A stretch of DNA of 64,000 bases from positions 20,057,806-20,121,805 of the forward strand of contig CM069875.1 of assembly GCA_036172665.1 (NCBI GenBank), given 5' to 3'. A model generated the notes under the pieces. The model made no database searches. It was not told the DNA's origin and saw only the letters and a list, made by a program, of their open reading frames with translations. Shown in pieces: positions 1 to 64,000 of the stretch; the stretch's first letter is position 1, and every line of letters starts with the position of its first letter. Origin of the DNA: Prosopocoilus inquinatus (taxonomy: Eukaryota; Arthropoda; Insecta; Coleoptera; Lucanidae). The position numbers and the translations under genes were made by a program.

Positions 1-179
1 AATTATTTAACTACTAGGTTCGAATTACTGCAAAAATTTGACTTTAATTTTTTTTTCTCTTACTTGATTTTATTAATCTGATGTACCACTAACTTTTGAT
101 GCAATGAATAGGAAATAATATCAAGAGATTATGTATGAATATTGAATCCCATAAGATTATCTTAACTTTATTAATATTT

Positions 180-1195
180 ATGCTCTGGTAAAGAAAGTAA
201 GACTGGCTAAATTGCGGAATAACGCCTTGATTAAATTCAGACATTCCAAAAGTATAACTGATTGGAATTCTTACAAACAACTTCGTAATACTGTCAATAG
301 TGCTATAACTCGCCAGAAGAAAGTACATATAGAATTTGTTTGTAGACATAATAGTCAGAAATTGACTTGGGAAGCGCTTAAATCCTTAAATGTTACCCAA
401 TATAAAACTCAAGAGTCACTTACGATGCTATCAGTAATCCAAATGAAACAAATCAGTTTTTCTTAAACTTAGTAAGGGCTATGAGTAAAGACGTCGATTC
501 CGATACTCTATCGTGTTTGTAAATAATCGCTGTAATAATGAATAGCGGTTAATTAAAGCGGTTAATTAAGTTTCATGCAGTGTCTGAAATTTCTGTAGAA
601 AAAGCAATTTATAATATAAAGTCAAATGCTTCACATCTTCTTATTTGTGTAATAGAATGCAGGCTGTCGTTGTAAATGATATACACTTGTCATTTAAACT
701 AATTGAATTTGGAGCTACCCAGGGATCAATATTTGGACCTCTTTTATAATCTCTATATACAGCTGATTTTTACACCAAAATTAAATTCCGCCAAATTTAT
801 TTTTACGCTGGTGATACTCAGCTTTGTTACAGCTTTCAAGCTTCTGATATAACTCTAGCTTCTGATTTAATTAATGAAGACATAAAGCGATTAAGCCAAA
901 TTTCTATTGCACATTCTTTACATATTAACCCTGCTAAATCTGCGGTCATTGTGTTCCTAAAGATCGATTAAGGGCCATAGAGTATAAAAATAGTTGTTAA
1001 TGATATGAGGTTCTTGTTTCATGTGCGAGAATTAATTCAGAAATCTTATTGCACATTAAAACGCCTCTACATGAACAGACATATTCTCCCTATAAAATTA
1101 AAAAGTCAATTATGTGACACACTAATTCTGTCCAATTTGAATTATTGTGATGCTGTCTACGGCCCGTGCTTGGACGCTTTATCTGCTTCAAGATC
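180..1195 (+). pseudogene. LINE (Jockey/CR1-like) reverse transcriptase remnant, 5' part
   Basis: Decayed non-LTR retrotransposon. Around 200-465 a frame reads like the region between endonuclease and reverse transcriptase (YKQLRNTVNSAI, then KLTWEALKSLN). Around 705-960 the reverse transcriptase palm is visible: GATQGSIFGPLL corresponds to the family's GVPQGSILGPLLF, and FYAGDTQLC replaces the catalytic YADDTQL. At 1005-1190 the thumb follows (IQKSYCTLKRLYMNRHILP, then LNYCDAVYGPCLD). Frames change several times and stops interrupt, so it cannot encode a working enzyme. The coding sense resumes at 1426 after a short insertion. The LINE class is clear from the motif order; the clade is inferred. 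Confidence 0.85.
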
Positions 1196-1425
1196 ACAAA
1201 TTTTGTATACTTTTTTCTTCTTCCTATTCTTTATTTTCGCTGCCTTTTTCTACTACGCTGCAAAAAAAAAAAATTGTTGCCTTCGCTTAGGTTAAGTGGA
1301 AGAAATGAAATGAATGAAATGAAAACTGAACTTTGCCTTTTGTCCATTATTGTTTGTGTGCATTATATCTTATACCTTTTATAAATGTTACGGACAATAA
1401 AGTCAGTTTATTATTATTATTATTA
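1196..1425 (+). mobile_element. Short (TTA)n-tailed retroposon inserted in the LINE
   Basis: About 230 bases separate two parts of the LINE that otherwise read through (SASRSQ before, HRTRFVYGLRRRDH after). The insert ends in ACGGACAATAAAGTCAG followed by a run of TTA triplets. This kind of 3' tail is typical of truncated LINE copies or of SINEs using a LINE tail. No open frame of its own is recognised. Target-site duplications are not clear; CACAAA and AAACACA at the two junctions are the only hint. Confidence 0.6.
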
Positions 1426-1790
1426 AAAAACACAGAACTCGTTTCGTTTACGGTTTGAGGAGAAGAGATCATGTGTCGTACAAACGTCGACGTACTGGAT
1501 GGTTAAATATGGGGAATAGAAGATTGTCTCATATGGCCTGTCTAGTTCATAAACGTATTATTTCGTATCCATCTAGATATGCATTACATGATATATTTTT
1601 GTGACGTATTAGTGGTTTACATATTCCTTCACATAACACTGCCCTCTTCGAGAGATCTTTCTCTTATTGCTCGACCAAAATATATAATAAGATGACTCAT
1701 GAGCAACGATCAGCAATATTAAAAAATTTTAAGAAAACAGTGGAATCAGCTTTTCTCTACACAATGACAATATCGAAAAAAACACTTTAG
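1426..1790 (+). pseudogene. LINE reverse transcriptase C-terminal remnant
   Basis: Continuation of the LINE that starts near 180. One frame reads HRTRFVYGLRRRDHVSYKR, then WLNMGNRRLSHMACLVHKRI and later SGLHIPSHNTALFERSF, with one stop. This is the usual C-terminal block of Jockey/CR1-type ORF2 (RFVYGLRRRDH, Y+RRLGWL, +R). It ends near 1790 with a stop. Downstream there is no convincing poly(A) or short-repeat tail, so the element's true 3' end is not defined. Confidence 0.8.
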
Positions 1791-4700
1791 ATCAAGCAAC
1801 GTGTTAATTTACTTACTTCACGTTTCGCGAGCTAACTTGTTCTGTTTACCAAAAGTGTATGTCAAAGTGATCAAAACGTGTAATACATTTTAAGTATTAC
1901 ACGTTACTTAAAATTTTATATATTAATACTTTATAATTTAATAAAAATGAAAATTGAAAATGTAATATTTGCTAATCAAATAATACATATTGTAGAGTAC
2001 CAGCAAATTAAAAGAAATTCATATAATGGAAATCCTGGAAACCATCTGGTGATAGCCTGAAGTTTCAATCGATTATATCTTAATAAAAATATATCAAACA
2101 TCAATTCAATTCGTCATTAAATTAGAACATTATTTATATTACATATAAACGTTGCTGACCCAAATCTTAAAGCATTAGGATATTTGCAGTCAGCAAAAAA
2201 AAAACTCTTCTTACTTTATCGAATTTATTGATATATAAATACTGGCAAGTCATGCTAGGGGACATTATCAGCTCATAAGAGATCTAATAATTTTCAACAA
2301 GTCACAACGGTATCCCTATTTGAACAAAAATTTACTACGAGACATTAATTGACCGCAAAGCTACGCGTTCGAAATAAAACTTTCTTTTAACTGATTCGTT
2401 CATTAGCGCAGTAATATCGCGTTCTATTCAAAAAGCGTTTCAGGCGGTTAATTAATTAGTCGATTCCCAACGGTTCGTTTTTACAAATGAAACGGAAATT
2501 TCTACTGTGTCAATCAAAATGCACACAATGAAACGTAATTGCTCGGATTTGTTTGTTTTCTTTTAGAAATTTCAACGGTGATGATGGTGCAATTTATTAA
2601 GATCTCTCAAAAAACTATGCTGAAACACGTTTATTAATGACGTCGTCCAGGCGTGAGCAAAATAGCACTATAAAAGCGAGGACATAGTAACCTCCCGTTA
2701 TTGGAGTCAATGAAAAACTGCGGTAACAATGAATGGTTTAAGAAACCAATGTACAAACTCGTAGCAGTTATGAAAAAGTTTCACAAATTATTGATTGTTG
2801 AAACTAGGCGTAACTAAAATTGCGGAAAAAGGAAATGTACCCCGTCAAAGTACAGCGACACGTTTCCCTATGATGCCTACGTTTGGGGTGCTTAAGAAAT
2901 TGGCTAAGAGTGATATTCGTAGCCAGAGCTGTCAGATTATTTTTTAAAAATGTAGCCAACTGTCTCATAAAATGTAGCCCAATTTCACCAAAATGAAAAG
3001 ATGCGCGAAGGGAAACAAGTTATTATTATATTCATAAATTTTTCGACAATTGCTACATTTGGCTTTTCTTCTATTCTATTTTTTTTTTTATTTTATTCCA
3101 ACCTAAAGACCCTTTTTTGGCAATTACATTAACTACAAAGTGAACAACAATGACTGTTTCAGTTGGCAATACTGACTTTTAATTTTTAAATTCAACAACT
3201 GACTAACTTTCAGGTTGAGACTGACGGCAATCGACAAGTGACAAATGACTAAATTCCAATTAAAACGCTAGATGCTAGATAATTCAAATTAATTCATTTA
3301 TAATGGTTTGTAATATTTTTATTGGAACGGTCTACTTTCGAAGCGGAATTTAAGTTTAATTTATTTACACCAATTTTGTCGCTGTTGATATTATGTTAAA
3401 TGTCAAATGTCCGTCAAATAAATCAATAAAACACATTTGGTTGCAATGTTATAAATAGCCGAATAAAAATATGCCCTTAATTGTATTGAAAACTCAAACG
3501 GCGTTCTTTTACTTTCTGTACCCAATAATAAAAACGTTACAGTCCTGTTTTGTTACTTTTTCCTCACACTATGTATTTTTAATACAGTAAATTATACTGT
3601 AGTATAAATTTGTGAGTTAGAGGTACTATGTCCACCAAAAAAATCTGTGACAAGTCTTTACAGTCATTTTTGAGTTATTTTATTAGTTTGAAGGCAACTT
3701 GAAACTTTTTCTACGGTAACGTAAAGACGCTGAAATAAACATACTGACGAATACATCATAGCAACAATAAATAACTCGTCATATTTACAATAGGACATGT
3801 TACGTGTCCCAGATTTGTTTGGCGGGCATAGTACGTTAATAAATTTTTGGAAAACAAAATGTAGTAAATCATCGTCCACTATCGTTCGGGCTCCAGCAGG
3901 GTGAACGATATATTAGGTGACGCCACAAGAGCACTCGACCGTGTGTCAATACGTGCATGAAAGCGCGAAATCAATTGCGAGAGCGACAGCTGAAAGAGGG
4001 GTTCAAATATCATTGCCGGAGAGTGAACGGTGTTTAATCCTTCAGCATCAAATAATATTAAAAAAATTCTGGCAGTTGCATGCACCTTCCGAATGCCTGC
4101 GCTATTATCTATTGATTCTTTATTGTGGGCTCCAGTGAGGTGATGTCCGAGCCCCTGTGAATTCCAGGCCCGGGGCAAATCACCACAGCATCCGCCCCCC
4201 TCTCGACGCCACTGAATATGCATGTTGGAGTCTTGAGCACAAACATTTTTCTTTTTTAAAAATGAATAAATACGCAAAAGTATATAGGTAGCTTTAAATT
4301 ATAAGTGCCCTGAAGGTCAAATATTATAAAGCGTAACCATAAGTTACGTGTTAATAATTTCTAAATAAACGGAAATGGCGTTTTAAATGATAATTTATGT
4401 TGATTGCACCTTTATGGATTTGAGCAGGAACAAGGCTCGCAATAAATCTCTCGAGAAATGCGACGAGTGCGTTGAAATTTTACTAAAGAAGGAAGAAAGT
4501 CGCGCCTAGAGGAAATGATTCGCGTTTCACAATTTCTCGCATAATTTTATACCTCTTCCAATTACGAGTTTTACCCGGATATTACACATACTAAATCGAA
4601 CACGCGTCAATTTTAATTTGATTTATTTGCAAAAGCACAGAAAATTATGCCATGCACGTAAACCGATCCGTTATTTTTCTATTGCGCGCGCGATGCGTTA

Positions 4701-5039
4701 AATAATTCATTCAATAAGATGGAACAGATGAGCACGGTGTCAGTAATTAACCGCTTACATGATGCATTTTCTTGGCGAAGGCATTCTACTTGTTGGATTA
4801 CAGTTATTGAGTGTGACGTGAATTACGCACGAGATCAGTTAGGATTAAGACATTAAAAATAATTGCGTGTTTATATACACTTAACGATTATTTATTAGTA
4901 AATCAAAAAGGAACATCGTAAAAAGTTTTATTTTTTTGATTAATCATTAAAAATTAAATTGAAGTTCAAGTTCCTTTCGAAAAGTAACCCAACTTAATAA
5001 ATATTTCTGTAACGTCAGTTACAGTGACGTTCAGTGCTA
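1791..5039. other. Intergenic AT-rich stretch, no supported gene
   Basis: No coding region is convincing. A TATA-like box (TATAAAAG) lies at 2669-2676, but only very short open frames follow. At about 4190-4216 the minus strand reads CAGTGGCGTCGAG followed by a G run, which resembles the end of hAT-type DNA elements. No matching second end was found. Short frames at 3664-4277 have no recognisable motifs. Confidence 0.5.
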
Positions 5040-5180
5040 TTCTGTAAGATTGATATGCATATCAATTGATGTGGTCTTCAATTATTGAAGAGTTCTTAAT
5101 ATGATTTCATAACAATTCCAGTCGATTGCTGACCTCCAATTGAAGAGAGATGCATACTAACTCGTTATCACCAAGGAAAA
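5040..5180 (-). repeat. Dispersed repeat, copy 1 (partner at 32870-33012)
   Basis: The reverse complement of this stretch matches 32870-33012 over about 140 bases. Shared blocks are ATGCATCTCTCTTCAATT, GGTCAGCAATCGACT, GAATTGTTATG and TTGATATGCATATCAAT. The two copies are in opposite orientation 28 kb apart. No terminal inverted repeats or coding content were seen, so the class of element is unknown. Confidence 0.75.
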
Positions 5181-5878
5181 GAAATCGGCCCACTTCTTCC
5201 GCGATCATTACGAAAATTTAATACTGGGACTGTACTAGCTATGCCCGCAGTATTTGGAAGGGTGTTATTTCATCTGCCTGCATCGAGCATAATACTGTCG
5301 ACTTGTAAGCGCTTTTATAGTTTGCAACTAAATATATAAAGCATGTGGTGATTTGCAGCGACTATTACATGCATTTTTATATTTTCAAAGAGAATCTTTT
5401 TTCTATAGCTCTCTAAGATATGCAAAAAACGTTTTAACGATTAGTTAAATTGTTTAGTCGTCGAAGGAAAAACCTGAACTAACTCACACATCTTCCCTCT
5501 CCATTCAGTGACAATTAAAAGCACCGCAGCCGCACGAAGGTGGAAGGAGTGAAAAGCGTCTGAACTAAGTGGGCTCAATTGTTAAGCGTGGTTATCACAC
5601 TTGACAAGGATTGCAAGTTATTACAAAACTGTTTACAGAATACTGATTTTGCAAGGTCACTTGAATCGTAGCAATAATTGTTAGGTATCAAGTTCATGTT
5701 AATGTTAGAGAATATACCGCATTGTTTTCAAAAAAGTTCAATGGAAATATACATATAATATGGTAACAAGATGTTCAGGTTCAATAAATTGGGATGTAAT
5801 TTATAATTTGAATACCCGATATTTTTGAAATAAGAAGCGCCATCTGTTAAACGACGTCGGCATTAACATGAGTTTCAA

Positions 5879-6462
5879 TAGGTATATTCGTTTTAGAAAT
5901 GCTGGATTTGACACAATAGCGTCATCGTCAAGTATCTGATGCCCATCTAGGTCAAGTTATGGTTGCATCAGAAATTGCTCTAAAACGAATAGTTTGTGAT
6001 GGGCAAGTTGGTACATAGAGAAAAGAAAAATGTTAAATCAACATAATGTTCGTTTGGATACGTTCAATGTATTCATTTATTAAAAAAAAAAACATTATGT
6101 AGTCCATTCAAGTAAAATAATGTTTGAATCAACAAGAAATTGCTTGAATTAATGTAAAGTGTACATCTTTCAATAAATAAATGCATCGACTGTATTCAAA
6201 CAAAGAGTTTTCTGTGTGATGAACACCGACCTTTCAGAAAAATAACTAAATTAAGGTTAAGTAAACAACACTTTGGTGTTGATGCAACTAAACCCTACTC
6301 TGCAGTAGGTGCACATTGCGTCAACGCCGGCGTTGCCGCAGGGGCAATGAAAACGAATATGCCAATGTAAAATACAGTATGCCGAAAGTCTAAAACGAAT
6401 ACACATTTTGTTGACACAGGTGACTTGCGGCAATCCAAGTCATCTAAAACGAATATACCTAA
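5879..6462. mobile_element. MITE-like element with AGGTATATTCG inverted ends
   Basis: The left end TAGGTATATTCGTTTTAGA (5879-5897) is repeated inverted at the right end (6444-6462). The roughly 585 bases between hold further partial copies of TCTAAAACGAAT. AAT flanks both sides and could be a 3-bp target duplication. There is no transposase frame inside, so this is a non-autonomous DNA element by structure. The superfamily is not determined. Confidence 0.65.
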
Positions 6463-8444
6463 TATTATATGTCACCGCTACAGAGGTTCTCAACCGGTAA
6501 GATTGCGTAACTTTACATGAATTTAACGTTTTGGAAGTTTTCGCGTGGTGTCAGAAAAACGTATTTTGGCGGATTTTTTTTATAAGAAAAGGATTTTTTT
6601 ACACCAAGGTAAGTTTGTTATAGTGTAAATTAAATTATTATATAAATATTTAAATCTTAGTTCAAAATATATGACGGCCCAAAGAATGGGTATTCCACAT
6701 ATGCCCACTTTATTCTACGTATCTAAAGCTAAGTAGTTTAGACATTAGCAAGTATAAGTTGTATTTTATGAAAAATGTTTATGTAATTCCTTAAGTAATG
6801 TTTTCATATGTCGTGACTTTCTTGTGTGCATAGCTTTTTTTGTTGAAGGTTGGATATAACAAGTGTTCATTTCATTTTCCGGTAACATTGGCGTTGGAAA
6901 AAAAATTTCTAAAGGTATGTCGTAGCTTAATTTTACTGCAAACAGAACTGTCATTAGTGTCATGTCTCCTATCAATAATCGAGTAAGGTGATTTCGTTTT
7001 ATTTACGTTATTTATTGGTTTAGTTTCAGGATTCATATACGATATTATTGACTATGCTGCATGTTTGTGGATGTTTGGTGTTTACATTGGAGCAGAAAAC
7101 TATGATTAAAAGTTAATTTTCGTAATGATTCATAACTTACGGGAATAACGAAACTATTTGGAACACTTTCCAGCTGAATTTGCCGCTGTATTATCGATTA
7201 CAAATTATCTGAAGACAAACTGCATTGGTATGTACTGATAAAACTGGAGGACTCTTCCGAGGAACATTGAAATATGAAAACATACTACTAAGGTTAGGGA
7301 AAGTGGAATACATACAATCACAATCAATTTGCCCAGTTTGAGTTTTCTCTTGGAAGTTGCCACAAATTATTACATGAAGATGAAAAGCTTTAACTTTACC
7401 GCGTGACATTGGTGCAAGAATTGCTTCCCGGTGAACTCGTATAGGGACATTACATCTCTTGTAAAAAATATTATCTTTGTGAGTGAGTTGTAATATTCGT
7501 TCTTTTTAATACAATTTATATTATGATGACATTTAAAAGCGTCGAGGTAACAAATATATTTAAACAAATAAATTCAAATGCCGTGGTATTGCTATGGTAC
7601 ATTTAATTTATTGATTGCAATGCAAATTAGTAAAAAGCCAAATGAGATTGAGCAGAGATAAGCAAAATTGCTTCTAAAAAGATGATTCAAACACCAAGCA
7701 TTAATTGCTCTAAAAAGTATTGGAAATTGTCAATTATTCTTTTCATTTGATGTGTTTGTAATTACCAGTTAAACCAACGGGTAATTGGAATTACAGGGCA
7801 AATACTAATTGAATTACTTCACCGTTTTTCAATTATTCAATGCTATTTAAATTATTTTAAATATTTCAATTACTAATTGCTTCTTTATATTTTCCATTAA
7901 CGTAAAATATTTCAATTATTTCTAGAACCGTAACTAACACAAATTGTAATTACCTATAGCTATTATACATACTTAATAGTTAAGTACCAAAAGAATAGTT
8001 CCATACATGCAGACAATAGGTAACGGGTAAAAACAACATCGATGTATACCGGGTCCACCATTCAAAGTTAGTATAGTTTCGCATATGTCGGCAGCGAGAG
8101 GTGAAATTGTTTTATCTCGTTCTTAAAGTAAATTGTGTGTATAACACCGGTAGACCGTTGTGGTAGACTGTTTTGAATGTGACTGCACTGCTTGGTGAAC
8201 GATGACAAACATTTTGAAGTGGCGGATCCTGTATATTTATTTGTCGCATTATATTTACTACGTGATTGTTATCAAAATAATAATAATGCATTTTATCTGT
8301 TTATTATGTTCTATGTACCACACGTCACGTTTGCTTGACAAGCATTTTGTGCTATATTATGCTGGTCGTAGAAGAGTCGAAAACGGCGAGAACTTTAGTA
8401 CTACAAGGAAGATGAAGTCACGCTTACCCGAAGGCACGTGGTTT
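6463..8444. other. Intergenic AT-rich stretch
   Basis: No supported gene. Short frames on both strands (up to 113 codons) show no domain, codon bias or splice context. AT-rich with many poly-A/T runs. Confidence 0.5.
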
Positions 8445-9437
8445 ATAATAATAATAATAATAATAATAATATATATTTATTTCAATAAAGTACAGAGTAC
8501 AAGAAAGTACATTGTAGAAGAAATACGTCGCAAACAAGGTTGAAAATTAAGATATCTTTTTACAATAATCAGTAAATTCAGATACAGAATAACAATTTAA
8601 TGTTAATAGAATGTCCCTTATTTGTTTTTTATATCTATTAAAATTATATTCAATTTTAATACGCCGTGGAAGGCAATTAAAGAGTTTAAAGCCCATATAA
8701 GGAAGACCTTTTTGAAATAAGGACGATCTATGCGGGGGAGGTAACAAGTAATTATAATTACGAGTATTATAATCATGATTTTGAAGAACTCCAAAATTCT
8801 CTTTATATTTAAATACAAAAAGCAACACTTCTAATATATATTAGAATATATGTCTTAAAAAGTCAAAAAATGTTTATCTTTAAAAGTGTTCTTACAAGAA
8901 TCTCTGTATGCCAAATCACATATTATCCGTATAACTTCTTTTTTGTACAACGAAAATTCGATGAGTTTCAGAACTCATTCCCCAATGTATTACACCATAT
9001 CTCAACTTGGAATAAAAGTTAGAATAATAAAAAGTTTTCAAAATACTGAAAGTGCAAGATTTCTTAAGTTGGTATAAGGAAAAAATAAACACTAGATAAC
9101 GAATTACAGATAATTTACATGTGAAATCCAATTCAAATCCTCATCGATGATCACGCCTTGAAGAATCACATAGAGAAGTAATATCTTCGGAAAGTTTGAA
9201 ATTACATATTTTATATCTGCAATTGTTTTAAAGATTATACACTTAGTTTTTTCATCATTTACAGCCAACTTGTTCGCAATCATCCAACGTAAAATATGTG
9301 TATAAACAGATTTCGCTCTTGCCAACAACTCATTAGCATTGCTACACTCACTGTAAAGTTGATATCATCAGCATAAAGTGCAATACTTGAAGTTTTGGTG
9401 CCTAGAAAGTTAATAAAATCATTGATGTACTGTGGCT

Positions 9438-10204
9438 TGCAAAAAAATCGCGTACACCTGGTTTTCGTTGTATTAAGTTAGTCTTGAGATTTAATTTGTC
9501 AGTGTCAAACAATTAAAATTCAGACTGACAAAAAACGAGTAAGGCCCGATCTTACCATCTCCTGATAAATTTAACCGTCGGTTAATAACCTAGGAAACCA
9601 TTGTACCAATAATGGTTTCCAAGGATATTAACCGACGGTTAAACTTATCTGGAGTTGGTAAGATCGATCCTAAGTTAGAAGACGAAGAGTGATTCTTAGT
9701 AGTAGCGAATGATTATAGCTTAAATAAAAATACTATGATGCACAAATAATATGTGGGAAGAAGAAATATTTACAAATAGAAAAGATGATTTGAGATAGAT
9801 GTCCAAAAATATCGATTCACGATTCGGATAATGCCCTTCTGAATTAAGAGAAAATCCAATATAAACCGCAAGAGATTCCATGTTTTAACAAATTTTCCAA
9901 TACTCTTGTTACCAACACATAGAAAATTACAAATTAACCTTAGAAGAGTCAAGTGTTAAAAAAATTATATTAATAGAAGACCATAAGCAATTGACAATTT
10001 ATGGGCCGTTAAATATTTAGAATAGCGTAATATTTATTGAACAAATCATACTGTCTGACTCATACCAGGTAAAATAGTAATCATTTCAATCTCAGTTCCT
10101 AACCTGTACGTTTGGAGACTTGACAAAATTCTCAAAATACCCATTTACAAAGCAGAAAACAGGTAAAAACTCGGCTACTTGATTTTGAAGGTGTACGCGA
10201 TTTT
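9438..10204. mobile_element. DNA element with inverted ends nested in the LINE
   Basis: The LINE coding sense breaks at 9438 and resumes at about 10203. Joined across the gap, it reads in frame through LFLIYTC and INDFINFLGT. The insert has matching inverted ends of about 25 bp: TTGCAAAAAAATCGCGTACA on the left, and on the right the reverse complement with one mismatch. TGCA/GCA at the edges may be the target duplication. One short minus-strand frame (9770-9952) shows no transposase motif, so the element looks non-autonomous. It contains the hairpin at 9547-9666, which suggests a second nested insertion. Confidence 0.75.
9547..9666. repeat. Fold-back hairpin MITE, copy 1
   Basis: An imperfect palindrome with arms of about 55 bases. 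CGATCTTACCA and TTTAACCGTCGGTTAATA on the left are answered by TATTAACCGACGGTTAAA and TGGTAAGATCG on the right, around a centre near 9606. The same layout (CCGAT, CTC.TGATAAATTTA, GGAAAC near the centre) recurs at 21551-21680, so this is a family and not a chance palindrome. Confidence 0.8.
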
Positions 10205-10879
10205 ATTGCAAGCAAGTGTATATTAAAAAGAGGGTGGGTCCCAAGATAGATCCTTGAGGTACACCGATATTCGAATGACCTTCAGTAGACAGTTGGGTAT
10301 TGATTTGAACTAATTGCGTACGATTCGAAAGATATGATTCAAACCAAAGATAAGCTATACCATTAATCCCATAACGTTTTAATTTATGGAGTAATATATT
10401 TTTTAACACAATCAAAAGCCTTAGATAGGTCTATGAAAGTACTTAAAAATATTTTACCACTGTCTAAATCATTATAGATGTGTTTCAAAAATTCATATAA
10501 GGCAGTATCAGTTGATTTATTTTGTGTAAAACCATGTTGATTAGACGAAAGCAACGAAAATTGTTTTTGGGGTGCCATAACACATGGAAGCAGGTGTTAC
10601 GTTCCGAGTACGGCCGCCGCACCATCGCTTATTTCAACACAGTGTAAAACAAGATATTGCACCGTGCTGAGGCTTTGTTTTTAATAGATTAGTGCATTGC
10701 ATTGTAACGTTAGTATTAATCTGAATCTCGTTGCTTTAACATTGCCTTATTCGATTAATCTTAATTTTTGTATTTCTTCCAATAAATTTTTGATTTTTTA
10801 AAAATCGTTTTACGCGAACGCCTAATTTAAGTAGGTCTCCTCTTGTCTTGTTGTAGGGAAACTTAAACGCCGACGGCTA

Positions 10880-11235
10880 CATTCACAACTTCTTGGAATC
10901 TGTTACGTGCCATATCTCCAAGAACTAGAAAACCCTGTTTTACAGCAGGGTAATGTTAGGCCTCATACTGGAGCTGTCACTACGAGGTTCCTTTGAGAAG
11001 GTAATGTAACTATTCTTCCATGGCCAGTTCAATCACTTGACCCATCAAACATATATGGAATGTGGTGAGCGGATGATTAAGGCAATTACCTGCGCCCCCG
11101 ATGGATCTACATCGCCTCAGAAATGGTATTCAAATTGCTTGGGACACCATATCGCAGGAACATATCGATCGCCTCATTCAAAGTATGTACCGTGGAGTAA
11201 ACTTAAGAGGTGCTCCAACTTATTATTGAATTTGG
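10880..11235 (+). pseudogene. Tc1-like transposase C-terminal remnant
   Basis: Frame-shifted remains of a Tc1/mariner-superfamily DDE transposase. LQQGNVRPHTGAVTTRFL near 10940-10995 corresponds to the family's QQDNARPHTA..FL block, with the second catalytic Asp replaced. NVTILPWPVQSLDPSNIYGM follows (family: LPWPARSPDLNPIEHLW). IQIAWDTISQEHIDRLIQSM and YRGVNLRGAPTYY close the protein near 11130-11225. Stops and frame changes make it non-functional. The N-terminal half and the terminal inverted repeats were not found. Confidence 0.8.
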
Positions 11236-12265
11236 GGGCAAACGACTTTTCCAAACTGCATTAAATTTTAATCATTTAATACTCCATATGTATCCAATGT
11301 ATTAACAAAAATATATTATACTACCTTAACGTGTACTGGGTTTTGAATTTTCAATCTCATGCAGTATATTTCAACGCAAAATCTGCTGCAATCGCTTTTG
11401 GAAAATTTTAATTAAACTATTGCCCAGGTCTATTCTTCAGTACCATGCAAATAAAACCAATTCAAATTATTACGTAATTGATATCTTCGAATTTTCCGAT
11501 GATTCTATCATGCAAATTTTCAAGACCCGGTACAGGTTTTCTAATTCTCATTTTTAAGATAAAGCCACTGAAAAAAATCGAATGGAGATAGGCCACAGCA
11601 TCGTGGGGGCAAGTTATTGTTCTTGTTTCGCCTGACATACAGTTCAATTGTCATAATAAGTCACCTAACAGATTCAAGGTCGATTTCTAAAAACTTTTGT
11701 CGTTAGATAAAGTAAATATTACTATAGTTACCCATGTTAGAACTATAAGAATTTATACTTATCTGTAAAAGATAAAATAAATAAAAAAATAAAATAAAAG
11801 ATTCTAGATACAGGGTATCTATGTATCAGCAGTGGTGTGAATTGTGGCCCCCTCTTGCTGCACGAATCACAAGGTCATCAACTTGATGAATCAAGAAAAG
11901 GTTCTCAAATTTCAATCTTGTGCCGGTGCCAAACACTTAAGCCGAGCTTAACTTTAAGCGCCTCTTAAAACGTGAGTTACATTAATGTTATGTAATCTCA
12001 AATATCACAATATAAACAACACTTAAATATAAGCTCGTGGTGCAACCGTTCACAAGTGTTGTCTAAAAAAAAATTGAACCTGTGCACCTACATTTATAAT
12101 AATACACTACAATTAATTGTTTTAGTTTTTTTATATTATTTTTTTATTTATTTCAATTAATTAATTTATTTATCGGCACTTGGTTGTAATTTGTTAAGAA
12201 AACGATTTCTGTAAAGTCTCATTGCAGCTGCAGCATTTTTTCCACATTTAAAATTTGTTTGAATC
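11236..12265. other. Intergenic stretch before the gypsy element
   Basis: No supported gene or repeat. AT-rich, with an (A/T)-only tract around 12120-12165. Confidence 0.5.
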
Positions 12266-12269
12266 ATAT
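12266..12269. other. Target-site duplication ATAT of the gypsy element, left copy
   Basis: ATAT directly precedes the TGTGG start and recurs at 16272-16275 directly after the GTAACA end. Four-base duplications are usual for Ty3/gypsy integrases. Confidence 0.8.
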
Positions 12270-12423
12270 TGTGGCGCGCCACCCAGCTCACTACGTCAAA
12301 CTGAAGGCGTCAAGAAGTCGGTTCGTTATGCGTCATTGGCTGCCACGCCACCGGGGCCTATACCGAACAAACTACTTTTCCCGCGATGGAGCAAACGAGA
12401 AGGCAGCGTAGAATATAAAATCG
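12270..12423 (+). repeat. 5' LTR remnant (first 154 bp)
   Basis: Identical to 15941-16094 except for one transition (GGGGCC here, GGGGTC in the 3' copy). It keeps the U3 part up to the TATA-like motif TATAAAA, but the start site, R and U5 are deleted. The remnant is open in the same frame as the following reverse transcriptase region, giving a continuous frame 12255-13247 that crosses the deletion joint. The near identity of the two ends suggests a young insertion or a deletion formed during reverse transcription. Confidence 0.9.
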
Positions 12424-14911
12424 AAGTACCTGTCCGCCTGAAGAACGTCAATTGTTTCTCCGTCAATATCAAGAAAGGAACTATCTTGGAAAGCTGCACC
12501 ATGGTGTCCTCCATCTCCCGCCAACTTGAAACAAACGTGCCAGAAGCGAAAGTCCCAAAGAAATTATGGGAAATGGTTATGTCAACAGCCCAGGAATTGA
12601 CTCCAGACCAGAAGACAAAAGCAACGAATCTGATCGGCCGCTATCAAGATGTATTCGAGGTAGAAAATGGATCCGAGGGAAGAACTGATGTCGTGAAACA
12701 CAAAATAGAGACTGGAGAAGAAAGACCTATCCGTCAAGCTCCAAGGCGATTACCATTGGCGAAGCGTGAGGAAGCGGAACGCATTTTTCGCGAGATGGAA
12801 AAGGATAATGTAATAGAACCATCAAGCAGTCCGTGGGCGTCACCAGTAGTGCTTGTGAAGAAGAAGGATGGGTCCACCAGGTTCTGTGTAGACTACCGGT
12901 TACTCAGCAATGTCACCAAGAAGGACAGCTATCCCCTGCCACGGATTGATGATACCCTGGACACCCTGGCCGGCTCAAAGATCTTCTCAACTTTGGACTT
13001 AAAGAGTGGATATTGGCAAGTGGAGCTGGCGCCTGAAGATCGAGAAAAGACGGCGTTTTCCATTGGTATGGGTCTGTGGCAATTCACAGTGATGCCATTC
13101 GGGTTATGTAAGGCTCCAGCGACATTCGAGAGGTTAGTGGAGACGGTTCTGAAAGGTCTGTCCTGGACAACGTGCATGGTGTATCTTGACGACATAATTG
13201 TCGTGGGAAAAACGTTCGACGACCACACCTGTTCCAGAAGGAAGTAAATTACCTGGGGCACATTGTTAATGGAAATGGAATCACCGTGGACCCTGTGAAG
13301 ATCAGGTGGTGAAAGACTAGCCAACTCCCAGGAATAAACACCAAATAAGGAGTTTCCTTGGCCTGTGCACTTACTATCGGCGCTACGTTCCTGGATTTGC
13401 AGATATTGCTAAGCCGTTGACAAAACTCACTGAAGAATGTCGTCCATTTGAATGGGACCAACAGTGTCAAATTGGTTTTGAACAACTAAAGCAGTACTTG
13501 ATTAGTGCTCCTATTCTGAGTTATCCTCTCCCGGAAGGCAAGTTTGTCGTGGACACAGATGCTAGCAACGTTGGGATTGGTGGTGTACTCTCCCTGATAC
13601 AAGAGGGGCAAGAGAAAGTGATCGGCTACTTCAGTAAAATCCTATCAAAGCCGGAACGAAACTATCACCGTCACAAGAAGGGAATTACTAGCCGTCGTAA
13701 AAACGATAGAACATTTCTACAAGTTCTTGTATGGTAGACGCTTCCTCCTGAGAACCGACCATGCCGCTCTAAAATGGCTTCTCCGTTTCAAGAACCCAGA
13801 AGGGCAAGTTGCACGATGGATCGAACGACTTCAAGAGTACGATTTTGAAATTCAGCATCGGGCAGGAACTAGCCATCGAAATACCGATGCTTTGTCGAGA
13901 AGACCCTGTGCCGAAGACTGTAAGCACTGTAGTCGTTTGGACGAGAAAGTAGCCACGACTGCGAGGACAGCCATTGTTGACGACAAATGGCAAGGCGAAG
14001 AACTGCGAAGAGACCAGGAGAACGACCCGGATTTGAAATTAGTGGTATAATGGAAAAGCAGGGACGCGAGGCCTACCTGGGAAGAGGTAGCACCATGTGC
14101 ACCGTCCGTAAAATCATACTGGGCGCAGTTGGACTCCATAGTGTTGGAACGTGGTCTTCTGAGACGAACCATAGAGAATCAGGAAGGCATGGAACAGAAG
14201 ACGCAGTTACTGATCCCCAAGAATAGGGTGCCAGAAATTCTGAGGGAACTTCACGATTGAACTTCGGGAGGGAATCTGGGAGTTAAGGTGCGCGAAAGAT
14301 TTTACTGGGTGAACTGCAAGGAAGACTTGAAGGATTGGTCCAGAAAGTGTGCAGTCTGCGCAGCCAGTAACGGTCCCCACAGGCGGGGCAAGGCCCCCAT
14401 GAGACAGTACAACGTTGGAAGTCCTTTTGAGAGAGTTGCCATCGATGTAGCCAGCCCGTTTCCAGAAACGAATGGTGGAAACAAGTACATCGTCGTGGTA
14501 ATGGACTACTTTAGCAAGTGGGTTGAAGCTTACGCCCTACCTAACCAAGAGGTAGTCACTATTGCGGAAGTCCTTGTCAGGGAATGGATCAGTCGGTATG
14601 GTGCACCTGCACTTGCATTCAGACCAAGGGAGGAATTTTGAATCGGCCTTGTTCAAGAACGTGTATACTCTGCTCGACGTACGGAAAACTAAAACAACTG
14701 CACTCCACCCACAGTCGGACGGAATGGTGGAAAGGTTCAACAGAACCATCAACCGACATTTGTCCAAGGTCGTTTCCGATCATCAGAGGAACTGGGACAC
14801 GTACATTCCCCTGTTTCTAATGGCATACCGCTCGTCCGTTGATGAGACAACAGGGGAGACTCCGGCGAAAGTGGTATTCGGGCGAGAGCCGAGACTGCCC
14901 TGCGACCTGAA
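12424..14911 (+). pseudogene. pol: Gypsy pol: reverse transcriptase, RNase H, integrase (broken)
   Basis: Reverse transcriptase at 12430-13225 has LPLAKREEAE, VVLVKKKDGSTRFCVDYR, DLKSGYWQVEL, PFGLCKAPATFERLV and the catalytic VYLDDIIVV. RNase H at 13417-14050 has VVDTDASNVGIGGVLS, GYFSKILSKPERNY and LRTDHAALKWLL. The integrase has a zinc-finger remnant (KCAVC near 14350), then AIDVASPF, HSDQGRNFES and HPQSDGMVERFNRT, which hold the DDE residues. Lesions seen: loss of roughly 30 codons plus a frame change near 13228 (between YLDD and LFQKEVNYLGHIV), a frameshift at 13665-13690, in-frame stops at 14048-14050 and 14258-14260, a frameshift near 14605-14625, and a 5-bp duplication near 14910. Gag, protease and the primer-binding site are absent. 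The element cannot move by itself. Confidence 0.92.
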
Positions 14912-16132
14912 GTGAAGTTTGGTGTGAAGCCTGGCGAAGTCTCTATCGACGAAGATTACATGAGCAAAATGGACGACATCCACAACCAAGTGCGTCACAA
15001 TATACAGACGGCCAGCGATCGGATGAAGGAGCACTATGACATCAACTCTCAACAAGGGGGATACCAACCTGGAGCACTGGTCTGGCTTTATAACCCCCAA
15101 AGACGTCGAGGCCTGTCCCCAAAACTGCAGACCTCTTGGGAAGGTCCTTACAAAGTGATGAAACGGATCAACGACGTCGTTTACCGCATCAAGAAGGTCC
15201 CCTATGGCAAACCCAAAGTAATCCACTTCAACCGGATAGCCTCTTACCATGGAGAAGCAGAGGAAGGGACAGTACAAAGGGTGCAAGTTTCCAAAGTGAA
15301 CTTCGAAACCTTCATGTCTCATCACGCTGAAGGAAGTAAGGCACGGTTTGGAGTGACCACGCAGAAGCAACAAGATCTCTTTAAAGTGCCACTGGAGTAC
15401 AGTCTGGCCCACTGCGTAGCAGAAGACCTGAAAATGTCCAAAGGAATCGCTCAGGTGTTTAAGAAGAAATTTGGCCAAATCGAGGAGCTCCGAAGACAGC
15501 ATCCCGTGGTAGGCAAGAGTCTGCAGATCATCTATTCGACGGCAGATCGGAGGCGCCACGTGCATTATTTAGTCACTAAGAAGACATCAAGTGGTAAACC
15601 TGACTATCACAGTATGTGGAGAGCCCTATATAGCCTGAGGGGACAGCTAATAGAGATCCACCAGATGAAGTTAGCCATCCCCAAATTGGACTGCGGATTG
15701 GATGGACTAGACTGGAGAGTAATTCGAAGCATGCTAGAAGTCATCTTCCACAGAACGGGAATTGAAGTCCTAGTCTGCAGCCACCACCCACAGGCAATAG
15801 TCAGCAACAGCAAAACCGTGGGCTACTACTTCTTCCAGACGGGAAATTGCAAGAATGGGCCACCATGTAGATTTCGACACCCTCCTTCAAGACTATCACC
15901 AGGAACATTTCGAGAAAAAACGTTTTTAAGAAGGGGGCAGTGTGGCGCGCCACCCAGCTCACTACGTCAAACTGAAGGCGTCAAGAAGTCGGTTCGTTAT
16001 GCGTCATTGGCTGCCACGCCACCGGGGTCTATACCGAACAAACTACTTTTCCCGCGATGGAGCAAACGAGAAGGCAGCGTAGAATATAAAATCGGCCGGG
16101 GTGGACTCAGGAGTCAGTCGAATTCTAAATAG
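14912..16132 (+). CDS. Integrase tail fused to TARG1/OARD1-type macro domain and CCCH-like finger
   Basis: An unbroken 406-codon frame. The apparent start is only where the frame reopens after a 5-bp duplication. Residues 1-115 are the usual gypsy integrase C-terminus (WEGPYKVMKRINDVVYRIKK, KVIHFNRIASY). Residues about 153-290 read as a macro domain of the TARG1 (OARD1) type: DLFKVP, SLAHCVAEDLKMSKGIA, VFKKKFG, HYLVTKKTSSGKP, IPKLDCGLDGLDW and IEVLVC. The two residues known to be catalytic in human TARG1, the Lys of TKK and the Asp of CGLD, are present as K223 and D264. TARG1 removes ADP-ribose from acidic residues; activity here is inferred. Residues 305-323 (YYFFQTGNCKNGPPCRFRH) resemble a CCCH zinc finger lacking its first Cys. 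The frame then runs through the polypurine tract and most of U3, stopping inside the LTR. The related element at 51871-55885 ends right after its integrase tail. Confidence 0.85.
   Translation: MKFGVKPGEVSIDEDYMSKMDDIHNQVRHNIQTASDRMKEHYDINSQQGGYQPGALVWLYNPQRRRGLSPKLQTSWEGPYKVMKRINDVVYRIKKVPYGKPKVIHFNRIASYHGEAEEGTVQRVQVSKVNFETFMSHHAEGSKARFGVTTQKQQDLFKVPLEYSLAHCVAEDLKMSKGIAQVFKKKFGQIEELRRQHPVVGKSLQIIYSTADRRRHVHYLVTKKTSSGKPDYHSMWRALYSLRGQLIEIHQMKLAIPKLDCGLDGLDWRVIRSMLEVIFHRTGIEVLVCSHHPQAIVSNSKTVGYYFFQTGNCKNGPPCRFRHPPSRLSPGTFREKTFLRRGQCGAPPSSLRQTEGVKKSVRYASLAATPPGSIPNKLLFPRWSKREGSVEYKIGRGGLRSQSNSK
15928..15940 (+). other. Polypurine tract of the gypsy element
   Basis: AAGAAGGGGGCAG sits directly before the 3' LTR (TGTGG). 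This is where plus-strand synthesis is primed in LTR retrotransposons. The second gypsy element in the window has the closely similar AAGAGGGGGGCAG at the same position, which supports the call. Confidence 0.85.
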
Positions 16133-16271
16133 CGATCGTCGAAGTTAGATTTAGTGTATAAATAAATTGTTACAAATAAATTGGATTGTAAGCATTATTA
16201 AATTACGGTTAAGTTTTTACCGAGTGTTTTATTCGTTTAAATAAATTAATTTAAACCCTAGAAACGTAACA
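15941..16271 (+). repeat. 3' LTR of the macro-domain gypsy element (331 bp)
   Basis: Starts TGTGGCGCGCCACC and ends GAAACGTAACA (TG...CA), flanked by the polypurine tract on the left and the ATAT target duplication on the right. The first 154 bases match the 5' remnant. It holds a TATA-like box at 16085, an initiator-like TCAGTC at 16114 and AATAAA signals at about 16161 and 16175. U3 is therefore about 170 bp, and R/U5 make up the rest (inferred). Confidence 0.9.
16085..16147 (+). promoter_or_regulatory. LTR core promoter: TATA box, initiator and DPE-like motif
   Basis: TATAAA at 16085-16090 lies 31 bases upstream of the A of an arthropod-type initiator TCAGTC (16114-16119). Counting that A (16116) as +1, positions +28 to +32 (16143-16147) read AGTTA, which fits the DPE consensus RGWYV. 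Spacing of all three motifs is canonical. In the 5' remnant only the TATA box survives (12414-12420), so that copy should not start transcription normally. Confidence 0.6.
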
Positions 16272-16697
16272 ATATGTACATAATTGTGGTTATCCATTTT
16301 AATTCTTTTTAATTACAAAACGTGAGAAGTTAATTTTCGTAAAATGCGCGACTCACAGACAAGAGATGCACAGCCCACTTAGTTTTTGTTTAATTTGATT
16401 GTTTCATTTTTAAAATTTATAAATTACTTCCTTAAATTCTCGTTCTTTTTCCATTCTTGGGTATATTTGTTTAGATTTTCATATTCATATTAGTAAAAAA
16501 AAAAAAAAAAAAATAGTAGTGCAATTCGGAAAGCAAAAGCTGACTGACTGTCTTCTGTTAAAAACGGAACTCAGAAGAAATGCTAAATCAATTCAAATTG
16601 TGGCTTTTTTAAGTAATTTTGTTTGACGTATCATTTATTAAAATCGGATAAGAAGTAAGGACGCTACATCATTAAAGGCTTTTCATATTCCACCCGG
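16272..16697. other. Intergenic stretch with an A19 tract
   Basis: No gene. A run of 19 A residues lies at 16495-16513, preceded by AT-rich sequence. It could be the tail of an old retroposed sequence, but no body was recognised. Confidence 0.4.
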
Positions 16698-18001
16698 TAC
16701 GTGGGCTGCTGGAAAAGTTTCTGGAAACGGTGTGAAAAAATGCATATGAAATTTGGTAAACGGTATCATTGTTTTTCGAAGTATTCGCTTTTGACGTCAA
16801 TTCACTTTTGCATAAGCTCGATCCAATTTCTAAAACACGTTTTCCACTGTAAAGATGGTACCTCAGAAACCAGTGTCCGGAATGTTTCAACCGCTGCTTA
16901 GGCCGACGAAAATCGCTCACCACGCATTTTATTTTTGATATTTGGGAACAAAAAGAAATCATTAGGGGATAAATCAGGTGAATATGGACAATGAGTCATT
17001 AATTCAACATTTTTGTTGGACAAAAAATCAACTACGAGTATTTGACGGGCTGAGTGAGAGCTGGCGTTGTCATGATGGAGAATAATTCGTCAATTTCGAT
17101 TGTTTCTTCTTATTTGATCGATGACTTCCGGCAAACAAATTGTAGTATACCAATCGGCATTCACGGTTTTTCGATCTTCTGAAGCCACGGCTGCTACGTG
17201 TCCAGCTAAACCAAAGAAACAAGCAATCACTTGCTTCGCAGCACTGCGTGAACGGACAACTTTTGTTGGTTTTAGTTCATTTTGAAATACCCAAACGGTA
17301 GATTGTTGTTTACTTTCTGGCTCGTATGAATAGATCCACGTTTCGTTACCAGTAACGATGTTATAAACTAAATTTGAACGACTTCCATTGAATTTCTTGA
17401 GCATTTCTTCGCACCATTTGACCCGACCCTGCTTTTGCGCTTCTGTTAAATTGTGTGGGATCCACCGACTGCAAAGCTTTCGTACGTTCAAATGATCATG
17501 CAAAATCTGGTGTCTTGGTTTCATGTCAATGCGTAAGGATGCTTGAATCACACGGTATCTCACACGTCGATCTCGCTCAAGCATTTCACGCACAGCATCT
17601 ATATTAGTGGCAACAACAGATGTTGATGGACAACCTTCACGAAATACGTCACTGAGAGAGGTACGTCCACGCTGGAATTCGGCAAGCCAATTATAAACAC
17701 TGCTCTTTGATGATGCTTCATCTCCAAAAGCCAAATGAAGCCGATAGAGGCATTGTTTCGGCGTTAGACCACATTTGATATCGTAAAAACTCATGGCACG
17801 AAAATTTTCACGCGAGATTTCCATGTTTACATAAAATTACTTTTTCTCAAATGCTGTACAAACAAAACTAGTTCACTTGGATAGAAATTGTCAAAAGAAT
17901 TATAGGCGAAAAACGTCAAATTTTTCAAATATGACAGTTGATAAACGCGAACAATTCTAGACCTACTAGATTCCAGAAAATTTTCCAGCAGCTCACGTGT
18001 A
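16698..18001 (-). mobile_element. Full-length but dead mariner element
   Basis: About 1.3 kb, the usual mariner size. The ends are inverted repeats of about 30 bp: left ACGTGGGCTGCTGGAAAAG, right (read inward) ACGTGAGCTGCTGGAAAAT, both continuing TTTCTGGAA. TA dinucleotides lie at both edges (16698-16699 and 18000-18001), although the two TIR starts differ by two bases. The single transposase gene inside is on the minus strand and disabled. Confidence 0.85.
16768..17824 (-). pseudogene. Mariner transposase pseudogene
   Basis: One continuous frame of about 350 codons from the ATG at 17824 to 16768, interrupted by in-frame stops (the first at 17090-17092) and not by frameshifts. Residues 1-70 form the paired helix-turn-helix region (SSVYNWLAEFQRGRTSLSD). 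The mariner WVPH.L motif is present as WIPHNLT at 121-127. The catalytic triad is damaged: VTGNETW has Asn160 where mariners have Asp. HHDNASSH and SPDLSPNDFF keep the other two Asp. By my count 36 residues separate the last two, two more than the usual 34. Nonsense changes alone, without indels, suggest decay by point mutation. Confidence 0.93.
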
Positions 18002-18857
18002 TGTATAAAAAAGGCATAACAAGCAATATTCATTGCAACATGTGAAGCTACTATTTATACGTATTTGCGTTCGATCTAGAAAGTGAGTTGTTAAACAGTA
18101 ATTTGGTTGTTAACAGAGAAAATAAAGGTTATGGAACTTTTTTGTTCGTGAAAGCAAATTCACAAAAAAGGAGTATAATTTTCAATGATATTGATCTTTT
18201 TCAAAAAGCATTTTTAAATTCATTTTTTCATTTTTTATTCATGAAATTAATGTTCTCATTTTGAACTTTTAAGGACATTAGTAAAGGGAAACATTTCTCC
18301 TTAATTGCAATTCATATTCATTATGGTATCATGAGAGTAATAAAAACGTGAAACAAAGATATTCTTGTACTATGATTCTGGTGTTTTCTTTAACTTAATA
18401 CAATAAAAAATAAAGTTCATACCTATGTTACTTTCAACTTTCTTCCTCTCCTTGCAAATTTATAAGAAGTGGTCGAAATATTAACTTTGAAAAACTTGGA
18501 AACATTTTACTTTAGAAATACAAAAATGAAATCAAGTATTGTCCAAACGTTGCCTAAATTTGTTAATTCCTTTAATAAGCACAGTTTTTTTTTTGTAAGT
18601 TAACAAACATTAAATTATAAGTTCACCTTAAAGAAGAAAACTTTCTTATTATATTGAAAAATGACAAATTCCCCGAAATTTATCAAGATATTTTAAAAGA
18701 AAGAAAGGTAGAAAGGATTAATGTGACTTACGTTACGGTAGAAAAGTATTCCACGAACTTCGACACCAATATAAAACAGTTCAAAACCGAACATAATTCC
18801 GTTAATAATATGCACATAATAAAATTTCATAATTTGCTGTAAAGCAAACAAAATTTG
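18002..18857. other. Intergenic stretch
   Basis: AT-rich, no supported gene. A 62-codon plus-strand frame at 18654-18842 has no recognisable motif. TTTATT near 18226-18233 could serve as a minus-strand AATAAA signal for the gene at 18858-20255, but it lies about 630 bases past the stop. Confidence 0.4.
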
Positions 18858-20255
18858 TCAAAGCATGTACCTCATATTCTGTATTTTAATCGACGTTTTT
18901 CCATTTCCAATTCTACGTTGTTCTTCGTGAGTCTTCGCAATTTTTACCTTCAAGTCTTCCCCGGTACAATCACCGACATCACTTCTAAAGAACTTGGCTC
19001 TCTCACTGCCACGAAACAACTGCTTGTAATCTGATCGAACATCCTTCCGGTAAAACCTCAGCTTGCTTACTCTTAAGGTCAACATTATCCTGATTTTGAT
19101 ATGTCTGATTATATACTTCTCCGTCTTTAGTTTTTGTTTCAAGGCGTCGTACCTTCTTCTGTTGCATAAGATGGCTTTGTTCTGAGCGTCTCTGTTCTTA
19201 GCGAACACTCCTTTGTTATACAGCCGGTCGAAAAAGTACTCATTGGCGTCATTTGTATCAAATTTTCCTGGTACATAAATAGGGTTATTGTATAAACTCA
19301 GGCTTTCTTCGGAACACTCATATATGGTATCTTCATGTAGATTTGTTTTAGCATTCAATGTGTTGTAGAGAGCAATATTTTGGCCTAAGGTGCTTTTATG
19401 TTTGTCTTCCTTAGCCTGGGGACACTTAGTCAAAACTGATGAACATTCTTCAAAATCGAGGTTTTGTTCGGAGTAATTTTTATAAGTTTCGATTGGTTTG
19501 GTCTGGGCATCATACAATTCGTTCACCGTGTATTTACCGTTCACCTTTTTTGGTTTACGTTTTGGTTTAAGTGCCTTCAGGATAATAACGAAAATATTTT
19601 CATTATCTGTTTTACTGAGGAGACGTTCTTTGTAAACCTCAGGCAAAGAAAGATCGCTGTTCTTTGAATATGTGTAGTAGCTTTCTGGAAAATGAGCCCT
19701 GTAGTTTTCTGATACTTGAGAGAATATGACAGAAACGTCGTTTTCCTCTTCGACTATTTCGATTTTATCGACATCTACTTTCGTTTCGTTTTTCGCCTGA
19801 TTCTTATCAGAGAATTTCGTTCTATAGTTTTCAGACACTTGAGTGAAAATCAGCGACATGTCATTTTCGTTTTCGAGTACTTCTATTTTGTCCAAGTCTG
19901 ATTTCGATTTTATAGAACTTTCTACATCACTGATGACAGAAATGAGATCGTCTATGTTTTCTAACGAAACTGAACTCGTGTCTTCTCTATCTTTTATTTT
20001 ACTAGATGTGCTCAGTTCCATTATGAGATTTTCTCGGGAAGTTTCTTTCTGTATACTGAGCATGTGAGATCTGTTATGCATCCAGCCTTTGCTTATGGTC
20101 CATTGTTTTAACCACTCCGGTTTTTTTAATTCTTTTTGCTGCTTTTGTTTCTTGTCGTGTAATTGTTGTCTTTCATTGTTTTCCGGAGTCCAGGAACCTC
20201 GTTTTACGATCACACACATACACAGGCACCGGATAATTTTATTGAAAATCGTCAT
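18858..20255 (-). CDS. Uncharacterised 465-residue protein with a 41-residue tandem duplication
   Basis: A single long open frame; its length in AT-rich DNA makes chance unlikely. I do not recognise the family. Residues 1-17 contain a short Cys-rich hydrophobic stretch (RCLCMCVIV), followed by a basic, Gln/Lys-rich segment. Residues 120-148 and 161-189 are two copies of one motif, DKIEVLENENDMSLIF and DKIEIVEEENDVSVIF, each followed by QVSENYR. The period is 41 residues (123 bp). The middle is acidic; residues about 380-430 are basic (RHIKIRIMLTLRVSKLRFYR). No transposase, polymerase or protease motif was seen. The start codon lies in CAACCATGA, an acceptable insect context. It may be a host gene, an exon of one, or a gene from an unrecognised element. 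Confidence 0.6.
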   Translation of the reverse strand: MTIFNKIIRCLCMCVIVKRGSWTPENNERQQLHDKKQKQQKELKKPEWLKQWTISKGWMHNRSHMLSIQKETSRENLIMELSTSSKIKDREDTSSVSLENIDDLISVISDVESSIKSKSDLDKIEVLENENDMSLIFTQVSENYRTKFSDKNQAKNETKVDVDKIEIVEEENDVSVIFSQVSENYRAHFPESYYTYSKNSDLSLPEVYKERLLSKTDNENIFVIILKALKPKRKPKKVNGKYTVNELYDAQTKPIETYKNYSEQNLDFEECSSVLTKCPQAKEDKHKSTLGQNIALYNTLNAKTNLHEDTIYECSEESLSLYNNPIYVPGKFDTNDANEYFFDRLYNKGVFAKNRDAQNKAILCNRRRYDALKQKLKTEKYIIRHIKIRIMLTLRVSKLRFYRKDVRSDYKQLFRGSERAKFFRSDVGDCTGEDLKVKIAKTHEEQRRIGNGKTSIKIQNMRYML

Positions 20256-20980
20256 GGTTGATTAAGTTCGAGTGCAAAATGTTCGGAAACGAATTTTGTG
20301 CAAAACATAGTGATTGTATGCCTCGTATCGCGGATGTACGTGGAGCTGTGTGAAACGATACTGACTCAGTGATATGTATCTAAAGGCTGCATTAACCGTG
20401 AAAATTCATTTGCGATTACAGTTCCGACAGCGGATATTCTTTGTGTTATTAGGTTTGTGTTGGTGTGCAGTCATGTATGCGTAAAAATATGTGAACGAGT
20501 TTATGTTTTATTGTAGAATATCAATGACGTTCAGTTTTAACTCTTACTAACTATGCGTTAAAATAACTTTTTGAAGGTAAGTATATGCTTTGAGTGTAAT
20601 TACTTATAACTTTTTTACACGTTTCCAATTAATTATTAAATTATTATTACCGTGAAAAAAGTTTGCCGCAACGTAATAGATCGCAAAATAAGTTAAACAT
20701 TTGTATCTTAAATTACTTAAGGCAGATACAAATTTTCAGTTTACTTTTAAATAGTCTCTAATATTGATAATCCTATATATGCCCTTATAATTTTTGTAGA
20801 AATGTTTTTAGAAATTGTGAGAGAAGTATCGAATATACCAACTAAGTACTTACTATCTCTCCTTTCTCTCAATTTAGATCAAATTTTATACAAAAATTAA
20901 TATCCTCTTATACGGCCTTAAGCTAAAGAATCCTGATAGAACTAATTTTTTGAGAGGGTCTTAATTTAACAAGCGTGGGC
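20256..20980. other. Possible upstream region of the minus-strand gene
   Basis: Upstream of the ATG at 20255 on the minus strand. No TATA box or initiator with canonical spacing was identified, and no other gene was seen. Confidence 0.35.
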
Positions 20981-20982
20981 TT

Positions 20983-21290
20983 ATAAATTCGAAACGAGTG
21001 AGCTTGCAGTATCCCTATTACTTGACGCTAAGAATGAATCTATTAACAATCTCCTAGAAGTAGAAGTCACTAAAAAGTTACGTGTGTCACTGTGAAGAAA
21101 GGGGATGTAACCGTCATGTTCCCCTACCAAGCCCATACCTGATTTAACGGATCCTCCACAGGCAGTTTTACAAGTTAAGGTACATGGTTGGGGAGCAGAA
21201 TTCGATTTTGACAAAATAGGAGAAGTTTGGAATTTAAGCAGTTTTCACGAACTTTTATTGTTTCTAAAATCTCAGAAAAAATGTTATCCC
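20983..21290 (+). pseudogene. Unidentified decayed coding remnant
   Basis: Three consecutive plus-strand stretches in different frames look protein-like: FETSELAVSLLLDAKNESI (from about 20990), VTVKKGDVTVMFPYQAHT (about 21085-21140) and PDLTDPPQAVLQVKVHGWG with EFDFDKIGEVWNLSSFHELL after it (about 21140-21255). Two frame changes link them. The family is not recognised. It could be a piece of a mobile element, an integrated viral sequence or a host pseudogene. Confidence 0.35.
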
Positions 21291-21512
21291 TGTTATCTAA
21301 GTATTAAACATTTCTCACGCAGTTGAATAGTCCATCATATGCTATCGCAAAAATACTCACATTTTAATCACTTTGGCAGTACATTACATGAAAGGTATTC
21401 GGAAAATTCATTACGAAACCAAAGTAAAGAATGTTAAAAAACCTTCAAACCACGTTTGGAGTTGGCAATGACTTGGGATGGCAAGAAACATGGTATGTTT
21501 AATTACTTAGAG

Positions 21513-21753
21513 GTCCGGTATTATATATGCAAGACAAATTAACACAATTAATGCCCGATTTCTTCACCTCTTGATAAATTTATCGGTCAGGTAATATCCT
21601 CGGAAACTATTATCGATACAACGGTTTCCAAGGATAATGCCTGGCAGATAAATTTATCAGGAGGTGAAGAAATCGGGCATCAATGCCTTAGTTACCATTG
21701 TGTTAAAGGCATTAAACAGTACAGTAAATTTATTTTACGTTTATAATACCGGA
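21513..21753. mobile_element. MITE with inner fold-back hairpin (copy 2 of hairpin family)
   Basis: The inner part, 21551-21680, is a near-perfect palindrome: ATGCCCGATTTCTTCACCTC on the left is answered by GAGGTGAAGAAATCGGGCAT on the right, and further inward GATAAATTTATC and GGAAAC match on both sides. It is related to the hairpin at 9547-9666. An outer pair of inverted motifs, TCCGGTATTATA (21513-21524) and TATAATACCGGA (21741-21753), frames it. The hairpin may therefore sit inside a second element, or both may form one layered MITE. Confidence 0.75.
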
Positions 21754-24700
21754 TCACATATGTAACGCGCCGACACGTCACTGCTTTTGTTGTTAAACGG
21801 AACAACCAATTACAATAACAAACTGTCTCAACACAATAAAAAAAGAAATTACTTTAATTGACACGTAGTTCAGAAACCGTCAAAATTTAACGTCTGACTC
21901 GTAAATAGGCTATATGTTTTATCTACTTCAATAAAAATCGTGATCGTCTAATTAAATTTGTAGGACCTTACCTGTGACGTAACTCAAGACTCGTTGTTGG
22001 TGCAGTCGCGCAATAAATTTGAGAGATTTAAGGAACTAAGTACGTTAAAATAAAAATGCGAGATATTAAATTTAATTTACTTCGTTTATTGAAAAAAAAA
22101 ACGAGGGGAAAAAACTCCGTTACCAGCCCCCACTAGGAATCTGGTAAATGAGCGTAAAACCCCCCGTGAATTTATACGTCAATACAGCGATTATCAAATT
22201 GCGAGCAATACAGTAAGACTCTGTCAACAGATTTCACTCTCGAATATAGTTGCGACATAACGGTCTCAACTACAATTTCTGGTGGAATCGAGTTCGCTCA
22301 GCACAATAATTTTCACGGGACTTTGTCCTCGATTTGATTGCCAATAAAAATAATGTCTCTATTGAACTCTGTTTAGGTACAGTGATTGCCACTTAAGATC
22401 GTACTCTAAAACAACACTCTGACCAAATCAACCAATGTACAGCGTGACACGTGAGTCTACAGTGTACCTTTAATTAGGTGAATTAATTTCCTAATTAGTT
22501 AGATGTTTGGGGAAAGTGGGTGATACGAGATGCGGTTCTTAGTGATCTATATGCAGAGGTATACGCAGTGATCGCTTTTAGTTTTTCACGGATGTCCCCT
22601 TGGGACCCCCCCTAAAGCTAGATTAATTAATTCTTCTGGCCAGGAACTTTGTCTACTCGAAACCAGGTATAGGGGTTGAGGTACAGTGACTCTCGGTTAT
22701 TTTCCCCCTGTATATTTTCGTCGCCTAAAGCTGTTACGTACTTGGTGGACCCGATTGACCGCTGATAATGACCGTACACTATGGGTGCTTAAGTCCAGTG
22801 GTCGCAAAGTCAATCCTCTATATTCTCCCGCAATATATCTCAGCTAATAAACCCCAACTGGTAAAACCCACGGGTTTGAAGAAATGCTCGTTTCGTGAGT
22901 TGAGCGCTTAATTTCGTTTCAGTATCTATGGCCTCGGAATTTGTAAGAAATTCGTACTGGAAATTAACTTGGCCTTGATTTCTGGCGATAAATTAGTGCT
23001 GGCCACACTTAATTAGTCGGCAGCTATAACTTGCCTTTCGACCAGGGATGCAAACTGGGACAACTCTCGTAATCACTCAGATCCCAGTTGTGAGCGAGGT
23101 CACTAAATGATACGAGGGTTTCCAAAGGTGACAGAAATACTTCTATAATTAGTACACTAGACTGGAGATTTCAGTAGATTAGTGGTAAAGTTAACTACTT
23201 TGGTTGATCAAGTCGCAGAACGCGTACTCCGACGAACCCAGTGACATACACTGATTTAACCTTAAATATGACAATTCAACAATTAAAATAGTAGTAATTT
23301 ATAAGGCAAAGTTGGGAACGTCAACCAACTGTGTGTTTAATTATGTAAATTCAAACTAACTCGAATGCGAACTCGATTATTGAATTTCAAAGCTCTCTGT
23401 CTACAATTATGACTCGATTAAAAGGGTTTGGAATCAATTAAAACCACCAAAAATGTGGCGATGCAATAATGATTAAATGACCTTTTACCTAACTGTCCAA
23501 GTCCGAGTAATTTGCGCACCACTCACTCTGTTTTAAAACCGCTCGCGTCGAGCCCGGGTGCGGAAGCAAAAATTTATTAAAATGCCTTTCAAACACTTGA
23601 AGCTACACCCGTAATGGTGACTGAAAACACGATTATGGAACACAACTTACTTAAGACAAACTACTAAATTCAAAATTGCAACTCGGCGTTTGGTATTCAA
23701 CCGGTCTTTTCAGATGACAAAATCTGACTCCCCTAATTAAAATAACTTTTCCCTTTTCCACCCTCGTTAGTGAGCCCCACCCGATTTTCGAAAAGAGCTT
23801 GACAACACCCCCGACCAATCGATACCGTTTTCGAAAAGTTCCTGTCCACTCCTCCTTTTAGAAAACACCCCAGTAATAAATTTACACGCATAACTCACCG
23901 TAAATGTCCCATCTCGAAGTCTGTTTCTTTTCTTTTAAAATTTTGAACATGCACTCGCTTTACAAGTGACTGATTTATTATTTCCTTTGCGAAAGTTAAA
24001 ATTCGTTCTAAAGTTATCGCCTTCCAAAAACAACCCGACCCCACACAGTGATTTTGAAAATCATCTCATCTTACATAAGCGGCCCTTATCCTATTAAAGC
24101 ATTACTGACATTCCTTCACAAAAATGAAACAAAACGAATACATTTTAAAATCTTGGCAATACCCTGCTGTTACTGAAGTGTTTTGTACTTAAAATTTATT
24201 GCCTCTTGTAAACCTGCAACGACCCGTCTCAACCGTTTCCGGCGTTACTAGAACTTCTACGAAAACAATATTTGTCTGTTATTTGTAATTTGTTCCACAA
24301 TCGAAAATCAATCACGATTTGTTTATAAGCAAATCCGCAACCGTTTCACATATGAACAAAAATGAACATCAAAGTAAATTGAGGTTAACAGCTGTCAAAC
24401 AGTAGAAATATAAGTTCTTTTTGTAAAATTATACGACAAACTTACGTGTTGCGTTAAATGACAAACATAAGCGTGAAGGTCATTCTGCATTACATACAAA
24501 TTACCTCAGTTACTTTCGCAATGATTTCACCTGTATGCTTTTTTTTCCGTCAATTTCCATCATGGAGGTTAAGTAACTGGAGGAGTAACAAGCGAATAGA
24601 AAACGAGCCTATTTTCGGACGTCTACTCTCCTCTCTTGTGTGGTAAAAAGGAAGAGCACCAGAGAATACAACATGTGCGTGACGAAGTGCGCGATACTCT

Positions 24701-25017
24701 ACAATCCATTCGTTTTGCCATACTAAAGGCCCACGAGCGGACCGGTTTTCAGTACTACGGCAAAGGGTTCTCCAATATTTAACCTCGATGCTTCTGGTTA
24801 TGACAATGTCCGCTTTCATGAGAATTTACTGCATTTGTTTAAAGTTCTTCCATTAAAGCTCAAACAATATGCAACGGCATTACGCGCCGTTCTAACGGCG
24901 TCAACCGTCACTTCGAAACTAATACACAAATTAAATGGAAGGATATTAGTGTAATTAATAAATTAATTAGGGGAAGAATCAGTAACAGGAGGGCAGAAAA
25001 ATTCTGTTACATTGGAA
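21754..25017. other. Long non-coding stretch, less AT-rich than its surroundings
   Basis: No frame above about 90 codons and no motif recognised over more than 3 kb. Base composition is visibly more GC-rich with C runs (for example around 22120-22160, 22600-22640 and 23770-23900). This may be an old LTR or other large non-coding repeat, but I found no terminal repeats or duplicate copies inside the window. Confidence 0.4.
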
Positions 25018-25090
25018 GTCATGTTAGCTTAGATGGTAAAGCAATCGGCATGTAACGGAAGTATCTCAGGTTCATTTCCCGGATGTGACA
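25018..25090 (+). pseudogene. tRNA-Thr(TGT)-like relic or SINE head
   Basis: Seventy-three bases fit the tRNA skeleton. The acceptor arm GTCATGT/ATGTGAC has seven pairs including two G-T. The D stem GCTT/AAGC is perfect around AGATGGTA, and the A box is TAGCTTAGATGG. The T arm is TCAGG-TTCATTT-CCCGG with one mismatch, and the B box reads GGTTCATTTCC. The anticodon stem has only three of five pairs, and the loop CATGTAA lacks the invariant T33, so it is not a working tRNA. The implied anticodon is TGT. It may be a decayed tRNA gene or the head of a SINE. Confidence 0.6.
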
Positions 25091-27884
25091 GAATGTTTCT
25101 GTCATCTTGCTAGTATTTCTTTCCTGAATTAATTTCGAAACTAATAATTTACACAAAAGAAACATTTAGTTTCTACAAAAGAATTACTTTAACCTTAGAA
25201 CGTGAACGGTAAGAGTAAGATCGGCTGGTTATAACAACGTAGTGTAGTTAGTGCACCGACACATGTTCATTCAATCAACGCCAGCTGTATACATGTTTCA
25301 ATTTGAACACCCGATACTTACATTTAATGTCCATAAAATGGCTGTAAGAGAGTGTATTTATGAATAACTGCATTAATTCCATTTTAACGGGATAAAACAA
25401 ATAATTATTAATAACAAGAAAATTGACGGATGTAGCTATTACATTATTAGGAAATGCTAATTCTAACCTTTATTTAAAGGGGTCTGTGCAAGAAATAGCT
25501 AAGTCACACTTTTATGTTTTCGAACTATTGTGAACTGAATATTTCAATATACTCCCACATTTTTATTTATTGCACCAGACATTTGATTTTTTTACACACA
25601 AAGATACATAGGTGTACAATAAAAAGCCAAAGTTCAAATTTAGAAAATTTGTTTAGGCCCTGAAAAATAATACAAAATTGTTTGAACTTAGCCACTTTTT
25701 GTACTGAATTTCGGTGATGTCGCTTATTTACAATAGATAGAAACATTTCAACGAAGAATATTATTTTTATTTTGTTTACAAAAGTAACGTATGACTTTTT
25801 AAATCTCAAATCTCAATTGCTTGTGCAAAGAAGAACTCATATTTTAACTTAGAGCAGGTATACCAGTACGTCCAAATTTCATCCACTCTTTGTGCAATAC
25901 TAAAGTAATATTCTGTGATGTAAGCTTTGTATTTGTTTAAAAACCATTTCGTAAAAGTATAAAGTAAAAATTAGTTATATTAAACTAGTGGTATTATATT
26001 TGAGTTAATAAATGATATACGCTATCAAGTTAACAACAATATCTGTATTTAGCTAAGACATGAAATTTATTCCTAGCCACCTGAGAACTGGATCTTATAT
26101 TATAAGCAAATAAAAAATAGAGCATACGTTATAACAATTTAAATTTTAACAAAATGAAGGTACGGTAGCGGACATTAAATCCGGACAAGAATTTAATATA
26201 AATATAAGTAACAGCACGCGTATTTTGACAAATTTGATAAATCAGGGTAACAGAATTTGATATTGAAATAACTGTTCATGCGACTTTCGCTTCAAGAAGT
26301 AGTTATTTCCGGGAATTAGGGGAATTTCTTGCTACTTAGCAACCTCTTGCACTGAATTGGGATTCGACTGAAAGTCTTTATGGAAACTGAAATTGTTGCT
26401 GTTGCTGTTTAGTAAATTTATCGACTTCTTGAAGTTTATCTGAGTTTACCAGACAATAGTAGGTATAAATTAATGTACTTGACATTGGTTATCTCAAAAA
26501 TGCAAAATGTGGACTCAGCTACTTTTTGAACTGATCCCATCAATTGAACTGTGAATTTTTCAGGGATGATTTGAAAGGCTGTGGGCGGGTTTCACAAAGG
26601 TTTGTTTAAGCGTTGATTAACTAATCAACCGTTAAGTTTAATCAGCGTTAAAAATTTGATGCTGTTTCACAAAACAAAAAAATATTATGTTAATCTCTGA
26701 TTAACTAATTGGAGTTTACGTTTGGCAACATCTAAAAATTGCCACTTTCACACCGCTTTAAAGTAATCTGTCCAGCGTGGCGTCAGTCCTACAGTCAGGT
26801 AGTGTCAGGTTAGAAACTAAAAAAAAAAAATAAATACATCTTAAATTCTTCGCATTAGTGCAGTTAATGATTTTTAAAAATTAAACAGGAAAAAAGAAAG
26901 GGAGGAAGGAAACTTTAGTGCAGTTGAACTACATGAACATATATGGCAAAGACATATTTTCTGTTGTGGTACAGCGGGATTACCATCAAAATCGGTTAAA
27001 TTTAAGTGTAGAGAGGAATCTTAACAATTTTTATTTAACGTCTACAAATAAAGTGTCAATTTGCAATAAAAAGTAGGTACATCATGCCATTTAAAATAAA
27101 AAAGTTAACGGTGATTTCCGGTATAACCAAAAGTGATATAAAAGTGAAAATATGAATCTGAATGATTACTTTCTCCTAGAAATTATTATTAATATTAATT
27201 TTTGAATTTTTGTTTATTCCTTTCCATAAAAACTTTTTATAAGCCACTCAACTTGGAATATCCTGTACAACCGAAAACCTTTACGCTCGTACAGTAGTGC
27301 TTAAAAAGAATGCGACTCCCGGCAAGCGACGTGGCTGTATGATTAGTTTAAATAAGGATCAGGTTCGTACGATTTTCTTACCAAAGTTCGGACGTTTGTA
27401 TGAATACTCAAAGTCACTTCGTCTCCTGAATACAAGGTGCACGCTCGCTGCCAGTTCATGAGCGCCGTAAAAATAATGCGATGAATACGCGGTAACAAAC
27501 GCAAAGTACGCGATCGGAAAACTGCCTATCATGCGCTTACCTAACGTACCGCTTATGAGAATGACATTGTGTTCCATACTTTCGTCCGATATCTGTTTAT
27601 TATTTTTCGTCGCATTTCTTTTCAGCACTGCTGTACACATGCTTCCTAATCGCAGATTTAGAACTTTCTTATTTTTTTAATAAAACAGTAGATTACAAAA
27701 TTATAAACTACTTTAAGCTGAAATTATAAACTATTTTATTGTAACCAAACATTGCAAATACAAAGTAATATTCATTATTATAGCGCAATTTAGTTAATGG
27801 ACGCTCAGTGGCTGAGAGGCTGATTAAGCAGAGCACACTCATACATTACGGAAAGAACGTCCTTGAATGTCGCCAGTGATTTAT
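25091..27884. other. Intergenic stretch
   Basis: No supported gene. Around 26585-26700, a MITE-like segment has GTTTCACAAA twice and short palindromes (GATTAACTAATC, TTAATC). At 27785-27870 the plus strand has CAGTGGCTGAGAGGCTGATT, which resembles the A box of Ser/Leu tRNAs, but no paired skeleton could be drawn. A 93-codon minus-strand frame (27359-27640) has no recognisable domain. Confidence 0.4.
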
Positions 27885-27889
27885 TTATT
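27884..27889 (-). terminator. Poly(A) signal overlapping the stop codon
   Basis: On the minus strand the end of the gene reads GAATAAATAAAT. The AATAAA hexamer (27884-27889) overlaps the last sense codon GAA and the TAA stop. If it is used, the 3' UTR would be only a few tens of bases long. Confidence 0.5.
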
Positions 27890-28741
27890 CCCAATCTGAT
27901 TTTTTCGTAAGCCATATTATCCAGTCAATCACCATGATAATACCGCAAGCGGCAATACAAACACCAACGATCAAAGTGGAACTTGAAGACCAGTCGTCGT
28001 AATTAATGAAGCAAAGTACGGCTGCCAGGATATTTAGAACAAATCCGGGGGGCAGGAGTATTAATTCGGAGAAACGGTGCGGTTCATTGAAAATGTAGAC
28101 CAGTATATATCCGCCTGTTATTAATGCATATCCACAAGCACCCACTACCAGAATATCTCGATAAGATACTTTGGATACTAAGTATGCTCCTGCGATAAAT
28201 ACGCAACATACGATACACAAACTCTAAAATTAAGAAAAAAAAAAACGTTTTATACATATAATCATGAAACTCACAGTTACTGAAGACACTTTCTCAACAT
28301 TGACGTTTGTTAAGTGTCATATTTTGAATTTTATTAATTTCTGGAACTAAAAGTAATTTTGAATTTACACGAGAGATTAAAATAAATTCGCAGTAAAAAT
28401 CGATAGTCAAAGCCATAAGTTCACAATATCTTGAAGGATTGAAGCTCGACACCTATCTTTATTTGTATAATACCACCTTTCGGAAGGTGAAGAGAGAGGA
28501 GACTCTGAAGGCGATGCCGTCATATTTAAAAATTAAAAAGAAGTAATTTTAATATGATAAATTAACATTATAAGATGTATTAGGGAATGCTATAGCCATA
28601 CCAAATTAAACGTGAAATTATAACTTCAAAAAACGAACTAACTTTCTTTTAATTGAACCAAATGTAAAAAGTACTTACACATTCCACAACCTTGAAGATG
28701 AAATGTACGTTTGAAAAAAGTTCTTTTGCGTTTTTTGCCAT
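27885..28741 (-). CDS. Four-transmembrane MARVEL-like protein, two exons
   Basis: Exon 1 (28679-28741) encodes MAKNAKELFSNVHFIFKVVE plus Cys and ends at a canonical donor GTAAGTAC. The intron is 28224-28678 (455 bp) and ends in a polypyrimidine tract plus TTTTAG. Exon 2 (27885-28223) starts in phase 0 with SLCIVCCVFIAGAYL. The spliced product is 133 residues with four hydrophobic segments: about 15-37, 48-68 (VGACGYALITGGYILVYIF), 75-95 (LILLPPGFVLNILAAVLCFI) and 103-125 (LIVGVCIAACGIIMVIDWII). The size and M-shaped topology suit MARVEL-type membrane proteins; that family name is an inference from topology. The C-terminus is short and charged (LTKKSDWE). The start context ACAATGG is good. Confidence 0.75.
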
Positions 28742-28869
28742 TGTATAATGTTGAATTCAATTAAAAGAAACTGACATAAAGGAAAATAATATTTTTGTTT
28801 GCTGTCATATTGTGAGGAATATGCAACTAGATTAATAGTGTTTTCCACAGGTCGCACTTTCTTGCACTC

Positions 28870-28947
28870 AGTCTGCACTGAGTGTATCTCCATCTCGGTT
28901 CAGTTTTATGTAATAAAACTAAGATAGAGATACATTCAGTGCACACT
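28870..28947. repeat. Imperfect hairpin upstream of the MARVEL-like gene
   Basis: CTGCACTGAGTGTATCTCCA (from 28873) and CAGTTTTAT are answered by ATAAAACTAAGATAGAGATA and TTCAGTGCACAC after a centre near 28911. Arms are about 36 bases with a few mismatches. It lies about 130-205 bases upstream of the gene's ATG, so it could be a small MITE or part of the 5' region. Confidence 0.6.
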
Positions 28948-29325
28948 GGTGAAGCCAGCGAAAAATGCTATAAGTTTGATAAAATGTTATACTGTCTCGG
29001 CCAAAAAAGTGGGCACTTTTTGACGTAAATTTAATAATGCTAAGAATTTTGCTGGGTGGCTGTAATTATTATCTGACACCGATGACAGACAATAATTAAT
29101 AAATAAATAAAGGGGGAAATTCGTATAGTCCTTTTATTTCTACACAAAAAGTGTTGGTTAAATATACCGGGTGTCTCAAGATGAGCGGCGACCGATGGTA
29201 CATAATTAATCGTAATACCTACAGCTTCGAAGGAAAAAAAATTATGGTCAAAGTGACCAAGAGAAATTCAAAGAAAATATTTTTAAATATTAGAATTGAC
29301 CGCAAGGGGGCGCAATCGATAGCCT

Positions 29326-29768
29326 CAACAATAAAAATTAATTTTACTACCAAAAGTCTCAGAATAAGCTGCGGCTTTGATAGCGTCATTAGAAAGCTGA
29401 ATTAATTCTGCACAACTTTGATTTTAGACTTATTTTCGTATCACCGTTAATAAGGGTGCAGGAAACAGTCGAGTTATTTACTTTAAAAAATATAAAAACT
29501 TCTGTAGGCTTTATCATAAATTAACGGGTCATTTGAGAGGAAATTGTAAGCTAATTTGAAGTTTCTATTCAGTGACTCAGACTACTTTGTTATAAAGTAG
29601 TTAGAGAGCGCTATTTACGAAAGTAATACACAGTTCTTCAGTTAAAAAAAAATAAGTGGGAAGTTGTATTCCTTTTGGAACAGTTACAAAGCTTACAGAA
29701 TGGTGAACATTATGGTAAAAATTCGAGATTATCTTTTTTTGTTCCCGAGTTATTATCAAATATGTTTA
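29326..29768 (+). repeat. Long inverted repeat, left arm
   Basis: Matches the reverse complement of 30341-30777 over about 440 bases. Shared blocks include AAAAATTAATTTTAC, CTGAATTAATTCTGCACAAC, TACTTTAAAAAATAT, TACTTTGTTATAAAG and CGAGTTATTA. Identity looks like 75-80 percent by eye. The left copy extends further 5', starting near 29166 with ACCGGGTGTCTCAAGATGAG; the right copy is cut at the edge of a hammerhead-repeat unit. Confidence 0.75.
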
Positions 29769-30340
29769 TTAATTGATGATATTAGCGGAAGGAGAAAGTT
29801 CAAACAAATGCTACCGAGTAATAATTTTAATTCTAAGCTTAAATAATGAATACAAGAGTTTTTATTAATGTTAGGACATAAATTAGAAGCATTTAAATAT
29901 TCTTAGGAGCAGAGAATACTTAAGCACAAGAAGATAACAGCAAATATAGAAATAAGAATAATTCAAACACTAAATAAAAGCAGTGAATAATAATCATGCA
30001 CTGTGATCAACAAAGTTTCACTGTGCCACTGTACAATACTTTTTTATTGTCCACATAGAGTTATGTAGAAATTATTATTGATATCCTTACGGATAGATAG
30101 TTTCGAAGTGAAAGATGGATAGTATTTTGAAAATATTTTAGGTGCAATCATTCTTGATTACGATGTATTTCATAAATTTTCAAAGTGCTTTCCGTCATTT
30201 AACATTTTATTGTTCATTACTTTTACTTAGTCCCTGTGTTTTCTCATTTATGTTTGCGTTATTTTACTCTTATTTAAATATTAAGCTCTCAAAAACAACT
30301 ACATGCATTTAAACAGATTAATGTCTTTCTATTAGACTCA

Positions 30341-30777
30341 TTTAGTAATAACTCGAGAACGAAAAGTTATCAATTTCGTGTGTTTACCAAAATGTTCTCC
30401 AGATTGGATGAATTGTAATCACTGTAAAAGAAATACGCTTCTCCATTTAATTACTTTTTTTGGGAAACTGGAAACACCTATTACTTTCGCAAATAGCACA
30501 CTCTAACGACTTTATAACAAAGTACCCGGAGTCGTTGAATAGGAACTTTAAATCAGCTTAAAGTTTCTTTTCAAATGAGCTGAAGTTCGTTAATTTCTGA
30601 TAAAGACTACAGAAGTTACGATATTTTTTAAAGTAACTGTTTTCTCCACCTTATTAATGGTGATAAATAGTAAGTCTAAAATCGAAGTTGTGCAGAATTA
30701 ATTCAGATTTCTAATAACGCTATCAAAGGTGCACCTTATTCGGAGACTTTCGTTGGTAAAATTAATTTTTATTGATG
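30341..30777 (-). repeat. Long inverted repeat, right arm
   Basis: Inverted partner of 29326-29768, about 570 bases away. It ends abruptly where the hammerhead-repeat unit starts (TGATGAACAGATAAAACAGC at 30774), so the unit probably inserted into or next to this copy. Confidence 0.75.
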
Positions 30778-31079
30778 AACAGATAAAACAGCGACATCAT
30801 ACGATCGCTTTTTGACCTGACATTGCAGTAGGATCAAACTTAACCGGATTTGCTCCTAATAAGTCCCCCATGCAAGGCGGCCATGCTTGCTGTCAAAGCA
30901 TAATGAAAGTTTTAGAGAATTTTGTTGCAAATCGTTTTTAATTGTAGTGAAAACCTTGAGTAGCCTCTGTACAGCTGTTTCAGCCCTGTTTTGGGCTTCG
31001 TCAGTAGAGACGTGGCTCGACATTCCCACTGCAAACCAAAAACGATTTGTCCAATTTATTCGCAATTGCGATGTAATAG
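30774..31079 (-). repeat. Hammerhead-bearing repeat unit 1 (Penelope-like pLTR or retrozyme)
   Basis: About 306 bases, read on the minus strand from CTATTACATCGCAATTGCG to CTGTTTTATCTGTTCATCA. It abuts a second unit at 31080 in the same orientation, giving a unit-to-unit tandem joint. Related units lie at 31516-31827 and 56746-57055, and partial ones at 31080-31318 and 56483-56745. Tandem hammerhead-bearing repeats are known from Penelope-like elements and retrozymes. A Penelope-like reverse transcriptase remnant next door (31828-32123) favours the former. Confidence 0.7.
30956..31020 (-). ncRNA. Type I hammerhead ribozyme, unit 1
   Basis: On the minus strand: core CTGACGA (fits CUGANGA), stem II AGCCC/GGGCT around AAAACA, core GAAAC, a minimal stem III (C-G pair, loop AGCT), then GTA as the predicted cleavage triplet. 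Stem I is formed by GTCTCT with AGAGGC, plus GAG/CTC beyond an internal loop. The pair nearest the core is an A-C mismatch, so activity may be weakened. Very short stem III is known for Penelope-type hammerheads. Confidence 0.7.
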
Positions 31080-31318
31080 TGATGAACAGATAAAACAGCG
31101 ACATCCTACGATCTCTTTGACCTGACATTGCAATAGGAAGACAAATTGAAGCGGATTTGCTCCTAATAAAAAAACTTTCATTATTCTTTGACAGCAAGCA
31201 TGGCCGTCTTGCATGGGGGACTTATTAGGAGCAAATCCGCTTCAATTTGTCTTTTCTACTGCAATGTCAGGTCAAAAAGCGATCGTAGGATGTCGCTGTT
31301 TTATCTGTTCATCACTAT
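31080..31318. repeat. Head-to-head partial hammerhead units forming a palindrome
   Basis: 31080-31168 is the end part of a minus-oriented unit (TGATGAACAGATAAAACAGC to GCGGATTTGCTCCTAATAA). 31169-31318 is the same end part in plus orientation (ACTTTCATTATTC to CTGTTTTATCTGTTCATCA). Together they make an inverted repeat with arms of about 88 bases. Neither half contains the ribozyme core. After 31318 a new plus-oriented unit begins (CTATTACATCGCA) and is cut off at about 31327. Confidence 0.7.
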
Positions 31319-31327
31319 TACATCGCA

Positions 31328-31515
31328 GGTTAGGTTTAACATTTTTATGATTTTATCAGTGTGATTAGGTTGTTTTTAGATCCCTTTTTTAGTGTTTTTA
31401 AGTTGGTAGCGTACTGAAAATGGCAGCTTAGCTGCCGAAATACGTATCTACGGATATAAAAATTTTTGTGGGCGAAGGTTAATTTCAATTATCTCTTAAA
31501 CCACAGTCTCCTTTA
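31328..31515. other. Spacer between hammerhead units
   Basis: Unrelated sequence (GGTTAGGTTTAACATTTTTA onward) interrupts the start of a unit. No gene. Confidence 0.4.
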
Positions 31516-31827
31516 CTACTTTAGATTACATCGCAATTGCGAATAAATTGGACAAATCGTTTTTGGTTTGCAGTGGGAATATAGAGCTATGTCTCTGCTG
31601 ATGAAGCCACAAACAGGGATGAAACAGCTTTACAGAGGCTGCTCGAGGTTTTCACTGCAATAAAAACGATTTGCAACAAATTTCTTTAAAACTTTCATTA
31701 TGCTTTGCCTGCAAGCACGGCCGCTTTGCATTGGGGACTTATTAGAAGCAAATCCGCTACAATTTGTCTGTCCTACTGCAATATCAGATGGAAAAGCGAT
31801 TGTAGGATGTCGCTGTTGTATCTGTTT
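31516..31827 (+). repeat. Hammerhead-bearing repeat unit 2
   Basis: Plus-oriented full-length unit from ATTACATCGCAATTGCG to the variant end GCTGTTGTATCTGTTTAAA. It is joined directly to the Penelope-like reverse transcriptase remnant, which runs on the opposite strand. It has more substitutions than the other copies. Confidence 0.7.
31583..31645 (+). ncRNA. Degenerate hammerhead ribozyme, unit 2
   Basis: Core CTGATGA (31598-31604) and GAAAC (31621-31625) are intact, and stem I GTCTCTG/CAGAGGC pairs fully. Stem II (AGCC/GGAT) has a mismatch, and the triplet is TTA where GTA or GTC stands in the other copies, which removes the stem III G. Probably inactive. Confidence 0.6.
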
Positions 31828-32123
31828 AAAATTATGTGTTTCCAATTTTTGAAACGGTTAAATCCAAAAAATTAAGCGAATTATTATTTTATAACTCAAG
31901 CTTCAAATTGGTATCCATGTGTAAAATATTGATGTATTGTAAGAATTTAGTTAGTCCATCTTTAGTATTGGTCCAACGAATAATAATATCATCTACCTAA
32001 CACTACCAGTACAAAACATGACTAGTGAGGTCGTTAGTAGAATTGAAAAGCAAATTTTCCAAGTGATCCATGAAAATATTTGCAAGTAATCGTCGGGCCA
32101 GAGGATTGCCTTTGCCTAAACCT
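31828..32123 (-). pseudogene. Penelope-like element reverse transcriptase remnant
   Basis: Read on the minus strand from 32123: GLGKGNPLARRLLANIFMD, HLENLLF, a catalytic-box remnant VDDIIIRW preceded by a stop, then FLQYINILHMDTNLKLEL and NNNSLNFLDLTVSKIGN. This order (GL..G.PLSP.LANIFMD, then Y.DD, then N.S..FLDLT) is typical of Penelope-like elements. Only the palm and its C-terminal flank remain. No GIY-YIG endonuclease was found. Stops are present, so it is non-functional. Confidence 0.8.
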
Positions 32124-32257
32124 TTTTCCGACTATAAACTTTATTCTGAAAGAAATTCTGAAGATGACCTCTTGGTCGAAACTAGTTGGGTTTTGAAAAT
32201 ATAAATATTTTTTGTGCGGAAATAAAAGGACTATACGAATTTCCCCTTTTATTTATT

Positions 32258-33580
32258 AAATCAATTCTACACTTTAATGAATTTCCGTCAAAGAATAATT
32301 AATAAAGTTTCATTTCTTTGCACAGGTCTAGGTCTCTATCGGTATCGGTAGGTAGTGTTAATTCTACAAATGATTTAATTACGACCGAATATTACTCTGG
32401 ATTGGATAGGTACACACATAAACAAAATAAAACAATAATTTTCTTAATTTCCTCTACTCCCATTGCTTCTTTAGTCGATTTTTTTTAAATCATCATTTGA
32501 GGATGTAGTTTCCAACCCCCCACCCCTCATCTCCTAAGCGATAACAACCTCGATTTTAAAAATTCAATTAGGTAAGTACCCCTTGTTATACCTTATTTAA
32601 CAGCATTTTTTAATGCTGGGTACAATAAATCTTACCTTTTCAAAATCAGTTGATAAATAAGAATAAATAAATAACCGCTTCACTTTGGGTCCCTAATCGT
32701 TAAAACAAGTAACAAACACTGCACCATGTAATGTTAATAAATTCTATTTAATGTTTAACAACTTACAATTGTTTGTATCATTTGTTGCGAGAGCCGTAAC
32801 ATTGGGGTCTATTCTGTGTTTCATGTGATCGTGCAGGATCGGTATTTTGTAAACAGTTTCGTATCAACTTGCAATCCAATCAAGTGTGATATCGAGTTAA
32901 TATGCATCTCTCTTCAATTAGTGGTCAGCAATCGACTTGAATTGTTATGCAATCGTATGAAATTCTCTTCAATTATTGATATGCATATCAATGTTACAGA
33001 GTAGTCCTGAATGCCTGTTCGAAGAGTTAACCTTTCATTTCAATATATTTTTCTGAATCCCACTTATCAACCGACTTTGAAAAAGTTTTATTTGTTGTAG
33101 TAAGCATTAAAAATACTACTAAACGATGTATCACAAGCAGTACTTTGCTTTTAATTTTTTAATGTTGAGGTTGCTTGCTCTTAGGGGTTGAGGGGTATGA
33201 ACCTGAGAATTACATTTTCATGATGATATAAAAAGAAAAATCGACCTGTCTGAGCATTTTCATGAAACATTTTTCTTAACTATTTTACATAATTTATCCG
33301 TAACTTTTGGGAACACTGTATTCAATCTTGGCTTGCGAAGCTTTATACAGGCTGATTCAGATAACGTGACCCGTAAACCACATATAGCCCTTCAAAAAAC
33401 AAAACAAATAACTGTAGACATAGGGGGATCTAACTTGTGTAGATTTTGAGATAAAATGGTTTAAAAATTCACATGTAAACTTGTTGGTGCTCACTCAAAT
33501 AATTGACTATGTCACAATAGCAACAGATTTTCGAGGAAAAAACACAAAACACGAACCATTGATCTTGAAACCGTAAGATC
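32258..33580. other. Intergenic stretch with one dispersed repeat
   Basis: No supported gene. The only identified feature is the dispersed repeat at 32870-33012. Confidence 0.45.
32870..33012 (+). repeat. Dispersed repeat, copy 2 (partner at 5040-5180)
   Basis: Plus-strand copy of the repeat seen inverted at 5040-5180; it shares TATGCATCTCTCTTCAATT, GTGGTCAGCAATCGACTTG and ATTGATATGCATATCAATG. Confidence 0.75.
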
Positions 33581-33777
33581 CAAACTACACGAGTGGGTTT
33601 TCCGCCGCGTTACACACGCCGCGAATTGCACGTCTGAACGGAAACCATGTATACAAACGAGTGAAACTAGACGAACGGAATGCGACGTTTATTCCGTTCG
33701 TTTAGTTTCACTCATTTTTAAGCATGGTTTCCATTCAGACGTGCAATCCGTGGCGTATTTAACGCGGCTGTAGTTTG
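33581..33777. mobile_element. Large fold-back MITE (197 bp)
   Basis: Almost the whole element is one imperfect palindrome with arms of about 95 bases. CAAACTACA, GCCGCGTT, TTGCACGTCTGAA, GGAAACCATG and GAACGGAAT on the left are answered in reverse by ATTCCGTTCG, CATGGTTTCC, TTCAGACGTGCAA, AACGCGGC and TGTAGTTTG. The central loop is about 8 bases. No coding content. Confidence 0.85.
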
Positions 33778-36260
33778 TCTCTAAAACGATTTGTTTACGA
33801 CTCTCTGAGAAAATATTACGAACAATGAACTTGATTTTTTATGATGTAAGTAGGGATATAATAATAATTTTGTCAGTAGAATCGTGTTCATATCAACATG
33901 CGTATCAATGCAGAAAAGTGTAATGAAATTCATGCATTTTAAGATTATTTGTCCTACAAAGAACTGAATGATGTGCTCTTAATGCCAACCGCAGCCCTTT
34001 AGAATTTTTTTAATGAATGTATGTAATACCACAGTGTTTCACGCATTTGCAATTGCTTCATGTGAGAGACATTAAACGAATTATAGTGAAGTGAATCATG
34101 TTTAAACAATCAAACATTACAAATAAAAAAAATCTGTTTATGAGGACCCTATTAACACAGTTGAGGAAGTTGCGCTTTTGCTGGAGCAAAAAAAAATCAA
34201 AACAATGCGAATCACTGCCCGGCTTTCGTAATTTATTAGGCTGACATTCACACAGAACTTTTGAACACTCTTGGGTGGTAGCACACTTGGCATGCAGACT
34301 TGCTCGTGCAAAGAAGAAAAACCTTGCGCTTCAAGTACACGAGCATCCAGAAGTAACTGCAGTTTTAATAAATTAAATAATAAGTTCAATTTGGCCGAAT
34401 AAGCAAGCCTAAGACGCGTTGCGTATGACGGTCTATTCGTCAATCATGTAACTAGGCGAATAACAAGAAGGTCATATCCAATAACTGTTACAAAAATCGT
34501 AAGTTACATCATATAAGATTTACTTTTTGTTGACACAGTGACAGTTTCTAAAACATAAACAGTTAGTCAACCGGATTTTAAAAACACATTATGCATCGTA
34601 TTCCATCGGTCATCGGTGATAGTCAAACGGTTTCCATTTGCGGCACAAAAGACGTTGATTTTCGAAAAGTCTCCTATAAATATTTTTCTTGCAATTTGAG
34701 ACTTGCATGACATTAGCAAATACGCCCCTAACGGGTCGGACATTTATTACGAATCACAATAAAACGAAAATAAGCAAGAAACGTTAGATAATGGTGTCAA
34801 TATGACACTGACAGGACTTGTTGCTGAAATTTAACTTTGAAAGAGCAAGCAAGGGCTGCGGTAAATGAACGGTCGAAGCGGTCAGATCAAATCACGTGAT
34901 CACTTTTCTTAATTGCTGATTGGTCGGAGGGTTTAGTTGGACCGTTGACTTGACGATTCTGTACAATTTGACCGCTCGCTTAACTCGGCCATTGCTAGAG
35001 TTAACTAGGGGGTCTCTAGTTTTAATTAATTCTACTCTCATAAATATGCAGCATTTAACGTTTGTGACATTTAAGCGTTAAAAACCTTCAATTTGGGTAA
35101 CTAGCACCAAAATTTATATATAAACGCATTCGTTCTATTTTACTTTTCTACCCCGATCCATGTACCGCTCCAATTATCGTAAACGACTATTGTTTCACGA
35201 GAGCAGAAAATGAGCATTAGCAGCCCGCGGCTATGAGCTGCACGAGCCAGCAAAGCATGATATATAACAACTGGAGGAATTTCAAGCACAGTAAAATGTC
35301 CCATATACACTGTGTTCACTGATTGGGTTCACAGTAGGAAAAACTTTTTTATTTTAGAGTTTTCGCACTTCGCTTGTCTCGATTTAAATATTTATTCCGA
35401 ACAATTTAAAAAAGCAGCATTTTTTTGTAATTAAATTTTTGATATTATGAGAACAAATATTTTAATTCATGATACAGGCAGGACTAGTTGACGTAATTTT
35501 ACTAAGAAAACCAAAATTTACCACATTCTGTGAATTTTTTGGAGGTTTTAGGACGAGCAAAAACTTTTATAAAGAAAGACTTTTTGTCTAAAACTCAAAA
35601 ATAAAGTTTTCCTGTTGTGAACCTAAACCGTGGACAGACTGTGCTTAATGCTATTCTTCCACATATTGAACACTAAACCCAGATAAAGCCTAACAATAAA
35701 TTATAAACTCTGTTTTTATCTTCCGTTCTTTCAGTAATGCGTCTCATAAATATGTTTTGCAATGTACCCAAACATACTCAATGGCACTGACAATTATATA
35801 GAGGCAGTCTTAAGGTATCTATACAAAGCTGATTTAAAATGGTATCTGCTTCGAATTTTAAAAATTATTTTCTTGAAAAGTAACAGGCTGTATTAGTTCT
35901 AAAGGCTACTTTCTTGTACAATTTATATCAGAAGAAATATTTTTCTTTACTAAGTTTTCTTGCAACTTTGTTCTAGTGGAGGATCGAGTTGACGCTTCTT
36001 CTAAGCAGATTGGTAGGGTGCGTTATCCGTTATAACTACCGTTTCAAAGGCATCAGATGGTATTGCAGGAATTAACTGATTTTGCACTAACTCTTTAAAG
36101 AAATTACCGTTCATGGATTTATGATAGTCTCTATCGTTATTTTTGGTCACAGACTTTTAAAAACCCTGAAGAACCACCAGCACACAAACACTATAAATCT
36201 TTCCCTTTCACTTTTTCTATTTTGCAGTCTTTAGTTGGCAAATTATCGTTCGAACCGTAG
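33778..36260. other. Intergenic stretch with one dispersed repeat
   Basis: No supported gene. Contains the repeat at 34884-34995. A 101-codon minus-strand frame at 34138-34443 has no recognisable motif. Confidence 0.45.
34884..34995 (+). repeat. Dispersed repeat (partner at 58772-58885)
   Basis: About 110 bases nearly identical to 58772-58885 in the same orientation, including ATCAAATCACGTGATCACTT, TTCTTAATTGCTGATTGGTC and ACCGTTGACTTGACGATT. Both loci also have a nearby block rich in GAGACCC/GGGTCTC plus TTAATTAA, and a copy of CTCCAATTATCGTAAACG, so a larger rearranged element is likely. Confidence 0.75.
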
Positions 36261-37676
36261 AATCATTTTTGTAAGTTTCATTTAAATACTGGGTGTCTCA
36301 TAACCTACGGAGGAGATTAAAAGGGTAGCTAGGGGAGATCAAATTAAAGCTTTTTTCTTAATAAATTTTCTAGTAAAATATCAATAACTGAAAAGTTACA
36401 AGAGTTTAAAGTGAAATTAATGAACAAGTAAAAGTTACCAAAAACAGGTTTTCATGTCGTTGTGCATCGCCTACTAATTAAAACAAGAACTAGGAAACAG
36501 ATTAACATAGACATTTTATGAACGATGGTTTTGATAAATTTAAAGTTTATTTAACAATAAAGTTGCATTTTGTGAAATAATTTTTATTAATAAAGAAGCT
36601 ATAGGTGTAAATTAAGGAAGAAATTAAGAAAGTTAAACTGCTGTAACTTTCTTATTATTGTTAAAGTTTAAAATCTTATAACAACAATTATACCAGTTTA
36701 CGTTGCGTCATCCAGCGGTCAATTTTGGACCTAAAATATGTCACAAGGACAAATAGCAATCAGTTTGTTACCTAAAATACCATCGCGCCTAAAAAGACCA
36801 AGTCATGCTAATGCAACGAAATTTGAAAATTTAATGTGATAATATTTACTTAAAAAAATAACGGTATTATGTATTTTTACAGAACCTACATTGCAATGTT
36901 TTATGTAAAGTTAAATTTACATTAGACAAAATCTACTTCAGAGACTTTCATCAACTACACAACGAAAAAATAAAATTAAATGAAAAGTAAAGGACCAATA
37001 ATGGATTAATATTTTTCGTAACAGTTTTAGTTAAAATAAGAGATATTACCATTGATAGACCTACAATCTGTTTATATAAATGTAAAATAAGATATTTTAA
37101 ACAAAATTTTCAAAAATTGTTTTTAGAAATGTCAGTATACGCTTTAATACAAAATATACAAAAAAATACAGGTGTGGTAGTAGAAATTACAGAGCGCAGA
37201 GGTTTTTAAAATTCACTAATTTTGTACTTTTCTAGATTTATTAAACGGGATAAATATTTCTAATTTATATTTATTTAAATTGTTTAAAATTAAATTAAAT
37301 TGTTTGTGATATTGTAATTCTTAAACTACTTAGATTCTCTATTTTTTTAATTAGCTACTTTTTCACTATTTTCTAAACCTCTAAACAGATAGTAACTTCT
37401 AATTACCATAAACGTATCTAGTTTTGTAAAAATGAATGAAGTTATAGTCAACATAATGATTTCATGAATTTTACGAACATTTTTTTTTATCTGTGGTGGT
37501 TTCCCAACAGGATCCTAAGCTATAGATTTCTTAGAAGCGAAAGTGTATTTTCTGTGCGTAAAGTGTTCCATAGCCTTGTTATTTCCAAACCTCGCCGTTG
37601 AAAGAGAAGCAGTGTCGAATTTTCTCCCCAATACTGAAGGGTACCTAAAGCAATGCCTGAATAACTTCATAACTTC

Positions 37677-37726
37677 ATATTTCTCGGGGGTAATCGATCG
37701 TTAGATCGATTACCCCCGAGAAATAT
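37677..37726. repeat. Perfect palindrome in tandem copy 1 (loop GTTA)
   Basis: Two perfect 23-base arms, ATATTTCTCGGGGGTAATCG plus ATC on the left and the reverse complement on the right, around the loop GTTA (37700-37703). The arms are identical to those in copies 2 and 3, but the loop is the reverse complement of theirs. Confidence 0.95.
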
Positions 37727-37800
37727 TTCGAGTGCGATGCGAACCCACAATCTTACGGTTGCAAGGCCGGTCCCTTACCACTTGAACCGTTCAGGCGTTA
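37727..37800 (-). pseudogene. tRNA-like (SINE-type) segment, repeated in each tandem copy
   Basis: Read on the minus strand it has an A-box-like GGTTCAAGTGGTAAGG, an anticodon-loop-like CCTTGCAACCG and a B box GGGTTCGCATC. It directly abuts the palindrome. The equivalent segments lie at 39803-39876 and 41878-41951. The stems do not pair well enough for a working tRNA, so a tRNA-derived SINE head is the better reading. Confidence 0.5.
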
Positions 37801-39752
37801 GTTCGAGTAATGACTTTTCAATTTACAATTAGAACGATAGATACATAAAATTTTCAGAATAAAAGAAGGCAAGTGTTTACATATTAGACTGCTAGTTCGC
37901 AGACAAAGTCGAATATGGAAATCTAACACGGTAAGAGCCGTATGGCACAATATTAATTTTTCACAATGTTACGATTTCTAAAAATTTGTTGCAATGTGAC
38001 AGAGATAGGCCACCACAGAGAATGTTTATTAATTAATTCGGCACTTATCTGCCAATTTTTCACAAGTTTTATACAAAAAATATTACCGTGTTCTACCAGC
38101 TTAACAAACATTTCTTTAATTTATTTTTTCTTACTACTGTTTATCTTTTCCTTAGTTTATAGTAAAAATCGATAGCAGCCTTATACTTAATACTAATTTA
38201 GTGTTTTATTATAAAAATTGTGTCCATAAATAGATATGTTAATGCCTATGTTCTACGATGGGGAGTTCCCAGAGGGGCGCGCCCCATAGTTTAGATGGGC
38301 TTTATGTGCTTTTCTTTCCAAATTGTTATTATTTTCAATCATTTTTGTAAGTTTCATTTAAATACTGGGTGTCTCATAACCTACGGAGGAGATTAAAAGG
38401 GTAGCTAGGGGAGATCAAATTAAAGCTTTTTTCTTAATAAATTTTCTAGTAAAATATCAATAACTGAAAAGTTACAAGAGTTTAAAGTGAAATTAATGAA
38501 CAAGTAAAAGTTACCAAAAACAGGTTTTCATGTCGTTGTGCATCGCCTACTAATTAAAACAAGAACTAGGAAACAGATTAACATAGACATTTTATGAACG
38601 ATGGTTTTGATAAATTTAAAGTTTATTTAACAATAAAGTTGCATTTTGTGAAATAATTTTTATTAATAAAGAAGCTATAGGTGTAAATTAAGGAAGAAAT
38701 TAAGAAAGTTAAACTGCTGTAACTTTCTTATTATTGTTAAAGTTTAAAATCTTATAACAACAATTATACCAGTTTACGTTGCGTCATCCAGCGGTCAATT
38801 TTGGACCTAAAATATGTCACAAGGACAAATAGCAATCAGTTTGTTACCTAAAATACCATCGCGCCTAAAAAGACCAAGTCATGCTAATGCAACGAAATTT
38901 GAAAATTTAATGTGATAATATTTACTTAAAAAAATAACGGTATTATGTATTTTTACAGAACCTACATTGCAATGTTTTATGTAAAGTTAAATTTACATTA
39001 GACAAAATCTACTTCAGAGACTTTCATCAACTACACAACGAAAAAATAAAATTAAATGAAAAGTAAAGGACCAATAATGGATTAATATTTTTCGTAACAG
39101 TTTTAGTTAAAATAAGAGATATTACCATTGATAGACCTACAATCTGTTTATATAAATGTAAAATAAGATATTTTAAACAAAATTTTCAAAAATTGTTTTT
39201 AGAAATGTCAGTATACGCTTTAATACAAAATATACAAAAAAATACAGGTGTGGTAGTAGAAATTACAGAGCGCAGAGGTTTTTAAAATTCACTAATTTTG
39301 TACTTTTCTAGATTTATTAAACGGGATAAATATTTCTAATTTATATTTATTTAAATTGTTTAAAATTAAATTAAATTGTTTGTGATATTGTAATTCTTAA
39401 ACTACTTAGATTCTCTATTTTTTTAATTAGCTACTTTTTCACTATTTTCTAAACCTCTAAACAGATAGTAACTTCTAATTACCATAAACGTATCTAGTTT
39501 TGTAAAAATGAATGAAGTTATAGTCAACATAATGATTTCATGAATTTTACGAACATTTTTTTTTATCTGTGGTGGTTTCCCAACAGGATCCTAAGCTATA
39601 GATTTCTTAGAAGCGAAAGTGTATTTTCTGTGCGTAAAGTGTTCCATAGCCTTGTTATTTCCAAACCTCGCCGTTGAAAGAGAAGCAGTGTCGAATTTTC
39701 TCCCCAATACTGAAGGGTACCTAAAGCAATGCCTGAATAACTTCATAACTTC

Positions 39753-39802
39753 ATATTTCTCGGGGGTAATCGATCTAACGATCGATTACCCCCGAGAAAT
39801 AT
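39753..39802. repeat. Perfect palindrome in tandem copy 2 (loop TAAC)
   Basis: Same 23-base arms as at 37677-37726, loop TAAC. With this loop orientation a plus-strand 80-codon frame (39619-39861) stays open; with the copy 1 orientation it has a stop. Confidence 0.95.
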
Positions 39803-41827
39803 TTCGAGTGCGATGCGAACCCACAATCTTACGGTTGCAAGGCCGGTCCCTTACCACTTGAACCGTTCAGGCGTTAGTTCGAGTAATGACTTTTCAATTT
39901 ACAATTAGAACGATAGATACATAAAATTTTCAGAATAAAAGAAGGCAAGTGTTTACATATTAGACTGCTAGTTCGCAGACAAAGTCGAATATGGAAATCT
40001 AACACGGTAAGAGCCGTATGGCACAATATTAATTTTTCACAATGTTACGATTTCTAAAAATTTGTTGCAATGTGACAGAGATAGGCCACCACAGAGAATG
40101 TTTATTAATTAATTCGGCACTTATCTGCCAATTTTTCACAAGTTTTATACAAAAAATATTACCGTGTTCTACCAGCTTAACAAACATTTCTTTAATTTAT
40201 TTTTTCTTACTACTGTTTATCTTTTCCTTAGTTTATAGTAAAAATCGATAGCAGCCTTATACTTAATACTAATTTAGTGTTTTATTATAAAAATTGTGTC
40301 CATAAATAGATATGTTAATGCCTATGTTCTACGATGGGGAGTTCCCAGAGGGGCGCGCCCCATAGTTTAGATGGGCTTTATGTGCTTTTCTTTCCAAATT
40401 GTTATTATTTTCAATCATTTTTGTAAGTTTCATTTAAATACTGGGTGTCTCATAACCTACGGAGGAGATTAAAAGGGTAGCTAGGGGAGATCAAATTAAA
40501 GCTTTTTTCTTAATAAATTTTCTAGTAAAATATCAATAACTGAAAAGTTACAAGAGTTTAAAGTGAAATTAATGAACAAGTAAAAGTTACCAAAAACAGG
40601 TTTTCATGTCGTTGTGCATCGCCTACTAATTAAAACAAGAACTAGGAAACAGATTAACATAGACATTTTATGAACGATGGTTTTGATAAATTTAAAGTTT
40701 ATTTAACAATAAAGTTGCATTTTGTGAAATAATTTTTATTAATAAAGAAGCTATAGGTGTAAATTAAGGAAGAAATTAAGAAAGTTAAACTGCTGTAACT
40801 TTCTTATTATTGTTAAAGTTTAAAATCTTATAACAACAATTATACCAGTTTACGTTGCGTCATCCAGCGGTCAATTTTGGACCTAAAATATGTCACAAGG
40901 ACAAATAGCAATCAGTTTGTTACCTAAAATACCATCGCGCCTAAAAAGACCAAGTCATGCTAATGCAACGAAATTTGAAAATTTAATGTGATAATATTTA
41001 CTTAAAAAAATAACGGTATTATGTATTTTTACAGAACCTACATTGCAATGTTTTATGTAAAGTTAAATTTACATTAGACAAAATCTACTTCAGAGACTTT
41101 CATCAACTACACAACGAAAAAATAAAATTAAATGAAAAGTAAAGGACCAATAATGGATTAATATTTTTCGTAACAGTTTTAGTTAAAATAAGAGATATTA
41201 CCATTGATAGACCTACAATCTGTTTATATAAATGTAAAATAAGATATTTTAAACAAAATTTTCAAAAATTGTTTTTAGAAATGTCAGTATACGCTTTAAT
41301 ACAAAATATACAAAAAAATACAGGTGTGGTAGTAGAAATTACAGAGCGCAGAGGTTTTAAAATTCACTAATTTTGTACTTTTCTAGATTTATTAAACGGG
41401 ATAAATATTTCTAATTTATATTTATTTAAATTGTTTAAAATTAAATTAAATTGTTTGTGATATTGTAATTCTTAAACTACTTAGATTCTCTATTTTTTTA
41501 ATTAGCTACTTTTTCACTATTTTCTAAACCTCTAAACAGATAGTAACTTCTAATTACCATAAACGTATCTAGTTTTGTAAAAATGAATGAAGTTATAGTC
41601 AACATAATGATTTCATGAATTTTACGAACATTTTTTTTTATCTGTGGTGGTTTCCCAACAGGATCCTAAGCTATAGATTTCTTAGAAGCGAAAGTGTATT
41701 TTCTGTGCGTAAAGTGTTCCATAGCCTTGTTATTTCCAAACCTCGCCGTTGAAAGAGAAGCAGTGTCGAATTTTCTCCCCAATACTGAAGGGTACCTAAA
41801 GCAATGCCTGAATAACTTCATAACTTC

Positions 41828-41877
41828 ATATTTCTCGGGGGTAATCGATCTAACGATCGATTACCCCCGAGAAATAT
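41828..41877. repeat. Perfect palindrome in tandem copy 3 (loop TAAC)
   Basis: Identical to the palindrome of copy 2. Confidence 0.95.
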
Positions 41878-43760
41878 TTCGAGTGCGATGCGAACCCACA
41901 ATCTTACGGTTGCAAGGCCGGTCCCTTACCACTTGAACCGTTCAGGCGTTAGTTCGAGTAATGACTTTTCAATTTACAATTAGAACGATAGATACATAAA
42001 ATTTTCAGAATAAAAGAAGGCAAGTGTTTACATATTAGACTGCTAGTTCGCAGACAAAGTCGAATATGGAAATCTAACACGGTAAGAGCCGTATGGCACA
42101 ATATTAATTTTTCACAATGTTACGATTTCTAAAAATTTGTTGCAATGTGACAGAGATAGGCCACCACAGAGAATGTTTATTAATTAATTCGGCACTTATC
42201 TGCCAATTTTTCACAAGTTTTATACAAAAAATATTACCGTGTTCTACCAGCTTAACAAACATTTCTTTAATTTATTTTTTCTTACTACTGTTTATCTTTT
42301 CCTTAGTTTATAGTAAAAATCGATAGCAGCCTTATACTTAATACTAATTTAGTGTTTTATTATAAAAATTGTGTCCATAAATAGATATGTTAATGCCTAT
42401 GTTCTACGATGGGGAGTTCCCAGAGGGGCGCGCCCCATAGTTTAGATGGGCTTTATGTGCTTTTCTTTCCAAATTGTTATTATTTTCAATCATTTTTTGA
42501 TTTCTGATTTAATTAACCTTAATGAACCAGCTGAATTATGCAAAAAAAATTTTAATAAAAGTCCTTTAGTCCTTTTCGAGATAAAAATTACTGAAAATTT
42601 GGCCAAAATTGTTGTTGCGCTATTGAGTTAAGGTAAGAAGCTATCACAACAGTCACAACTCGGCATATTATTATTATCGAAATTAATTCCACTTACACAT
42701 ACAATGAATTGACGAAAATTATTTTATGGAGAAAAAAGTAAAAAATAAAAAAATTAAAAAAATAAAAAAATGTTTTTTTTTGGATTTCTTAGGACTTTCA
42801 GATGCCATATTTTCTTGTACTATCAATTTTCAAACACCCTGTATAAGGAGAAAATTGAAACTGTAAATAATGCTCATTGCACAATTTGAATAAAGATTTG
42901 ATTGAAATTTTTCGAATTATCTTAAAAAATTAATAATAAATTGATATAACAGTATTTAGATCAGTTTAGTTAATTAGCTCGTTTTTCTTTGACATTCATA
43001 TTCTTACATTTTGTTTTTTAACGCCTTCACGATTTGTTATCATTCCATAAGATTTATATTTTGTTTAATGTGTTATAATGGCACAGGTTTTGTTTTTGCA
43101 ACATTTGTTTACAATTATAGATGATTTAACACTCCAAACCATACATAAATTTAAAACGAAAGACTAACCATTTTATCGAATCTGAATAAGGTACTCGTAC
43201 ATAACTACTTGATTCTCTGAATTCTTCTGCACAATCTTTAATTAGAAATGCTAAACGGTACGTTAAAATCAATTTATTTTCTTCACATGGTGCCGACAAT
43301 TAGTTCTCGATTAGCGACATGTAACCGTCAAACGTATTAGGAAATTGAACATCAATGTCGAAGGGACTAAGAAAGAATTAAATTTATTACTTGTTCGTTT
43401 TCGAACGGTACTTGCAAACCTGCACAAAAATATTTTAAACTGTATAAAGATCATTTAAAAATAATATCTTGTCTGTAAATGCAGCGTATGTAATGGTATT
43501 ACGGTTAAAGTACAAGTTGGCTTTACAAATATTTATTGTCTAGTTAACTTTCAATAAAATCTCTCACATTCACGTTCTATTAAATTAATGTCAAACTAAT
43601 TGCAAATATTAATAACTAATTAAGTAACTCGCATTCGTTATGCAGCAAACAATATAAAGAATGTGATATTTTATTGCACATACATATTTTACAGCTATTT
43701 ATCATACCAGTGTCTTATTTGCTGTTAAGGCACAAGTGTTAATACATAGCTATATCCAAC

Positions 43761-43893
43761 ACCTGTTTATTATGAAGTCGAATAATGTCGATTTTGAATA
43801 ATCGTTTAATTATGAGTCCATAATTCCACTAGTGTTTTGTGGACCTCATAATATATTCAAAATCGGCATTATTATGACTTCATAATAACAGGT
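43761..43893. mobile_element. Fold-back MITE (about 133 bp)
   Basis: ACCTGTTTATTATGAAGTC and GATTTTGAATA on the left are matched by ATTCAAAATC and GACTTCATAATAACAGGT on the right, around a centre near 43825 with its own small CCACTAGTG/TGTGG stem. No coding content. Confidence 0.75.
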
Positions 43894-44770
43894 GCTAGAT
43901 AAACACTTTATTTTCATCTTATAACTTGATGTATATGCAAAAATATTTTATTAGGACAAATTTTATTATAAGACCCGTACTACACGACGTAAATTTGTAT
44001 CGTAGCAGATAATCTTAAGCAGTAATTTTTATACAAGATTCTTTTATTGTTAGCATCCGAGTAGCTGCAGAAGAAACCCTGCCACTATTTTTATTCTGTA
44101 TAGAACTGCAAATGCAATTAAGTACCGTCGCTTAGCTACAATTATTGCGTTTTCTTCGACATACTAACATATTTATCTAACAGCTGTTACATATAGGATC
44201 AAGAACCCATCGGCATTTCATAAACTTTCTCCACAATTTCTTTACGGGCTTAATAGAATACGTGTGCCCGGAGACGATGTCTCGTAAAATCTGTGCACTC
44301 AATTATCCATATTATTTATACGTCCCCTTTACGATATTAATAACTTAATTTCGCTTTATCGCGTGAAAGTGGTTACATTTTGGCCAAAATAAGTCGTTCG
44401 ATGTTCGCGATGAAAGGTTTATGTTTATGAGTAATAAAAATTTTGGAGCACGTTTTATACATCCGATAAATAAATGTAAATATTGTATACGGGACATGAA
44501 AAACATGGCTTAATTATTTTTTATTATAAACATCGAATAATATGTATGTATGAAGAATGTAATAGTCTGATAAAAAAATATCATCTTGAAACTAAAGTCT
44601 TTTTTGTAAACAGTTTTTAATCACAATCCGCCATCCTTGACGAAAATGTAAGTTGTTTCTTAGAGAATTTTATTAATCAGAATCAGAATGACATTAGTTT
44701 CGGTACATGTCAAAACACTCTAAGCAAAGACTGACGTTTAGGCATCCTAAGCCTGGACTTTTTGATCATA

Positions 44771-44818
44771 TGTTACATACAAATTGCTAAACACATTTTA
44801 AATCAATTGTATGTAACA
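44771..44818. repeat. Short hairpin TGTTACATACAAATTG
   Basis: A 15-16 base stem (TGTTACATACAAATTG / CAATTGTATGTAACA, one bulge) separated by about 17 bases. Might be a small hairpin element. Confidence 0.55.
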
Positions 44819-44898
44819 GAAATAATTTTGGCCAGCTAGGTCGGGTAAATACCCCACAACCTACAGTGGCGTCCGCAGGAGACTAACTGAATAATGTC

Positions 44899-45062
44899 CA
44901 ATTCAGGAAAGAATACATGCACGTTATACACGGACCTCGTATATTTCAGGTGGTTGCACTACGTTAATCAACTCTATGCGAATTTTTATGTATCGAAATT
45001 GCGTCATTAAATCAAGTTCATATACGAAATTAATAATAGTGCATGTATTCTTTTCTGAATTG
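44899..45062. mobile_element. MITE with 24-bp inverted ends
   Basis: CAATTCAGGAAAGAATACAT plus GCAC at the left end is repeated inverted at 45039-45062 with one mismatch. The 164-bp element has no coding content. The motif TTCTTTCCTGAATT also occurs alone near 25120. Confidence 0.75.
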
Positions 45063-45197
45063 AACTGTACTTCTTTTTAATCTGGCGTACAAGAAAACTA
45101 GTAGGAAGATTTAGCTAAGTAACTTAAAATGCCACCACAATCTATTTATTTTAGTGAACTATTTGATTAAGTCACTTTTTAGTACTTTTGTGAGGGG

Positions 45198-45599
45198 TGA
45201 TACTTCATCATCATCAAACATATTTTACCATCTAATTCGGGAGAACTCTGACCAAGAATTGAAGAAATAATACTGTACGACAATCCCTCCCCATCATCTC
45301 AAAAAATACAGATTGATTGTAGCATAAGTAGATGTCGTTGCCGTGCAGATTTAAATTATTTTCGTCTCCCAGACGCACACTATGCCCAATAACGCCTGGT
45401 CAATGGGATATCTTCTGCTCCATTCGACTTCAACTGTTTCCACTTCTCAGAGAAAATGAAAGTTATAACAGATCGTGCTTTATTTCAACATGCCAACTCA
45501 GACTTTAAATTTCGTCAGTGGGTTAGCACCATTTTTATGCCACTGCGTGAATTTCCTGCTTACTTTTAAGGTAGTAATGATGATGATGAAGTTTCATCT
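45198..45599. mobile_element. Element with GATACTTCATCATCATC inverted ends
   Basis: TGATACTTCATCATCATC at the left and GATGATGATGAAGTTTCATC at the right are inverted copies with one or two mismatches, 400 bp apart. A short plus-strand frame inside looks weakly protein-like (KVITDRALFQHANSDFKF, near 45460-45510), but no family is recognised. Because ATC triplets are simple sequence, the pairing could be partly chance. Confidence 0.45.
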
Positions 45600-46149
45600 C
45601 TAGAATTCGGTTGGATTTTCACCATAGAGCTAAAACTCCCTACGGCACTCAAATCGCACTTGTTTCTGAGGCGCCGCAGTAAGCCTTTTCGGGACTCATC
45701 TTGCAATGATCTTTGAAAGGTTTAAGATGGTCATACAGAATAGTAATTATGGTAAGCTAGTCATGTTAATTTTTTAATTTTAATTTGGGCTAGTTTTTCA
45801 ATTTTTTCACATTCTCTTCCACAGTGACAGTAATCGGTCTGTCCGAGCGGGGGTGGGGGTCATCTTCCAAGCTTTTTCTGCTCCTTTTAAATTAACTTGA
45901 TGACTTTTGAACAAGAGATAATGAAGATGCAGGTTTGGTAAACGCCACCGTTTTTTGGCGATTGATTTTTGACTTTTCCCTTGTTTTGTAAGGAACTTAA
46001 TGTCGTTTCAGTCGTTGTGATTTTTCATACATTAAGGATTACTACAAATGATCACAATTTTTTAAGTACGAGGGGCATTCAATTACAAAAGAGCCTTTTA
46101 CTTGTTTTACTGTTCGATGGGAAAAATGCATCACAAAGGAGGGGAACTA

Positions 46150-47876
46150 TACACGGTGGCCAGAAAAATGCGGACAAACGCCAGGTAGAACGATTCTTTG
46201 TTCAATTCTGAGGCGATAATCTTAATCCAAAAAAGTTATGCGGTCCTTCCTTAAGGCGCACGAGACCATCAAACCTTAAGATGTACGGCTAAAATTTAGC
46301 AAAATTCGTCAAATTTATCTATGTAAAATCATTGTGGTGAAATTTAGAAATGGAATTATCTCAAATGCATTGATGTAACTAATCGATTAATACCAATGGT
46401 TTACATTTTTAACATTTCTTCATTGGCTTTTTTGAAATTAAAGTACATATGGCAACGTGGTACTGTAAGGCTGCTTGTTTAAAAGTAGTAAGTAGTTGTC
46501 AATTTTTGACGTTTCTCATGTGACATTTGGCTCTTGAAATAAGATAAACATTTTGTGCTGTTCTTAGTACCGAACAATGTTTACCTTTGGAGAATACGCC
46601 GACATGTATATGGTATTCGGATTTTGCAATGGAAATGCAAACTTGGCAAAAGAAGAATATCAAATACGGTATCCTCAACGGCGACATCCATCCACCAACA
46701 CGTTCCGTAGAATGGATCAGCGACTTAGAGAAACTGGCTCCTTTATACCGAATTATCGTAACAGCGGTAGACCTAGAGGGCGTCGAACAGTTCAATTAGA
46801 AGAGCAAATATTGGATGCTGTTTACGAAGATCCGACGTCCAGCACAAGACAAATAGCTCGGGAACTAAATATTCCTAGCAAAACAACAGTGCACTCAGTA
46901 CTATCTCAAAATTTGTTGCATCCGTTTCATGCAAGGAAAGTGCAGCCTTTGTATGTGAACGATAATGTGCACAGAAGAATGTTTTGTAACAATATTTTAC
47001 AAAGGATTCAAGAAGAGCCGAACTTTTTATTGCATATTCTCTGGAGCGACGAATGCTTGTTTACGAGAGATGGCGTCTTTAATAGCCATAATTTTCATTT
47101 TTGGGCGGACGAAAATCCCAAGGCAGTAAGGGAAATTGGACATCAGAGAAGATTTTCGGTAAATGTTTGGCTGGGGATTTTAAATCTCCGAGTTGTTGGA
47201 CCAATATTTCTTCCAAATCGTCTAAATGGAATTGAGTACGTTAACGTTTTAGAAGAAGTACTGGATAATATTCCACTGAATTTGAGACCCAACATGTTGT
47301 ACATGCATGACGGAGCTTCTGCTCACAATGCCAGAATTTCTAGGGATTGGTTAAACGAACACTTTCCGAATCGGTGGATAGGGCGTAACGGTCCAATAGC
47401 ATGGCCGGCAAGATCTCCCGATATTAATCCTCTGGACTTTTTCGTTTGGGGGTTTTTAAAGGAAAAGGTCTATGCAACGCCTCCAGTGAACGAAGAGGAT
47501 GTAATTAATAAAATTACGGCGGCAGTTTCACTTCAGCTTCCTCGAAGATTGGAATTATGTCTGGAAACTGATGGCTACCAATTTGAACAGTTCTTATAAT
47601 TTTTTCATATTATCTTTAAATTTGAATACAATTGGTATCCATGTTAACATAAAATTCTTGCTAATTTGCGTATTTACCTGATTTATAGTAAATAATAAAA
47701 TGATTACTACCACAGTACTTGTCTGATTAGGTGTTGCCAAATTTACAATTCTTTTAAGCTGCTCGTGTGACTTAAGAAAGCACTGTACTACTTTTTTCAA
47801 TTAAGATTGTCAACTCAGAATTAAACAAAGATTTGGCCTGCGTGGCGTTTGTCCGCATTTTTCTGGCCACCGTGTA
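46150..47876 (+). mobile_element. Intact Tc1/mariner-superfamily transposon
   Basis: 1727 bp, bounded by perfect 34-bp terminal inverted repeats (TACACGGTGGCCAGAAAAAT and 14 more bases on each side). The similarity continues imperfectly to about 70 bp (CTTTGTT.AATTCTGAG). A TA duplication lies on both sides (46148-46149 and 47877-47878). The single gene inside is open from ATG to stop. Perfect ends plus an intact gene suggest a recent insertion that may still be able to move. Confidence 0.95.
46577..47599 (+). CDS. DD41D transposase, intact (340 aa)
   Basis: DDE transposase of the IS630-Tc1-mariner superfamily. Residues 1-65 form an N-terminal helix-turn-helix of the type seen in insect DUF4817 proteins (EYADMYMVFGFCNGNANLAK, HPSTNTFRRMDQRLRETGSF). 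A second DNA-binding helix-turn-helix lies at about 70-115 (STRQIARELNIPSKTTVHSV). The catalytic core has D158 (WSDECLFTRDG), D245 (YMHDGASAHNAR) and D287 (RSPDINPLDFFVWG). By my count 41 residues separate D245 and D287, hence DD41D. No stop or frameshift is present, and all three catalytic Asp are kept. The 5' UTR from the TIR to the ATG is about 430 bp with no intron needed. The protein would bind the TIRs and cut at TA. The closest named family was not determined. Confidence 0.93.
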   Translation: MFTFGEYADMYMVFGFCNGNANLAKEEYQIRYPQRRHPSTNTFRRMDQRLRETGSFIPNYRNSGRPRGRRTVQLEEQILDAVYEDPTSSTRQIARELNIPSKTTVHSVLSQNLLHPFHARKVQPLYVNDNVHRRMFCNNILQRIQEEPNFLLHILWSDECLFTRDGVFNSHNFHFWADENPKAVREIGHQRRFSVNVWLGILNLRVVGPIFLPNRLNGIEYVNVLEEVLDNIPLNLRPNMLYMHDGASAHNARISRDWLNEHFPNRWIGRNGPIAWPARSPDINPLDFFVWGFLKEKVYATPPVNEEDVINKITAAVSLQLPRRLELCLETDGYQFEQFL

Positions 47877-47878
47877 TA

Positions 47879-50369
47879 GAAAAATAACCATAAAGTATGT
47901 TTTCTTCTTAAATGTAAATTTTTTTTTCTGCAAATGGCTTATTTATATTTGAATGACCCTCGTATATCGTTTAATGCTGAATTTTTACAATTTTATATAC
48001 CTATTATGGTCTACTAGGCTATATGAAAAATGTAATATACCAGACTAATTCAGAGATTACAAGCACGCGTTGTGTTTACGAGAAACAACGTAGGTCATTT
48101 TAAACACTTTGTTATTAGTTTGAATTGATTCTTAGGTGAACGGATAAATGATTAGATGAACCTTAGAATTTAAAATTTAATAAAATGAAAAAGTATTTCT
48201 GAAACGGTTTACATTAGAAAAAAGCTTTATTACTTAGTTTGAATTGATTATTATGTTAGTGAAGTGGTGTCATTACGTCACGGGACATCCTGTTATAACA
48301 TCACAGAATACAAATTCGACAAAATTTGGGTTGCGTCTTGAATTATTTGATATTACAGACAGTTCGTAAAGCTAACAGTAACCGAATGGCAACAATCCCA
48401 AAGCAACAGTTTCTGTTAGCACTGGCGAATAAATTTCCTGGCAAACCTACGTATAATTATATGATAACGGGAGAAGTAATTGTTACGATATATGTTGTAC
48501 GTAAACATAAGTCCACCCGGGGAATGTTTGGGGCCTGCGGCATCGAAGGACCCTAGATCTTGACAGAGAAATCGTCGAAAGAAAGTTGTGGCCTCTCCTT
48601 CTGCTCGGAGCTGTTTCTTTTCGCTTTGTGTACGACGGTAACACAAAAATCTACTGAAATGAAAATTATTGTTTAAGAAAATACACCGTTTTGACTGAGA
48701 GGAAGAATGCAAGCTTTTAAAATGTATGGCTGGAATTACTTGATGAAACGGAGAGGTCGAAGGCGAAGGAAATAACGGTGATATTGCAACGAAAATTAAA
48801 ATGAAGTCTGAAATTTTCATTAAATGAATAGAATGCTTTAGTGAGGCACACTATTTGAATTGGTAATTTTGCGAAAACCATCCTTCGTCAGTTGGTAGAT
48901 AGATATTGTTCCTGTTCTATTCAATAAATAATACTTCCACTATTATACATAATGCATTTATTACGATTTTTCCATTAAGCATATGTTAGACATAAAAATA
49001 TTAGTAAATTATTTACATTGTTTGCAGATATCTAAATTGAAAATTTAAATCTGTGAACATTCGAATTGATAATGAACATTCAATATTAATTATTATTATA
49101 TTAGTTATTTATGCCTCCACAAAAATTAACCAAATGTTTTATTAGATTGTTCACAAAAAAATGTCGTTTTTTTCTAATTTAGAATGTTTGTGTTAAACGA
49201 AACATATTAATTTTGTTTAAACTATCCAATTGAAATTTTCATTAGTGATTCTTTGCCAACATTCTGCCAGCATTTGTATTCCTCGATGATACCAGTCAAG
49301 TTCTCTATACTAGAGAAATTCTTGATATGCCGTATCGACTTCACAATATTCATTAAAATTTCTGTCTTTAAGGAAATGTTACATCGAACAAAACATATGG
49401 TAATCCGAATTAACTATGTCCGGACTTTATGCAGAAAGAGGAAGAAAAGTCCATCCAAGCTCCATCAGTTTTTATTGAGACCTAATTGTATTATGCGGTT
49501 TTGTATTATCTTGGTGGTGGATCACGTGATTTGTATTTACTATTGCAGGGTACCATACACGTAAAATTTCGTGCACTTTGGTAAGTTGAGCACAGCAGAC
49601 TGCATCACGCCAAAGATATTCTACCAAACAGTGAACATTACTTATTTTCCGAAACGATCTTTTTTAACGACTGAATAAGACAATTGTCGAAGATTAAGCC
49701 ACTGTTTATACCAGTAGAGATTCTTAAAAAAAACCACATTAAATCATGATTTGTCACAGAAAACGATTGCGTTTGAAGTAATTTTGTACAAATATTTAAG
49801 GTGTTTAGGGTGAGATTAAATTAAGTTATGTGAAATTTTTTAATTTGCGTATTTCATGCAGTAAAGGATAACATTGTTACATTCAAAACTTTTCAACATA
49901 ATAACCAGGATTTTACATTCAAATTTAAGGAATTTCAATTATGTATTTCTTCCTAATAATTTTATGGCAAAATAGTTTCAATCAAAGTTGTATGGAATTA
50001 AAATTAAAAGTCGATTCTTTTATTTACTTTGTTCTAACATCTTCCGGGACTGAGAAAAAATGCAAAAAATACTAAAAAGTAACACTAGTTACGGAATTAA
50101 TTTGATTTTTACAATTAGATGAAGGTTCTCCCCGGCGACGCTTAGCAAAATAATATCAGCACTTTTTGTATTTCTGTTTCCTTTCTCTTCAAGTTTTCTG
50201 CACTTACATACTCTATTGAAACAATGCCCTCATTTTCAAACTTCTTTTTTAATTTTTCGAATTACCTTTACGGGGGGAATTGATCGTGTAGACTTGTTTT
50301 AAATACTGAAAAAACTATTGTTTACTGTTCAGTGCACAGTTTGAATTTGGAAACTTTATTTGTTCCAAC
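47879..50369. other. Intergenic stretch
   Basis: No supported gene. A 134-codon minus-strand frame (48416-48820) and overlapping plus-strand frames lack recognisable motifs. AT-rich. Confidence 0.45.
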
Positions 50370-50815
50370 ACCAAGTTTTGGGGATCATATGTGGATAATA
50401 GACTGCGATGGGACAATCAAATAGACCATGTGTGTGAAAAAATTAACTCTGCGTTTTATGGTTTACTGAAGTTAAAATCCATGTTGAATACCAATGCGCT
50501 AATTCAAATCTATTATTCGCTTGTATACTGCCAATTAAAATACAATGTGTTTCTGTAGGTAGGACAGTAGGCGTTGAACGAGTACTCTTACATCAAAAGT
50601 GTGTAATCTTATATTAATATATAACTTAAAAAGTCGTGAATCATGTAGGTCAACCTTTTCCGATAATTTTTATTCTCAGCCGTGCAACGTTTGTACGCAA
50701 AAATCAAAACTTATTTATCCAAAGCGGGGCGAATCAAAGATCAACTCCGGACAACATTTTTAAAAGCTGGCTTAAAAAACACCTACTTGAACATTGTTCA
50801 CAGTTCAGGAATTTT
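50370..50815 (+). pseudogene. LINE (Jockey/CR1-like) reverse transcriptase remnant
   Basis: One frame reads SYVDNRLRWDNQIDHVCEKI, then NSAFYGLLKLKSMLNTNALI and YYSLVYCQLKYNVFL. This is the thumb region of Jockey/CR1-type reverse transcriptases (LG...D..L.W..H...+.+.....L..L+......L...Y.++..S.L.Y....WG). Stops follow, then SCRSTFSDNFYSQPCNVCTQ and KLIYPKRGESK. The palm and the 3' tail are missing or unrecognised. Confidence 0.75.
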
Positions 50816-51870
50816 TAAATTAATTTATTGTCTTGTTATACATGTTGTATTGTTTTATTTATATAACGCTATAGCACTGGCTATTTCAGAGGATACACTC
50901 ACTATTCCATTATTTTACTTTATTTTGAAGTGTACTCAACCTGTCTTATATCAACAGTTGATTGAAGATTGTGATTATGAGTACTATTTCTTCCCTCGCG
51001 AGGCTGCAATGGAATGTGCAGAAGGAAGGGATTACTAGCTATCGCAGTGGATGTGAACATGAAGCTGCCCAATGTACGTACAAGTAGATTTTCCACCTTA
51101 GTAATGAAAACATTTTATTATTTGACTTTAGGAAGCTGATGCCAGAGCATTTCTCGTTCAATTACCTTTTTTATACCCAGAACAAGTAGAGATTAGGACT
51201 TCATAGGTACATGATAGAGTACACTACCACGGGAAAATGAAAGAAATTAAACTAAGGAGGTAATACCATACGTACAGTGTACAGTGCAAAACAAAAGTAT
51301 CAAATAATGGGTGTAATTTTTATTTGAAAATTTATGAAAAAATGTTTAATATAAAGGTTGTTTGGTTTATTGCCATGCAAGCTGTGACCTTTTTAATTTG
51401 TTCCTGTTTTATTTTGTTTTGTTGCCATGGCAACTTTTTTTTTTAATGGTACCTATAATTATTTTCAGTGATTTTTGAAAAAGCGTATTCTTCTCGAATC
51501 AGTAATAAAATTTTGTCATTATGGGCAAAAAAATAATATCCGCAAAAAGTAAAAGTATCGATATTAAAAGAGGGCATAAGGGATTTTCCTTAATGAATCT
51601 CTTACTGCTGACAGATATTTTCATCTACTTCATCAGGCTACCTACAGAAATGTTACAAAGAGCTGAAGTATATTTTATATCCCGAGTTGGTTATTGCTTG
51701 GCAGTCAATTGAGCGCAGTTCGAACACTTGATTTATGCCCAGTTTCTAAAGCGATGCATAACTTTGTGTAGAGGTAAACTCAACATAAATTCACTATATC
51801 TCGTAAAAGAGGTTTCTCAAAACTTTATCTGTCAATAAAATGTATACGTAGCAACGTAAACAGTTTATAC
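50816..51870. other. Intergenic stretch
   Basis: No supported gene or repeat. Confidence 0.45.
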
Positions 51871-52181
51871 TGTTACGAATCTGGGGATTCACAAATTATA
51901 GTCGTTAAATTTCAGAACTCTTTAATTTCAAGTTGTCGCTTTTCACAATTAACAACACAACAGTAATGAGCTTGTCTATCAAATAACACTTTTACAAAAT
52001 GTACTTTCTATTTATTCGAGGTACGAGCCCTTTGCTAGCTGACTTAATCACTAAACTCCTGGCAGAGCCCTCTTTTGCTCGAACTTATTAGAATGAACAC
52101 GTAGCTTCGGTAACGTTCTGTGACGCAAGGTGGCGTGACTGATGCTAAAAATAGATATGTTTGCGCGTCACGACTGTAACA
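51871..52181 (-). repeat. 3' LTR of the second gypsy element (311 bp)
   Basis: On the minus strand it starts TGTTACAGTCGTGACGCG and ends AGATTCGTAACA (TG...CA), directly after the polypurine tract. It shows no useful identity to the LTR at 15941-16271 apart from the terminal TAACA. Only one copy is in the window. Confidence 0.8.
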
Positions 52182-52195
52182 CTGCCCCCCTCTTA
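52182..52195 (-). other. Polypurine tract of the second gypsy element
   Basis: On the minus strand AAGAGGGGGGCAG precedes the LTR; compare AAGAAGGGGGCAG in the first element. Confidence 0.8.
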
Positions 52196-55100
52196 ATTCT
52201 GTTCGTCCCGAACAGAGTACGGAGCCAAACGGTCGATGTGGACAACTTTCATCTTCCCACGGGGTAGCTTTTGTATTCTGTAGACCACATCATTGATCTT
52301 CTTAATTATTTGACAGGGTCCATCCCAATGCGCCTGAGTTTGGGGCACAGACCACAAGTGCTTCTGGGGTTGTATAGCCACATCTGGATCACTTAGTCCC
52401 AGTCGAGTTTCTGGTCGCCTGAATTTTAAGTCACAAGGCAGACGCAAGGGGTTCGTTTAGTAGTGTCATGCTCTGCAGAACGGTACGCCATCAGGAAAAG
52501 GGGAAGATGTTCGTCCCAGTCCCGTTGGTTCTTCGAAACAACTTTAGCCAGATGTCTCTCCAAAGTCCTACTGAAACGCTCCACCATTCCATCTAACTGT
52601 GGGTGCAAGGGAGTTGTTCGCGTTTTGAAAATGCCTAGTAACCTGGTGAATTCCCGGAAAATGTCCTTCAAAGTTCCTGCCTTGGTCGGAATGGATCTCC
52701 ATGGGTACTCTAAATCTTGTTTTCCAATTCTCTATCAAGGCATTCACAACGGTTATTGACTCTTGGTTTGGTAAAGCATAACCTTCTGGCCATTTGGTGA
52801 AATAAATTGGTCACTACCATATTATATTTGTTTCCCTGGTTGGTTTCTGGAAATGGGCCGGATATGTCTATGGCAATCCTCTCGAATGGTGCTTCAAGTT
52901 GTAACTCTCAATCAGTTTTACATTTCGCCCAGTAGAACTTTTCTTGTTCTTTCGACAATGTCTTGTTGATGCCCAAATGTCCACCGGACGTACTGTCATA
53001 AATCTCCTCCAGGACCTCAGCGACCCTTACCCGTGGAAGCACGAGTTGGTCCTTCATCTCACTCCCATTAGGTGTTTCCCATTTTCTCATTAGTAACCCA
53101 CTCTTCAACTCCAGAGAATCCCATTTAGTCCAATAGGTTTTAAACACTGGATTCTTCCCCGATATCTCTGCCCAAGTGGCACGTTGCTGTCTTTCCTTCC
53201 ATTCGATTATGGTTCTTATTTCAGGATCTTCTCGATGTTCTCTCTTAATGGTCTCGGTTTGCCAACTGTCTACTACGACGCCAGTTCTTCTGATGGGAAT
53301 TATCCCTTCTTTGTTTTCTGCTTTTGAGCAGTGCCGACAATCCTCAGGATAAGGTCTTCTGGAGAGTGTGTCCGCATTATTATGAACACGGCCTGGACGA
53401 TGTTCGATTGTAAAATCATACTCCTGTAATCTTTCTATCCATCTGGCAAGCTGGCCTTCTATATTCTTAAACTGAAGCAACCATTTCAAGGCTGCATGGT
53501 CTGTTCGAAGATGAAAGTGTCGGCCATAAAGATACTTGTAAAAATGTTCTATTATCTTCACCATGGCAAGATGCTCCTTTCTGGTTACACAGTAGTTGCT
53601 TTCAGCTTTCGACAAAACTTTACTGAAGTACTCAATAGCACGTTCTTGCCCGTCTTTCACTTGTGACAGTACGCTTCCAATCCCGTAGTTGCTTGCATCA
53701 CTATCAATAATAAACTTGCCCTATGACCTTGGATAAGACAATACAGGAGCAGTCATTAAAAGATCCTTCAGATTGTCAAAGGCTTCTTGGCAGTCCACAC
53801 TCCAGAAAAATGTGGTTTTTTCTTCGGTCAGTGCATGTAGAGGTTTCGCTACCTTTGCAAAGTCCTTAACGAATCGTCTGTAATAGGTGCAAAGCCCCAA
53901 GAAACTTCTTAATTCGTGCACATTCTTCGGCGGTGGCCAATTCTTAACAACTGAAATCTTATCCGGGTCAGTCGCAACTCCTGCCTCAGAGATGACATGT
54001 CCAAGGTATTTCACTTACTTCTGGAAAAACTTGCATTTGAATGTATTTAATTTTAGCTCCGCCTCTTCAATCCTTTGGAAAACATTCCTCAGATTTGCAA
54101 GGTGTTCTTTGAAGATTCTTCCAACCACAATCACATTATCTAAGTCTACGAGGCAAGCCTTCTAGCTAAGTCCACGCAATACCAGTTCTATAAGTCGCTC
54201 AAATCTGGCTGGAGCGTTGCATACACCAAAAGGCATCACCTTGAACTGCCATAGACCAGTACCTGCAGTGAAGGCTGTTTTTCCCTTTTCTTCGGGATGC
54301 ATTCCAACTTACCAATACCCATTTTTCAAGTCCAGAGTAAAGAACCGGACAAGGTGTTAATTGTGTCATCGATCCGAGGTAAGGGATAGCTGTCCTTTTT
54401 CGCGATATCATTTAATCGCCTCTAGTCCACACAGAAACGCGTGTTGCCATCCTTTTTTGTTACAAGTGCAACAGGAGATGCCCATGGACTTTACAATGGT
54501 TCAATAATTCCTTGGCCCTGCATCTTCTTGATTAACTGGTCAGCCTCTTCTCTCCTCGCCAATGGCAGTCTTCGTGCGGGTTGACGAATTGAATTCGAAT
54601 CGCTAGTGTTTATTCTGTGCTGAACAATGTCCGTCCGGGTTAAGTCTTCATTGGTTAAGGCGAATATTCTTTTGAATTTTCGAAACAGTCCTCCTATGTT
54701 TTCTGTTTTCATGGGCGTTAACGATGTTGATACCTCTTCCAGCAATTTTTCTAATAGTGGTGGTAGAGTGTCAGACTGATGCCGAGCGGATGCATCGCTT
54801 ACTCCAATGTGGTTTACAGAAGCAATTGCTTCACATTTGCCCACCACTGTTTCGATGGGTATGGTCACTAGATAACTGTTGATATTTGCAAAACGAATAG
54901 GAATTGTTTCTTGCCATCCATCTTCGCCAGAATTAACTTATCGGTTAAGGGTGGAATGTTTACACTTTCGTCCAATATTACTTTTAGCACTGTAGTTAAA
55001 TTTTTCCAGGAACGTGGAGAGGTATTTCTTCAGATCCAATTCGTAGAACTTTATCTTTTAAATCTGCAACCAAGACGTTTTTCTTCATTAAGTGCACTTC

Positions 55101-55885
55101 CAGGATGAAGTCGTCAACAATGTTCTGCCACTAACACCCTGTGCCTGAATTTCATACTTCCAATCTTCATGTCAGTTTCGGCTTCACAAACTGGAACAAC
55201 CTCGCCAGTAACTGTTTGGATATACCTTTCCATTATTCACTAGCTTCCATTTTAGTATAAGATCTGTTCGTATGATGGACACATTCGCTCCGGTATCATT
55301 TGTGAATTGGAAAGATCTCTCACCAATTTTTCCATCTGCTATCAAGCAGATCATTGTTCCTTATCCTGGAAATGGAGACAATCCTGGGGCTCTTGGTAGA
55401 GTCAGCCACAATTCGGCCCTTGTTTCTGACTGGGTTTCATTCAAAATCATCGTCTTGACGAGCGCATTTGCGCCTACAGTTGGAACTTACATGACCTTGT
55501 TTACCATAGTTCCAACAAGTTATAATCCGCCTGCGACCGGCCACTTTCTCATCCAGCTGCTTTAGTCTTTCAAGAACTTCTGTCAGTGCACTATCATCAC
55601 CAACTTTTGGAATGGTATGGAGTTGCTTCATGTGTGCATCACCAAAACGCATTTCCAAGTTTTCCACTAGTTGATTAAAGTTGTTCTGTACTTCCTCGGG
55701 AATGAACTGTAATGCACTCAATGCTGGCCCTCGCAGAGCCAAAACGAGTGCTGCAGCTCTGTCGGAGTCATTCCAGTCATTCACGTCAGCAGCAATTTTA
55801 AACTGTCGGATAGTAGACCAAGGTAAGTCGCCTTTAAATTTAGGTGGTTCAGTTTCTGGTTTGACGACGCAGACGATGAAGTTGT
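52193..55885 (-). pseudogene. gag-pol: Gypsy gag-pol (broken)
   Basis: From 55885 downward: a gag end with PPKFKGDLPWST, ALVLALRGPALSALQF and a degenerate zinc knuckle (CWNYGKQGHVSSNC, with Tyr for the second Cys). The protease has TNDTGANVSIIRTDLI near 55260-55315. Reverse transcriptase has RLPLARREEADQL, a stop before SPWASPVALVTKKDG, and [18 protein letters not shown] (54014). RNase H has IDSDASNYGIG near 53690, YFSKVLSKAESNY and LRTDHAALKWLL. Integrase has AIDISGPFPETNQGNKYN near 52860, HPQLDGMVERFSRT and the C-terminal KKINDVVYRIQKL. Stops and frameshifts lie between most blocks (for example at 53721 and 54014), so it is inactive. Confidence 0.9.
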
Positions 55886-56482
55886 AAATTTAAGTACGAA
55901 AGGAATTAATATCGTGGACTTACAAATAGTCTACCTCTACATAATAAGTGAGTTACTGCTTCTTATAAACACGAGGGTGGCGAAATTTAGAAAACCTGTA
56001 TTTCACATAAATGCATTATACTACTATGATTTTAAAAAATTAGCAAATACTTTAAGCAAAAGCTTCAGCAACAATGGAAATATAAAATTCTAAATCTCCA
56101 ATTGGGGATCGTATAGCAGTTAATGGACTATACGATAATATTGAAATAACGACGATATACACACTAAAAGAAAAAGTTAATTAATTAATTAATCGTGGAT
56201 TATCAATTAATAACATTTATCGGAAATGATATTTTTACAATAAACTGGATACAAAAAAATAAATAAAAATGAACTATAAGAAATACAATACTTTTTTCTA
56301 AGTGTGGCCATGCGGATTTACAAACAAAAATTTTGCCTCGTGTTAATTTAAGTTCTGCTCAAAACTATAAGCTAATTTCAGTTTCTAATAATCAATTACG
56401 TAATTTATTACAAATTACACATTGCCAGAATAACAGATGCATCTTTAAATTAATTATTTTAATAATAAAATTAGAAAAAATT
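55886..56482. other. Intergenic AT-rich stretch
   Basis: No supported gene; no 5' LTR of the neighbouring gypsy element was found here. Confidence 0.45.
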
Positions 56483-56745
56483 TGTGTAAATCGTTTTTGA
56501 TTGCAGTGAGAACCTCGAGCAGCCTCTGGACAGCTGTTTCAGCCCTACTTGGGGCTTTTTGACCTGACATTGCAGTAGGATAGACAATTTCTTTCTAAAA
56601 ACTTTCATTATGCTTTGACAGCAAGCATGGCCGCCTTGCATGGGGGACTTATTAGGAGCAAATCCCGCTTCAATTTGTCTATCCTACTGCAATGTCAGGT
56701 CAAAAAGCGATAGTAAGATGTCGCTATTTTATCTGTTCATCATTC
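56483..56745. repeat. Rearranged partial hammerhead units
   Basis: 56483-56552 is minus-oriented and holds the second half of the ribozyme (stem II 3' side, GTTTC = GAAAC, stem I 3' side). 56553-56588 is a minus-oriented piece from near the unit's end (TTTGACCTGACATTGCAG). From 56589 a plus-oriented end part follows (AAAACTTTCATTATGC to ATTTTATCTGTTCATCA). No complete ribozyme can form. Confidence 0.65.
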
Positions 56746-57055
56746 TTACATCGCAATTGCGAATAAATTGGGCAAGTCGTTTTTGGTCTGCGGTGGGAAT
56801 GTCGAGCTACGTCTCTGCTGAAGAAGCCCCAAGCAGGGCTGAAACAGCTGTCCAGAGGCTGCTCGAGGTTTTCACTGCAATCAAAAACGATTTGCACAAA
56901 TTTTTTCTAAAAACTTTCATTATGCTTTGACAGCAAGCATGGCCGCCTTGCATGGGGGACTTATTAGGAGCAAATCCCGCTTCAATTTGTCTATCCTACT
57001 GCAATGTCAGGTCAAAAGGCGATAGTAAGATGTCGCTATTTTATATGTTCATCAA
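56746..57055 (+). repeat. Hammerhead-bearing repeat unit 3, complete
   Basis: Starts TTCTTACATCGCAATTGCG directly after the TTCATCA end of the preceding partial unit and ends CTATTTTATATGTTCATCA. This is a tandem unit-to-unit joint. About 310 bp. Its core region is the best preserved in the window. A plus-strand frame (56640-56930) through unit and joint resembles the frame at 30856-31197 (SQLRINW, AVGMSS, AETAVQRLL). That follows from the repeat itself and is not strong evidence of a protein. Confidence 0.75.
56803..56865 (+). ncRNA. Type I hammerhead ribozyme, unit 3 (best copy)
   Basis: All core elements are present in order. Stem I 5' strand is CGAGC-TAC-GTCTCTG (56803-56817). The core CTGAAGA (56818-56824, fits CUGANGA) is followed by stem II AGCCC/GGGCT, then core GAAAC (56841-56845), minimal stem III (C-G pair, loop AGCT), cleavage triplet GTC (56850-56852), and stem I 3' strand CAGAGGC-T-GCTCG (56853-56865). 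Stem I pairs over 7 bp next to the core (one G-T) and 5 bp beyond an internal loop. Predicted self-cleavage is between 56852 and 56853. Very short stem III is as reported for Penelope-like elements. Confidence 0.85.
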
Positions 57056-58278
57056 TAAAATTAGAAATTTTAATTTGATTTTAACCTAATCGATTCATAT
57101 TTAGTCGTTAATAATTTCAACTTTACATTTTAAAATAATTAAATTCCGGAGTTTAATTAAAAATACGCTAATTATTATTAGAGCCGTGAGACACTATATT
57201 AAATTTTTGTGAAAAATTTGAATAAATTTATTAAATAACGAGATAGATTACTATGGTGCAAAAAGGAATTCAGATAAATGAAACCTATCAAAATACATTT
57301 TTTTTTTAATTTAACTACAATAATTTTGAGTAAGTCCCGTTGCGAAATAATTATTCAAATGTTTTGTTAGAAAAAGATAATACCCCATATGATTTGAATT
57401 TTTAAAAATCCATCCAATAAAACTGAATTTGTATAATTAAAATTTAATTGATATTAATAAGATAATTTTTTAATCGAAAGAAAGCAAAGCAACAACACAT
57501 ATATATAATTAAATTAGCGTCACAGATTCAACAACTGCAGATTTAAGAGAATAGAACAGTTATAAATACTAGTTTCCTTTTAAATCACGCTATGAAGTGT
57601 ATCCAAATTCTTGAAAATATGTTACTGTTTATCGATTTTACGGCTACGTGTTGGTTTACGTTACAAAAAACCATGTCACCGACACATTCCAATAATATCA
57701 AATCCACAAACCGGCTACACAGTTAACTGTTCATTTAAACTTTGAACCGTCATCAATTGTATTAATGTATGATGCAATGCAAATAAGTTCCTTGACATTG
57801 CTGACCAACTGACTTGGAGCTTCTAATTTGTTTGTAATCAGGTAAACGTACCGGTATAATGCAAATTTGTTTTAAAAATAGCACCGTTCATGATGGTAGA
57901 GAATATCAAGTGTTGTCATTTATAATTGAATCAGTTTAACTGCAAAGAAAGTGAAGTAATTGCCCATGAATGCATTAATAATTAATTAGCCTGAGATCAA
58001 GGTTAGTGGCTTGTATATTATAGCTAAGCAATTTTCTCTTATTTGTTAATAAAATCAAACTTTCCTGACTTTTGTATACCACACAAGAACATATGGAAAG
58101 CAGATAAGTAGAATTTTTTTCCGAGTTACAACTTACTTGAAATATACAGGTTGGTCTAAAACTAATGGAACACAGACCAAGAACAGATTCTTGACATTAA
58201 AATATTGCGATTTACCTAAACTTACGTAGTCCAAAAGTTGATAATAAAGAAGACAGGGTGTTAAAGTCAAAATTTTAA
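57056..58278. other. Intergenic AT-rich stretch
   Basis: No supported gene. ACAGGTTGGTCTAAAACTAA at 58147 resembles the end of a DNA element, but no inverted partner was found. Confidence 0.4.
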
Positions 58279-59392
58279 TTTTAATTTTCTTCAATAATTC
58301 TTAAAATTATTGTCACAGTACCAATAACAATAATTTGTTCTTAATGCTGATATCACAGAAAGAAGACGCTCCAATTATCGTAAACGCCTATTATGAATTA
58401 TTAAATTAATGCATTTTCTTTAATCCGTATGATAAAAAGTAAATGTACATTCTCTGGTTATATTATTCAGCAAATACCTAAATAGAATTTCATTTACTTT
58501 ATCTTTTCTTTCGCTCTTGACGAATCTATCAAACGATAGTGAAATGTTGAGCATTCTTTCCAAGTTTAATAATGTCCGTTTAAAGTTTAAAAACTATTTT
58601 CTTACAATTTCCATCGGACATTTTTGACAACTGATTTGTTCAATTTCGAACACCCCTGTTTTCTTAAACTGAGATGGAGTGTCTTTTCAAGAATTGATTT
58701 AATTAAATTAGAGACCCTCTAATTAGAGTCTGTCAGAATCACTCATTTTTCAGCAAAATCAGTGTCAGTCTCAAATCATCATCAAATCACGTGATCACTT
58801 TTCTTAATTGCTGATTGGTCAGAGGGTTTAGTCGGACCGTTGACTTGACGATTGTGTGCAATTTGACCGCTCACTTAACTCAGCCTTAATCTTACTTCCT
58901 TATTTTCAAGGTCAAATTCAAGTGTTGATGCCAAATAGCTCTTATACTCTTTCTTATGATTGGCTGAAATATATTTTTGCTCAAACATGGTGGGGCCAAT
59001 TAAAAGTGTACGCCTATATGCTGGACTTTGAGCTCTATTGTGTATCAAAACCGTTACATTTAAAGGGGTGCAAATTTTGTTGCTACGGTAACAACCAATC
59101 ATGGAACTGTATTTTAAATTTTAAAGGACCTCTAAATTTTAACAGCTCCTTAATAAGTTACAGAATCCGCCCCTCTCTAAATTAAATTAGATTCAGTGTC
59201 AAATTGCTAACCTTGCTTTCAAGTCCCAACAGTGTCACTGACAACCTAATCTTACTTGCTTACTTTCAGTGTCAAAAATGAAGTATTGGTGCCAAAAATT
59301 GCACTTGGCGAAACCAATTAAAAATGCAAGCCATTGTGCCAGACTCTTACATATGTTGACAATAATTTTAAGAATTATTGAAGAAAATTTAA
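58279..59392. repeat. 1.1-kb segment framed by 36-bp inverted repeats
   Basis: TTTTAATTTTCTTCAATAAT and 16 further bases at 58279-58314 are repeated inverted at 59357-59392 with few mismatches. Inside are the dispersed repeat at 58772-58885 and a direct repeat of about 100 bases (58886-59010 against 59243-59330, both with AATCTTACTT.CTTA.TTTCA and ATGCCAAA or GTGCCAAA). A 109-codon frame (58856-59185) shows no domain. Probably a non-autonomous or composite element. Confidence 0.55.
58772..58885 (+). repeat. Dispersed repeat (partner at 34884-34995)
   Basis: Nearly identical to 34884-34995 over about 110 bases, same orientation. Confidence 0.75.
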
Positions 59393-59464
59393 ATTAACCA
59401 CTATTATGACATTTATATTTTTCTTTGGCGTCATGTAAACAATTTACTCTACAAAAATAGGTCA

Positions 59465-59734
59465 CAAAATATCGTCGGTCTACAAGGTGACCAAGTCCGC
59501 CGATAGTAGGTTCGAGTTACTAGAATTTTAATATTTGCCCATGTACATTACATTCAATCTTTTTTAATTAAAAATAGATTTTCTGGAAACTCTATTGTTC
59601 ATAAAAATCAATATAAACTAACCTGATGTAAAATAATTGATTTTATAATCAGAAACAAATATTAAAATTCTAATAATTCAAAAATACTATCGGTGGACTT
59701 GGGTCACGTTCTCTTGTATACCGACGATATTTTG
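59465..59734. mobile_element. MITE with about 75-bp inverted ends
   Basis: CAAAATATCGTCGGT, GTGACC.AAGTCC.CCGATAGTA and TAGAATTTTAATATTTG at the left end are all matched in reverse order at the right end (59650-59734). 270 bp, no coding content. Confidence 0.85.
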
Positions 59735-60117
59735 ACGTCAGAAACCCACTGTTCTTCTGGATCCTATTACTTTTAGTCCTCCCGATTTAGGTATGGTAAC
59801 AGATTTTCCTTATGCACCGTGTTCAGAATTTTCTCCCACATATTTTCAGAGTGAATATTAGAAAATAAGGTGTACATTAAAAAATAAAGTCATATTTTTA
59901 GTAAATTTTCTTCCAAAAGAGAATAATAATAAATGAGTTATAAGCCCAATGCTCAATGAGGGGTGAAAAATATTGTTTTGAATGCTTTAAGTTATCATTC
60001 TAATATTTTAAATTCCGGTATAAGGCACCTAATTGCGTGCTAGCAACATACATATTTCTCAGATCCTAAAATTTGAAAATTTCGGTGAAAGAATCTCCAA
60101 TAAACCTTATTTTTCCA
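59735..60117. other. Intergenic stretch
   Basis: No gene or repeat recognised. Confidence 0.4.
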
Positions 60118-61346
60118 AATAATAATAATAATAATATTTATTTGTCTGGATGATAAACAGTCATATAAAGACCTGTCAATTTACAAAAATAGTTACGTTA
60201 ACAGTCAGCTAGAAATATTTTCTTTACGATATTGTCATGAATCGGTCATCCAATCGACACTCATAGTCACTTGTTTAATTGTTGTTATTTAATCGTCGAC
60301 ACAATAATCCACGGAATGTTTAAAAGTTTACATTATTTGAACGTGTTAAAGTTTAGTACTAACACACAGACTCCGTCACAACCGTGCAAGATCACAAAAT
60401 TTGTCGTTTAGAAGTGTCAATAGGTCGTATTAGATAATCATCTATTGTGTACCAAGGATTGTCGATGAAATAACGTCTGCACTTATTTTTAAATATTTTG
60501 AAGTTTATTTCGTGTTTTATATCAACAGGTAAAGCATTTAACACCAATGTAATCAGGGTCATTTTGGCCAACCGTCAGACGCTGAAAGTCCGGTCTTATG
60601 TCTTCTCTGGCTCGAGTTGCGTACGAATGTATATCCCTTTGCTTTATAATTTTGTTCTTGAAAGTGAAGATAACTAGCTGATAAATATACAAAGACTGTA
60701 GAGTCATAATTTTATGTTGTTTGGACAGATCCTTACAGTGTATAAGAGGATGTACTGCAGCTATAATGCGGATAATTTTCTTCTGTTTAGCAAAAGCTTC
60801 ATTTCTTATCTTCTTAGTCTCAGAAAACTTGTTGCCGATGGATACAAGTTGTTCCCTATCTTGCAGGTAAGATTTTATCCAATCTACTGTTGGGCCTCTT
60901 ACACCAAGATGATATAATTTGTTCAAGAGAAGCGTGTGGTTAACTGTATCAAATGCTCGGCTCATATCGAAAAATATTCCAAATTCAGAGCTTTAGTTAC
61001 TTCGTTCAGTGTTCGATGAACTGCAGATGTCGTAGATCATGCCTTTCTATATCCATGTTGACAATAGATTAGATTAGATACTTTTCCAAAAATTGTAAAA
61101 TCTGGTATGGAATGCCGATTCAAAAATTTTTGACAGTTGTGTTTGCAGCGAAAGTGGTCTGTAATTATTTATGCTATTTCTTTTACCTTTATTCTTGTAC
61201 ACTGGCACCACCTTAGATACTTTTAGTTTTTCAGGATAAATGCCGTCTTCGAATGATAAATTGACAATACGAGTTAAGGGTGCTGCTATAAAATTAGACA
61301 CGAGTTTTATTATTTTACCGGGAATTCCATCATGTCCACTAGACAT
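60118..61346 (-). pseudogene. LINE (Jockey/CR1-like) with internal deletion of the catalytic box
   Basis: Minus-strand element; the 3' end is the (AAT)n tract at 60118-60135. From 61346 downward: SSGHDGIPGKIIKLVSN, FEDGIYPEKLKVSKVVPVYK and NNYRPLSLQTQLSKIFE (reverse transcriptase fingers). Then, from 60965, SRAFDTVNHTLLLNKLYHLG and WIKSYLQDREQLVSIG. The frame passes directly into KQKKIIRIIAAVHPLIHCKD and MTLQSLYIYQLVIFTFKNK, the C-terminal region. The PQGS and YADD boxes are missing although the frame stays open, so about 150-200 codons were lost in frame. It is truncated at 5' and inactive. Confidence 0.88.
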
Positions 61347-61384
61347 TTTGTTGCAGCATTTATTGATTATGGTTTTTGTTTCAT

Positions 61385-61438
61385 CTTATATGTAATGTGT
61401 ATAATAAACTAATTAATAAAGTTGATTGATTGATTGAA
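61385..61438 (+). mobile_element. Very short LINE 3' end with (TTGA)n tail
   Basis: TATAATAAACTAATTAATAA, then AGTTGATTGATTGATTGA. A tetranucleotide (TTGA) tail after AATAAA-like sequence is typical of the 3' end of some insect LINEs. Only about 50 bases are present, so the call rests on the tail. Confidence 0.4.
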
Positions 61439-61548
61439 CATCGTGTCATATGGGTCTTAAAGAGTACTCCTAAATGGAAGACGTACAATTTCTTTAAAAA
61501 CATTTTTATACATTGGCTTTATATTTGTAAGAGTATCAAAGTGGTTCA

Positions 61549-61839
61549 GGGTGTCGCAAAAGTTTCCGGAATTTTTTGAAATATTTCAACAGTCAATAAC
61601 AGTGGTGTAAATCAGCTAATTAATAAGTTCAAAGTATAAAACACTTTTACAAAAACGAAATATCAAAAAATAAACGAAAGAACTACAATAAAGGTTCAAA
61701 ATTGACTTCAATACATATACGAAGACTCTTTGGGAAATTGTTTATGATGGTCGCACCGTAATTTCAGCCCTGGCACCAGTTTTTGGAAAAAAATTAAAAA
61801 TTCCTGTAAACATAAATGCGGGAACTTTTGCGACACCCC
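61549..61839. mobile_element. MITE with GGGTGTCGCAAAAGTT ends
   Basis: Left end GGGTGTCGCAAAAGTTTCC, right end (inverted) GGGGTGTCGCAAAAGTTCC. About 290 bp with no gene. A clear target duplication was not found. Confidence 0.8.
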
Positions 61840-64000
61840 GTAATTAAGTAAATCTTTAGAAATGAAACGAATTAATTAAGTACCTACTTATTTCGGTACT
61901 TAACATCAGATAAATACATAGTTTTAAAGAATAATTAAACTAATGATTATAAAATATTTGTGTTCTTCATAATAAGGCTGCAAATAATAATTCATAAGGT
62001 ATAAGACTATTTATCTCTGCAATAGGTAATTTAATAGTATAATAAGAAAAATTATAAAGTTTATTGTACTGCAGTCTTCTGTTTTTAATGCTCATAGATG
62101 CATTGATGTTTAGTATATGTATGTATGTGTTTTATGGTTATGAAATAATTTTAAATTTTCTTCGGCCATTAAAAAGGTTTCGCTTCAAGCACAGAATTGA
62201 TTTCAGGTATGGAGAGAAAATAAGATGCAACTTTTGACACCAATCTTCAATACCCACATATTATTAGTTCGTTGCGTTTGGCGCTTAACCGGGCAATTAT
62301 TAGCAGTGGATTCGAAAACATTCCTGTGCATAATGTGAGAGATAGAGTCCTTATGTGTTGGACTGTGTTTTGCAAAATTTGCAGCAGGCAAAATATGAAT
62401 CAGTAGCCTAACGCCTTCCCAACAAGCTCACAGAACTTGGAACTTGCACGATATGAGAAAAAACAGTTGCAATTGTTTCAACAATTTTAATTAAAACTTA
62501 CGACGGTCGTCCATACTGCAGCATGATCTTTCAACTTGCAGTAGGTACGATAAATTATCCAAGCTGCAATATGATACGTTACAACATTTGGACAACGTTT
62601 TAAGGAAACGTCAACGTCAAACTTTGATTTTTTTTCAATTCGTTACATGTACGCACTGCGCCGTCACGAAATATAATTTACATATGTACAAATTTCTGTC
62701 AATCCGTAATTGCTGATTTGAGTATTTTCATTTCATTATATCTGCTTTATATGATGATAATTTTTGTGTAAATTTTGGACAAAGTGACAGAGGCAGGTTA
62801 CCGTAGTGAATGTTTATTGGTTAATTCGGCCATTTTATAGCATTATTTCACAATTTTTTTGCAATAAATATCACCGTGTAATACGGGCATTACTTACTTT
62901 AAACTTATTTATATAAATCACCCGCCTAATATGCATTATAATCAGTGGCAAAACGTTTGCGGAAGTAGTACATTAGTAGGATCAGATAGTAAGCAGTCAT
63001 CCCAAGAATGCTTTAATTCTGTCAAATGATGTGTTCTATTTAAAACCGAAGGAATTCGATAACAAACCACAGAATATTAGCTCTAATTAACGATATCTTG
63101 TAACTCAACAACAGTGACACATGTGATCATGGAAGAAACATTAAGATGTACTACAATGATTTGATTATGAGTCATATGTAAAATGAACATACCTAATAAA
63201 CCTCAAAACACACCGCTAAAACCAATAATTTATTGGCAGTATACATACACTCTCTTTATCTGTAAATACGTGACTGACTTTTTTTTAAGGAATATAGACA
63301 ATTGTAAAAGTATAAAATCATAAATAAATGCAATAAAATGTCGGCATTATAATTCAAGCACTTACAGTTAGTAAATTTGAAACTCTATGCTTTAGTCTAC
63401 TACTGGGAAAAATAATTCAAAGCATGACCTCCTGCATCGAAGTTTAGTTATTTTTTACCTTTCATACTTTTTAGTTCCCTGTTATCCAGTGACCGTCATA
63501 TGGGAACACTTTTTATTATTGATTAAAAAAAAAACTTTTATCGCACCTAAAAAATGTGCCCATTAAAATATGAAAATTAAAAAATATTATAAATTGGAAT
63601 TTGTTGGGCGTATTGACTAAATTTTAGTGGGTTCCGAAAAATTTTTACAAAATATTTCGCTTATTTCGAAAACATTTTTAATTTTTTAAGTTTTGCTGAA
63701 AATTTGTAGCTGGAAATGAACATTTTGTATTTAGCTCTTACAAGTAGTTAGTTTACATTTTTGACCCATAAAAAATATTTAAAAGAATAAAATTTGCTCC
63801 TGAATTCTCAACATGCATGCATCAGAATATTTGAGACGATTTTTCACGTTACTTTTGCAATGTAAACGCCCGAAAAGTCGATCTTATATTTTATTCGAAA
63901 TTTTAATTTAGTTTTTGATTTAAGATTACTACACGGATGGAATTTAATCTACTTCATTTTAATATAAACTTCCCCAATAGATAAGAATTGGACAGACAAC
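61840..64000. other. Intergenic AT-rich stretch to the window end
   Basis: No supported gene. The only identified feature is the repeat at 62775-62890. Confidence 0.45.
62775..62890 (+). repeat. Single copy of a block also found in the 2.08-kb tandem unit
   Basis: About 115 bases match 37990-38130 (and its two tandem counterparts), with blocks GTGACAGAG, GAATGTTTATT, GTTAATTCGGC or ATTAATTCGGC, and TATTACCGTGT or TATCACCGTGT. The tandem unit therefore contains pieces of a dispersed repeat. Confidence 0.7.

What the first reader, a model, noticed from the sequence alone, without database searches (positions are those of the whole stretch)
14912..16132. Ty3/gypsy retrotransposon carrying a TARG1-type macro domain downstream of integrase
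Directly seen: an open frame continuing from a gypsy integrase C-terminus into about 140 residues with the macro-domain layout of TARG1/OARD1 (DLF, SLAHC..EDL.M..GIA, FKKKFG, YLVTKK, P.LDCGLDGLDW). The Lys and Asp known to be catalytic in human TARG1 are kept (K223, D264). It lies inside the element: polypurine tract and LTR follow directly, and ATAT duplications frame the whole insertion. Inference: the element captured an ADP-ribose hydrolase, possibly to counter host PARP-mediated ADP-ribosylation, much as some viruses carry macro domains. I do not know of a described gypsy lineage with this architecture, but I cannot search.
Basis: partly seen in the sequence, partly recalled or inferred. 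Interest (0 to 1): 0.93.

Follow-up and report, generated by a model that had tools for sequence, protein, structure and literature searches.

The report
Retrotransposon polyproteins carrying TARG1-type macrodomains
In this insect genome, probably a beetle's, jumping genes of the Ty3/gypsy type have built a cellular enzyme domain that removes ADP-ribose tags into their own replication polyprotein, in several lineages and at several different places, which suggests that ADP-ribose tagging is something these elements need to undo.

The parts
12266..12269 (.). left copy of the 4-bp target-site duplication, ATAT
   Evidence: read; pairs with 16272-16275
12270..12423 (+). truncated 5' LTR (154 bp kept)
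   Evidence: 99% identical to 15941-16094
12424..14911 (+). remains of pol (RT, RNase H, integrase core), broken in several frames; gag and protease absent
   Evidence: RVT_1 E 5.4e-24, rve and H2C2; RT stretch 12609-13226; frame changes
14912..15349 (+). integrase C-terminus
   Evidence: PF22938 Integrase_p58_C, 40.9 bits, residues 78-109
15350..15784 (+). TARG1/OARD1-type macrodomain (K223 and D264 of the ORF = human K84 and D125)
15824..15880 (+). CCCH-type zinc finger, first Cys replaced by Tyr in this copy
   Evidence: intact at 16 of 16 other genome places read and over the Pfam cut-off in sister copy L043 (26.0 bits, cut-off 20.5)
15928..15940 (+). polypurine tract AAGAAGGGGGCAG
   Evidence: sequence; 9 of 10 sampled copies show the same tract before the 3' LTR
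15941..16271 (+). 3' LTR, TGTGGCG...CGTAACA; the ORF runs into it as far as 16132
16272..16275 (.). right copy of the target-site duplication, ATAT
51871..55297 (-). comparison: related Ty3/gypsy element without the cassette (integrase C-terminus, stop, purine tract, LTR); its 5' end was not resolved
   Evidence: no macro match in six frames of the window apart from 15356-15784

Best explanation
Shown by computation: Ty3/gypsy elements of this genome encode, in frame within Pol, a macrodomain of the TARG1 branch, mostly kept with its catalytic lysine and aspartate, under purifying selection, and placed at junctions between Pol domains. Inferred: the domain is made as part of the polyprotein, packaged with RT and integrase, and works as an ADP-ribose hydrolase inside the particle or integration complex. 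It would remove ADP-ribose that host PARP enzymes put on acidic residues of element proteins, or on phosphate ends of the element's RNA or cDNA, ends that must be clean for reverse transcription and integration. The CCCH finger of the window's lineage would add a nucleic-acid grip. The nearest functional parallel is retroviral dUTPase, also a housekeeping enzyme carried at different places in Gag-Pol (recalled, not tested).
For: TARG1 identity: E 8.8e-28 (window) and, for one member each of classes B, C, D, E and F, 6.6e-39, 2.2e-42, 2.6e-31, 1.9e-35, 1.7e-29; fold, (window domain only). Catalytic pair: both residues in 24 of 27 element domains, among them each of the 12 read from other classes of this genome. 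Selection: dN/dS 0.13 (B1-B2) and 0.18, 0.19, 0.24 (three B3 pairs), 0.16-0.27 between the window copy and 6 other distinct class A sequences; in B1-B2 the domain is an island of conservation between poorly conserved linkers. Intact setting: 68 of 150 scored copies in frames of 1400 aa or more; 8 of 10 sampled copies have identical LTR pairs. Different places in Pol. The genome has PARP-type matches at 4 places. TARG1 cleaves ADP-ribose from acidic residues and from phosphate ends of nucleic acids (PMC7050489, passages).
Against: No activity was measured. No substrate and no host ADP-ribosylation of any element was looked for or found here. Three of 27 element domains lack part of the pair (Diabrotica R/E; Leptinotarsa, a deletion at D125; Holotrichia D to N), though these are single database sequences and may be decayed copies. 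The PARP set of this genome looks small (5 matches at 4 places, one of them with stops inside), so an antiviral PARP arms race like that of vertebrates is not evident. A reading or tethering role would also keep the binding pocket. Some dN/dS values rest on saturated dS (D and H pairs; B1-B3c not computable), the close pair B1-B1b gave 0.42, and between near-identical class A copies, with few changes, pairs gave up to 1.66.
Confidence: 0.6

Rival explanations
1. The domain is a reader, not an eraser: it tethers integrase to ADP-ribosylated chromatin or DNA breaks and so steers integration, as chromodomains at integrase C-termini do in chromoviruses (recalled).
For: In two classes, the window's (A) and C, it sits after the integrase C-terminal domain. 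The nine readable duplications are AT-rich, which says little.
Against: In other classes it lies between protease and RT or between RNase H and integrase, and the catalytic pair, which reading does not need, is kept in 24 of 27.
Confidence: 0.2
2. The enzyme acts on host silencing: it removes mono-ADP-ribose from chromatin factors that silence retroelements, like the SIRT6-KAP1 step described for mammalian L1.
For: ADP-ribosylation-dependent L1 silencing is in print (passages of PMC4695847). The domain keeps the eraser residues.
Against: A domain locked into Pol acts late, after expression; no such silencing step was tested here.
Confidence: 0.12
3. Passive passenger: a captured piece of host OARD1 that spreads by hitchhiking and has no function.
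For: The window copy itself is broken and has lost one zinc-finger cysteine; 3 of 27 element domains lack part of the catalytic pair.
Against: dN/dS well below 1 between subfamilies, catalytic pair kept in 24 of 27, several classes and positions, and beetles of five families.
Confidence: 0.04
4. A host OARD1 gene or pseudogene next to an unrelated element, joined by chance or by misassembly at this locus.
For: None found.
Against: 150 scored in-frame copies, LTRs on both sides of 10 of 10 sampled copies, independent records from other beetles.
Confidence: 0.01

Closest known systems
TARG1/OARD1 (C6orf130), ALC1-like class of macrodomain hydrolases
   Different: Here a domain inside a retrotransposon Pol polyprotein, in the window's lineage followed by a CCCH finger; activity untested.
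Fish epsilon-like endogenous retroviruses with macro domain reading frames (Basta et al. 2009, known to me only from one sentence of PMC4977317)
   Same: Retroelements that carry a macro domain.
   Different: Vertebrate retroviruses, not Ty3/gypsy; described there as additional reading frames. I could not see the sequences, so whether they are TARG1-type is unknown.
Retroviral dUTPase (recalled)
   Same: A cellular housekeeping enzyme carried in Gag-Pol, at different places in different lineages.
   Different: Different enzyme and substrate.
Chromovirus integrase chromodomain (recalled)
   Same: Extra domain at the integrase C-terminus, as in classes A and C.
   Different: Reader of histone marks without enzyme residues; classes B, D, E, F and H have the domain elsewhere.
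DarG antitoxin macrodomain
   Different: Bacterial toxin-antitoxin partner; 20-22% identity over the aligned part.

Membership tests
TARG1/OARD1-type macrodomain | significant sequence similarity to TARG1 over the whole domain | tested here: met
   E 8.8e-28, query residues 6-142 of 145; one member each of five other classes 1.7e-29 to 2.2e-42
TARG1/OARD1-type macrodomain | TARG1 fold | tested here: met
TARG1/OARD1-type macrodomain | catalytic pair K84 and D125 | tested here: met
   K223 and D264 in the window; both in 24 of 27 element domains
TARG1/OARD1-type macrodomain | removes ADP-ribose from proteins or nucleic-acid ends | not testable with these tools
   needs a bench assay
Pfam PF01661 Macro | score over the curated cut-off (22 bits) | tested here: not met
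   window domain 14.1 bits. In one search: over it in three B pieces (35.5, 24.8, 28.5) and C (33.7); under it in E (18.9) and D3 (16.3); not listed in F, D1, D2 and the class A piece. The profile is weak for this branch, so membership of the fold rests on the TARG1 rows.
Ty3/gypsy LTR retrotransposon | order protease-RT-RNase H-integrase | tested here: met
   shown in overlapping parts, no piece holds all four: protease before RT in B and D, RT-RNase H-integrase in E and F, integrase in A and C; the window copy itself lacks gag and protease
Ty3/gypsy LTR retrotransposon | LTRs TG..CA, purine tract, 4-bp target duplication | tested here: met
   window; 9 of 10 sampled class A copies with a 4-bp duplication, the tenth not resolved; other classes not examined
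env-bearing gypsy (errantivirus type) | env frame between integrase and 3' LTR | tested here: not met
   class A: the integrase-macro-CCCH frame runs through the purine tract into the LTR, leaving no room; other classes not examined
CCCH zinc finger | C-x7-C-x5-C-x3-H | tested here: met
   30 of 41 proteins P0002-P0042 and 16 of 16 other genome places read; not met in the window copy itself (first C is Y)
fish retrovirus macro domain | shared ancestry of the macro domain | not tested
   source paper not held

The most novel reading that the evidence does not exclude
Several Ty3/gypsy lineages each took up a TARG1-type ADP-ribose hydrolase, at different places in Pol, because insects use ADP-ribosylation of retroelement proteins or of cDNA and RNA ends as a defence that was not known; the hydrolase is a general counter-defence, the dUTPase of beetle retrotransposons.
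Probability: 0.33. Interest if true: 0.93.

Novelty: new variant of a known kind. Interest (0 to 1): 0.82.

Why it matters
Carriage of one enzyme by several distinct element lineages points at a pressure that they share. If the domain is active, it makes a direct question testable: are retroelement proteins or nucleic-acid ends ADP-ribosylated in insects, and does that restrict them? It would also put TARG1, whose cellular role is not settled as far as I know, next to reverse transcription and integration.

Tried and rejected
Chance similarity: rejected by E-values and by the many copies. Host OARD1 at this locus only: rejected. Passenger without function: disfavoured by dN/dS. One capture against several: not settled. 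The AU test did not reject all 27 element domains as one clade (p 0.083); A+C 0.044, B+E+F 0.034, B1B2+B3 0.0905; the groups were named after seeing trees, so these p values are soft. The macro tree is poorly resolved outside class A (13 of 38 inner branches starred, bootstrap not settled).

I did not find an ordinary one-domain host OARD1 gene, whose lists are capped and full of elements; the only candidate, L051, looks like a gene with two macrodomains and a short intron-like gap and was not followed further. No relatives were confirmed in viral contigs or prokaryote genomes. The protein search for longer polyproteins listed 120 of 205 hits, by my reading all from Aromia moschata, so it says little about other insects. 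The macro-only search had 12 candidates and 4 hits. The spread of classes B-H outside this genome was not tested, nor were the elements assigned to named gypsy clades.

Literature: ten searches listed no paper that I recognised as being on macro domains in Ty3/gypsy elements; the library lacks most subscription journals, and repeat databases were not searchable. Seen of papers: passages of PMC4977317, PMC5434184, PMC7016691, PMC7050489, PMC4695847; listings and abstract starts only for the others. PMC7050489 writes Glu125 where the human sequence has Asp125.

Full report

State of this copy. It is a deletion derivative: 154 bp of 5' LTR join pol directly (12270-12423), gag and protease are gone, and pol is broken in several frames. 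ATAT flanks the whole. One cysteine of the finger is a tyrosine. So nothing suggests that the host uses this copy as a gene.

The family in this genome. The window lies in a genome of 649.6 Mb held here without a name; that it is a beetle's is my inference from the nearest relatives. The macrodomain query scored 150 matches of 1377 first-look candidates, a lower bound that favours intact copies. All 150 are listed without a stop inside, the 149 others at 94-96% identity; 68 of 150 lie in open frames of at least 1400 aa and 23 in frames of at least 1800. I read the two ends of ten copies, chosen on the plus strand with long frames, so biased to young ones. Over 316-328 compared bases the LTRs are identical in 8 of 10 pairs, with 1 and 5 mismatches in the other two (the compared stretch was extended outward only while identical). 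Nine of ten show a 4-bp duplication (in L029 after allowing for a two-base overrun of my script); in the tenth, L021/L022, the outer LTR end was not resolved. At 16 of 16 other places read (19 reads, three places read twice, 7 distinct sequences) the TARG1 motifs with the catalytic Lys and Asp and the CCCH finger are kept.

Other beetles. A protein search gave 50 relatives of 205 candidates. Integrase C-terminus, macrodomain and CCCH finger stand together in records of eight named species: Molorchus minor, Aromia moschata, Exocentrus adspersus (Cerambycidae), Diabrotica virgifera, Callosobruchus maculatus, Gonioctena quinquepunctata, Leptinotarsa decemlineata (Chrysomelidae) and Harmonia axyridis (Coccinellidae). 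Pyrocoelia pectoralis (Lampyridae) has the integrase end and macrodomain without an intact finger, and Holotrichia oblita (Scarabaeidae) the macrodomain with a window-type lead-in. The last nine hits (P0043-P0051), two of them from the beetle Rhamnusium, are TARG1-like proteins without recognised integrase parts. A search for longer proteins listed 120 of 205 hits, by my reading all from Aromia; some join SAP, gag, protease, integrase, macro and CCCH parts in one gene model. Those models lack RT in the Pfam scan, presumably spliced out by the annotation.

Other lineages in the same genome. A search with a TARG1-like protein of unknown source (P0045) brought up macrodomains that are not of the window's type. 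Reading their surroundings gave: class B and classes D and H, protease - macro - RT; class C, integrase - macro - acidic repeats; classes E and F, RT - RNase H - macro - integrase. Pfam places the domains in that order (H by context and RT profile only). Macro itself is over its cut-off in B (35.5, 24.8, 28.5 bits) and C (33.7), under it in E (18.9) and D3 (16.3), and not listed in F, D1, D2 or the class A piece; there the assignment rests on the TARG1 profile. Against solved structures, one member each of B, C, D, E and F finds TARG1 at 6.6e-39, 2.2e-42, 2.6e-31, 1.9e-35 and 1.7e-29. An RT tree of 13 rows (class C by half an RT) separates {B,E,F} from the rest (98/97) and {D,H} (100/100), and joins A with C (92/91); E and F are long rows of unsure place. 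RT identities are 36-63% between classes, 77-94% among B1, B2 and B3, and 71-84% among D1, D2, D3 and H. The related element at 51871-55297 (-) has no macrodomain and ends its integrase right at the purine tract; it is about as near to class A as class C is (RT 52-60% against 63%; integrase pieces 44-67% against 46%). So the domain has come and gone, or come more than once, among close relatives.

How many captures? Class A macrodomains form one clade of 15 rows (99/99). Beyond that the tree is weak, and a single origin of all 27 element domains is not rejected (p 0.083). Three different kinds of place in Pol need several insertions or transfers in any case, but whether each came anew from a host gene or moved between elements is open.

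Selection. NG86 dN/dS of the macrodomain is 0.13 (B1-B2, dS 1.35) and 0.18, 0.19, 0.24 (three B3 pairs, dS 0.37-1.01), 0.16-0.27 between the window copy and six other distinct class A sequences, and 0.42 for the close pair B1-B1b. The values 0.11 (D3-H) and 0.15 (D1-D2) rest on dS of about 2 or more and are unreliable; B1-B3c and D1-H could not be computed. RT of B1-B2 gives 0.08. Between near-identical class A copies the counts are too small (pairs with L043 gave 0.53 to 1.66 where computable). Along B1-B2 the domain stands at 67-73% identity between linkers of 35-45%; D3-H shows the same less sharply. In the six pairs where both were compared, the macrodomain is less identical than RT.

How it would work. 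Catalysis is inferred from the kept pair: 26 of 27 element domains have the lysine, 24 of 27 both; over all 159 domain matches with a residue there, 158 have the lysine and 155 the aspartate (which includes TARG1-like proteins and many Aromia copies). TARG1 removes ADP-ribose from acidic residues and from phosphate ends of nucleic acids, and the review raises RNA ADP-ribosylation as a possible mark of transposon or viral RNA (PMC7050489, passages). The genome has PARP-type matches at four places (5 matches), so writers exist. Being part of Pol, the enzyme would sit with RT and integrase, where cDNA ends and integration intermediates could draw PARP. Every step after 'catalytic residues kept' is inference.

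What is known. Ten literature searches listed no paper that I recognised as being on macro domains in Ty3/gypsy elements; one review sentence credits macro domain frames to fish epsilon-like retroviruses, and endogenous nimaviruses of shrimp carry macro proteins (passages). I therefore file this as a new variant of a known kind, a retroelement with a captured cellular enzyme; the enzyme, the host elements and the several positions in Pol are what is new to me.

Noticed in passing
G000 loci L031-L042, L044-L048, L050, L052-L053, L055-L060, L071-L073: Classes B-H: other Ty3/gypsy lineages of the same genome with TARG1-type macrodomains between protease and RT, between RNase H and integrase, or after integrase.
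   Followed up: partly
L051 (G000:C5:3750900-3754800), macro stretches 757-1077 and 1861-2334: Two macrodomains in tandem with a short intron-like gap and no RT match in the 3.9 kb read: probable host OARD1-like gene with a doubled domain.
   Followed up: partly
P0049: A 616-aa protein of unknown source joins DNA-ligase and BRCT-type Pfam domains (names recalled from the accessions) with a TARG1-type macrodomain, which hints at work on DNA ends.
   Followed up: no
L034 against L033: Class B subfamilies are 95% identical in RT (dS 0.32) but 70% in the macrodomain (dS 1.35): the macro part has another history or evolves faster.
   Followed up: partly
P0062, P0102, P0138: The Aromia relatives start with a SAP domain ahead of gag, unusual for a gypsy element as far as I know.
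   Followed up: no
window 17090-17824 (-) and 46577-47599 (+): Open frames of 244 and 340 aa that look like mariner-type transposases (by eye, not searched).
   Followed up: no
window 9542-9671: Inverted repeat with 61-nt arms, 89% complementary, 8 nt apart.
   Followed up: no
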